Shown here one piece after another: positions 1 through 36,860 of a DNA stretch of 36,860 bases. The stretch is from a virus: positions 1 to 36,860 of IMG/VR virus record IMGVR_UViG_3300028840_000579; one strand, given 5' to 3'. How positions within the stretch are numbered: position 1 is the first letter of the stretch; each line of letters starts with the position of its first letter. The notes under the pieces are model-generated. The model did not search any database and had not been told where the DNA came from. It saw nothing but the letters and a program-made list of their open reading frames with translations. A program made the position numbers and the translations under genes.

Positions 1-26
1 ATATTAAGCAATTTATGGACGCTTAA
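1..26 (+). CDS. 3' end of the ORF that starts at 36644 (wraps around)
   Basis: Read in the phase set by the right edge, bases 3-26 give IKQFMDA and a TAA stop. Bases 1-9 equal bases 36852-36860, so this is the end of the same gene on a circular or permuted map. Confidence 0.5.
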
Positions 27-33
27 TGCAAGA

Positions 34-79
34 GTTATCCCCAACTAACCCTTGCAATCATTATTGAATTTGCTATAAT
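34..79 (+). promoter_or_regulatory. Promoter P1 with upstream GTTATCCCCAA box
   Basis: A -35 TTGCAA (52-57) and an extended -10 TGC-TATAAT (74-79) are separated by 16 bases, a sigma-70-like arrangement. The box GTTATCCCCAA lies at 34-44, just upstream. The spacer and -10 are nearly the same as in the promoter at 34800-34828. It should drive the recombination operon that starts with the zinc-ribbon gene at 117. Confidence 0.75.
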
Positions 80-116
80 AGAGTTACAATCAAATTAATT
101 AATTAACCACGCAATT

Positions 117-266
117 ATGTTTGATTATGACACAATGATCGAGAAAACTTATCACCCTGAGAACTTCGCAAATTGGGTCGAGTGCGAAGAGTGCGGGGAC
201 GAAATTCCCGATTATCATTTTAACCACGACGCAAAGATCTGCGATCAATGCGTTGAGCAATCTTAA
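117..266 (+). CDS. Small zinc-ribbon protein
   Basis: This 49-residue acidic protein contains CEEC and CDQC knuckles about 20 residues apart, the spacing of a one-zinc ribbon. It is the first gene after promoter P1 and lies just ahead of the ERF recombinase gene. The start ATG follows the leader sequence ACGCAATT, which also precedes the gene at 34877. No catalytic residues are visible. It may bind DNA or protein, for example as a small early regulator, but the precise job is unknown. It is one of five tiny CxxC-CxxC proteins in this genome. Confidence 0.75.
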   Translation: MFDYDTMIEKTYHPENFANWVECEECGDEIPDYHFNHDAKICDQCVEQS

Positions 267-286
267 TAATTAACCATACAAAAATT

Positions 287-958
287 ATGGAAAACCCAAC
301 AGCTCCGGCAGAGAAAAATCTGCCAATCAATCTTTATAAGAAAATGCACGCAATTATGGAGCGTGTCGACTTTATCAAAAAGGATAAAAAAAACGATTTC
401 CACAATTACGATTACGCTTCTGAGGAAATCATTAAGAAAACACTCCACGCTGAATTGGTAAAAGAAAAAGTTCTTTTCCTATTATCAGCGAACGAGGTCA
501 AAATTGATACCGCTTCGGAAAAGCCACTTACTCACGTCAAATTCTTTTATCAATTTATTGATGTGGATACTGGCGAAGCTATCAACGGAGCGTTCGTAGG
601 AACTGGAGAGGACAAAGGGGACAAAGGAACTTACAAAGCCATTACTGGTGCGATTAAGTATATTCTTACAAGCACTTTCCTGATCCCGACTGGCAATGAT
701 CCTGAAAACTCAGCGACCGAGGATAATGACGAAACTCCTTGGCTGACTGAAAATCAGTATCGAGCAATGTTGAAATCAATCGTAGAGGGACAAGGTGATG
801 TTGTTAAGGAGAGAATGAAGAACTATCGAATGAAGACAATTTACAGAAAAGATCTTGAAGCCAAGCTTGAAGCTTACAAGCCGATCAAAGCTCCGGCGAA
901 AAAAGATGACGGACAATTCGACAGCTTAATTAATAACAATCAAAATAATGGCAAATAA
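287..958 (+). CDS. erf: ERF-family single-strand annealing protein
   Basis: A 223-residue protein with the ERF superfamily core. The signature is around residues 105-140: GTGEDKGDKGTYKAITGA, then YILTSTFLIPTG and a short acidic tail. ERF proteins form rings that anneal complementary single strands during phage recombination and genome circularisation, usually with a 5'-3' exonuclease. Here the next gene, overlapping by 11 bp, is a PD-(D/E)XK exonuclease, which makes the pair a classic two-component recombination system. The C-terminus is lysine- and asparagine-rich and probably disordered. The family assignment rests on recognised motifs and context. Confidence 0.85.
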   Translation: MENPTAPAEKNLPINLYKKMHAIMERVDFIKKDKKNDFHNYDYASEEIIKKTLHAELVKEKVLFLLSANEVKIDTASEKPLTHVKFFYQFIDVDTGEAINGAFVGTGEDKGDKGTYKAITGAIKYILTSTFLIPTGNDPENSATEDNDETPWLTENQYRAMLKSIVEGQGDVVKERMKNYRMKTIYRKDLEAKLEAYKPIKAPAKKDDGQFDSLINNNQNNGK

Positions 959-1736
959 AGAAACAATCAAATTATATAACGGTGACGTGACTATCGATTT
1001 TTATATCGATAGTCACCGCTACCGAAACCTTGAGACAAAAGAATGGATACCCTCAGTCACTTCGATCACTGGCTTAGTGGATAAGTCAAGACCCTTGCTG
1101 ATATGGTCAGAGAATTTGAGCCGGGAATGGTTCAAAGATAATCTGATCCCGGCAGTTCTTGATCCGAAGCTGGATATTGGAGAGGACGAGCTTGAGCAAA
1201 TGATTGAAACTGGAACGAAGCAATATGCTATCAAGAGGGACGAAGCTGCGACAGTTGGAACTCTTGCTCACTTGTGGGTTGAGGAGTATATCAATTCAAA
1301 GCTTCACGGAACTCCTGAGCCAAAGAAGCCAAAGGACGAGAGAGTTTACAATTCAGTTATTGCTTTTCTTAAATGGCTTGACGAGCATAAGGTAAAATTT
1401 CACGATAGCGAGCGGTATGTTTATTCTAAAACTCACGGATATTGCGGACTTGTGGATTGTATCGCCACAGTTGACGGCAAAAAGCACTTGATCGATTTCA
1501 AGACTAGCAAAGGGGTATATCCTGAATTTTTCTTACAAGTTGCTGGATATTGGGGAGCATATCTTGAGGAAACAGATGACGAGCTTGATAATTGCTTGAT
1601 CCTTAATTTCGGAAAAGATGACGCTGAGTTCAAAGTTTATGAATGTCCTGATCCAACTTCTGACTTTTCTGCTTTTATCGCTTGCTTGCACTTGAAAAAT
1701 CGACTTGGAGAATTAAACAAATCATTAAAAAAATAA
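948..1736 (+). CDS. PD-(D/E)XK exonuclease (RecB/Cas4-like), recombination partner of ERF
   Basis: 262 residues. The nuclease core lies around residues 155-200: GLVDCIATVDGKKHLIDFKTSK supplies the D...DxK signature, followed by QVAGYWGAYL, the usual QxxxY helix of RecB/Cas4-type nucleases. The N-terminal part (WIPSVTSITG and an ATVGTLAH segment) is also typical of phage PDDEXK_1 exonucleases. It should resect double-stranded ends to give single strands for the ERF annealase. The start overlaps the ERF stop, so the two are translationally coupled. A 12-bp inverted repeat sits in its first codons (987-1016). Confidence 0.8.
   Translation: MANKETIKLYNGDVTIDFYIDSHRYRNLETKEWIPSVTSITGLVDKSRPLLIWSENLSREWFKDNLIPAVLDPKLDIGEDELEQMIETGTKQYAIKRDEAATVGTLAHLWVEEYINSKLHGTPEPKKPKDERVYNSVIAFLKWLDEHKVKFHDSERYVYSKTHGYCGLVDCIATVDGKKHLIDFKTSKGVYPEFFLQVAGYWGAYLEETDDELDNCLILNFGKDDAEFKVYECPDPTSDFSAFIACLHLKNRLGELNKSLKK
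987..1016 (+). repeat. 12-bp perfect inverted repeat inside the exonuclease start region
   Basis: GTGACTATCGAT at 987-998 is followed after a 6-base spacer by its exact reverse complement at 1005-1016. In mRNA this is a stable hairpin 14-23 codons into the exonuclease gene. In DNA it could be a protein-binding palindrome. Its function is unknown. Confidence 0.75.
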
Positions 1737-1748
1737 TTTTATAATATT

Positions 1749-2138
1749 ATGGAAAACTCAGATCGCAAAGTGATTGTGAATATTCCCTCAATTATTACGG
1801 ATATTCATACAAAAGCTAATAATATCACTTATCTGAAAGTGGAGTGCCAAGAGGTTGAGCCGGAGACGGCGGCCAAACTTCACTTCCTTAAAAAAGCAAT
1901 GGGGTATTTTACTTTCAAAGAAGCTCCTGTGACTGATGTTGATCTTGCCGAGATCCCGGCCGAGATTGATAAGTGGAAGTATGAGGGGAAAACTCCGAGC
2001 CAAAGATTGCGAGCTTGTATTTATCGGCTCGGCGAAAAGAACGGAGCTTATAAGGACGGAGAGACTAAAAAGATCCGGGAATATTATGATGACAAAATGG
2101 AGCAGTTAATCGAGCACGTCAAAGGTCTTCTTGATTAA
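1749..2138 (+). CDS. Conserved-looking early protein of unknown function
   Basis: 129 residues, mixed alpha/beta, acidic, with no motif I recognise. It sits 12 bp after the exonuclease and before a metallopeptidase-like gene, inside the recombination operon. The C-terminal half (EGKTPSQRLRACIYRLGEKNG, then a charged helix with YYDDKMEQLIEHV) looks helical. Comparable genes next to ERF/exonuclease pairs often code for nucleoid or single-strand-binding accessory proteins, but nothing in this sequence proves that. Confidence 0.7.
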   Translation: MENSDRKVIVNIPSIITDIHTKANNITYLKVECQEVEPETAAKLHFLKKAMGYFTFKEAPVTDVDLAEIPAEIDKWKYEGKTPSQRLRACIYRLGEKNGAYKDGETKKIREYYDDKMEQLIEHVKGLLD

Positions 2139-2155
2139 GGTTTTTACAATAATTA

Positions 2156-2170
2156 TGCTATAATTAAAAT
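2156..2170 (+). promoter_or_regulatory. Extended -10 element directly before gene 2171 (possible leaderless start)
   Basis: TGC-TATAAT (2156-2164) is a perfect extended -10. The ATG of the next gene begins at 2171, where transcription would be expected to start, so any mRNA from it would have little or no leader. No well-spaced -35 is present; TTTACA at 2143 is too close. Confidence 0.45.
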
Positions 2171-2497
2171 ATGTATATACCCAATACAATAAAAGTCGGA
2201 CATATTATTTACTCAGTTCATTTTGAAAACTATACAAATGAAAACGGAAACAGGGGAGAAACCTTTTTGCAAAGCGGGAAAATCTGTATTGATCCGAGTA
2301 TGAGTTTTGAACAGCAATGGACGACTCTTATTCACGAATTGCTCCATTGTTGTTGCGATTTCGCCGGGATCAATTCAGACGAAAAAAATAAAATGACAGA
2401 GGAACAATTTGTAAGCCATATATCAGCACCCTTGGCTCAGATCTTAATTGATAATAATTTATCGGGGAAACCTGAACAAAAAACAATAATAGATTAA
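2171..2497 (+). CDS. HExxH zinc metallopeptidase-like protein
   Basis: 108 residues with LIHELLHCCCDF near residue 58, a HExxH zinc-binding motif in the setting seen in small phage IrrE/SprT-like proteins (TTLIHELLHC). The segment before it (SGKICIDPSMSFEQQW) also matches that fold, in which a beta strand leads into the catalytic helix. A later glutamate (TEEQFVSHISAPL) could be the third ligand. Such proteins are common in phage early operons and may cleave a host regulator, but their targets are unknown. The following gene is RusA-like. Confidence 0.65.
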   Translation: MYIPNTIKVGHIIYSVHFENYTNENGNRGETFLQSGKICIDPSMSFEQQWTTLIHELLHCCCDFAGINSDEKNKMTEEQFVSHISAPLAQILIDNNLSGKPEQKTIID

Positions 2498-2501
2498 TCG
2501 T

Positions 2502-2861
2502 ATGGAATTTATCCTTATCGGCGAAGTGCCGAGTAAAAAAAACTTTTGGAAAATAGGTCGCAATAGATACGGACAAGCTTATATTTATCAAGCCAATAAG
2601 GTAAGCAAATGGACTCACGATAATGGATTGCTCTTGAAAAGTTTATACAAAGAAAAGCCGATCGAGAATGATGTCAGGATCTCGGCAGAATTTCATATCA
2701 AGAGAGACAAGGATTTGGACAATATGCTCGGGACATTATTCGATTTGATACAAGGGATATTGATCAAAGACGATAAGCAGATCAAGGAAATTGGTCGGTG
2801 TCGCAAAATAAAGACTTCCGGCGAATGTAAAGTTTATTTCACAATTGAAAAATTAAAATAA
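2502..2861 (+). CDS. rusA: RusA-like Holliday junction resolvase
   Basis: 119 residues with the full RusA layout: N-terminal strand with GEVPSKKNFWK, a middle DKDLDNMLGTLFDLIQG block that carries the catalytic aspartates of the family (DxDN), and IKDDKQIKEIG close behind. RusA dimers cut Holliday junctions symmetrically, which resolves recombination intermediates and debranches DNA before packaging. The position after ERF and exonuclease completes a recombination set. The length matches the E. coli family member (about 120 residues). Confidence 0.88.
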   Translation: MEFILIGEVPSKKNFWKIGRNRYGQAYIYQANKVSKWTHDNGLLLKSLYKEKPIENDVRISAEFHIKRDKDLDNMLGTLFDLIQGILIKDDKQIKEIGRCRKIKTSGECKVYFTIEKLK

Positions 2862-2884
2862 TTTATTAATTAATTAATCTAACT

Positions 2885-3259
2885 ATGAGTGAGGAAAAAG
2901 CCACACCAAAAGCTCCAACAGCTGAGGAGCAAAAACTAAAAACTGAGCGTGCCAAGCGTGATCAAGAACGCAAAGCCAAAGAATTACAGCGTCAAGCTGA
3001 CGAGTTATCAGATAAGATCCAAGATTGTATCGAGGAGTTCAATGCTGATAAGGAGTTCGAGTTTTATATTGACGCAAGCTTTAATATCGGTCGACAAGGG
3101 GTTTTACCTCAGATCTTTGTAGGATATAAGCCAAAAGGTAATCCAATGGCTGCTTTACAAAAAAAAACAACGGAAAAAGTAGCCGAAAATACAGAGAGCA
3201 AAGACGAAAAAAAAGAAGAGCCAGCAAAAGAAGCCGACGAGGTCAAAGATAAAAAATAA
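2885..3259 (+). CDS. Charged early protein of unknown function
   Basis: 124 residues. A strongly charged N-terminal helix (about residues 10-50, rich in K, E, R and Q) leads to a short folded core (EFEFYIDASFNIGRQGVLPQIFVGYKP reduced to key elements: FEFYID...VLPQIFV), then a disordered lysine/glutamate tail. The leader is the typical TTAATTAATTAAT run. No family recognised; a scaffold or nucleic-acid-associated role is possible but unproven. Confidence 0.65.
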   Translation: MSEEKATPKAPTAEEQKLKTERAKRDQERKAKELQRQADELSDKIQDCIEEFNADKEFEFYIDASFNIGRQGVLPQIFVGYKPKGNPMAALQKKTTEKVAENTESKDEKKEEPAKEADEVKDKK

Positions 3260-3266
3260 TTTTTGT

Positions 3267-3452
3267 ATGGAGCAAAGGGGTATAATTTTATGCGGTTACT
3301 GTAGCTTGAAGCAATTTGAGTCTACCGCCGTTGGTATCGATTACGAAATACCTCTTTGCTCTGATTGCTACGAGGATTATCGCAATTATTCAGATATTAA
3401 TCGGAGCATTAAGGAATTTGCGAGAAAATTTTACCCGCCAAAATATGAATAA
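3267..3452 (+). CDS. Small zinc-ribbon protein
   Basis: 61 residues with CGYC near the N-terminus and CSDC about 20 residues later, followed by a basic/aromatic helix (EFARKFYPPKYE). This is the layout of a single treble-clef or ribbon zinc site. The stop codon overlaps the start of the HNH-like gene (ATGAATAA), so the two are coupled and may work together in recombination. Function unknown. Confidence 0.7.
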   Translation: MEQRGIILCGYCSLKQFESTAVGIDYEIPLCSDCYEDYRNYSDINRSIKEFARKFYPPKYE

Positions 3453-3807
3453 ATACTTAATGGATCTCTGCGACAGCTTATTCTCCCAATATATTGTCAG
3501 GAGCCGGGGGAAATGCGAGATCGGCGGAGATTGGTGCGATAAGGAGACGCTTCAAACAAGCCATAATTACAGCCGATCGCACAAGTCAATCAGATTTGAG
3601 GAAATCAATGTTCTCTGCTTATGTGATCACCACCACCGACAATATGAGAGAATGACAGCAATGGAACGCCAAGCTCTGCTTGAGAGCAAGCTCGGCTTTG
3701 ATCGCCACCAAGAGTTGCTGGAAATGAAAAATCAGGTCAAGCACTGGTATGATCACGATCTGAAAATCCTCTCTCAAAAACTTAAAATGAAACTCAAAGA
3801 ATTATGA
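3445..3807 (+). CDS. HNH-type protein resembling NinG/Rap recombination proteins
   Basis: 120 residues from the chosen ATG at 3445. A longer open frame exists upstream, but it is antiparallel in style to the preceding gene and lacks a leader. The core has a C-x-C pair (CEIGGDWC), then TSHNYSRSHKSIRFEEINVLCLC with DHHHRQYE, the His-rich HNH/treble-clef arrangement of NinG-like proteins. NinG/Rap of lambda cuts branched recombination intermediates. The C-terminus is a long charged helix. The gene sits shortly after rusA, which supports a role in recombination. Confidence 0.7.
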   Translation: MNKYLMDLCDSLFSQYIVRSRGKCEIGGDWCDKETLQTSHNYSRSHKSIRFEEINVLCLCDHHHRQYERMTAMERQALLESKLGFDRHQELLEMKNQVKHWYDHDLKILSQKLKMKLKEL

Positions 3808-4001
3808 CAAATCAAAATAATCAATTAGTAGTTCAAAGATACCCGATCGAAGTCAGGAAAAGTGGGGTATTGATCGCTTATCTTGATTTTGAGGGAGATT
3901 GGCACTGCTTGGAAGCCAATAAGAAGCTAGTAATCCAAGCTATAAATGAGCAAGCTCAACGGCAAGCTCAGGTAAATAATTTTTTTAAGCTCAATATATG
4001 A
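3804..4001 (+). CDS. Small early protein of unknown function
   Basis: 65 residues, overlapping the HNH gene stop by 4 bp (ATGA) and the next gene by 4 bp. The sequence predicts beta strands (VVQRYPIEVRKSGVLIAYLDF) followed by a helix. No motif recognised. Tight coupling on both sides supports that it is expressed. Confidence 0.65.
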   Translation: MTNQNNQLVVQRYPIEVRKSGVLIAYLDFEGDWHCLEANKKLVIQAINEQAQRQAQVNNFFKLNI

Positions 4002-4279
4002 ATGGATTTGACGAAAAAACAGGAATGATCACAGTCAAGCCGGATACTGAGGGTCTTGGCAAAGCAAGGATCAAAGCTCTCTGCGAATGGATTTTGGGTT
4101 TTGATCGAAATCTTGAAATGAATAAATATAAATTTTATTTGAAATTACATAAAAAGGATTTGCTCCACGAGAGCCATTATCCTGATTTTTACTCTTTATT
4201 CAAAAAATATGCGACTAACGACGATTTGGAATTATCGGAAACAATTGCTCGAACGGCAATGGTTGCTCTTGAAGTTTAG
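3998..4279 (+). CDS. Small early protein of unknown function
   Basis: 93 residues, mostly helical, with a basic middle section (KYKFYLKLHKKDLLHESHYPDFYSLFKKY). It overlaps the previous gene by 4 bp and ends with TAG. No family recognised. It lies between the recombination genes and the ParB-domain gene, so a DNA-related role is plausible but only inferred. Confidence 0.6.
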   Translation: MNGFDEKTGMITVKPDTEGLGKARIKALCEWILGFDRNLEMNKYKFYLKLHKKDLLHESHYPDFYSLFKKYATNDDLELSETIARTAMVALEV

Positions 4280-4317
4280 GATCAGACGCTGGCAATTGAA
4301 ATGTATTGCTCGCAAAA

Positions 4318-4433
4318 TGAAGAGACAGCTAACTAATTTACAAAAATCCCAGTATGGACTTCAATTTTATCAAAAAGAACTCGAACAATATGCCGAAGAC
4401 ATTAAAAATCACACCTTACGAAAAGAACGCTAA
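4318..4433 (+). CDS. Possible very small overlapping ORF
   Basis: 38 residues from ATG 4318 (MKRQLTNLQKS..., a Q/E/Y-rich helix) overlap the start of the ParB-domain gene in another frame. It would fill the 110-bp gap between 4279 and 4390. Composition looks protein-like, but there is no leader motif and no homolog that I can recall. Treat it as tentative. Confidence 0.25.
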
Positions 4434-5007
4434 GAAGCACCCCAAAAAGCAATTGGAGCACTTGGCGACTATTGTCAAAGAGATTGGCTGGAGACAGCCA
4501 GTTATTGTCAATCAAAAAGGAATTATCGTTGTCGGTCACGGGAGATATATGACGTGGGAGCAATTCGGCGAAAAAATGAATTTGCCGGATATTTGGGTAA
4601 TGAATGACAAAGCTGAAACAGTATTCGGAGAGCCAGCCAAAGATCCATTGACCCCGGCTCAGGAAAAAGCTTGGAGATTGGCAGATAATAAGGTCGCCGA
4701 GGGTGATATTGATATGGTTATTGTAATGGGAGAGCTGGGAGAGCTTACAAGCGATTTGGTTGAGCTTGCTGGCTTCGGGGATCTTGATTTGGATATTAAT
4801 AACCTTGATGACAGTTTTGACGCTCCTGAGGGAGAAAAAGGGGAATTTGAGCACATATCGTTCAGTCTTCACAATGAGCAAGCTGATTTTATAAGGAAAG
4901 TTCTCAAAGATCTCGAGCTTCCTGATGATTTGAAGACCTTTGGGAATGAAAACAAGAACGGTAATAAATTGTATTATATATGCAAAATGTATCAGCAAAA
5001 CAAATAA
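4390..5007 (+). CDS. ParB/Spo0J nuclease-domain protein
   Basis: 205 residues from ATG 4390; an in-frame ATG at 4354 adds 12 unlikely residues. The N-terminus reads LKITPYEKNAKKHPKKQLEHLATIVKEIGWRQPVIV in outline, then VVGHGRY, the ParB-type fold with the GHGR nucleotide-binding motif. This is followed by LTPAQEKAWRLADNK, standard in phage ParB-like proteins. In phages this domain is often attached or adjacent to DNA methyltransferases or modification genes. Here it overlaps the Mom-like gene by 28 bp, so the two are probably partners in DNA modification. Confidence 0.8.
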   Translation: MPKTLKITPYEKNAKKHPKKQLEHLATIVKEIGWRQPVIVNQKGIIVVGHGRYMTWEQFGEKMNLPDIWVMNDKAETVFGEPAKDPLTPAQEKAWRLADNKVAEGDIDMVIVMGELGELTSDLVELAGFGDLDLDINNLDDSFDAPEGEKGEFEHISFSLHNEQADFIRKVLKDLELPDDLKTFGNENKNGNKLYYICKMYQQNK

Positions 5008-5636
5008 TATTGAAATCGATCCCGGCAAGAACTGCGAATGAATTTGTCAAAAATGTTCATTATTCAAAAAAGATTGTGCCGAACAGTCAAATTCACTTGG
5101 GAGCGTTCCTGAATGGACAGCTCCACGGAGTTCTCCAATATGGTCCGAGTATGGACAAGGAGAATGTGATCAATCTTGTAGATGGGACAAAATGGAACGA
5201 GTTCTTGGAGCTTAATCGAATGGCGTTTGACGATTATCTCCCAAAGAACAGCGAGAGCAGAGCAATTGCAATCTCGATCAAGCTCATTAAAAAAAACGCA
5301 CCGCATATTAAGTGGATTATATCCTTTGCAGACGGAACTCAATGCGGAGACGGCACAATATATCGAGCAAGCGGATTTGTTCTGACTCAGATCAATAAGA
5401 ATAAGACAATCGGTTTCTCAAAGAAGCTCGGGAGAGTAGTTGCAAAGCACGGAACTCAAAGACATAAGCAAGGGAAAGTGGATCTTTTAGACGGCTATCA
5501 ATTGCGGTATATTTATTTTATTGATAAGAGTTATCAGGAGAGATTGACTGTTCCGATTATCCCCTTTGAAAAGATCAGCGAAATCGGTGCGGGAATGTAT
5601 AAGGGACAAAAGAGATTTAAGGGAACAACAAGTTAA
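4980..5636 (+). CDS. mom: Mom-like adenine DNA-modification enzyme (GNAT fold)
   Basis: 218 residues. The sequence matches my recollection of the phage Mom family: NVHYSKKIVPNSQIHLGAF, LQYGPSMDKEN, WNEFLELNRMAF, SESRAIAISIKLIKK, WIISFADGTQCGDGTIYRASGF, and a C-terminal IYFIDKSYQERL. Mom of phage Mu adds a methylcarbamoyl group to adenines and protects DNA from many restriction enzymes. The gene overlaps the ParB-domain gene and is followed at once by a tRNA. Translation starts at ATG 4980 within the upstream gene. The family call is firm, but the exact modified base here is not shown by sequence. Confidence 0.85.
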   Translation: MQNVSAKQIILKSIPARTANEFVKNVHYSKKIVPNSQIHLGAFLNGQLHGVLQYGPSMDKENVINLVDGTKWNEFLELNRMAFDDYLPKNSESRAIAISIKLIKKNAPHIKWIISFADGTQCGDGTIYRASGFVLTQINKNKTIGFSKKLGRVVAKHGTQRHKQGKVDLLDGYQLRYIYFIDKSYQERLTVPIIPFEKISEIGAGMYKGQKRFKGTTS

Positions 5637-5643
5637 TTATTAT

Positions 5644-5719
5644 GCGTCTGTGGTGTTAATGGTAGCACGCAAGTTTTCCAAACTTGAGGAGGTGGTTCAA
5701 TTCCAACTCAGACGCTCCA
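5644..5719 (+). tRNA. tRNA-Gly (anticodon UCC), CCA encoded
   Basis: The acceptor GCGTCTG/CAGACGC (7 bp), D arm with AATGGTAG loop, anticodon stem CAAGT/ACTTG with loop TTTCCAA (anticodon TCC), TTCAATT T-loop and 3' TCCA are all present. Two oddities: one G-A mismatch in the T stem (GGTGG/CCAAC) and one extra base before the 3' acceptor strand. It would read GGA, a codon used heavily by the phage genes. It sits 7 bp after the Mom-like gene. Confidence 0.85.
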
Positions 5720-5742
5720 GTTGATTATTAAAAGTTAATTGA

Positions 5743-6234
5743 ATGAAAAAAAAGTATATCAAGGATAATCGATACAATTGTCACTTTACCTTAGTATGGG
5801 ATTGCGAAATGATCGATATTATCAAGGATCTTATGAAAAAATACCCCGGAGCGATTATTGAGCCAAGCCACTCGGACGGCTGCTTAATACCATTGATCCA
5901 GCCAGCAACGGGGACGACAGTTTATTATATATGGCTACGAAAGTTTGACTGGTGTATTGCAGAGCACGGATTGCTAGTTCACGAAGTTTATCATTTTGTT
6001 CAGAGAGCACTCAAAGATATTGGAATGAAGCCAACGGAAAGTAGCGAGGAAGCGTATGCGTATTATTTCGATTATATTTATCAGCTTTGTTTGGAAGCAT
6101 TAAAACCTAACCATTATTTGTATGCAAAAAGAAACAAATCAAAAGGAAAACCCAAAGGAAAAGGGGGATCAAGAGCAAAAGCACCCCGGCGGAAGACCGA
6201 CAAAAATGACCGAAGTGATAGTCCAAAAACTTGA
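5743..6234 (+). CDS. HExxH metallopeptidase-like phage protein
   Basis: 163 residues. LLVHEVYHFVQ carries a HExxH motif, and SSEEAYAYYFDYI about 25 residues on gives the glutamate that often completes such zinc sites. The C-terminus is a basic, lysine/glycine-rich tail. Proteins with HEVxH plus ESxEExxAY occur just before terminase genes in many siphophages; their role is unknown. The 3' end overlaps the small terminase gene by 113 bp, so the basic tail and the terminase N-terminus share DNA. Confidence 0.65.
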   Translation: MKKKYIKDNRYNCHFTLVWDCEMIDIIKDLMKKYPGAIIEPSHSDGCLIPLIQPATGTTVYYIWLRKFDWCIAEHGLLVHEVYHFVQRALKDIGMKPTESSEEAYAYYFDYIYQLCLEALKPNHYLYAKRNKSKGKPKGKGGSRAKAPRRKTDKNDRSDSPKT

Positions 6235-6640
6235 GCAAGCTTTTTCTTTTGGAGCGACTGATCTTGAAGCGTGTCGTTACGCTGGGATTTGCAAAGCAAC
6301 TTTGTATAATTGGCAAAGTGAAAATCCTGAGTTTTTAGACCGAAAAGAGCTTTTGAAGAGCACGCCGATATTGAAAGCAAGGGAAGCAGTAATCAAGGGG
6401 TTTGAGAATGATCCGGCTTTGGCTTTGAAATTCCTTGAGAGAAAAGTCAAAGATGAGTTTAGCTTACGCCGGGAGCATAGCGGTCCCGACGGAAAGCCGA
6501 TTGACATTAAAACTAATGACGATGACAGAATACAAAAAATTGCAGACTTACTTGACTCAGCTATCGGAGACGAAGAGGACGATGACGACGGAGCAAGCGA
6601 TAGTCAAGGAAAAGGAGACGCACCACGGGTTAGCAAGTAA
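6122..6640 (+). CDS. terS: Terminase small subunit (DNA-binding)
   Basis: 172 residues. After a hydrophilic N-terminus comes GGRPTKMTEVIVQKLEQAF, then GATDLEACRYAGICKATLYNWQ, a homeodomain-like helix-turn-helix typical of small terminases. The middle is helical and suits oligomerisation. The C-terminus (DDDRIQKIADLLDSAIGDEEDDDDG) is acidic. TerS recognises the packaging site and recruits the large subunit. An internal in-frame ATG (6206, MTEV) is a possible alternative start that would avoid most of the overlap with the upstream gene. Confidence 0.82.
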   Translation: MQKETNQKENPKEKGDQEQKHPGGRPTKMTEVIVQKLEQAFSFGATDLEACRYAGICKATLYNWQSENPEFLDRKELLKSTPILKAREAVIKGFENDPALALKFLERKVKDEFSLRREHSGPDGKPIDIKTNDDDRIQKIADLLDSAIGDEEDDDDGASDSQGKGDAPRVSK

Positions 6641-7949
6641 AAGCTTGAGGTATTTTGCGGTTAGTTATTTGAATAAATATTTGAAGTATCCCTTTGCACC
6701 TTTTCACGTCAATATCTTTGATACCTTGAAAAAGGGTGATTTGTTGAATGAGATTATTGCTTTTCGAGAGAGTAGCAAATCAACAGTTGTCACCTTGATT
6801 TATGTCTTGTGGTGCATTTTATATCAAAAGAGGAACTTTATAATTATATGCTCAGATAGTTATACTCAAGCTCAACTTCACTTGGCGAATGTTATTTACG
6901 AACTTGAAAACAATACTCAGATTTTAGCGGATTTCGGATATTTGGCTTCGGATAAATGGACAGAGGGAAACTTTGTAACGAAGACAGGGATCAGAGTAAT
7001 GGCTCGAGGTACTGGCTCAAAGATCAGAGGTTTGCGACACCTTGAGCACAGACCTGACCTTTTTATTGGAGACGATTTGGAGAACAGCGAGCTTGTAAGA
7101 ACAAAAGAGCAGAGAGATAAGACAGAGAAGTGGCTGATCTCGGAAGTTATCCCGGCAGTTAATCAGGAAGAGGGACAAGTGATTATTGTCGGTAATATGC
7201 TTCACAATGACAGCTTAATGAGCAGATTAAAAGAAAATCAGGAGTGGTCAACTCTTGAGATCCCGATTGTAAAGGACGGCAAGCCAGCGTGGAAAGCTAG
7301 ACACAGTTTATCCACAATCGACAAAATCAAGAATACAGTTGGATCGCTCAGCTTTGCTCAAGAGTATATGCTTACGCCAATAATGGACGGCGATCAGATT
7401 ATTCGGAACTCTTGGATCAGATATTACCAAAAGATTGAGCCGAGATTTATTAAGAACGTTGTGATTGCTCTTGATCCAGCTATCAGCGAAAAGGAGAGTG
7501 CGGACAAATCTGCTTTTACTGTATGGTGCAAATATACTGACGATTGTCTTTATTTATTGGATTATATCAATGAGCAAATGAGTTTTGACAATCAGATCAA
7601 AACAATTCGGAATTTATACAATTCATACAAAGAGTTTGAGCCAATGATCGTAATCGAAGACGTTGCTTATCAAAAAGCTCTGATCCAGCACTTAACAAAA
7701 TCTCACTATTTGCCAGTCAAGCCAGTTAAGCCGAAAGGAGACAAGCGATCAAGGTTAATGGAAATCTCTGTTTTCTTTGAAAATGGATTGATCCACTTTA
7801 AGAAAAATCACGACGAGGTTGTAGCTCAGCTTGTTAATTTCGGGGTTGATCGATATGACGACCTTGTGGACAGTTCGGTTTATGGTATAAAGTATTTACT
7901 AGAGGTTAACCGAATAAGGGGATTTACTAAAACCAACCTTAAAATCTAA
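6516..7949 (+). CDS. terL: Terminase large subunit (ATPase-nuclease)
   Basis: 477 residues from ATG 6516. Nearby ATGs at 6522 and 6582 are alternatives, all overlapping terS. Residues 84-90 RESSKST form the Walker A-like loop and 182-189 LFIGDDLE the Walker B. The RNase H-like nuclease domain follows with LDPA (D320), IEDVAY (E381) and DRYDDLVDS (about D448-449) as metal ligands. TerL powers DNA translocation into the prohead and cuts concatemers. The open frame extends upstream to 6435, but that part is out of phase with terminase conservation and overlaps terS deeply. Confidence 0.92.
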   Translation: MTMTEYKKLQTYLTQLSETKRTMTTEQAIVKEKETHHGLASKSLRYFAVSYLNKYLKYPFAPFHVNIFDTLKKGDLLNEIIAFRESSKSTVVTLIYVLWCILYQKRNFIIICSDSYTQAQLHLANVIYELENNTQILADFGYLASDKWTEGNFVTKTGIRVMARGTGSKIRGLRHLEHRPDLFIGDDLENSELVRTKEQRDKTEKWLISEVIPAVNQEEGQVIIVGNMLHNDSLMSRLKENQEWSTLEIPIVKDGKPAWKARHSLSTIDKIKNTVGSLSFAQEYMLTPIMDGDQIIRNSWIRYYQKIEPRFIKNVVIALDPAISEKESADKSAFTVWCKYTDDCLYLLDYINEQMSFDNQIKTIRNLYNSYKEFEPMIVIEDVAYQKALIQHLTKSHYLPVKPVKPKGDKRSRLMEISVFFENGLIHFKKNHDEVVAQLVNFGVDRYDDLVDSSVYGIKYLLEVNRIRGFTKTNLKI

Positions 7950-7962
7950 GGAGATTGAGAGA

Positions 7963-8154
7963 ATGAGCTACAAACCTTGGAACTTAGATTGTCCGCACCA
8001 TTACAAAAATGTGATTGTAGTCGGCGAGCATATCGAGAAAGTAGTTTGTCGCCAATGCGGAAGCTTACTTGAAACCAATGATCGTAGTAAAAAAAGGAGA
8101 AAGCGAAAATGCTTATCAAAAAGTGCTACGTCTGCGGTAAGTTCAAAGGAATAA
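7963..8154 (+). CDS. Small zinc-ribbon protein with basic tail
   Basis: 63 residues. CPHHYKN and CRQCGSLL form the two halves of a likely zinc site (C/H...CxxC). The tail is lysine- and arginine-rich and may be an artefact of the overlap with the next ORF. Unusually for this genome a real Shine-Dalgarno (AAGGAG) precedes the ATG. Such ribbon proteins follow terL in some phages. Function unknown. Confidence 0.6.
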   Translation: MSYKPWNLDCPHHYKNVIVVGEHIEKVVCRQCGSLLETNDRSKKRRKRKCLSKSATSAVSSKE

Positions 8155-8267
8155 TCCTTTTGGACAAGATAAGGATCGGCGTTACTCACGGACTTTGTAA
8201 AAAGTGCTATTACTCCCAACTGGTGATTTGGAACAAGCAGATCGCCGAAAAAAAGAAAAGGGGGTGA
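8109..8267 (+). CDS. Small zinc-ribbon protein
   Basis: 52 residues starting inside the previous gene (46-bp overlap). CYVCGKF and LCKKCYYSQ form a CxxC...CxxC zinc site with about 20 residues between. The stop is TGA, one of the few in the genome. It lies between terL and the regulator at 8307, so a small DNA- or RNA-polymerase-binding factor is conceivable, but nothing specific can be claimed. Confidence 0.65.
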   Translation: MLIKKCYVCGKFKGIILLDKIRIGVTHGLCKKCYYSQLVIWNKQIAEKKKRG

Positions 8268-8273
8268 GAATAA

Positions 8274-8293
8274 GGGGGTGAAGTAGATCCCCC
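8274..8293 (+). terminator. GGGGG/CCCCC hairpin before gene 8307
   Basis: GGGGG (8274-8278) can pair with CCCCC (8289-8293) around a 10-base loop. AAGGGGGTGA also occurs twice in tandem here. There is no U run, so this is an attenuator-like or RNA-stability hairpin rather than a standard terminator. Confidence 0.35.
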
Positions 8294-8306
8294 AAACCTT
8301 ATTTAT

Positions 8307-8570
8307 ATGATATTAAAAGACCTTATCCCTCTTGACGAGATATTGGATACGGTTGCGGATAAAAGGTCACTTGATTTCGTTATCGAACAAGATTTCGCTC
8401 GATTTAAGAGCCAACTTACTAAAAAGCAACTTTACGTCTTGGACAAAATCATTGAGGGATACAAACAATACGAGATCGCAAAGTTAATGGGGGTAAGCAA
8501 CCCCTCAATTACTAAGCACAAAAAACTTATTGCTAAAAAAATCAAAGTATGGATCGAATTAACAAGATAA
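8307..8570 (+). CDS. Sigma-region-4-like helix-turn-helix regulator
   Basis: 87 residues. The C-terminal half reads LTKKQLYVLDKIIEGYKQYEIAKLMGVSNPSITKH in outline, a classic region-4/LuxR-type helix-turn-helix (LT.kQ..VL..I.eG....EIA..MGVS...V..H). Small proteins of this kind lie near terminase and portal genes in many siphophages, where they act as late-gene regulators. It overlaps the methyltransferase gene by 22 bp. A role in switching on the head and tail genes that follow is a reasonable inference. Confidence 0.7.
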   Translation: MILKDLIPLDEILDTVADKRSLDFVIEQDFARFKSQLTKKQLYVLDKIIEGYKQYEIAKLMGVSNPSITKHKKLIAKKIKVWIELTR

Positions 8571-9640
8571 GTTATTTTTCGGCTTTCAGCGGGATCGGCG
8601 GGTTTGAGCTTGGGATCAATGACGCTTGCTATAATGGAGATACCAAGATTTATCCTCAATGCGTTGGCTTCTCTGAAATTGATAAATATGCCGAGGAGAT
8701 TTACTTAAAACATTTTAATCACAAAAGTTATGGCGACATTTCAAAAATCAATCCCAATGAACTTGAAGACTTCGATCTCTTCGTTGGTGGATTTCCTTGC
8801 CAAAGTTTTTCAATCGCCGGAAAAAGAGGGGGTTTTGAGGATACGAGGGGAACGCTTTTTTTTGAAATCGCTCGCATTATTCGGGAAAAGCAACCACGCT
8901 TTTTATTGCTTGAAAACGTCAAAGGGTTATTATCACACGAAAAAGGGGAGACATTCCTTACAATCCTCTCCACGCTTAATGAGCTGGGGTATGATGTCGA
9001 ATGGCAAGTTCTTAACAGCAAAGATTTCGGAGTTCCCCAAAACAGAGAGAGAGTGTTCATTGTCGGATATTCTCGAGGATCAGGTGGACGAAAAATATTT
9101 CCTATCGAACGAAATGGCTCACAAGATCCTGAGCAAAGTAAAGAAAACCTGATTTATTGGAAAAACAGCAAAGAAAAGTGGGTAAAAGAAAAGCGAGGAT
9201 ATACTCCCACAATCAAGACTCAGAGTGATCTCTGCCGACAGCCATTGATCGAGATTACTCAAAATGTTGCAGACGCTCAAAGGATTTACGATCCCAAAGG
9301 AATAAGCAAGACGCTCAAAGCAAATGGTGGCGGCCAAGGAGCAAAGACTGGACTTTATGCAGTAATGACCCCGGATCGGCACAATAAAAAGCAGAATGGA
9401 AGACAGATCAAGGAAGACGGCGAGCCAATGTTTACTTTAACCGCTCAGGATAAGCACGGAATATCAGACGGCTATCGGATAAGGAGATTGACACCGATTG
9501 AGTGCGAGAGACTTCAAGGATTTCCCGACAATTGGACTGCCGGGGTATCTGATACGCAGAGATATAAACAGCTAGGAAATGCGGTGACTGTAAATGTAAT
9601 AAGAGCGATTATGCACAAAATGGTTAAAATATTTCAATAA
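8549..9640 (+). CDS. dcm: DNA (cytosine-5)-methyltransferase
   Basis: 363 residues with all key motifs in order: I FSGIGGFELG (13-22, SAM binding), IV GGFPCQSF (catalytic Cys84), VI ENV (122-124), VIII QNRERVF (164-169), a variable target-recognition region, IX around LTPIECERLQGFP, and X RYKQLGNAV near 345. The enzyme should be active. Its target sequence cannot be read from the protein. It probably protects phage DNA from a host nuclease or mimics the host pattern. It lies alone between the regulator and portal, without a visible restriction partner. Confidence 0.95.
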   Translation: MDRINKISYFSAFSGIGGFELGINDACYNGDTKIYPQCVGFSEIDKYAEEIYLKHFNHKSYGDISKINPNELEDFDLFVGGFPCQSFSIAGKRGGFEDTRGTLFFEIARIIREKQPRFLLLENVKGLLSHEKGETFLTILSTLNELGYDVEWQVLNSKDFGVPQNRERVFIVGYSRGSGGRKIFPIERNGSQDPEQSKENLIYWKNSKEKWVKEKRGYTPTIKTQSDLCRQPLIEITQNVADAQRIYDPKGISKTLKANGGGQGAKTGLYAVMTPDRHNKKQNGRQIKEDGEPMFTLTAQDKHGISDGYRIRRLTPIECERLQGFPDNWTAGVSDTQRYKQLGNAVTVNVIRAIMHKMVKIFQ

Positions 9641-9646
9641 ATATTG

Positions 9647-9652
9647 TATAAT
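9647..9652 (+). promoter_or_regulatory. Possible late promoter -10 (TATAAT) before portal
   Basis: TATAAT follows an AT-rich stretch and precedes AATAAGAG. Similar blocks (T-rich upstream, TTATAAT or GTATAAT, then ATTAAG or AATAAGAG) occur at 21646 and 29106. No good -35 is present, so a phage- or regulator-dependent late promoter is possible. Confidence 0.4.
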
Positions 9653-9680
9653 TAAAATAAGAGACTAAACTTATAAAAAT

Positions 9681-11069
9681 ATGGCTCAAACTTTAGACTT
9701 TCCAAACTTAAAAGATATTGACCGATTGGCTGAATTAAAAAAGTGGGATCGGCTTTATTACGGAGAGCATTACAAAGTCTTTGGTATCAAGGATTATTTT
9801 GTTGACAGCCAAGACAAAGAAAAATTGCTCTATATCGCAGTCAATATCTCTTCAATTATTGCCGACTATTTCGCCGATATGGTGAGTGGCGGTGATGTAA
9901 AGATCAAGACGACAGATGACGGACAGCAAGAGTATCTTGATACTTTCAAAAACGATCAGCAACTTAACTCAAAGATTTATGAAATCGCACTCGATCAATC
10001 AAAATCGGGTTTTTCTGTTGTTAAATTACGCCGGAATGAAGCGAATGAGGTATTTATGGAGCTTATTCAGCCGTCTTCTTACTTCCCTGATTATGATCAA
10101 ACTGACGATTATGGAAATCCGAGCAAAGTGACTTTGGCTTCTTATGTGACAATGCAAGACGAAAAAGGAAAAGAGCAGACTTATCTTTTTATGGAAATCA
10201 ATACAATTGGAAGCATTGATTACGAAGTATGGCTTGTTAATAAGAATTTGAAACCGACAAAGCAGATCCCGCCAAACTCTCCGATATATCAAACAATCAA
10301 AGGAGACGAGATCGATCACGAGGAAACTGATCTTGATTTTATTCCTATATGGCAGATCAACAATACAAAAACTAGCCGTCAGGATTATGGAAAGTCTGAT
10401 TTTAAGGATATATCAACATTGATCCAAGAAAACAATGACAGATTGACTCAAATAAGTGTTCAATTAATTAAGCACTTGAACGCAAAGATTGCGATCCCTC
10501 AGGGTATCTTGGACGAGAATGGAAACGTAAGAGTATCAGATCTTGACGCAATCGAGTTCGGAGATCAAGGTCAAATTCCAAAATATATCACAAATGATAA
10601 TCCGCAAATTGAGAACGGCTTCAAACAGATTGATAAATTGATCAAGTTTATAGCAGCACAGTCGAAAGTTCCGTCTGATGTTCTTGGAATTGACGATCAT
10701 AAGGGAGCGGAAAAGGTCGAAGCAATCAAGATCCGGCTTTTTAATACTATTCGGAAAGTTCAAAGAAAAAGGACTCAGATCGCTGAGCAATTGCAAGACG
10801 TGCTAATGGCAGCAATGAAAATGGCCGGGGAAGCTACCGAGCCAGTTCAGCCAAAGATTATTTTTGAAGATCCTTTACCAAGAGATATTTTGGCGGATAC
10901 TGAAATTGTAGTTACTCGATACAATACTGGATTGATCAGCCGAAGCACTGCGATTAAGACTTTGGACGAAACCACTCAGGAAAATGCTGACGCTGAGATT
11001 GAATTGATTGAAGCTGAAAAAGCTCAAAATGCTTTGGCGACTCCAAATCCTAATTTAACAACTTTATAA
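9681..11069 (+). CDS. Portal protein (SPP1 gp6-like)
   Basis: 462 residues. The N-terminus RLAELKKWDRLYYGEHYKVFG, then the wing domain with NISSIIADYFADMVSG, the crown-side helices (QENNDRLTQISVQLIKHLNAKIAIP in part) and KVPSDVLGIDDHKGAEKVEAIK, are typical of Phage_prot_Gp6 portals. The portal forms the dodecameric ring at one capsid vertex through which DNA enters and leaves. The position after terminase and before a MuF-type protein is canonical. Confidence 0.88.
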   Translation: MAQTLDFPNLKDIDRLAELKKWDRLYYGEHYKVFGIKDYFVDSQDKEKLLYIAVNISSIIADYFADMVSGGDVKIKTTDDGQQEYLDTFKNDQQLNSKIYEIALDQSKSGFSVVKLRRNEANEVFMELIQPSSYFPDYDQTDDYGNPSKVTLASYVTMQDEKGKEQTYLFMEINTIGSIDYEVWLVNKNLKPTKQIPPNSPIYQTIKGDEIDHEETDLDFIPIWQINNTKTSRQDYGKSDFKDISTLIQENNDRLTQISVQLIKHLNAKIAIPQGILDENGNVRVSDLDAIEFGDQGQIPKYITNDNPQIENGFKQIDKLIKFIAAQSKVPSDVLGIDDHKGAEKVEAIKIRLFNTIRKVQRKRTQIAEQLQDVLMAAMKMAGEATEPVQPKIIFEDPLPRDILADTEIVVTRYNTGLISRSTAIKTLDETTQENADAEIELIEAEKAQNALATPNPNLTTL

Positions 11070-11070
11070 T

Positions 11071-11274
11071 ATGTCAGACGAAGTTCAAAAATTGACAGAG
11101 ACAACTTTTAAGAAAATCAGAAAATCGACTTATATCGATTTGTTCGAGGATTTGGGAGATAATAAAAAGTTGATTAAAAGATTGAAAGGTTATGGAATTA
11201 TCTTGACATTGTTTGAGTTGACTATATTTGTTACAATATTAGTAGTAAGTTTTTCTTTATGGCTGACAAAATAA
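11071..11274 (+). CDS. Small single-pass membrane protein
   Basis: 67 residues. A charged N-terminal half (residues 1-40) is followed by one hydrophobic segment, GIILTLFELTIFVTILVVSF, ending in LWLTK. It starts one base after the portal stop and overlaps the MuF-type gene by 16 bp, so it is expressed with head genes. A membrane protein here is unusual. It could be an early lysis or superinfection-exclusion factor. No family recognised. Confidence 0.6.
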   Translation: MSDEVQKLTETTFKKIRKSTYIDLFEDLGDNKKLIKRLKGYGIILTLFELTIFVTILVVSFSLWLTK

Positions 11275-12065
11275 AAGTACTCGACGAATTAAAATTACCC
11301 CCGGAAATTCTGACCGAGATCGGGGACGAATATGAAAAGGGTCAGCAAGAGATTGCAAGGATCGTTGAGGAAAATGTCGATCAAACATTAACTGTAAAGA
11401 AAAAACAGCAAATAATGGCAGCAATCACAGTCGTCGTGGCTGGATTATCTGCCAAGACTGACAATTTCCTGACAACAGCGATCCCAATGAGCTACAAAGC
11501 GGGAACAAGTTCAGTCGACAAGATCCTTAAAATCAAAGAACCTTTGGGAAAAGATCACCTTGAGATTGTCAATTCTCTGATTGATGACGCCGGGACTCGA
11601 TTGAAGCTTGGCTTAAATACCGCTCAGAGAGATGTTGAGACAATCTTATCGAATGTCGTCCAGCGTCAAGTGACTGATCGATTATCGAAAGTCAAGCTTG
11701 AGAGCGTTGATCAGATTGCAAAAGATGTAAAGAAAATTATTGAAAAAGACGGGATTACTTCTTTAGTAGCAAGAGACGGCAAAAGATTAAACTTGGACGC
11801 TTATTCTCGAATGGTAGCAAGAACAGAGATCAGCAACGCAGCAAATCAAGGAGTTCTTAATCGAGCAGCTCAATTCGGAGTTGATATTGTTCAAGTTTCT
11901 CAGCACGCCGGGGTAAGAGCTGGAGATGACGCTTGCTTGGATAATCAAGGTAAAATTTTTAGCATAAGCGGAAACAGTAGCGAATATCCAAAGCTTGAAG
12001 CTTCAAATACTCCGCCATATCACCCAAATTGTTTGCACGTGCTTATAGCTCGTCCTTATCTTTGA
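11259..12065 (+). CDS. MuF-like head morphogenesis protein (SPP1 gp7 family)
   Basis: 268 residues. The C-terminal third has the gp7/MuF pattern: RMVARTEISNAANQGVLNRAAQ in outline, SQHAGVRAGDDACLDNQGKIF, then PPYHPNCLHVLIARPYL. The N-terminal part is helical. These minor head proteins bind the portal and are packaged in the capsid, some being ejected with the DNA. It ends with TGA, which also begins the stem of the structured RNA at 12065-12155. Confidence 0.85.
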   Translation: MADKIKVLDELKLPPEILTEIGDEYEKGQQEIARIVEENVDQTLTVKKKQQIMAAITVVVAGLSAKTDNFLTTAIPMSYKAGTSSVDKILKIKEPLGKDHLEIVNSLIDDAGTRLKLGLNTAQRDVETILSNVVQRQVTDRLSKVKLESVDQIAKDVKKIIEKDGITSLVARDGKRLNLDAYSRMVARTEISNAANQGVLNRAAQFGVDIVQVSQHAGVRAGDDACLDNQGKIFSISGNSSEYPKLEASNTPPYHPNCLHVLIARPYL

Positions 12066-12155
12066 TTGTCAATTCAGATCCCCTTTCGGGGTTTTCCATA
12101 ATCCTTGACTGACTTCTTACTAGTGGAATGTTGGTCGGGGATCTGAGCTGACAAT
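12065..12155 (+). ncRNA. Structured RNA element between MuF-like and scaffold genes
   Basis: A long stem joins ATTGTCA (12065-12071) to TGACAAT (12149-12155) and, after one A-C mismatch, TTCAGATCCCC (12073-12083) to GGGGATCTGAG (12137-12147). It encloses an inner hairpin GACTGAC/GTTGGTC (12107-12113 with 12130-12136). The same CCCC can instead pair with GGGG at 12088-12091, followed by TTTT, which looks like a weak terminator. The two folds exclude each other, as in attenuators. Function unknown. Confidence 0.6.
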
Positions 12156-12189
12156 AGTCAATCCTCAATTATCAACTTTATTTTATTTA

Positions 12190-12288
12190 TTAACCGAGTA
12201 GGGTTGGAGTTCACACTCTCACAAAAGTGTTTTGGTTAACGCCACCAATTAAAAAAAGCGTTGGGTTATATCCTACCCGCTCAAAAGG
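12190..12288 (+). promoter_or_regulatory. Folded leader of the scaffold-capsid operon
   Basis: TTAACC (12190-12195) pairs with GGTTAA (12234-12239) around small hairpins (GAGT/ACTC, CAC/GTG). A second hairpin, GC...GGGT/ACCC...GC (12258-12280), stands just before AAAAGGT (12283-12289), a rare Shine-Dalgarno-like site 8 bases before the scaffold ATG. Likely translational control or mRNA stabilisation. Confidence 0.45.
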
Positions 12289-12296
12289 TAAACATT

Positions 12297-12944
12297 ATGT
12301 CAAAAGAAGACGCAACAAAGGTGACCCAAGATGTCACCGGCAAGGAAGCTCAACCTGATCTAAAAGAGCCGTCAAGTACGCCAGCTGATAATCCAGCCGG
12401 GGAAGACGTAAAAAAAGAAAATGAAAAAGTAGTTCCGTATTCAGAATTTCAAAAGCTTTATGCTCGAACAAAATCTGCTGAGGAAAAGCTGGAAGAGGTA
12501 ACTCGAGCAGCTAACGAAGCAGAGGAGAATAAGCTCAAAGAAAATGAACAATACAAGGAATTGCTTGAGAAAAAGGAAAGGGAATTTTCCGAAGTAGCCA
12601 AAGCAAAGGAAACCTTAACAGGTTTGCAATCTGAGATTGATTTGCTTTGGGATCAATACAAGGAACAAATACCCGAGGATAAGCTTAGCTTGATCCCTGA
12701 GAGCTTGCCACCTATTGAAAAGATAAAATACGTTAATCAAAATCGTGATTTTATCCTTGGTGGAGATCAGTCAAAACAGTTAGGAACTAAAACTCCGAAA
12801 GGAGAAAATCCAGTTCTTGACGAAGACACGACAAAGCGAAATCGATACGAAGAGATCCGTGAAAAGATCAAAAGTGGAGATTTTGTCACAATGACTGAGA
12901 AACAAGAGTTCATAAAATTGGGAAGAGAGCTGGGTAAAAAATAA
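12297..12944 (+). CDS. Capsid scaffolding protein
   Basis: 215 residues from ATG 12297; an upstream TTG extension to 12261 is rejected because it runs through the hairpin. The protein is acidic and hydrophilic. It has a disordered N-terminus, a long coiled-coil helix (about residues 55-115, ENKLKENEQYKELLEKKERE) and a basic C-terminus (EIREKIKSGDF...KLGRELGKK). This composition and the place directly before the major capsid gene are diagnostic of siphophage scaffolds, which guide procapsid assembly and then leave or are degraded. Confidence 0.82.
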   Translation: MSKEDATKVTQDVTGKEAQPDLKEPSSTPADNPAGEDVKKENEKVVPYSEFQKLYARTKSAEEKLEEVTRAANEAEENKLKENEQYKELLEKKEREFSEVAKAKETLTGLQSEIDLLWDQYKEQIPEDKLSLIPESLPPIEKIKYVNQNRDFILGGDQSKQLGTKTPKGENPVLDEDTTKRNRYEEIREKIKSGDFVTMTEKQEFIKLGRELGKK

Positions 12945-12973
12945 CCAATTTTATTCAATAATTTTTCAAAACT

Positions 12974-14119
12974 ATGTCAGTAGTAGGTAAATACACCACC
13001 TTTGACTCGCCATATTTAGATGAGCAAGTCAAAGCTTTGGCAGCACTAGTTGATCCAAAGTTGACAACCACTTGGGACTTAATGCCGGAGATCGAACCTG
13101 TTCAAACAGAAAAGATCAAATGGTATGACGCCGAAAGTGCGACAACTGAGGGTGAAGTAGTGGGAACTGCTTGGGACGGAGCGACCACAACTGGTCTTGG
13201 TATCGATAGCGTTCTTGCAACATTGATCAATGTTGGAGACGTTCTTCGTATCGAAGACGAATACGTTGTAGTAAAATCCGTTGACCGAACTGCTGAAACC
13301 ATTGACGTTTACGGTCTTGGTTTTGGTGGAACAACTCCAGCTGCTCACGCAGCTACAACAGAAATCTATATCGTAGGTAATGCGAATGTAGAGGGAACAG
13401 TTGACGGCGATAGCTTAGTCGAAGACAATATCGAACGAGTCAACTATATCCAGCTTGTTGAAGAACCTGTCGAATTAACAAAGACAGCTTCTGGTCAACT
13501 CTATGAAGACGTTGACAGCAAAATGGACGAAACGCGAGAAAAAGCAATGCGAAGAGCGTTGATCAAAATCAACAAAACAGCTCTTTTCGGCGTTGCGGAC
13601 GCTGGCTCAAAAACCACTCCAAGAGGTGCGGGTGGTATCCGTTACTTTATCAGCGGTGACGCAAATGCGATCAATGTTGACGCAACTGCTGCCGGAGGTT
13701 TCGACGAAGATGTATTGAAATCAACTTTGATTGAAATCGCTAAACGTGGCGGATCTCCTGACTTAATCCTTTGCTCTCCTGATGTGAAATCAATTATCAA
13801 TGGTTTCAATACTGCCGGAACAAATCCTGTTGTTCAGGTCGGTGCTCAGGAACGTGAAGCTGGTCAGTTAGTTGATTTTTATAACGGCGAAGGTGTTGGC
13901 AGATTGGCAATCGTTTCAGATCCAGTCTTAAACTCTGCTTTCGGCGAATTATATATCGTCAACTCACGAAAATTAGCGAAATCTTGGTTTATCAATGATA
14001 CTTTACGCTATGTTGATGAACCGTCTAACTCTCGAACAATGAAAGAAACCCTACAAGGTCAATTCTCTTTTGTTGTAAAAGATGTTAGAACAGATCACGC
14101 TAGGATCTACGCTATCTAA
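12974..14119 (+). CDS. Major capsid protein (SU10/DUF5309-like, HK97 fold)
   Basis: 381 residues. The N-terminus VGKYTTFDSPYLDEQVK, the inserted beta-rich domain (about 55-130, including ATLINVGDVLRIEDEYVVVKSV in part), YIQLVEEPVELTKTASGQ, and LIEIAKRGGSPDLILCSPDVKSIINGF fit the SU10/DUF5309 capsid family. It builds the icosahedral shell. The gene is followed by a strong GC hairpin (14134-14156), consistent with an abundant mRNA 3' end. No protease gene or obvious cleavage site was recognised nearby. Confidence 0.85.
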   Translation: MSVVGKYTTFDSPYLDEQVKALAALVDPKLTTTWDLMPEIEPVQTEKIKWYDAESATTEGEVVGTAWDGATTTGLGIDSVLATLINVGDVLRIEDEYVVVKSVDRTAETIDVYGLGFGGTTPAAHAATTEIYIVGNANVEGTVDGDSLVEDNIERVNYIQLVEEPVELTKTASGQLYEDVDSKMDETREKAMRRALIKINKTALFGVADAGSKTTPRGAGGIRYFISGDANAINVDATAAGGFDEDVLKSTLIEIAKRGGSPDLILCSPDVKSIINGFNTAGTNPVVQVGAQEREAGQLVDFYNGEGVGRLAIVSDPVLNSAFGELYIVNSRKLAKSWFINDTLRYVDEPSNSRTMKETLQGQFSFVVKDVRTDHARIYAI

Positions 14120-14133
14120 TAGTTGTCCGTTTG

Positions 14134-14156
14134 GGGGAGTTGATTATCAGCTCCCC
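14134..14156 (+). terminator. Strong hairpin after the major capsid gene
   Basis: GGGGAGTTGA pairs with TCAGCTCCCC around a TTA loop, giving 10 bp with one G-U. There is no U tract, so it may stabilise the capsid mRNA 3' end or act as a partial terminator. Confidence 0.5.
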
Positions 14157-14186
14157 TTGGCGAGATAATTATTAACTCACAATCTT

Positions 14187-14429
14187 ATGAAAAAAGTAAG
14201 AATTTCTGATCCTTTGGAAGTCGGAGGTAAGCTATACTTACCCGGATTGTATGATCTTGACGACAAGATCGCAGATCAAGCTTCAAAAAAGGGTGCTCAG
14301 ATCCTTGGCAAATCAGAAACTCCAAAAGCTCCAAAGCCAAAAAAGGACGAGGAGACTGGAGAGGTTGAAAAGCCAAAGAAAAAAACAAAAAAAACAGCTG
14401 CTAAAAAGACAGCAAAAAAAGCCAAATAA
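14187..14429 (+). CDS. Small capsid-adjacent protein with lysine-rich tail
   Basis: 80 residues. A folded N-terminal 45 residues (SDPLEVGGKLYLPGLYDLDDKIADQA) is followed by a very basic tail ending KKKTKKTAAKKTAKKAK. The pattern of a G/P-turn, a hydrophobic pair and a short AD helix is common in small proteins next to capsid genes. The basic tail could bind packaged DNA or RNA. No specific function can be assigned. Confidence 0.65.
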   Translation: MKKVRISDPLEVGGKLYLPGLYDLDDKIADQASKKGAQILGKSETPKAPKPKKDEETGEVEKPKKKTKKTAAKKTAKKAK

Positions 14430-14488
14430 ACTTGGTTTTGATTGGGGTTTGAAAATAGCAACTTTTGATAAATTTTAATTTTAACAAT

Positions 14489-17400
14489 ATGACAAATATT
14501 GCGAACAATAAGCCGTTCAAAGTTGCAGTCGTTGACCCTGCCACTGGTGATCCGATAAAGTTGCCAACAACTTTTTTGGAATTAAGTGATACTCCGAGTG
14601 ATTACACTGGTCAAGCTGGTCGGGTTTTACAAGTCAACGCAACTGCCGACGGTCTTGAATTTGGGTCGGGGATTAGTGGCGGTCTTATTTTTAAGGGTGC
14701 TATTTCGATCCCAGCTGATTTCCCAACTCTTGCGGAAGTTGAAACAGGTTGGTTTTATACTATAACCGCAGAGGTAACCGATAATGATCCAACTCGAACG
14801 AATACTGGGTTATCTTTTGTTATCGGAGACGAGATTGCTTGGAATGGCTCGACTTGGATTGTTATTGGGAATGAATTAAGGGGATTGCAACAAAGTTATG
14901 ATATTGGTAACAATATAATCACAGACGGACGTCCTCTTTGGATTGAGAACTCAGGGTCAAATTATAATGGCACAAACTCAAGCTTGAAATCTTACCAAGG
15001 ATCTGACGGAACTCAGATCAATCAAGTTTTTAATCACGAAATTAACGCTTTGCCGAATGTCGTCTTTACTTCTTTGATATTCGGAGATTTGGCGGTGACT
15101 TTTCCAGCTTCCGATCAAATTGAGACTGGAATTGATTTGACAACTCTTGATAATCCACCCGGCGTTGCTGGAACGACAACATTTTTCTTCAATTCAACGA
15201 TTGTCGTTGTAAAAGACGCAGATGTGGCCGGGGATATAAAAGAATATTTTTGCGTTGGCTTAGCGAATGGAACGACAACAAATTCTCGAATGATCTTGAT
15301 TGATCCGACAACTGGATCTCCAGCGAACTTCACTTCAACGACTGCGACAGTAATTGCAGTCAATCAAGCTGGATTATTTAATACTCCCGGCTCAGCCACA
15401 GACGGTCCCTCAAATGCTATGATAATGACAGCGGGTCAGGGAAATTCTGATACTGATTTATATGCTTTGTTCAATGACAGCGGAACGATTGCCAATATGA
15501 TGTCAATCACAAATGCTGGAAATGTTGGCGGAGCAATGCTTAGTTTGAGAAACTATGGTCCGGGGGTCGGATTAAGTGCAGATGTTCCTTATATTGAAAT
15601 GGGTGGCTTTGGTATTCCTGACGCTGGAGATATTCACTTCTCAGCTCGAAATGTTGATCCAACAACTGAGGAGACTTACGCTGGAGATACGATTGCATTT
15701 TCAAATAATGCTCCAGCTCAAGATACAATCACAACGACTGGTCCGAGCTTCTTGGACGCTGGCTTCAAACCTGAGACTGACATTGTTGTCAGCGGATCAG
15801 CTTCAAATGACGGACAATATAGAATTGAGGAAGTGACCGCAACGACAATCACTTTGACCGATCCGGGAGTTTTGACAAATGAAAGCTCAGGAGCGACAGT
15901 AACTTTGACCGATCGAGTTTTACCTTTCGGTGCTTTTTGGTATCGATATGACCTTTCTGCTTTTAGTTATTGGGACGGATCTTCAATTCAGAGGATTGGA
16001 ACTGGCGGAGCGGTTTCTCTTCAAGACGCTTACTTAAATGGCGAATATATTAAAATAACGCCGGGACATACTGGAGTATTTATCGACGGCTCAAATTCAA
16101 CTTATGATTATACAGGAATATTTACCACTAGTTTTATTGACGGTATTCGTGGTTATATGGACGTTAATCCAGCAAGCGGTGGCGGTCCGAAAGGTAATCT
16201 TAACTGGGTTAGATTGGCGGAAGACGAGAGTTTTACTGTCACTGCTCCTGATACAATCCAGTTCAATAATACTGTTGATTTACTTGCTTTGGGTGCTGGC
16301 GTTGCGTCAGTAAGTTCAAACGGAAACTATTGTTGGATATTTATCAATAATACAGATATTTATCCAACTGACTGCTCGGCTTATGTGGTCACTAGCGTAT
16401 CAAGTGCGGGTGGCGGAACGAATAATGTTTGTACTTTATTGGTGCCGGGTGGCGGAGCTGCGAGTTTAACAGCTTCAAGCGGTAATGCTCACATTACGAA
16501 CTTCATTAAAAGCGATCAGATGACTGGAACTCAAAAGATCGCAACTCCTGACAATAGCTTAATAAGCGGATCTCAAGGGACTTATTATTCAGTTGCAAAT
16601 GACGGCGGAGATTACGATACTGTTTTCAATGTTTCGAATTATCCGGCGTATGGATCAACTCCAGCAAAAATTGACGATCAAATTGCTTCAATTTTCAATT
16701 ATGATAATACTGGTGCAGCTGATGTTCCACTATTAAGATTTTACAATCTTGGAAACCACGGAGATATTAAATTCACGCCAAGGTCAACTGATCCGACAGG
16801 ATTGGGAGCTGGAGATCTTGGTACTATTTGGTATCGAGCGGGAAGCTTATATCTTTGGGACGGAACTCAGGTCAAAGGAGTGGCAAGTCTTCAAGCTGCT
16901 TATGACGGCGGAAATCAAATCACAGTAGGAAGCAAGCCGATCATTATCTCAAGTGCGACTGGTCCGCAAGCTGCTTACGGGAATATTGGTGGATTTATTC
17001 AATTTACAGATACAACAAATGCAGCAATTGGAACATTAAGAGGACAGAGTGGTCCGCCAAGTGAAATTGGTATGCTGGAGATCTTAAACGACTCAGCGGT
17101 TACTCTCTCAGGAGATCAGATCACTTTTGATATAGCAATTGACTTGATCTCTCTTGGAGCTGGAGTTTCAGGAGTGAATACTTCCTTTGATTGGTCAGGA
17201 ATTATCTTGAAAAGCACAGACGCTTCTCCGACTGACGAGGGATATTATACGATTGTTGGGATCTCAAGCTCAGGTGGCGGAACAAATAATGTCGCTCAAG
17301 TGACAACTTTCGGGGGAGGTGTTCCAACTTTTACCGCAACGACTGGAAATGCTCAAGTATCGAATATTCAAAAAAATACTTATCAAGCTGGCGAATTAAT

Positions 17401-18550
17401 GGTAGCGACTCCAAGTGATAATCTTGGCGGAGCATTGTATAACCTTTGGGTTGACGGCGGAACAGTCGGTCAATTAATGGCGATTACAAATCTTGCAGAC
17501 GGCACGGTTACTGATAGTTTGCTTACGATGACAAATGCTGGAACTGGAGATGTTCCGTTATTGAAATTCAATAATCAGCAAGACGCTGGCGATATTCGAT
17601 TTACAAATCGAGCTTCTGATCCTACAAATTTGAATGACGGCGAGATTTGGTATAACACAAGCGATAACAAACTTCGCCATACTGACGGAACGAATAAATA
17701 TACTTTGTTATCGACAACTTCGACTGGCGTTGCTTATCGAGCAATTCCTTTCGGAACTTCTGATAATTTCGTAACTTCTGATATTACTGGCTTGAGCTAT
17801 AATGTCACAAATGGCAGAATGTCGATTGGAATGGACTCAAGCGGAGCTTTGGCACGGCTTCATATCCGAGACGCTGACATTACAAGCTCGGCTGATCTAT
17901 TAAGATGTGACGAATATATTGATGTCGGCGGAGTGCCAACTTTGCGGAATAGATTTTTGGTAGCTGACGGCGGATTAGTAGGTATTCAAAACGGAAATCC
18001 TCAATCAATGCTCCACGTAAAAGGGAACTTTACTTTCGGGATTAATTATCTTGCAATCGGCGGTCCCGATAATGGTGGTATTATCGAGGGTCGAGTGGGG
18101 ATCGGAACTTCTGCTCCAAGTTCAGCTTATCAGCTTACGATCAATAATATCTCAGGAGTTAATGGTGGTATCTTATCTCAAACCTCAGGAGCAGGAACTG
18201 CGATCACTGGAACTTCGGCGACTGGAACGGCTGCTGCGTTCTCAAGTTTGGGAACAAGTATTTCAACTTATTCAGTTGAAGTTAATCCGGCAAATGGAGC
18301 TTCTGGTATTTATGTCAATTCAACAAGCGGATACGGAATAGTGGTGGAAGTTGGCAATGTAGGTATCGGAGTTACCGCTCCAAATGAAGCTTTGGAAGTT
18401 GCTGGCAAGATAAGATCAAATGCTGGCTTCAATGTGAATGGAACTGACGGATTGACTGGCACTTATAGCTTTGGCGGAGGTGGCTCAGGAGATATTGCAA
18501 CAATGAGCTTTACTGGCGGGATCTTAACTGCGGTAACCTTAGTTCCTTAA
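14489..18550 (+). CDS. Large modular fiber-like structural protein
   Basis: 1,353-1,354 residues from ATG 14489; an upstream TTG is rejected. The N-terminus (PFKVAVVDPATGDP, then FLELSDTPSDYTGQAGRVL) resembles fiber attachment regions. A module starting LQxxY (about residues 132, 511 and 801) occurs three times, each leading to SxGGGTNN-type and GDIxFxxRxxDPT segments. The C-terminus has fiber repeats such as VGIGTSAPS and APNEALEVAGKIRSN. Its place between capsid and connector genes suggests a capsid-surface fiber, but a tail or side fiber is possible. No S74-type peptidase end was seen. Confidence 0.75.
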   Translation: MTNIANNKPFKVAVVDPATGDPIKLPTTFLELSDTPSDYTGQAGRVLQVNATADGLEFGSGISGGLIFKGAISIPADFPTLAEVETGWFYTITAEVTDNDPTRTNTGLSFVIGDEIAWNGSTWIVIGNELRGLQQSYDIGNNIITDGRPLWIENSGSNYNGTNSSLKSYQGSDGTQINQVFNHEINALPNVVFTSLIFGDLAVTFPASDQIETGIDLTTLDNPPGVAGTTTFFFNSTIVVVKDADVAGDIKEYFCVGLANGTTTNSRMILIDPTTGSPANFTSTTATVIAVNQAGLFNTPGSATDGPSNAMIMTAGQGNSDTDLYALFNDSGTIANMMSITNAGNVGGAMLSLRNYGPGVGLSADVPYIEMGGFGIPDAGDIHFSARNVDPTTEETYAGDTIAFSNNAPAQDTITTTGPSFLDAGFKPETDIVVSGSASNDGQYRIEEVTATTITLTDPGVLTNESSGATVTLTDRVLPFGAFWYRYDLSAFSYWDGSSIQRIGTGGAVSLQDAYLNGEYIKITPGHTGVFIDGSNSTYDYTGIFTTSFIDGIRGYMDVNPASGGGPKGNLNWVRLAEDESFTVTAPDTIQFNNTVDLLALGAGVASVSSNGNYCWIFINNTDIYPTDCSAYVVTSVSSAGGGTNNVCTLLVPGGGAASLTASSGNAHITNFIKSDQMTGTQKIATPDNSLISGSQGTYYSVANDGGDYDTVFNVSNYPAYGSTPAKIDDQIASIFNYDNTGAADVPLLRFYNLGNHGDIKFTPRSTDPTGLGAGDLGTIWYRAGSLYLWDGTQVKGVASLQAAYDGGNQITVGSKPIIISSATGPQAAYGNIGGFIQFTDTTNAAIGTLRGQSGPPSEIGMLEILNDSAVTLSGDQITFDIAIDLISLGAGVSGVNTSFDWSGIILKSTDASPTDEGYYTIVGISSSGGGTNNVAQVTTFGGGVPTFTATTGNAQVSNIQKNTYQAGELMVATPSDNLGGALYNLWVDGGTVGQLMAITNLADGTVTDSLLTMTNAGTGDVPLLKFNNQQDAGDIRFTNRASDPTNLNDGEIWYNTSDNKLRHTDGTNKYTLLSTTSTGVAYRAIPFGTSDNFVTSDITGLSYNVTNGRMSIGMDSSGALARLHIRDADITSSADLLRCDEYIDVGGVPTLRNRFLVADGGLVGIQNGNPQSMLHVKGNFTFGINYLAIGGPDNGGIIEGRVGIGTSAPSSAYQLTINNISGVNGGILSQTSGAGTAITGTSATGTAAAFSSLGTSISTYSVEVNPANGASGIYVNSTSGYGIVVEVGNVGIGVTAPNEALEVAGKIRSNAGFNVNGTDGLTGTYSFGGGGSGDIATMSFTGGILTAVTLVP

Positions 18551-18572
18551 TTTATTAAATAATCTTATCAAT

Positions 18573-18728
18573 ATGTCTAAAGTTAAAATTACAGACGGCG
18601 GAGCAGAGTATCCTTTTATTCGAATGGAGAACGTCTACAAGCCGTTGGATCAGCTTTACGTTTATGATGACGGCGGAGAAGAGAAGACAATCCCTGTAAA
18701 TGAAGCAACGATCGTACCTGACGCTTAG
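18573..18728 (+). CDS. Small protein of unknown function after the fiber gene
   Basis: 51 residues (MSKVKITDGGAEYPFIRMEN...), beta-rich and acidic, ending VNEATIVPDA. It has the typical leader (TTTATTAAATAATC...ATATG) and ends with TAG. It may be an accessory head or fiber-associated protein. No family recognised. Confidence 0.6.
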   Translation: MSKVKITDGGAEYPFIRMENVYKPLDQLYVYDDGGEEKTIPVNEATIVPDA

Positions 18729-18740
18729 AGTGATGAATGA

Positions 18741-18779
18741 TAGCAGTTCGGGGGGTTTCTGCTAAAACAAAACCCCCGA
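18741..18779 (+). ncRNA. Potential H-type pseudoknot or terminator-like hairpin
   Basis: TAGCAG (18741-18746) pairs with CTGCTA (18759-18764). The loop between holds TCGGGGGGTTT, which can pair with AAACCCCCGA (18770-18779), so either a pseudoknot or one of two exclusive hairpins forms. No U run follows. It lies 22 bases before the holin-like gene. Confidence 0.5.
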
Positions 18780-18801
18780 TTACTTCTTAATTAATTAATG
18801 T

Positions 18802-19362
18802 ATGGAAACAATGTCAACACATATCGCAACAGCTGGAGCGGTCGCCGAGTCGGCAACAAGCAGCTTTTCATTAAAAGGATTACTCGGATTTTTAACCGCT
18901 GGGATTTTTACAGTTTGCGGTATAGACGCTCAATTATTAATTATTCTCTGCGTGCTTATCTTATTGGATAGCATTACGGGGATTATAAAAGCACATAAAC
19001 AAAAAAAGCCGATAACTTCCGGCGGATTAAAAGCCACAGTTGTCAAAATATTCCTTTACGGAATAACTCTGATCACGATCAATCTTTTAGCAATTTTGCT
19101 TTTAAGATTGAATATTGATTTGACCTTTACTGTCTTTTGGCTTGCTGGATTTTTAGCAATAGTCGAAGTCAAAAGTATTTTGGAGAATATAACAGAGAGC
19201 GGAGTGCTTCTGCCGAAATGGCTTAATGATAAAATCAGATCATTATTCAATCAATTGAATAATGGAAAAAATCCAACAAATACAGGAGTTCCCGAAGTAA
19301 TGGAAACGACAAGCACCGAGGAGATTGCAACTGAAAATCCTGAAAAAATAAATGAAGCTTAA
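18802..19362 (+). CDS. Holin-like membrane protein (phage holin 4 / TcdE-type)
   Basis: 186 residues with three or four hydrophobic segments (about 27-57, 80-105, 108-125). The family pattern is clear: LLDSITGIIKAHKQKKPITS, GGLKATVVKIFLYG, then FWLAGFLAIVEVKSILENITESG. These proteins make membrane lesions that let endolysin reach the wall. The C-terminal 45 residues are hydrophilic and disordered. The location inside the head-tail block, 13 kb from the amidase, is unusual, so a second role cannot be excluded. Leader is TTAATTAATGT. Confidence 0.78.
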   Translation: METMSTHIATAGAVAESATSSFSLKGLLGFLTAGIFTVCGIDAQLLIILCVLILLDSITGIIKAHKQKKPITSGGLKATVVKIFLYGITLITINLLAILLLRLNIDLTFTVFWLAGFLAIVEVKSILENITESGVLLPKWLNDKIRSLFNQLNNGKNPTNTGVPEVMETTSTEEIATENPEKINEA

Positions 19363-19390
19363 AATAATTTATTAATTAATCAACAAAATT

Positions 19391-19570
19391 ATGGCACAGC
19401 CAAACACCAAATATGCTCAAGGAGCAATGCCACAAGCTCCAAAGGAGAGTCGGGGTAACCGAAACGGAAATCCCAATATAACTTTGGTCAAGGATACGAC
19501 TGTTTTGAACAATAATTTCAAAAAGGTTTATCCGGGGTTCAAAGGAGCTATTCCACGTAAAACTATTTAA
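19391..19570 (+). CDS. Small Asn/Gly-rich protein of unknown function
   Basis: 59 residues, hydrophilic and basic (MAQPNTKYAQGAMPQAPKES..., NNNFKKVYPGFKGAIPRKTI). The leader is a good TTTATTAATTAATC run and the frame is open throughout. Probably a minor structural or assembly peptide between the holin-like gene and the connector. No homolog recognised. Confidence 0.55.
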   Translation: MAQPNTKYAQGAMPQAPKESRGNRNGNPNITLVKDTTVLNNNFKKVYPGFKGAIPRKTI

Positions 19571-19580
19571 TTAATCTTAT

Positions 19581-19721
19581 ATGTCACAATTTGAGAACAA
19601 TCAAGCAACAAGGGTTGATTTCGTAGATCCAACAGTCTACGCCGATCCTGACAAGGAAATCGAAAGGAATTTACCGATCAGAGTTGTTTTGGTTGACCCA
19701 AGTGGCGATCCATATCCATAA
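19581..19721 (+). CDS. Short peptide resembling the fiber N-terminus
   Basis: 46 residues. Its C-terminal part, LPIRVVLVDPSGDPYP, is similar to the N-terminus of the large fiber protein at 14489 (KPFKVAVVDPATGDP), so it may bind the same partner or be the remains of a second fiber gene. It has the usual leader (TTAATCTTAT) and stops 4 bases before the connector ATG. Confidence 0.55.
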   Translation: MSQFENNQATRVDFVDPTVYADPDKEIERNLPIRVVLVDPSGDPYP

Positions 19722-19725
19722 AACT

Positions 19726-20523
19726 ATGTATGTAAAAAATGAAACAATCACAGGGGACGGAGTTAAAACAGAGTTTACTCTTGCAGAGAATTTCGAGCCG
19801 GGAACTGTATTGATCCAATACAATGATTTTGTTTTTTACAAGTATTATGAAGAGACGCCGAATAAGATTGTCTTTGATGTTGCTCCAATTGCAACTGACG
19901 TGATCAAAGTAAGTTATTATACCACTCCGCAGCCATATTCAGAGAACGCTCTGAGATATGCTACCCCGGAGCAAGTTAAAACTCGAAGCAGAGTATCAGA
20001 TCTTGTTGCTTTGACTGACGCTGAAATCGAGGTATATATCAGGGAAGCAGAGATCGCAATTGACGCTTATATCTCAAAGACAAATAAATATTACAACGGA
20101 TATAATGATCTTGACGGCGGGGAAAACCCAGCGGGTCAAATCCTTAAATTCCCAAGGATCGAAGACGATCTCGGGACTGATAATCAACTGGAATATGTGG
20201 GAGTTTTGACTGATATAACCACCGCAGCATTATCAGTAGTTGAAAATATTTTTTTGCAAGGAGATCTTACAGCAAGCACTTCAACTGGCACAGCTGATCT
20301 TGAAAGCGAAAAGCTCGGTGATTACTCTTATAAGAAAAGACAGCTCAAATATAACAATGAGCAATCTTTTGCTTATAACGCAATACTTGGAACAAAAGCA
20401 AAGTTGATCCTTGATAAGTTCGGGAATATGTCAGCTCGAAAGGGTGAAATGCTTATCAGAGAAGACCCGAACAATTACGAGTTATTAAATTCTCGACAAA
20501 AATTTCAAATGAAACGAAACTAA
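19726..20523 (+). CDS. Head-tail connector/adaptor protein
   Basis: 265 residues from ATG 19726; a TTG 42 bases upstream is rejected because it overlaps the preceding peptide. The N-terminal beta domain (residues 1-65, GDGVKTEFTLAENFEPGTVLIQYN in outline) is of the kind seen in fiber or neck proteins. From about residue 70 a helical domain (TPEQVKTRSRVSDLVALTDAEIEVYIREAEIAID in part) matches HK97 gp6/SPP1 gp15 connectors, which extend the portal. Genes for head closure and tail completion follow directly. Confidence 0.72.
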   Translation: MYVKNETITGDGVKTEFTLAENFEPGTVLIQYNDFVFYKYYEETPNKIVFDVAPIATDVIKVSYYTTPQPYSENALRYATPEQVKTRSRVSDLVALTDAEIEVYIREAEIAIDAYISKTNKYYNGYNDLDGGENPAGQILKFPRIEDDLGTDNQLEYVGVLTDITTAALSVVENIFLQGDLTASTSTGTADLESEKLGDYSYKKRQLKYNNEQSFAYNAILGTKAKLILDKFGNMSARKGEMLIREDPNNYELLNSRQKFQMKRN

Positions 20524-20539
20524 AAGGTAATTAATCAAT

Positions 20540-20863
20540 ATGTCTTTTAACTCATTATTAAACCAAGATTGTGAGATACAGAGATTTACCAAGACTCAAA
20601 GCAATACTGGAGAGATTGACAAAGCTTGGTCTGTAAGCTCAACGCCAAAATGCCGTCTTCAAAAACGGTCAGTTACTGGTGGTCAAGATTTGGCGACTCC
20701 TTATGGCAGAGCGAGCCACGTGATTTATTTACCTATTGGCACAGATATTCGAGACAATGATCGCTGCGAAATCGGAGGTAAAAGATTTAATATTGTCGCA
20801 GTTCAAAAAGATAGTTCTCTCCACCACCTTGAAGTCTTGGCTCAAGCAATAATCCAAAAATAA
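20540..20863 (+). CDS. Head closure protein (SPP1 gp16-like)
   Basis: 107 residues, a small beta barrel: LLNQDCEIQRFTKTQSNTGEIDKAW, CRLQKRSV, then IYLPIGTDIRDNDRCEIGGKRFNIVAV. This is the standard head-tail joining (Phage_H_T_join/gp16) pattern with the D-x-D-R loop. It seals the connector after packaging. It overlaps the next gene in the TAATG fashion. Confidence 0.8.
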   Translation: MSFNSLLNQDCEIQRFTKTQSNTGEIDKAWSVSSTPKCRLQKRSVTGGQDLATPYGRASHVIYLPIGTDIRDNDRCEIGGKRFNIVAVQKDSSLHHLEVLAQAIIQK

Positions 20864-21240
20864 TGTCGTTCGTAAAAGATACAAATCATTTTCCCAGCTT
20901 AATAAGCGGACTTGATCAAGCCACCAAGAAAAGCTTGGAGGTTGGAGTTTTCTTTTTAGAGGGTCAAACGAGAAGCAAAGCGGACGAATTAATTTATAAT
21001 ACCCCGGCGTCTCCGAATTATGTAAGGACTGGAGCTTTGAAAAATAAGATCGAAACTGAGCCGGGATTTGGATTGAGCGTCAAGCTTGTGGATAATGTGC
21101 CATACGGAGTTTATGTTGATTTCGGAACTGTTAAAATGCCAGCTCGTCCATTTTTCAGACAAGCTTTTGACGAGAATGAGTTTGAGATGACCTTGCTTAT
21201 TGCAAGAACTCTCGGAAACAAAATATTAGACTTAATTTAA
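20863..21240 (+). CDS. Neck/tail completion protein (HK97 gp10-like)
   Basis: 125 residues. YVRTGALKNKIETEP, VPYGVYVDFGTVKMPARPFFRQAF are the hallmarks of HK97 gp10-type proteins (RTG.L......Y...ve.G...m...PF...a). These sit at the head-tail interface. ATG overlaps the upstream stop (TAATG). Confidence 0.82.
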   Translation: MSFVKDTNHFPSLISGLDQATKKSLEVGVFFLEGQTRSKADELIYNTPASPNYVRTGALKNKIETEPGFGLSVKLVDNVPYGVYVDFGTVKMPARPFFRQAFDENEFEMTLLIARTLGNKILDLI

Positions 21241-21244
21241 TTAT

Positions 21245-21643
21245 ATGATCCAAGCGGGAATTTTCAACGCATTAAAAGATGATCCAGCAATTGCGGCCAA
21301 AGTCGCCGACGGCTCTGGTGGATTTAATATTTACCCTTTTCGTATTCCTGACGATATATTGGACAGCTTTGAATATTTTATTACTTATCAGAGAATTTCT
21401 GAAACAGTTGACAAAAATGCTTGGTATAAAGTAACAGCTTTTCAGATTAATGCAATCAGCACGGGATACAATAATTGCCAAGAGCTTGCTGACGATATAA
21501 TCAACGTGCTTCATACATTTTACGGAAATCTTGGCGGTCAACAGCTAGTCGAAAGGACTTATCAGGTCGGAGCTTATGACTTATTTGATCCTGAAACAAA
21601 TCTTTATTTTGTGCCGATTGATTTCAAGTTTATATACAAATAA
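21245..21643 (+). CDS. Tail terminator protein (DUF3168/gpU-like)
   Basis: 132 residues with the gpU/DUF3168 order: short helix, IYPFRIPDDILDSFEYFITYQRIS, KVTAFQINAISTGYNNCQELADDIINVLH, and a final strand set LVERTYQVGAYDLFDPETNLYFVPIDFKF in part. It caps the tail tube and joins tail to head. Position between gp10-like and tail tube genes is canonical. Confidence 0.75.
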   Translation: MIQAGIFNALKDDPAIAAKVADGSGGFNIYPFRIPDDILDSFEYFITYQRISETVDKNAWYKVTAFQINAISTGYNNCQELADDIINVLHTFYGNLGGQQLVERTYQVGAYDLFDPETNLYFVPIDFKFIYK

Positions 21644-21645
21644 TG

Positions 21646-21651
21646 TATAAT
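21646..21651 (+). promoter_or_regulatory. Possible late promoter -10 (TATAAT) before gene 21675
   Basis: TATAAT after AT-rich DNA, followed by ATTATTAAG, the same layout as at 9647 and 29106. It would give a leader of about 20 bases for gene 21675 and the tail tube gene. Confidence 0.4.
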
Positions 21652-21674
21652 ATTATTAAGTAACCCAAATACTT

Positions 21675-21926
21675 ATGGCTAAGCGTAAGAAAAAAGTTGA
21701 TAATGAGGTTGACGTCGACTCAACCCCGGCAACCGAAGAAGCTCCTGAAAAGGAAGCTGCTGAGGAAGCTAAACCAAAGTCGGCAGACGGGTTGTTCACC
21801 GTTCGAGCTAAACAAAATTTGTTTATGCCAAACGGCGAATTTGTCAAATGTTGCTCTGAGAAACAGGTCGACGGAGAAACAAAAGACAAATTGCTCGCTA
21901 CGAAAAAATGGCAACTTGTCGGCTAA
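21675..21926 (+). CDS. Small protein before the tail tube gene
   Basis: 83 residues. An alternating basic/acidic disordered N-terminus (1-38) leads to a compact end, LFTVRAKQNLFMPNGEFVKC, ending WQLVG. The layout mirrors gene 14187 with the charged tail at the opposite end. Likely a minor structural partner. No family recognised. Confidence 0.6.
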   Translation: MAKRKKKVDNEVDVDSTPATEEAPEKEAAEEAKPKSADGLFTVRAKQNLFMPNGEFVKCCSEKQVDGETKDKLLATKKWQLVG

Positions 21927-21951
21927 TTTTATTCATTAACAATCAATTAGT

Positions 21952-22719
21952 ATGTCACAGACAACAATTCAAAAGGAAGACTCCTTGCGATTTGGGTCAA
22001 CCAAGCTAATGGTGGGGGACGACAGCGGATCTCTTGTGGATTTCGGTGCATTACGTGGAATGAGCTTTGTCTCAAAAGTTGAAAACTCAGAAGTTGAGTT
22101 TGATAACTGTCCAAGTATCACAAAATTTGCAAAAGGTGATCGTGCTTCGTTTACTTTCTCTCTTGCTGAAATTGACCTAACAAGTTTGTCAAAACTTGAC
22201 GGCGGATTGGTGAACCTTTCGACTATTGCTGGAACTCCTGTTTCAATAACAGACGAAACTCATACAATCACTGCCGGATCTGGCGTTGTGCTTGCGAACA
22301 AAAATGGCGATAATAGCGAAGTCGCTTCAATCGTCGTCACTGATGTTGGCGGAGTCATAACTTATACCCTTGATACTGATTATATTGTTTCGGTAACCCC
22401 TGAGGGTTATACAGAGATTAATATGATCCCCGGTCAAGGAATTACCTCAGGTCAAGACATTGAAGTTGATTACGATTATACTCCGAATACTGGAAAACAG
22501 CTTACTTTCAATACAACTGGAAGCAAGGTCGGAGTTTATGCTCGTATTATCAATACCAATTCAGAGGGTAAGACTTTCAGGATTGACATTTCAGATTGTT
22601 CCAATATTACTCCGCTATCATTACCGTTTATCAGCGACAATGCTGACGACGTTATGGTGGCAGAGATAGAGTTAGAGGGAACAGTCGTAGAGATCGTTGA
22701 CGAACAATCAACCACTTAA
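21952..22719 (+). CDS. Major tail (tube) protein
   Basis: 255 residues, beta-rich. The start DSLRFGSTKLMVGDDSGSLVDFGALRGMSFVSKVE in outline, then VEFDNCPSITKFAKGDRASFTFSLAE, is typical of siphophage tube proteins (small-molecule-like loop with K-G-D and repeated T-F strands). A central domain (about 85-165) looks like an inserted Ig-like or beta domain. It polymerises into the tail tube. The GC hairpin at 22733-22753 follows it, as expected for an abundant transcript. Confidence 0.78.
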   Translation: MSQTTIQKEDSLRFGSTKLMVGDDSGSLVDFGALRGMSFVSKVENSEVEFDNCPSITKFAKGDRASFTFSLAEIDLTSLSKLDGGLVNLSTIAGTPVSITDETHTITAGSGVVLANKNGDNSEVASIVVTDVGGVITYTLDTDYIVSVTPEGYTEINMIPGQGITSGQDIEVDYDYTPNTGKQLTFNTTGSKVGVYARIINTNSEGKTFRIDISDCSNITPLSLPFISDNADDVMVAEIELEGTVVEIVDEQSTT

Positions 22720-22732
22720 ATATAGCAAGTGA

Positions 22733-22756
22733 GGGGGTGTTAAGAGCACCCCCCCC
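22733..22756 (+). terminator. Hairpin after the tail tube gene
   Basis: GGGGGTG (22733-22739) pairs with CACCCCC (22747-22753) around TTAAGAG. There is no strong U tract. It parallels the hairpins after the capsid (14134) and 18741 elements. Confidence 0.5.
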
Positions 22757-22783
22757 AGTTTAACTCTTAAAAATCAAATTGTT

Positions 22784-23131
22784 ATGACTAAACGAACTTT
22801 GGATCTCGATAATATAATCCAAGATTACGATACTGTTACAGTAAAGGGGACGGAATATAAAGTCGGATCAATTCAAACAAAGACGCTCTTGGCTATACAA
22901 AAATTAGTTCAAGACGCAGAGGGGAAATCTGACGTTGAAAAGTCAAGTTTATTGACTGATCAAATTCATATTATCCTTTCACAAGACAATGAAATCACTA
23001 AAAAGGAAATCGAAAGTTGGGGATTGCAAGCTCACATTGAATTTCTTAAATGGTTCAATGAACCTTTTTTAGCGATAACCCAAACGAAAAAAGAGCAAGA
23101 GCCGGAGAGCCAGCAACAATCGAAGACATAG
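22784..23131 (+). CDS. Tail assembly chaperone, upstream frame (gpG-like)
   Basis: 115 residues, mostly helical and acidic, with a disordered Q/E/K-rich end. It follows the tail tube gene and precedes the tape measure, the canonical slot for gpG. A canonical -1 slippery heptamer, T-TTT-TTA, lies at 23065-23071 in the right phase, so a fraction of ribosomes should shift into the downstream frame and make a longer gpGT-like product. These chaperones wrap the tape measure during tail assembly and are not kept in the virion. Confidence 0.8.
   Translation: MTKRTLDLDNIIQDYDTVTVKGTEYKVGSIQTKTLLAIQKLVQDAEGKSDVEKSSLLTDQIHIILSQDNEITKKEIESWGLQAHIEFLKWFNEPFLAITQTKKEQEPESQQQSKT
23065..23071 (+). promoter_or_regulatory. 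Programmed -1 ribosomal frameshift site
   Basis: CC-T-TTT-TTA is a perfect X-XXY-YYZ heptamer in the reading frame of the 22784 gene. The -1 frame is open from just upstream (after a TGA at 23059-23061 region) through to 23397. A second A-run (AAAAAAG, about 23087-23093) is a weaker alternative. Confidence 0.75.
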
Positions 23132-23397
23132 GTTTTGTCCGTTTGGGTTTAATCTTTGCAATGATATTAAGATTTTACCAAGGAGCGTTCAGTTATAAAG
23201 ATTTGCTCGAACTTCCATATAATACGTTTATGATGTTTTATGACTATATGGGGTATCTGATCAATATGGAAACCAAGGAAGGTCAAAAGCGAAATCGATT
23301 GGAAGATCAAAAACTAAAAGCAGAACTCGGAATTACAACGATCGATAATGATCTCAATCAATTGCGTAATTTATTCACTAGTAAAGTCAAAAAATAA
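23071..23397 (+). CDS. Tail assembly chaperone, frameshift extension (gpGT-like)
   Basis: The -1 frame after the slippery site adds about 108 residues and gives a fused product of about 204. It has no good start of its own: the first ATG is at 23161, well inside the conserved-looking part ATIEDIGFVRLGLIFAM. The region FYQGAFSYKDLLELPYNTF resembles gpT-type C-terminal domains. The stop overlaps the tape measure start (TAATG). Expression by frameshifting is inferred from sequence alone. Confidence 0.75.
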   Translation, partial: SDNPNEKRARAGEPATIEDIGFVRLGLIFAMILRFYQGAFSYKDLLELPYNTFMMFYDYMGYLINMETKEGQKRNRLEDQKLKAELGITTIDNDLNQLRNLFTSKVKK

Positions 23398-26300
23398 TGG
23401 CAGAAGTAAGAAGACTTGAAATCAATGTTATCGCCGAGACAAGTCAAGCCGAGAAAAATTTGAAATCGGTGGACAAAGCAGCTGATCAAGCAGCTGGCGG
23501 TCTTGATGATGTCGGAAAATCGGCAGACAAAGCTTCAACTGATGTTTCAAAAGTTGGGAAAGCTTTTGGAATTACAACCGAGCAAAGCAAAAAGTTTGCG
23601 AAACAGCTTGGCTTAGTTGCGGTTGCTGCCGGAGCGATTGCCGTTGCAGTTGGAACAAAAGCAGTCAAGGAATTTGCTGCGTTTGAGCAGAGATTGAGCG
23701 ACGTTTCGACTTTGCTTGCTGGAGATAGCACTGAAGCGATCGGAAAGTTTGACGCTGGAATTAAGGAGCTATTGAAAACAGTGCCGAAATCTGCTGACGA
23801 TTTGGGAGCTTCTGCGTATCAGATCGTATCAGCTGGGATCACTGACGCAGACGAAGCTTTGACTGTATTAAAAGAGTCTTCTGAATTGGCAGTCGCTGGT
23901 CTTGGTACTACCGAGGAAGCCACCAACTTATTGACCACAGCATTGAACGCTTTTAATATCCCGGCCGATCAAGCTGCGGAAACTTCTGATATTTTATTCA
24001 AGACTGTTGCTGCGGGTAAAACTGACATATCTCAATTATCTCAAGCGTTTGGTAAAATGGCGGGTAATGCGGTATCAGCTGGCGTTTCTTTAGTTGATGT
24101 TCAAGCTGCGACTGCTGCGATCTCTGCCGTTACTGGCAAGACTTCTGAAACTCAAAATGCTTTGGCTCAGGTATTTTTGGAATTAACAGTCGCCGGGGGA
24201 AAGCTTGACAAAGGATTGCAATCAAATGGCTCTTCGCTCCAAGCATTGAACGACGCAATTGCAGAAAAAGGACTTGTTGGCGGTTTTGAACAGGTCAGGG
24301 ACGAACTTGGATTGACTGATACTGAATTTAAGAACTTATTCAGCTCAGCCGAGGGTGGAACTGCGGTGTTTCAATTATTGACTTCTGCGAATGAGGGTTT
24401 TGTGAACTCTCAAACTGATATGACTGAGGGAGCGAATAAAGTAAGGGAAGCTTTTGAAAAACAGCAAGAGACAGTTCAAGCTCAATACCAATTGTTTCAA
24501 AATGAGCTTAATGTTGCTCTGATTAATTTGGGAGAGGTTGTTCTCCCAGTAGCAATCGCAGCAATGGGAGCTTTGTCAGATGTGATTGCTTTGATCCAGC
24601 CGACTATTGAATTACTTGCGAATAATTTGGATATTGTTATTCCGATACTTATTGGAGTAGGAACTGCTATTTTTACCGCTTTGCTTCCAGCAATGGGTGC
24701 TTTGATCACTTCAATTGGAGCTGCGGTTTTAGCTGCTTCTCCTTTTATTGCTCTCGGAGTTGCGATCTCAGTCGCCGTTTATGCGATTATTAAAGTTGTT
24801 CAGAATTGGGGGACAATAATGGAAGTATTAAAAGGGATCGTCAGTTCAGTTCTGAGTGCCGTTGGAGCTGCTTTTAATGCGGTCAAAAATGCGATCAGCG
24901 GAGTAATAAGTTCAATTTCAAGCGGATTGAAATCTTTTGCTTCCGCAATTCAATCGATATGGACAAGGATTGTGAATTTTACAAAAGCGAATTGGGACAA
25001 AATAAGAATTATATTACTGGCAATCGCTGGTCCGATCGGACTTGTAATTGGTTATTGGAATGAATTAAAAGCTGGAATTGAAAAAGTTATCAAAGGTATA
25101 TTTAATTTTTTATCAAATACTTTGCCGAGGTGGCTTTCAATTGCAAAGCAATTCGGCGAAAACTTAATCAAGGGAGTTGCGAATTTGCCAGCTGAATTTT
25201 TGCGGATCGCTGGTGAAATGATTGACGGATTTATTCAGGGAGTTAAAAACAAAATCACTGGTGCGGTTAATGCGGTCAAAGAATTTGCCGGAAGCGTTGC
25301 CGGAGCTGCCAAATCAGTTCTTGGTATTCAATCACCCTCAAGAGTTTTCAGAGAACTCGGTAATAATACAGCCGAGGGATTTTTGCTTGGTATTGAAGAC
25401 GAAAGCGAGGAAGCTCAAGCGGTTATGCGGGAATTTGTTGAGGGATTGCAAGCAGAAGCAAAGGACGCTCAAGAGCCGTTGGATTTTACTGGTGCTTTTC
25501 AGGAACTTGAGCAAGTTGTTTCAGACGCTTTTGACGAAGCTTCCGCAGCGATCACAGATTTTGTTCAAACAAATGCTGACGCTCAGCAACAACTTCGAGA
25601 CGAAATCGCTCAGACTGAACAGGAGATCAAAGATCTTGAAGCTGCTTTTGCGGAAGCAAATCTCAAAGCTGAACAGCAATTTCAAGAAACTGCTGCCGGG
25701 ATTGTTCTTGACGCAAAAGAAAAAGAAGCTGAGATCCAAGAGCAAATCAATAAGCTTAAAAGTGAAGCGGCCGAACAAGAAAAAGCTCCTGATCCTGAAC
25801 GTCTTGCTAGACTTCAAGAAGAGCTGGCAGCTGCTCAAGCTATTTTGGAAACTCAAAGAGAGCAGCAAATTGTTACTCAAGAACAGCTTGCAGAGGAAGA
25901 GAGATTGCGAGGACTTAATGCTTTGGAGAGATTGCAAGAGGAGTATCTTATTGAACAGGAAATCAGACAGCAAAGATTTGAAGAGGAAAAAGCTGAGCTT
26001 GAAGCTCGACAAGAAGCTTTACAGGTCAGTTTGGACGCTCGGGAAGCTGAATTTGAAGCATTTTATACCAATTTGACCACTCAAGATCAAGCTTTTACTG
26101 AGGTTTATAATACTGCTTTGGCTCAGAGAGAAGCGACAACTGCTGCTTCGATTAATAGATTGATCGCTCATTATAATCGACTGGCTGCTGCGAAAAGAGC
26201 TGCTGGATTTGGAGACGGCGGATTTACTTCTGCGGACGCCGTAACTTCTGCCGTTGGATTTGCCAAGGGTGGACTTACTGGAATTGGCAAGCTGACAGAT

Positions 26301-26543
26301 GTTGCCGGAGTTGTTCACAAAGGAGAGTGGGTCGCTCCTAACTGGATGTTAAAAAAATTCGGACAAGTCTTTTCAAATCTTGAAAGGATCAGACGAAGAG
26401 GATTTGAAGAGGGTGGATTTACTTCGCCAGCTCCAGTATCAAATAATTATAATCAGCCAATTAATATCAAGGTAAAAGCTAACTCAAACGCAGATTATAA
26501 CGCTTTTGCTAGATACTTGAGTTGGGAATTACGCAGATCGTAA
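23397..26543 (+). CDS. Tape measure protein
   Basis: 1,048 residues. An N-terminal coiled coil and TP901-type core (AVKEFAAFEQRLSDVSTLLAG, then SADDLGASAYQIVSAGI) is followed by hydrophobic segments around 380-460, a PSRVFRELGNNTAEGFLLGI element (about 650), and a long E/Q-rich coiled coil (about 690-890). The end (NNYNQPINIKVKANSNADY) is typical of tape measures. It sets tail length; by the usual ~0.15 nm per residue the tail should be near 150 nm. The start ATG overlaps the chaperone stop. Confidence 0.9.
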   Translation: MAEVRRLEINVIAETSQAEKNLKSVDKAADQAAGGLDDVGKSADKASTDVSKVGKAFGITTEQSKKFAKQLGLVAVAAGAIAVAVGTKAVKEFAAFEQRLSDVSTLLAGDSTEAIGKFDAGIKELLKTVPKSADDLGASAYQIVSAGITDADEALTVLKESSELAVAGLGTTEEATNLLTTALNAFNIPADQAAETSDILFKTVAAGKTDISQLSQAFGKMAGNAVSAGVSLVDVQAATAAISAVTGKTSETQNALAQVFLELTVAGGKLDKGLQSNGSSLQALNDAIAEKGLVGGFEQVRDELGLTDTEFKNLFSSAEGGTAVFQLLTSANEGFVNSQTDMTEGANKVREAFEKQQETVQAQYQLFQNELNVALINLGEVVLPVAIAAMGALSDVIALIQPTIELLANNLDIVIPILIGVGTAIFTALLPAMGALITSIGAAVLAASPFIALGVAISVAVYAIIKVVQNWGTIMEVLKGIVSSVLSAVGAAFNAVKNAISGVISSISSGLKSFASAIQSIWTRIVNFTKANWDKIRIILLAIAGPIGLVIGYWNELKAGIEKVIKGIFNFLSNTLPRWLSIAKQFGENLIKGVANLPAEFLRIAGEMIDGFIQGVKNKITGAVNAVKEFAGSVAGAAKSVLGIQSPSRVFRELGNNTAEGFLLGIEDESEEAQAVMREFVEGLQAEAKDAQEPLDFTGAFQELEQVVSDAFDEASAAITDFVQTNADAQQQLRDEIAQTEQEIKDLEAAFAEANLKAEQQFQETAAGIVLDAKEKEAEIQEQINKLKSEAAEQEKAPDPERLARLQEELAAAQAILETQREQQIVTQEQLAEEERLRGLNALERLQEEYLIEQEIRQQRFEEEKAELEARQEALQVSLDAREAEFEAFYTNLTTQDQAFTEVYNTALAQREATTAASINRLIAHYNRLAAAKRAAGFGDGGFTSADAVTSAVGFAKGGLTGIGKLTDVAGVVHKGEWVAPNWMLKKFGQVFSNLERIRRRGFEEGGFTSPAPVSNNYNQPINIKVKANSNADYNAFARYLSWELRRS

Positions 26544-26557
26544 TTAATTAAAATAAT

Positions 26558-27973
26558 ATGTTAGCTTATAAATATACAGTCACAAATCAATTCTCAGGAG
26601 AAAACATTTTGATCAATGCTGCTCTTGATAATGACGGAAGTTGCAAAACTGTAACTGGACAGCCGACTGGATTGAGATTGACAAGATACCCTGTCTTTGA
26701 GCTTGATATAAGAAACGAAGACGACGAAAAGCAAGGTCAGCACGGGATCTTTGATTACTTTTCTTTTTATGGTCAAAGGAATATTACCTTTGAGGGAGTT
26801 ATTATTGCGGGAAACCACGAGCAATTGATTGAGATTGAAAATCGAGTGAAGAGAATTTTTACTCTCCCGGCTCAGCCGATTGCGAATGTAAATGACGGAT
26901 ATATCCTTATTGAATGGGAAGACGCTCTTGGCGTTGGTTGGCAGATCAAAGCTAAGATTGAGAGAGATTTGCGTTTCAGCCGAGAAACTGGAGTTAAGAC
27001 AGAAGCTTCTTTTTATATCGATCTAAAAGCAAGCGATCCTTTTATAGTGACGCAAACGGAATATTCTCAAACTCAATTGCTTGGCTGGAGACAATCACAA
27101 TTTATCGTTCCGGCTTTTCTGCCAAACAATTTCAATTTTCAGATTAATAATTTGCTCAATATTTATCAGGGTGGAACTGCTGACTCTCCTTGGCGAGCTT
27201 TGCTATATGGTCCAGCTGATAATCCCAAAATCACAAGGTTTTTTGAGAATGTATCTGACGACACATTGATTTCAAATTTTACTGAGTCGACTTGGAGTGG
27301 CGGAACTGAGGATACTGATATTTTTCAAAGCGATAGTATTGCGAGGAAATTATCAAGCACAAATGGCGTTCAAGATATTATGACAATATCGAAATCGATT
27401 AATCTTGATTACTTGAAGTTTATTACTTTTTATTTTTACGTTGATTATGCTGACAATCTTGAAGTCGGAGATTATTTGACTGGTCAAAATTATATTAAAT
27501 TCAAAGAAAATCCCGGATCAGACGAATTTGTTCTTGAATTTAGCGAGGGAAATCCAACAATCCGAAACGGCTGGAATTATTTTATAATCTTAAAAGACGA
27601 ATTTGAAAAGATTGGAACTCCGAGCTGGAATAATATCTCGGAAGTAGAGTTCAGCGTAAAATCAAAAGCGGGGACAATGGTCAACGTGACTTTTGATAAT
27701 TTAAGAAGCAGAAACATTTTATTTACAGAGAGCAAGCTTGAGACTGCGATCTCTTTGGCCGCCGGGGAATATATTGAGATTGATATATTAAACGGAAATG
27801 TTTTGAAAAATGGAGTGACTGACGTCACTGGATCTGTAACTTTGGACAGCGATTTTTTCACTTTATTGCCAAAGCAAAATCTGCTTGCTTATGAAAGCGA
27901 TCTTAACCCAAGGATAACTTGGGAATATCCAACTCAGCCAGTTGAATTTTATTGGCGAGACTCAATCTTATAA
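26558..27973 (+). CDS. Distal tail protein (Dit-like)
   Basis: 471 residues. The first 160 residues (YPVFELDIRNEDDEKQGQHGIFDYFSFYGQRNITFEG in outline, LIEIENRVKRIFTLP, WQIKAKIERDLRFSRETG) match the N-terminal ring domain of siphophage Dit proteins. The rest includes a beta-sandwich (about 230-380, STWSGGTEDTD...) which may be a carbohydrate-binding insertion. It forms the hub at the tail tip below the tape measure. It is longer than a minimal Dit, so it is of the evolved type. Confidence 0.78.
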   Translation: MLAYKYTVTNQFSGENILINAALDNDGSCKTVTGQPTGLRLTRYPVFELDIRNEDDEKQGQHGIFDYFSFYGQRNITFEGVIIAGNHEQLIEIENRVKRIFTLPAQPIANVNDGYILIEWEDALGVGWQIKAKIERDLRFSRETGVKTEASFYIDLKASDPFIVTQTEYSQTQLLGWRQSQFIVPAFLPNNFNFQINNLLNIYQGGTADSPWRALLYGPADNPKITRFFENVSDDTLISNFTESTWSGGTEDTDIFQSDSIARKLSSTNGVQDIMTISKSINLDYLKFITFYFYVDYADNLEVGDYLTGQNYIKFKENPGSDEFVLEFSEGNPTIRNGWNYFIILKDEFEKIGTPSWNNISEVEFSVKSKAGTMVNVTFDNLRSRNILFTESKLETAISLAAGEYIEIDILNGNVLKNGVTDVTGSVTLDSDFFTLLPKQNLLAYESDLNPRITWEYPTQPVEFYWRDSIL

Positions 27974-27975
27974 TT

Positions 27976-29070
27976 ATGTCACAATATACAGTTAGAATTT
28001 ATGATCGGTTATTTAACCCTGTTACCACATTTACAAATACTAATGTGTTTGATTTGGAATATTCTAACGAAGTCAATAAGCCGGGATCTGCGAGTTTCAA
28101 AATAAAAGTCAGAGATCCGAAAGCGACAACGACAAATCTGAAATTATTTAATCGGATCAAGATTTATAAGGGGACGCTTTTCAAATTTGTTGGATATATC
28201 GAGACTCTTAATGTTTCATTGAATACAATTGAGGTCAATTGCGTTGGAATGTTTCAAGTATTGAAAAATCGAAATATCGCTTATCAGACGACTCCGAGCG
28301 TGACTTTGACATACGAATTTTATTATATTCTGAATAATCTTATCAATGCGTCTGACGATACTGGAATTAATGAGGGAACAAGCACGTCTTCGTATTTTCT
28401 TAATAATCGGATAACTTTCAGAGATAACGACGCTCTCTCAGTTCTTCAAAAAATGGCTGCTCTTGATAATAAAGTGATTAATATTAACGAAAACCACGAG
28501 CTTGATCTGATTGACTCTCCCGGCTCGGACAAATCTGACAGTATTATTCTTAATTATGATATTAATCAGATCGCAACTGCGAATATCTTTGAATATAATG
28601 TTGAAGTTGACGGCGGAGATATGGCGAATGTGGTTATCGGAAAAACAAAAAGTATCGTAACAGTTCAGCAAGACCCAACTTCGATCGCTTTATTCGGGAA
28701 GCTTGAAGAGAGGAAAAATTTTGGCGAAAGTGAAACTTTGCAACAATTGGAAGACGAAGCCAAGACTTATTTGGATATTCACAAAAATGAGTTTATCGTT
28801 CCAAAGATTAAGCCGAACTCGCTCAAGCTTGATCCTGACTCTTATGATATTGGAGATACTGTTCGAGTAAATTTGGATAATGGATTTTTGGCTCTTAATG
28901 CGAAGTATTTAATTACAAAGAAAAAGGTAAGAGTTTCAAATTCAGGGATTGACGACGTTGATATTGACCTTGTTCAAGAGGGAGCAAATGTTCTACCGTC
29001 AAACTTCCTGAATGAGATCGCTGACGTTGATAAACGATTAACTATCACCGAGGGGATTGTGTTAGAATAA
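27976..29070 (+). CDS. Tail-associated hub protein (Tal/gp27-like)
   Basis: 364 residues from ATG 27976. The start YTVRIYDRLFNPVTTFTNTNVFDLEY, NKPGSASFKIKV and LFNRIKIYKG, and the SYDIGDTVRVNLDNGFLALNAKYLITKKK segment near the end are characteristic of siphophage Tal/gp37-like hub proteins. It makes the trimeric tip below Dit. The protein lacks a long C-terminal fiber or peptidase extension, so the receptor-binding part is probably the next gene. Confidence 0.75.
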   Translation: MSQYTVRIYDRLFNPVTTFTNTNVFDLEYSNEVNKPGSASFKIKVRDPKATTTNLKLFNRIKIYKGTLFKFVGYIETLNVSLNTIEVNCVGMFQVLKNRNIAYQTTPSVTLTYEFYYILNNLINASDDTGINEGTSTSSYFLNNRITFRDNDALSVLQKMAALDNKVININENHELDLIDSPGSDKSDSIILNYDINQIATANIFEYNVEVDGGDMANVVIGKTKSIVTVQQDPTSIALFGKLEERKNFGESETLQQLEDEAKTYLDIHKNEFIVPKIKPNSLKLDPDSYDIGDTVRVNLDNGFLALNAKYLITKKKVRVSNSGIDDVDIDLVQEGANVLPSNFLNEIADVDKRLTITEGIVLE

Positions 29071-29105
29071 TAATGTCGGTGGTTAATATATTTTATTAAA
29101 AATGT

Positions 29106-29111
29106 TATAAT
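29106..29111 (+). promoter_or_regulatory. Possible late promoter -10 (TATAAT) before gene 29124
   Basis: TTATAAT follows a TATTTTATTAAAA stretch and precedes AATAATAAGAG. The ATG is 13 bases downstream, so the leader would be very short. Same layout as at 9647 and 21646. Confidence 0.4.
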
Positions 29112-29123
29112 AATAATAAGAGT

Positions 29124-31550
29124 ATGGCTACAAAAATTTACATTATCGATAGCAATCAAGCTCAATACACTGACGAAGAGTTCAGTGCAATTCAATCTGA
29201 GCTTTACAGCGAGGGTGTCTTCAATGTTAATGGCACAAATGACGATTTGCTGGTAACTGAAAACACGACTCCTGACCTGTCTGTATTAATTAATACCGGC
29301 GGGGTTTTGATTTCCTATCTTAAAAATGCGATTACTTGGAAAGTGATCGGTAAAAGCAATGCAGTTGAAAATCTTGCAGTTAATCCGAATACAAGTGGAA
29401 GCAATAGGGTTGACGCAGTTATAGCTCATTTTAATCAAGACGAGCCGAATGAATTGAAAAATAATGTCTTTGAACTTTTAGTAATTGAGGGATCAGGAAC
29501 TTCTCCATTATCGGACGGAGATATTGATACAGCCGTTGGCGATACAAATTGGTATCGATTGGCTGATGTGACAGTGCCGAACGGAGCTTCTCAGATCTTA
29601 GACGCAAATATCTCTGATACTCGCTTGGCGATCAGTATTGGAATTAATGAGGGTGGTTATCGTTCAAGATATATCGGGGACGGATCTTCTCTTTTTGGTA
29701 TTTTGAAAAACCCGCTTGATAGTTCAATTTTGGCTGATACTGATATTGCTTACGATATTGGAGCACCAACTGAGAGATTTCGAAATTTATATACTGAGAA
29801 TGAATATTCTGATTTTTTCCACGGAGACGGCAGATTTTTAACAAATGTGCCGACCTCAGGTCTTGAAATTCAAGCAACTCTTGGAGAGGATTATCCAGCA
29901 AACGATATAATGGTAATTGATCAATCCTCAGGAACAACATTGCGTCAAGTTTATGGAGCAAGTTATATTGTTGGTCAAACTTTTACAATCCCGACAGGAA
30001 TGAGCGAAATCCACAGACTTGATTTAGCTTTAGGGAAAAATGGTAATCCAACTCCAAATGATGAGGATATTATTTGTGAAATTTGGACTGAAAGTGCTGG
30101 CTTCCCTGATACTTTAATTGCCACAGCTGACGCAAGAAAAGTTTACGAAGTTACAAGTGGAGCAAGTGGCGGAGAATGGTGTAGGTTTTTATTTAGCACT
30201 CCAGTTGCCGTAACTGCTGGCACTCAATATGTAATTGTTGTAAGATGTGCTGCTGGAACTTCAACTAATTATATCAGAAGTTATTGGATTAATGCAGATA
30301 TTTATCCCGGCGGTAATTATATTTATTCAATAAATGGTGGAACAAGCTGGACGGCAACAACTGGAGATATGAAATTCCGAGTTTTTGGTGATAATAATAT
30401 TCAATATCCATTTTACATTGATGACGGGAATTATTCTGACGTGGTAATTGCTGAACAAACAAATCAATCAAGTTATTATCAAATTTATACAACAAATTTC
30501 ACTGCTCAGATTTTTGACTCTTATGATTTTAATTGGCTGAGCAGTTTCAGAGTTTATATATATCGACAAGGATCTCCCGGAAATATTCCAGTTAATTTTG
30601 AGATCCAGTCGGTTGACGCAAATGGTGATCCGACTGGAACTGTTTTATTCTCTGATAGTTTGATTGCAAATACTGAAATTACAACGTCGCCAGCTTATTA
30701 TAAGTTTAATGCTGGAATTGCTTTGACTCCAAATACAAAATATGCTCTTGTTATCACTATGCCGTCAGGTGGAAATGCTGCTAACAATATCAGGTGGTAT
30801 TACAGAGTAACAGATACAACGATCCCGAATGGCTATGCTGCGACAACTGGTGGTGCGGGTTGGAATAAATTGAGCACGGCTGATATGACTTGCACTTTTA
30901 ATGGTCAACAGCAAAGAGTAGCTGGATCAGCTTATCGAGTTCAGCCGGGACATATTGATCGGCACTTGCCAGCTGGTATCCCGCCAAATACAACTCCAAT
31001 TAGTGCTGGAAATCCAATCACTCTCAGAGTAATGGGAACAGTTGTTGGCTGGAGTGGATTAACAACTGGTCAAGATTATTGGCTTGACGTAAATGGCACG
31101 TCACTGAGAACTAGTCCACCGTTAATCTTGCAAGGAACAACAGAGGGATTTCCGATCAGCGATAGTCGAGGAGCTGAGGTTTTTATTGGTCAAGCCGTTT
31201 CTCCGACAACTATTAATTTGAATTTGAATAAACCAAGTCAGGTAATTGCTCAAATTACTTCAATCAGTTTCCCAGCTGGAGTATTAAATTATACAATCCC
31301 AACTCCGAAAAATACTGCTGCTATTCGAGCGGTTGGTAGAACTCCTTGGACTAGCACTTCAAACTATGGTGGCGGGGATTTGTTTGTTGACGGAGTCAGT
31401 AAAATCTATTCAGAAGTTCGAGAAGTTGGAAATATCTCAGCAATGGCAACGATTTCCTTAAACTGGAACTTAGGAAGCTCTCACCTTTTCAATGTTTCAA
31501 CTGCTGGAACTGGTGCGAACGCTCAGTATATTACTTATTATCGTAAATAA
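29124..31550 (+). CDS. Baseplate/receptor-binding protein with tandem beta-sandwich domains
   Basis: 808 residues. The N-terminal 230 residues look like a baseplate attachment unit (NRVDAVIAHFNQDEP, YDIGAPTERFRNLYTEN). Two related beta-sandwich domains follow: about 275-410 (GQTFTIPTGMSEIHRLDLALGK, VAVTAGTQYVIVVRC) and about 430-600 (FNWLSSFRVYIYRQGSPGN, IALTPNTKYALVITMPSGG), like choice-of-anchor or carbohydrate-binding repeats. The C-terminal 200 residues are a separate head domain. Receptor binding is inferred from domain type and position after Tal. Confidence 0.7.
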   Translation: MATKIYIIDSNQAQYTDEEFSAIQSELYSEGVFNVNGTNDDLLVTENTTPDLSVLINTGGVLISYLKNAITWKVIGKSNAVENLAVNPNTSGSNRVDAVIAHFNQDEPNELKNNVFELLVIEGSGTSPLSDGDIDTAVGDTNWYRLADVTVPNGASQILDANISDTRLAISIGINEGGYRSRYIGDGSSLFGILKNPLDSSILADTDIAYDIGAPTERFRNLYTENEYSDFFHGDGRFLTNVPTSGLEIQATLGEDYPANDIMVIDQSSGTTLRQVYGASYIVGQTFTIPTGMSEIHRLDLALGKNGNPTPNDEDIICEIWTESAGFPDTLIATADARKVYEVTSGASGGEWCRFLFSTPVAVTAGTQYVIVVRCAAGTSTNYIRSYWINADIYPGGNYIYSINGGTSWTATTGDMKFRVFGDNNIQYPFYIDDGNYSDVVIAEQTNQSSYYQIYTTNFTAQIFDSYDFNWLSSFRVYIYRQGSPGNIPVNFEIQSVDANGDPTGTVLFSDSLIANTEITTSPAYYKFNAGIALTPNTKYALVITMPSGGNAANNIRWYYRVTDTTIPNGYAATTGGAGWNKLSTADMTCTFNGQQQRVAGSAYRVQPGHIDRHLPAGIPPNTTPISAGNPITLRVMGTVVGWSGLTTGQDYWLDVNGTSLRTSPPLILQGTTEGFPISDSRGAEVFIGQAVSPTTINLNLNKPSQVIAQITSISFPAGVLNYTIPTPKNTAAIRAVGRTPWTSTSNYGGGDLFVDGVSKIYSEVREVGNISAMATISLNWNLGSSHLFNVSTAGTGANAQYITYYRK

Positions 31551-31557
31551 TAAAAAT

Positions 31558-31878
31558 ATGGTTTTTACAGAAACTTATAATGAAAGCGAAAACTTTGACG
31601 AAGTTCAAAGCTTGATTGTCCCTCACAATAAGGACAATTATCCTGACAGCGTTGTTGTTTTTGATATTCAGGGAAATCAATATATTGAGGGAACTGACTA
31701 TACAATAACCAACGACAGCGTTGATCAATTTACTATTACCTTTTTGGGAGATCCAAAAAGCGGGAATTGGTACGCTGAATGGACGTTCTTGGAAATGATT
31801 GAGGGAGATAATAAATTTCATATCAGAGTAAGATTTGAAGATCCTGATTGGGTTGTCAAAGCTGAACTTCACGAGTAA
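31558..31878 (+). CDS. Small tail/baseplate-associated protein
   Basis: 106 residues from ATG 31558, beta-rich and acidic (VVVFDIQGNQYIEGTDYTIT, then GNWYAEWTFLEMIEG). An open frame extends 66 bases upstream into the receptor-binding gene but lacks a leader. It may be a minor baseplate or fiber-attached protein. No family recognised. Confidence 0.6.
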   Translation: MVFTETYNESENFDEVQSLIVPHNKDNYPDSVVVFDIQGNQYIEGTDYTITNDSVDQFTITFLGDPKSGNWYAEWTFLEMIEGDNKFHIRVRFEDPDWVVKAELHE

Positions 31879-31924
31879 ACTTATTAATGGGTTTATACCC
31901 TTTTTATTCATAACTTAATTAATT

Positions 31925-32269
31925 ATGTCAGAAGAAAATACTCAAGAGATCAGGGGTGAAGCAAAGGACGGTACTATTTTTACCGCCGATAGTCCTGAAG
32001 TTAAGGACTTTATGCAAAAATATCCTGATGTAACTTTGGAAGCTGCGATCGGATCTGTCGTTAATCAATACAATAGCGACAACTCTGACGAGCCAACTCC
32101 CGAAGCTGACGAAGCTCCGGCCGAAGCTCCAGCCGAAGAAGAAGCGAGCGAAGACGCTCCGGCAGAAGAAGAAGCTGCCGAAGAAGCTGAGGAAGCAGAA
32201 GCAGAAGCAGAAGAAGCAAGCGAAGACGAAGAAGCTCCCAATGAAGAAGAAGACAAAGAAGAAAAATAA
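31925..32269 (+). CDS. Acidic low-complexity protein
   Basis: 114 residues. The first 50 residues look folded (IRGEAKDGTIFTADSPEVKDFMQKYP, then AAIGSVVNQYN). The remainder is almost entirely E, A and D with scattered S and P, and must be disordered and strongly negative. The DNA is a GAAGAA-rich repeat tract and thus prone to slippage. A true terminator follows. DNA mimicry or a solubilising tail are possible; no evidence favours either. Confidence 0.6.
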   Translation: MSEENTQEIRGEAKDGTIFTADSPEVKDFMQKYPDVTLEAAIGSVVNQYNSDNSDEPTPEADEAPAEAPAEEEASEDAPAEEEAAEEAEEAEAEAEEASEDEEAPNEEEDKEEK

Positions 32270-32277
32270 ACTTTACT

Positions 32278-32304
32278 AAAAAGGGAGCGAGTTGCTCCCT
32301 TTTT
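32278..32304 (+). terminator. Rho-independent terminator after the structural operon
   Basis: AAAAAGGGAGC and GCTCCCTTTTT form an 11-bp stem around GAGTT, ending in a U run. This is the clearest terminator of the genome and closes the tail gene block just before the amidase gene. Confidence 0.9.
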
Positions 32305-32319
32305 ATAACCAATTAACGT

Positions 32320-33000
32320 ATGGCAAAAAATTATCCACAAAATATTATAATCCACCATACAGCGGTGAGTTATAATCGAAACCCCGATCAATACAATGCG
32401 ACTAATAATTATCACAAGTCGCTAGGTTGGGGTATGATTGGGTATCATTACGAAATTGCCAAGAACGGAAAATTATACAATGGAAGACCCGAGGATATGC
32501 CGGGAGCACATTGTTATCAGCAATCAATGAATTATCGCAGTATCGGGATCGCTCTTGACGGCAATTTTGATCAGGAACTCCCAACAGCTGAGCAAGTCAA
32601 AACATTAACTGATTTGCTTAAAAGATTAATGCAAAAATATAATATCCCAGCGGAAAGGATTTATCCTCACCGCAAATTTGCATTGAATAAATACGGAAGA
32701 CCTTACAAGACTTGTCCCGGAGCGAAACTATCAGATAATTGGGGACAATCTCTTATCAAAGAGCCGATCATTGAAAAGTCAAAAATCGATTTGAAATTTG
32801 CTTTGAAATGGCGGAAAAAATTTATCCTTGAAGCCGTTGATTATAACGGCAAGCCGGGGACTGGCAAATTATATTACGTTGATATTCGAGGTAGGAAAAC
32901 ATATATCCCACCCGAAATGTCAATCAAAGAATTTGTCGAGAAGCACAGGATTGCGACAGGTTTCTCAGAGAGAGACGTTGATCGTATCCCTGACGCTTAA
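32320..33000 (+). CDS. N-acetylmuramoyl-L-alanine amidase (endolysin, amidase_2/PGRP fold)
   Basis: 226 residues. IIIHHTAV (His12/13), PGAHCYQQ, SIGIALDGNF, and PHRKF...CPG (His117, Cys132) give the zinc and active-site framework of amidase_2 enzymes, which cut the bond between muramic acid and the peptide. The C-terminal 80 residues (KWRKKFILEAVDYNGK, then KTYIPPEMSIKEFVEKH) are a small extra domain, perhaps for wall binding. There is no signal peptide, so a holin should release it. The small membrane protein gene follows. Confidence 0.9.
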   Translation: MAKNYPQNIIIHHTAVSYNRNPDQYNATNNYHKSLGWGMIGYHYEIAKNGKLYNGRPEDMPGAHCYQQSMNYRSIGIALDGNFDQELPTAEQVKTLTDLLKRLMQKYNIPAERIYPHRKFALNKYGRPYKTCPGAKLSDNWGQSLIKEPIIEKSKIDLKFALKWRKKFILEAVDYNGKPGTGKLYYVDIRGRKTYIPPEMSIKEFVEKHRIATGFSERDVDRIPDA

Positions 33001-33016
33001 TTATTAACTCAAATAT

Positions 33017-33220
33017 ATGAAAGCATTAAAAGATTTACTTTCAAAGATTTCGGGGAAAGTAAACGGATTAACAAGCGGAAAAAAGACTTATACTATTGCG
33101 ATCCTATTACTTGTTTTTGCAATAGCTGGATTTACGACTGGTCAATTGGATCAGGATCAAGCAGTTCTTATCATTTTGAACGCTTTTGGTCTTGGCGGAT
33201 TGAGGAACGCTATAAAATAG
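33017..33220 (+). CDS. Small membrane protein, candidate holin or antiholin
   Basis: 67 residues. A basic amphipathic N-terminus (LSKISGKVNGLTSGKKTY) leads to one clear hydrophobic segment (TIAILLLVFAIAGFTTG) and a second, weaker one (AVLIILNAFGLGGL). Position directly behind the amidase makes it the likely lysis-cassette holin, with the 18802 protein as a second candidate. No family signature is strong enough to fix the role. Confidence 0.6.
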   Translation: MKALKDLLSKISGKVNGLTSGKKTYTIAILLLVFAIAGFTTGQLDQDQAVLIILNAFGLGGLRNAIK

Positions 33221-33243
33221 GTCGAATTTAGCGAAATTTGCCA

Positions 33244-33328
33244 CCTGAGAGCTTGATTTGTATGATTTGCGGATAATGTGGCGGAAAAAAAGAAACTGCT
33301 CTTAAAACGCAAATAAATAGCTCTCAGG
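33244..33328 (+). ncRNA. Rod-like inverted-repeat element downstream of the lysis genes
   Basis: CCTGAGAGCT (33244-33253) pairs perfectly with AGCTCTCAGG (33319-33328). Inside, ATTTGCG (33265-33271) pairs with CGCAAAT (33308-33314), and GCGG/CTGC can close a terminal loop. It lies within the 569-bp stretch without genes (33221-33789). It may be the 3' end of the lysis mRNA or a processed RNA. Confidence 0.5.
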
Positions 33329-33332
33329 AAGT

Positions 33333-33361
33333 TTGACATTTTTGCGGTTAATTTATAAAAT
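33333..33361 (+). promoter_or_regulatory. Strong promoter for a short non-coding RNA
   Basis: TTGACA (33333-33338), 17-base spacer, TAAAAT (33356-33361). The -35 is perfect and the spacing is ideal. No gene follows for more than 400 bases, but a terminator does, 50 bases downstream. Confidence 0.7.
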
Positions 33362-33367
33362 ACCGAA

Positions 33368-33438
33368 GCGAGGAAACTCGCAACTAACAATTGTTAGTTA
33401 GTAAACCAAAAGCACCCTTTTATCTCGGGGTGCTTTTT
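33368..33438 (+). ncRNA. Predicted small RNA of about 70 nt
   Basis: It starts about 7 bases after the -10 and ends in the terminator GCACCC/GGGTGC with AAAA/TTTT flanks (33408-33438). The 5' hairpin is GCGAG-GAAA-CTCGC (33369-33382), then the 18-base palindrome AACTAACAATTGTTAGTT (33382-33399). The run TTGTTAGTTAGTAAA (33391-33405) is complementary to leaders of the genes at 34261, 34877 and 35124. It is a good candidate for an antisense regulator; no known RNA family is recognised. Confidence 0.6.
33408..33438 (+). terminator. Rho-independent terminator of the small RNA
   Basis: AAAAGCACCC pairs with GGGTGCTTTT, followed by T and GG; loop TTTATCTCG. Symmetric A and U flanks mean it can work in both directions. 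Confidence 0.85.
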
Positions 33439-33445
33439 GGTTTGA

Positions 33446-33478
33446 GTTATCCACAGAGATTTAGGGAGATTTAGGGGG
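33446..33478 (+). promoter_or_regulatory. DnaA-box-like site and AGATTTAGGG tandem repeat
   Basis: GTTATCCACAG (33446-33456) contains TTATCCACA, the classic DnaA-box sequence. Directly after it, GAGATTTAGGG is repeated in tandem. The surroundings also hold the palindromes CGTCCTAGGACG (33487-33498) and TTGACAA-CTTA-TTGTCAA (33505-33522). Together this looks like an origin or control region. Confidence 0.45.
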
Positions 33479-33557
33479 GGTATCAACGTCCTAGGACGAT
33501 GTTATTGACAACTTATTGTCAACCTGATCTTTATCAATTGTAAACTAATTGTAAAGT

Positions 33558-33605
33558 GCCGGGATTTCGGCAGAAACAAAAAGCTCCGGAAATCCCGGAG
33601 TTTTT
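33558..33605 (+). terminator. Terminator with mutually exclusive anti-terminator pairing
   Basis: CTCCGG (33584-33589) pairs with CCGGAG (33595-33600), followed by TTTTT: a terminator. But CCGGGATTT (33559-33567) is complementary to AAATCCCGG (33590-33598), which would prevent it. GCCG/CGGC (33558-33561 with 33568-33571) can in turn sequester the first strand. This three-way switch is attenuator-like. Confidence 0.65.
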
Positions 33606-33698
33606 GCGACTTATAATTAACCAAAATGGAAATTATGAAAAACTTTTATTTTGCCGTATCGGCACTTAAAATATAGCACGATTATTAATTTTACGCAA

Positions 33699-33756
33699 GT
33701 TATCCCCAATTTATTTACATTTTGGGTTTTGCAATAATGAGATTGTCTGATATAAT
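33699..33756 (+). promoter_or_regulatory. Promoter P3 with upstream GTTATCCCCAA box
   Basis: GTTATCCCCAA at 33699-33709, TTGCAA -35 (33729-33734), 16-base spacer and TATAAT (33751-33756). It drives the winged-helix gene at 33790. The same box stands upstream of the promoters at 52 and 34800. Confidence 0.7.
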
Positions 33757-33789
33757 GAAGTTGACTTTTAATAATTAATCAATGTTATT

Positions 33790-34110
33790 ATGCAAAAAAT
33801 CGGCTCATTGACCGAAAAAGCAACTGTCGGTCTTTTATCAAAGGGTTATGGTATTATGCCAAACTCGGTTTTATTCGCAACTTCGCTCAACTCAACGGAG
33901 AAGTTGCTTTTTTGTTTGATCTCAAGCTTAACCGCTGAAAAAGGTTATTGCTTTGCTTCAAATGATTATCTTGCTGAAAAAATGAACAAAAGCAACATAA
34001 TGATAAGAAAAAGTATCAAGACGCTAAAAGATAAAAATTTCATAGATGTAAGTATTACAGAGTTCAATAAAAGAAAAATAATAATAAATAATTTTTTTAA
34101 GAACCTTTAA
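33790..34110 (+). CDS. Winged-helix DNA-binding regulator or replication-initiator-like protein
   Basis: 106 residues. The middle (SLNSTEKLLFCLISSLTAEKGYCFASNDYLAEKMNKSNIMIRKSIKTLKDKNFI in outline) is the HTH_36-type winged helix seen at the N-terminus of phage and plasmid replication initiators (aLs..ek.ll..i......g.c...n.yLA......s....is..l..L...g.I). The final basic strands could be the wing. It lacks the extra domains of a full initiator, so a regulator is equally possible. DnaA-like boxes and operator arrays surround it. Confidence 0.65.
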   Translation: MQKIGSLTEKATVGLLSKGYGIMPNSVLFATSLNSTEKLLFCLISSLTAEKGYCFASNDYLAEKMNKSNIMIRKSIKTLKDKNFIDVSITEFNKRKIIINNFFKNL

Positions 34111-34119
34111 GTATTAAAT

Positions 34120-34229
34120 TTGTAGTATTAATATTGTACTATTATATGATAACAGGTTATCACCCCCCCGATAATATATTATCACCCCCCTGATAATATA
34201 ATATCACCCTTTTATAGAGTTATCCCCAA
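34120..34229 (+). promoter_or_regulatory. Operator/iteron array with weak promoter before gene 34261
   Basis: TTGTAG-N17-TATATG (34120-34148) forms a weak promoter. TGATAAC-AG-GTTATCA (34148-34163) is a perfect inverted repeat at the -10 edge. Three units of the TTATCACCCCCC(C/T)GATAATATA type begin near 34157, 34179 and 34201 (22-bp spacing), the third partial. A GTTATCCCCAA box ends the array (34219-34229). A repressor or initiator probably binds here. Confidence 0.65.
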
Positions 34230-34260
34230 CTTTTCCTCAAAATTTACTAACTGACAAAAT

Positions 34261-34779
34261 ATGAAAATAAAAAAGCAAATAGTTGAATTGCTCCCGGCCG
34301 AGCAACAGCAATGTATCGAATTTGGTAAAGCTATTTATCAGAACAAAGTATCAAAGGGGTTTCACAGACCCTCAGCCAAGGGGTTTGATCCGATTAAGCT
34401 TGATATATTGACAGTAATGAGCGAATACGCTCTCGCAAAATATCTTGATGTTCCTTATAAGTTTGAACTCTTTGACGGTCACGACGAGGGAGATGTGGTC
34501 GTCAATGGATATAAGATTGACGTCAAAATGATCCTCAAATTTGATCAGCTTTACTTTGATGTTCGGAAGCTCCACCTTGAGCGATCCGATCTTTTTGTTG
34601 GAGTAAAGAAAAAATCAAAGTATGGTCAGCTTTGGCAGATTGTCGGCTGGGTATGGCGAAATCAGATCGAGCATAATTGCCAAGCTTATCAGCAAGAGTG
34701 GTACGGAAAAAATGAAATCTTTTATCGAGTGGAAGAGTATGAGCAAGCTGAGTTTCTGCTTTCCTCTCTCCGGCAATAA
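34261..34779 (+). CDS. PD-(D/E)XK-like nuclease, uncharacterised
   Basis: 172 residues. MSEYALAKYLDVPYKF with HDEGDVVVNGYKIDVKMI matches the E...D-x(8-12)-DxK spacing of PD-(D/E)XK folds (E near 59, D near 78, DVK near 88-90). The remainder has beta strands and helices (LYFDVRKLHLERSDLFVGVK). Similar small nucleases occur in phages, where they may degrade host DNA or process branches. Leader TTTACTAACTGACAA (34243-34257) is complementary to the predicted small RNA with one G-U pair. Confidence 0.6.
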   Translation: MKIKKQIVELLPAEQQQCIEFGKAIYQNKVSKGFHRPSAKGFDPIKLDILTVMSEYALAKYLDVPYKFELFDGHDEGDVVVNGYKIDVKMILKFDQLYFDVRKLHLERSDLFVGVKKKSKYGQLWQIVGWVWRNQIEHNCQAYQQEWYGKNEIFYRVEEYEQAEFLLSSLRQ

Positions 34780-34782
34780 AAA

Positions 34783-34828
34783 GTTATCCCCAAATTAGTT
34801 TGACATTCATTATTGAATTTGCTATAAT
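34783..34828 (+). promoter_or_regulatory. Promoter P2 with upstream GTTATCCCCAA box
   Basis: GTTATCCCCAA (34783-34793), TTGACA (34800-34805), 17-base spacer, TGC-TATAAT (34820-34828). The block from 34807 to 34829 is identical to 58-80 in promoter P1, so one copy arose by duplication. The leader then folds as GAGCTT-GAA-AAGCTC (34835-34849). Confidence 0.75.
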
Positions 34829-34876
34829 ACCTGTGAGCTTGAAAAGCTCGATATTTACTAATTAACCCACGCAATT

Positions 34877-35092
34877 ATGAAAATCAAACTTAGGTGGATT
34901 TACTTCACCGAAAAAGCTCAAAAGGAAATCTTTGACTTAGTTTACAAAGAGGAGCTTCGATCATATTGTATCAGGAACAACGAAGCGTTCGTGATCGGAG
35001 CAATTCCAAGCGAAGTCGAGGATCTTGTAACTGAGCTAACAATGGCGAGGATCAAAGAAGCTCTTGAGGGAGCAGACGAGATCCAATTCTAA
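34877..35092 (+). CDS. Small early protein of unknown function
   Basis: 71 residues: a beta strand (KIKLRWIYFT), a helix (EKAQKEIFDLVYKEELR) and an acidic C-terminal helix (EVEDLVTELTMARIKEALEGADEIQF). It is the first gene after promoter P2, so it should be made strongly and early. Its leader carries TTTACTAATTAAC, able to pair with the small RNA. Candidate anti-host or regulatory protein; no family recognised. Confidence 0.65.
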   Translation: MKIKLRWIYFTEKAQKEIFDLVYKEELRSYCIRNNEAFVIGAIPSEVEDLVTELTMARIKEALEGADEIQF

Positions 35093-35123
35093 AAAAATTT
35101 ACTAACTAACAAAAACCAAAATT

Positions 35124-35687
35124 ATGAAAAAGCTTATCAAAATTACTTGCTTGATTATAGCAATAGTGGCTCTCGCATTTTTAGGATCAGTTCTGATCCA
35201 TATCAATTCGGCCGCTCAGGATAAAACAGCCGAAAAAAATTATCTTAATTACGAGGATTATGCGGAGACTCAATCTGATTATATAATCCCGGATCCTTGC
35301 GGATTGGCAACTGTGGAATGTTCTTACGAAGTTGAGGAATATGTCCCGGAGCCAGTTGAGACTATTTACGACAGCAAGCTGGAGCACGCAAAAAGCTCTG
35401 AAACAAATGCAATCGTATTCGCTTATAATGCTGATCCAGCTCAAACAGACGGCAATCCTTGCCGAACAGCTTCCGGATTTGATGTTTGTAATGATAAAAG
35501 CGTCAAGGTGGTAGCGAATAATTGCTTAAAATTTGGAACGAAAGTGATTATCGCTGGGGTAGAATATGAAGTTCAGGATCGATTGAACTCCCGATATAGC
35601 TGCGAATATTATGATATTTTTATGGAGAGTTATGACGACGCTATTAAGTGGGGTAAAAGATATTTAAAAATTGAGGTACTTAACTAA
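35124..35687 (+). CDS. Membrane-anchored 3D-domain (double-psi beta-barrel) protein
   Basis: 187 residues. Residues 1-30 are a basic start plus hydrophobic segment (IKITCLIIAIVALAFLGSVLI), a signal anchor. From about residue 100 the sequence follows the 3D/MltA-C pattern: VVANNCLKFGTKVIIAGVEYEVQDRLNSRY in outline, then YYDIFMESYDDAIKWGKRYLKIEV. Such domains occur in lytic transglycosylase-like wall enzymes. Four cysteines may form disulfides outside the cell. Leader bases 35098-35112 are a perfect 15-base match to the predicted small RNA's complementary run. Confidence 0.72.
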   Translation: MKKLIKITCLIIAIVALAFLGSVLIHINSAAQDKTAEKNYLNYEDYAETQSDYIIPDPCGLATVECSYEVEEYVPEPVETIYDSKLEHAKSSETNAIVFAYNADPAQTDGNPCRTASGFDVCNDKSVKVVANNCLKFGTKVIIAGVEYEVQDRLNSRYSCEYYDIFMESYDDAIKWGKRYLKIEVLN

Positions 35688-35700
35688 TTAACATAAATTT

Positions 35701-35871
35701 ATGGGAAACCCAGACGTAATCACAATAAGTTTAAATTGGTTTATTGGTATTGGAGTTAGTTTTAGAGATTTTAACGGTATTTTAGATTTAAGTATAAGTA
35801 TACCTTTTATAAATATATCAATTTATTTTAAAAAACATACTGATACAAAATGGTTTAAATTTTATAAGTAA
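35701..35871 (+). CDS. Small AT-rich ORF of unknown function
   Basis: 56 residues (MGNPDVITISLNWFIGIGVSF...), hydrophobic and aromatic, rich in I and F. Codons are much more AT-rich (TTT, TTA, ATA) than in neighbours, as if recently acquired. It has a usual leader (TTAACATAAATTTATG). It could be a small membrane-associated peptide. Confidence 0.5.
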   Translation: MGNPDVITISLNWFIGIGVSFRDFNGILDLSISIPFINISIYFKKHTDTKWFKFYK

Positions 35872-35875
35872 AAAA

Positions 35876-36238
35876 ATGAAAGGTAACAAATTAAAAGCTT
35901 TACAAGTTAAAAGCAAAAATCTCAATTATGAATTGAATGATCTCAATTACAAATTAACTCAACTTAAAAGCCGGATCGATTATTTACAGGGAGAAAAAGA
36001 CAAAGTCGATAAGCGTATCAGCTTTATGACAAAAGAGCCAGTTGTATCAGAGCACGCTTTGCTCAGATACTTGGAGCGGAAATACGACTTTGATGTCGAG
36101 CAGATCAAAGACGAGATCCTTACAAAAGATTTCAAGGAGTTAATCAATTCAATGGGGGACGCAAATTATACAATCCCCGGAACAAATTTGAAAGCTATTG
36201 TTAAGAGCAATGTTATAATAACAATAACCCCTCAATAA
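35876..36238 (+). CDS. Coiled-coil protein with SEHALLRYLER domain
   Basis: 120 residues. The first half is a coiled coil (LKSRIDYLQGEKDKVDKRISFM). The second half, VSEHALLRYLERKYDFDVEQIKDEIL...YTIPGTNLKAIVKSNVIITI in outline, has the S-x-HAxxRxxeR start of DUF4258/BrnT-like small folds known from phages. Function is unknown; some relatives are toxin-like RNases, but key residues cannot be confirmed here. Confidence 0.6.
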   Translation: MKGNKLKALQVKSKNLNYELNDLNYKLTQLKSRIDYLQGEKDKVDKRISFMTKEPVVSEHALLRYLERKYDFDVEQIKDEILTKDFKELINSMGDANYTIPGTNLKAIVKSNVIITITPQ

Positions 36239-36239
36239 T

Positions 36240-36359
36240 ATGGCAGAAAAAAAGAAAAAATCGAAGTTTCAAAAATGCAAAAAATGCGGGATTGAAACAA
36301 TACTTGCAAAATGTCCACATTGTGGAACTTTTATTCAAGAGATCAAAATCAAAGATTAA
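36240..36359 (+). CDS. Tiny zinc-ribbon protein
   Basis: 39 residues: a lysine-rich start, CKKCG, then CPHCG 10 residues later, the pattern of a short zinc ribbon as in rubredoxin-like or RNA-polymerase-binding peptides. It is the fifth CxxC-CxxC mini-protein in the window. The structured RNA begins 12 bases after its stop. Confidence 0.6.
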   Translation: MAEKKKKSKFQKCKKCGIETILAKCPHCGTFIQEIKIKD

Positions 36360-36371
36360 GTCGCTTGTGGC

Positions 36372-36459
36372 TTAATCGGTGGGTATCCACGGGAAGTTTC
36401 CCGGATCTTTGCCAGCCGGGATTGGCTGGATTGCGTGGGAGATCCTACCCACCGATTAA
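36372..36459 (+). ncRNA. Compact structured RNA with predicted pseudoknot
   Basis: A perfect 14-bp outer stem joins TTAATCGGTGGGTA (36372-36385) and TACCCACCGATTAA (36446-36459). Inside are CCAC/GTGG (36387-36390 with 36435-36438), hairpin GGGA-AGTT-TCCC (36391-36402), hairpin CCAGCC-GGGATT-GGCTGG (36412-36429), and GGATCT/AGATCC (36403-36408 with 36440-36445), which crosses the CCAC/GTGG stem as a pseudoknot. No known family is recognised; a ribozyme-like or cis-regulatory RNA is possible. Confidence 0.65.
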
Positions 36460-36474
36460 CTCATAAGCACGCTT

Positions 36475-36636
36475 ATGAAAATCAAACATTATATTCCTTA
36501 CATTATTGGAAAAGTATCAAAAAAATATCGGCTTCAATGGTGGCGGAAAAATAACGGAAAATGGTTGTGGGGAGTAATAAAAGCAACGACTGATCTCCCG
36601 CCGAAACCTGACCGAGAGCAGATAATTAATTTATAA
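36475..36636 (+). CDS. Small aromatic/basic protein of unknown function
   Basis: 53 residues (MKIKHYIPYIIGKVSKKYRL..., QWWRKNNGKWLWGVI), with many W, Y and K residues. The ATG is inside an inverted repeat CATAAGC-AC-GCTTATG (36462-36477), so its start may be controlled. Its W-x-K-x-x-G-x-W pattern loosely resembles the next ORF, hinting at relatedness. Function unknown. Confidence 0.5.
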   Translation: MKIKHYIPYIIGKVSKKYRLQWWRKNNGKWLWGVIKATTDLPPKPDREQIINL

Positions 36637-36643
36637 CTTTACT

Positions 36644-36860
36644 ATGTCAGTATTAAGAAAAATCAAAGACGATAAATATTATACGATAAGGGAGATCCAC
36701 AAAAATCGCTTTTTCTTTTGGTATAAGGATTACGGCTCAATTTGGAGATGTATCTTGAGAGATATTAAGGGAGAGAATATTTTGCAAGCTGAGGTGAGCG
36801 AGAATAATTACCGCAATATTTATCGGATAAAAGGAGAGTATATCAAAAAATATATTAAGC
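36644..36860 (+). CDS. Small basic protein, cut by the window edge; continues at 1-26
   Basis: 72 residues are visible (MSVLRKIKDDKYYTIREIHK..., FFFWYKDYGSIWRCILRD). The frame is open at the right edge. If the 9-base overlap joins the ends, it continues CAA TTT ATG GAC GCT TAA and stops at position 26, for a total of 77 residues. Unknown function, but continuity supports a circular map. See finding on the ends. Confidence 0.55.
   Translation, partial: MSVLRKIKDDKYYTIREIHKNRFFFWYKDYGSIWRCILRDIKGENILQAEVSENNYRNIYRIKGEYIKKYIK

Follow-up and report, generated by a model that had tools for sequence, protein, structure and literature searches.

Based on a promoter-like site, a fold, a terminator, complementarity to leaders and the absence of a Shine-Dalgarno (SD) sequence from most leaders, all of which are observed in its genome, we tentatively propose that a siphovirus-type phage encodes a weak trans-acting antisense RNA that would cover the SD-less leaders of two of its genes, 34261 and 35124 (genes are named here by their first position). 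The proposal further supposes that the RNA is made, that its hairpin can unfold to engage the two leaders, and that the resulting drop in translation is relevant in infection. We regard it as the best single account, with a confidence that stays clearly short of even, and it is nearly tied with a reading in which the complementarity is a by-product of the grammar of the phage's leaders. The preliminary description of this DNA had posited an antisense RNA acting on three genes; that interpretation is partly supported, in that the leaders of 34261 and 35124 pair at one site of the RNA, whereas the third, that of 34877, does not stand out and the pairing site is sequestered.

The window, by which we mean the whole stretch of DNA analysed, is the entire IMG/VR virus record IMGVR_UViG_3300028840_000579 (positions 1-36,860; 36,860 nucleotides), and its gene content is that of a siphovirus-type phage. 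The plus strand carries nearly all genes of the record: an ERF recombination protein, an exonuclease and a RusA-like resolvase are encoded near its start and are followed by terminase, portal, head and tail genes and the tape measure protein, while an amidase gene lies at 32320 and a gene for an HTH_36 replication-initiation-like protein at 33790. Bases 1-9 are the same as bases 36852-36860 (atattaagc), perhaps a short circular overlap. An SD-like GGAG, GAGG or AGGA occurs in only 2 of the 53 leaders of the record, i.e. the phage is largely SD-less. Three plus-strand genes concern us here, namely 34261 (34261-34779, 172 amino acids) and 35124 (35124-35687, 187 amino acids), the two possible targets, and 34877 (34877-35092, 71 amino acids), a weak one; their place next to the genes for the replication initiator and for recombination suggests that they are early genes. 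The product of 34261 had been called nuclease-like, a label that stands by inspection only, with no match in PHROGs, Pfam, phages or PDB, and that of 34877 has no family match in PHROGs or Pfam. The product of 35124 combines an N-terminal hydrophobic stretch with a C-terminal cell-wall-enzyme-like (3D) domain; it matches PHROG 2307 and 20590, Bacillus phage SPO1 gp2.8 and a lytic transglycosylase, matches that bear out its cell-wall-enzyme-like character, whereas the name 3D itself was given by inspection and has no Pfam hit behind it. Further downstream, a small unlisted frame of 39 codons (36240-36358) contains two CxxC pairs and appears zinc-ribbon-like by inspection.

The predicted small RNA (33368-33445, plus strand, start and end both inferred) is about 78 nucleotides long, and its unit sits just past the last late gene. 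It is preceded by a sigma-70-type promoter-like site, TTGACA-17-TAAAAT (33333-33361, plus strand), which agrees with the consensus at 11 of 12 positions; the plus strand contains two sites this good, against about 0.5 per strand expected by chance. The other (34800-34828, a 12/12 match) has AGTTTGACATT and TAWAATACC in common with it, and both are followed by a hairpin at the inferred transcript start, at 33368-33381 for the RNA and at 34835-34849 for the second promoter. In the RNA this hairpin gives way to a perfect 18-bp palindrome, AACTAACAATTGTTAGTT (33382-33399, approximately +15 to +32), which folds into a hairpin with an AAUU loop, and then to the inverted repeat of a terminator stem-loop (33402-33444). 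The segment 33367-33445 has a predicted folding energy of -37.2 kcal/mol, which none of 200 shuffles equaled (z -7.05), and ranks with the most stable windows of the record. Together, these features make a short terminated transcript from 33368 to 33445 likely, its independent promoter and terminator being present by prediction; the 70-nt small RNA envisaged earlier is thereby upheld as a short unit and revised to a predicted length of about 78 nt. The terminator could also end the late-operon transcripts just upstream. Between the last late gene and the promoter of the RNA lies a large imperfect inverted repeat (33241-33331; CCTGAGAGCT ... AGCTCTCAGG).

Within the predicted RNA, the plus-strand stretch TTGTTAGTTAGTAAA (33391-33405) is the exact reverse complement, at 15 of 15 positions, of 35098-35112, a site whose end lies 11 nt upstream of the 35124 start codon. 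The stretch likewise pairs at 15/15 positions, one of them a G-U, with 34243-34257, 3 nt upstream of the 34261 ATG, and more weakly, at 13/13 positions with one G-U, with 34854-34866, 10 nt upstream of the 34877 ATG; all three sites are on the plus strand, and the single differences in the leaders of 34261 and 34877 retain pairing via G-U. These pairings had been reported in the preliminary description and their coordinates hold; the three leaders are the three top-scoring plus-strand complements across the 36,860 bases of the record, the RNA itself excluded. Its caution that the complementary run lies partly inside a palindrome is borne out, as the 3' arm of the palindrome at 33382-33399 supplies 9 of the 15 pairing bases. 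The next six bases, AGTAAA, match as well, which argues against the match being a mere hairpin copy of a leader fragment and, since they extend it on one side only, against a simple operator.

The size of the excess of this pairing over chance depends on the null used, i.e. on what is held fixed, and the tests were designed after the match had been seen. When the RNA was fixed and leaders were simulated from the grammar of the other leaders (Markov order 2-4), a 15-nt run arose in 0.9-3.7% of the simulated leader sets and a third leader as good in 0-1.3%. With the real leaders fixed and the 78-nt RNA shuffled (n=1000), the best single duplex was equaled in 35 of 1000 shuffles and two leaders at one site in none. 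Shuffled intergenic DNA set against the real leaders (all pieces of at least 60 nt, n=100) matched the single best in 70 of 100 cases and the two-leader site in 6. Once the RNA's own folding was counted, the best pairing was equaled in 20 of 150 leader sets and the second in 4 of 150, and control RNAs were equal in energy. In a related count, in which shuffled genomes were scanned throughout for exact complements to leaders, the hydrogen-bond score of 33 attained by the 15-mer falls inside the null range (median maximum 31, 95th percentile 36), so the single 15-mer is ordinary. Hence a match to one leader is unremarkable, and it is the convergence of two leaders on one site of the candidate RNA that is suggestive: complementarity to the initiation regions of two leaders has p <0.001 against RNA shuffles and 0.06 against intergenic shuffles, and is ordinary once folding counts.

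The pairing stretch is moreover predicted to be buried: 9 of its 15 bases belong to the 3' arm of the palindrome's hairpin, and its final bases sit at the foot of the terminator. Opening all 15 nt of 33391-33405 costs 10.3 kcal/mol; the optimum is reached with a 13-bp duplex of -14.4 whose opening cost is 8.0. The net energies come to -6.3 kcal/mol for 35124 and -6.2 for 34261, whereas 34877, at only -1.1, is energetically ordinary as a target. Scored in the same way, with target opening left out, control sequences (the tRNA, the RNA's own reverse complement and further structured pieces) attain between -6.5 and -7.3 with one leader or another. Among intergenic-leader pairs taken genome-wide with accessibility counted, the two formed with 34261 and 35124 take only the 6th and 11th places between them. 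The pair placed second in this list is a 21-nt complementarity (with G-U) between 5720-5740, the leader after tRNA-Gly, and 33759-33779, the leader of the replication-initiator-like gene. These energies take no account of proteins, of folding during transcription or of initiation by kissing-type contacts, and so weaken the antisense model without going further.

On the antisense account, 33368-33445 would be made as a short terminated phage transcript, and the 3' arm of its hairpin together with the next six bases (UUGUUAGUUAGUAAA) would pair with the leaders of 34261 and 35124, which are A/U/C-rich. Given the missing SD of both leaders and the position of the bases engaged, 3-26 nt ahead of the AUG, pairing would keep ribosomes from binding there and lower translation, the leader element being covered by the RNA in the manner of the c4 or GcvB RNA. 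The by-product reading, to which we give very slightly more credence, though again less than an even chance, holds that the transcript or the terminator is real and that TTTAYTAAYTRAY-like leaders are simply reused in this phage, their complement being carried by an A/T-rich hairpin that contains AACTAACAA by chance; the role of the RNA would then be that of a late-operon 3' end, an origin-side transcript or an attenuated leader. Its position just past the last late gene, where the terminator would serve the late operon, accords with such a role, and the ease of single matches among intergenic shuffles and the similar scores of control RNAs with accessibility counted both speak for this reading. 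Also in its favor, all 5 plus-strand copies of TTTAYTAAYTRAY (2862, 19368, 34243, 34854 and 35098) fall in leaders, which make up about 6% of the bases, a count that is descriptive as the pattern was written to fit the observed sites; this agrees with the earlier caution that leaders in this genome share a common style. TTTACTAACTAAC-like SD-less leaders are likewise found in some unrelated phage contigs, ahead of one or several genes each and most clearly in L041, and no perfect antisense copy was found in the records searched; the motif is thus a general start-site leader signal with a function of its own, presumably in ribosome binding, and needs no antisense RNA as its explanation. In L041 (7746-10485), a run of small genes repeatedly has TAACTAACTAA-like SD-less leaders, making this contig a possible resource on the meaning of the motif. 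Against the by-product reading stand the palindrome, which explains only 9 of the 15 bases, the failure of every one of the 1000 RNA shuffles to produce two leaders this good, and the location of the motif's only minus-strand copy in the record inside the RNA unit, such a copy being present in 1 of 100 shuffled genomes.

Alternatively, AACTAACAATTGTTAGTT could be a DNA operator at which a phage repressor controls the 33333 promoter, the leader copies being half-sites. We consider this unlikely: a perfect 18-bp palindrome directly downstream of a strong promoter, in an intergenic region with several other short palindromes, is in its favor, but the record contains no second copy of the palindrome at up to 3 mismatches, no repressor gene was identified, and the leader match runs the six bases past the palindrome on one side only. 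A minus-strand reading, in which TTTACTAACTAACAA is the ordinary leader of a small gene opening at a TTG at 33390 and running to 33157, has very little to commend it, for although the motif is followed directly by the TTG of this 77-codon frame and an in-frame ATG at 33339 has a leader-like stretch ahead of it, the genes of the record are almost all plus-strand genes and the frame overlaps the end of gene 33017. We reject such a gene on its codon score (-0.19 to -0.23, against a median of -0.24 for spurious minus-strand frames), which is unlike that of the phage's genes.

Returning to the antisense account, the closest precedents are found in phages and enteric bacteria. The c4 RNA, a short RNA encoded by phages P1 and P7, is proposed to pair near the start of a phage gene and so to block its translation, and its action depends on a defined fold with the pairing bases thought to lie in loops (PMC12197685). 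The candidate RNA would similarly be a short, folded, phage-encoded RNA pairing near the start of a phage gene, as predicted here from sequence; however, its pairing bases lie in a stem and its target is not an antirepressor. In terms of covariance models, no kinship with c4 emerged from Rfam, in so far as none of its families matched the region. GcvB, a host RNA of enteric bacteria with many demonstrated targets, uses a G/U-rich pairing stretch against several mRNAs, in which it silences not the SD itself but a leader element that enhances translation (PMC3879156). The candidate RNA likewise has a pairing stretch rich in G and U that is complementary to a leader element instead of an SD, and its mechanism would more closely resemble that of GcvB than that of c4. 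Yet it has two weak predicted targets in one phage, and its pairing stretch is not exposed as in GcvB, being held in the hairpin arm and the terminator base at the opening cost given above; for want of an exposed seed we do not file it as GcvB-like. The sar RNA of P22 and the OOP RNA of lambda are also phage antisense RNAs directed at phage mRNAs, whose translation or stability they lower (PMC12197685), but both are cis-encoded opposite or overlapping their targets, whereas the candidate RNA would act in trans from 0.8-1.7 kb away.

Searches for relatives yielded little for comparison. A comparison with 50,697 phage records revealed no DNA relative of the region, and the nuclease-like, 3D-domain, terminase and 35876 proteins have no close relative in IMG/VR (four queries). 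The amidase finds a counterpart there in contig L004 (61% over part of the protein), and L004 was rejected as a relative carrying the RNA, which is absent from the region downstream of its amidase. Two IMG/VR contigs contain the palindrome, both unrelated, and 13 have the hairpin with the same 3' extension, but the DNA retrieved from these contains no matching leader, and most look like coding sequence or chance occurrences. A scan of bacterial genomes with the amidase recovered only scattered Bacillota amidases and did not pin down the host. Rfam gave no family above the gathering score across 33200-36860, tRNA being the only known RNA family in the record.

A second structured intergenic element, at 36361-36470 (fold -57.5 kcal/mol, z -6.3; no Rfam match), has an outer stem that includes the leader of a 53-amino-acid gene at 36475. 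Mostly unpaired within this fold is AUUGCGUGGG (36430-36439), which is exactly complementary, over 10 nt, to CCCACGCAAU ahead of the 34877 start codon and, over 9 nt, to CCACGCAAU ahead of that of 117. Of 120 sets of simulated leaders, 4 matched the best of these pairs and none the second. Both leaders appear to derive from one unit, so that their matches to AUUGCGUGGG are not independent: an identical promoter piece, TTGAATTTGCTATAATA, occurs at 64-80 and 34813-34829, and the leader that comes after it ends in CCACGCAATTATG each time, as if promoter and leader had been duplicated together. The CGUGG of the element could instead pair with an upstream CCACG inside it. As a lead, we note 36361-36470 as a possible second antisense element, better-looking than 33391-33405. 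It is conceivable, although we think it improbable, that the leader motifs serve as addresses in a non-SD host, with 33391-33405 directed to the TTTACTAACTRAC leaders (34261, 35124) and AUUGCGUGGG to the CCACGCAAUU leaders (34877, 117), in a small antisense network setting the output of the replication-side genes. CACGCAATTATG, with which the leaders of 117 and 34877 end, is also found at 347-358, at an in-frame ATG within the ERF gene. RAGTTATCCCCAA occurs exactly four times (32-44, 33697-33709, 34217-34229 and 34781-34793), three of these upstream of sigma-70-like promoters, and a near copy with the DnaA-box sequence TTATCCACA lies at 33444-33456, just after the terminator of the RNA; these may be sites of an origin or of early promoters. 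Just ahead of the leader of 34261, at 34148-34210, a GATAAYATATTATCACCCCCC-like unit of about 22 bp is repeated in tandem.

If the complementarity is a by-product of leader grammar, it carries the caution that a shared A/T-rich leader style makes 15-base complements to a hairpin easy to come by, and the lesson that accessibility and genome-wide nulls are needed. If the antisense account is true, the phage would possess a trans-acting RNA that represses several of its own genes by covering an SD-less leader element, in a setting where control by small RNAs is hardly studied and in a lineage without a close relative in the collections searched.
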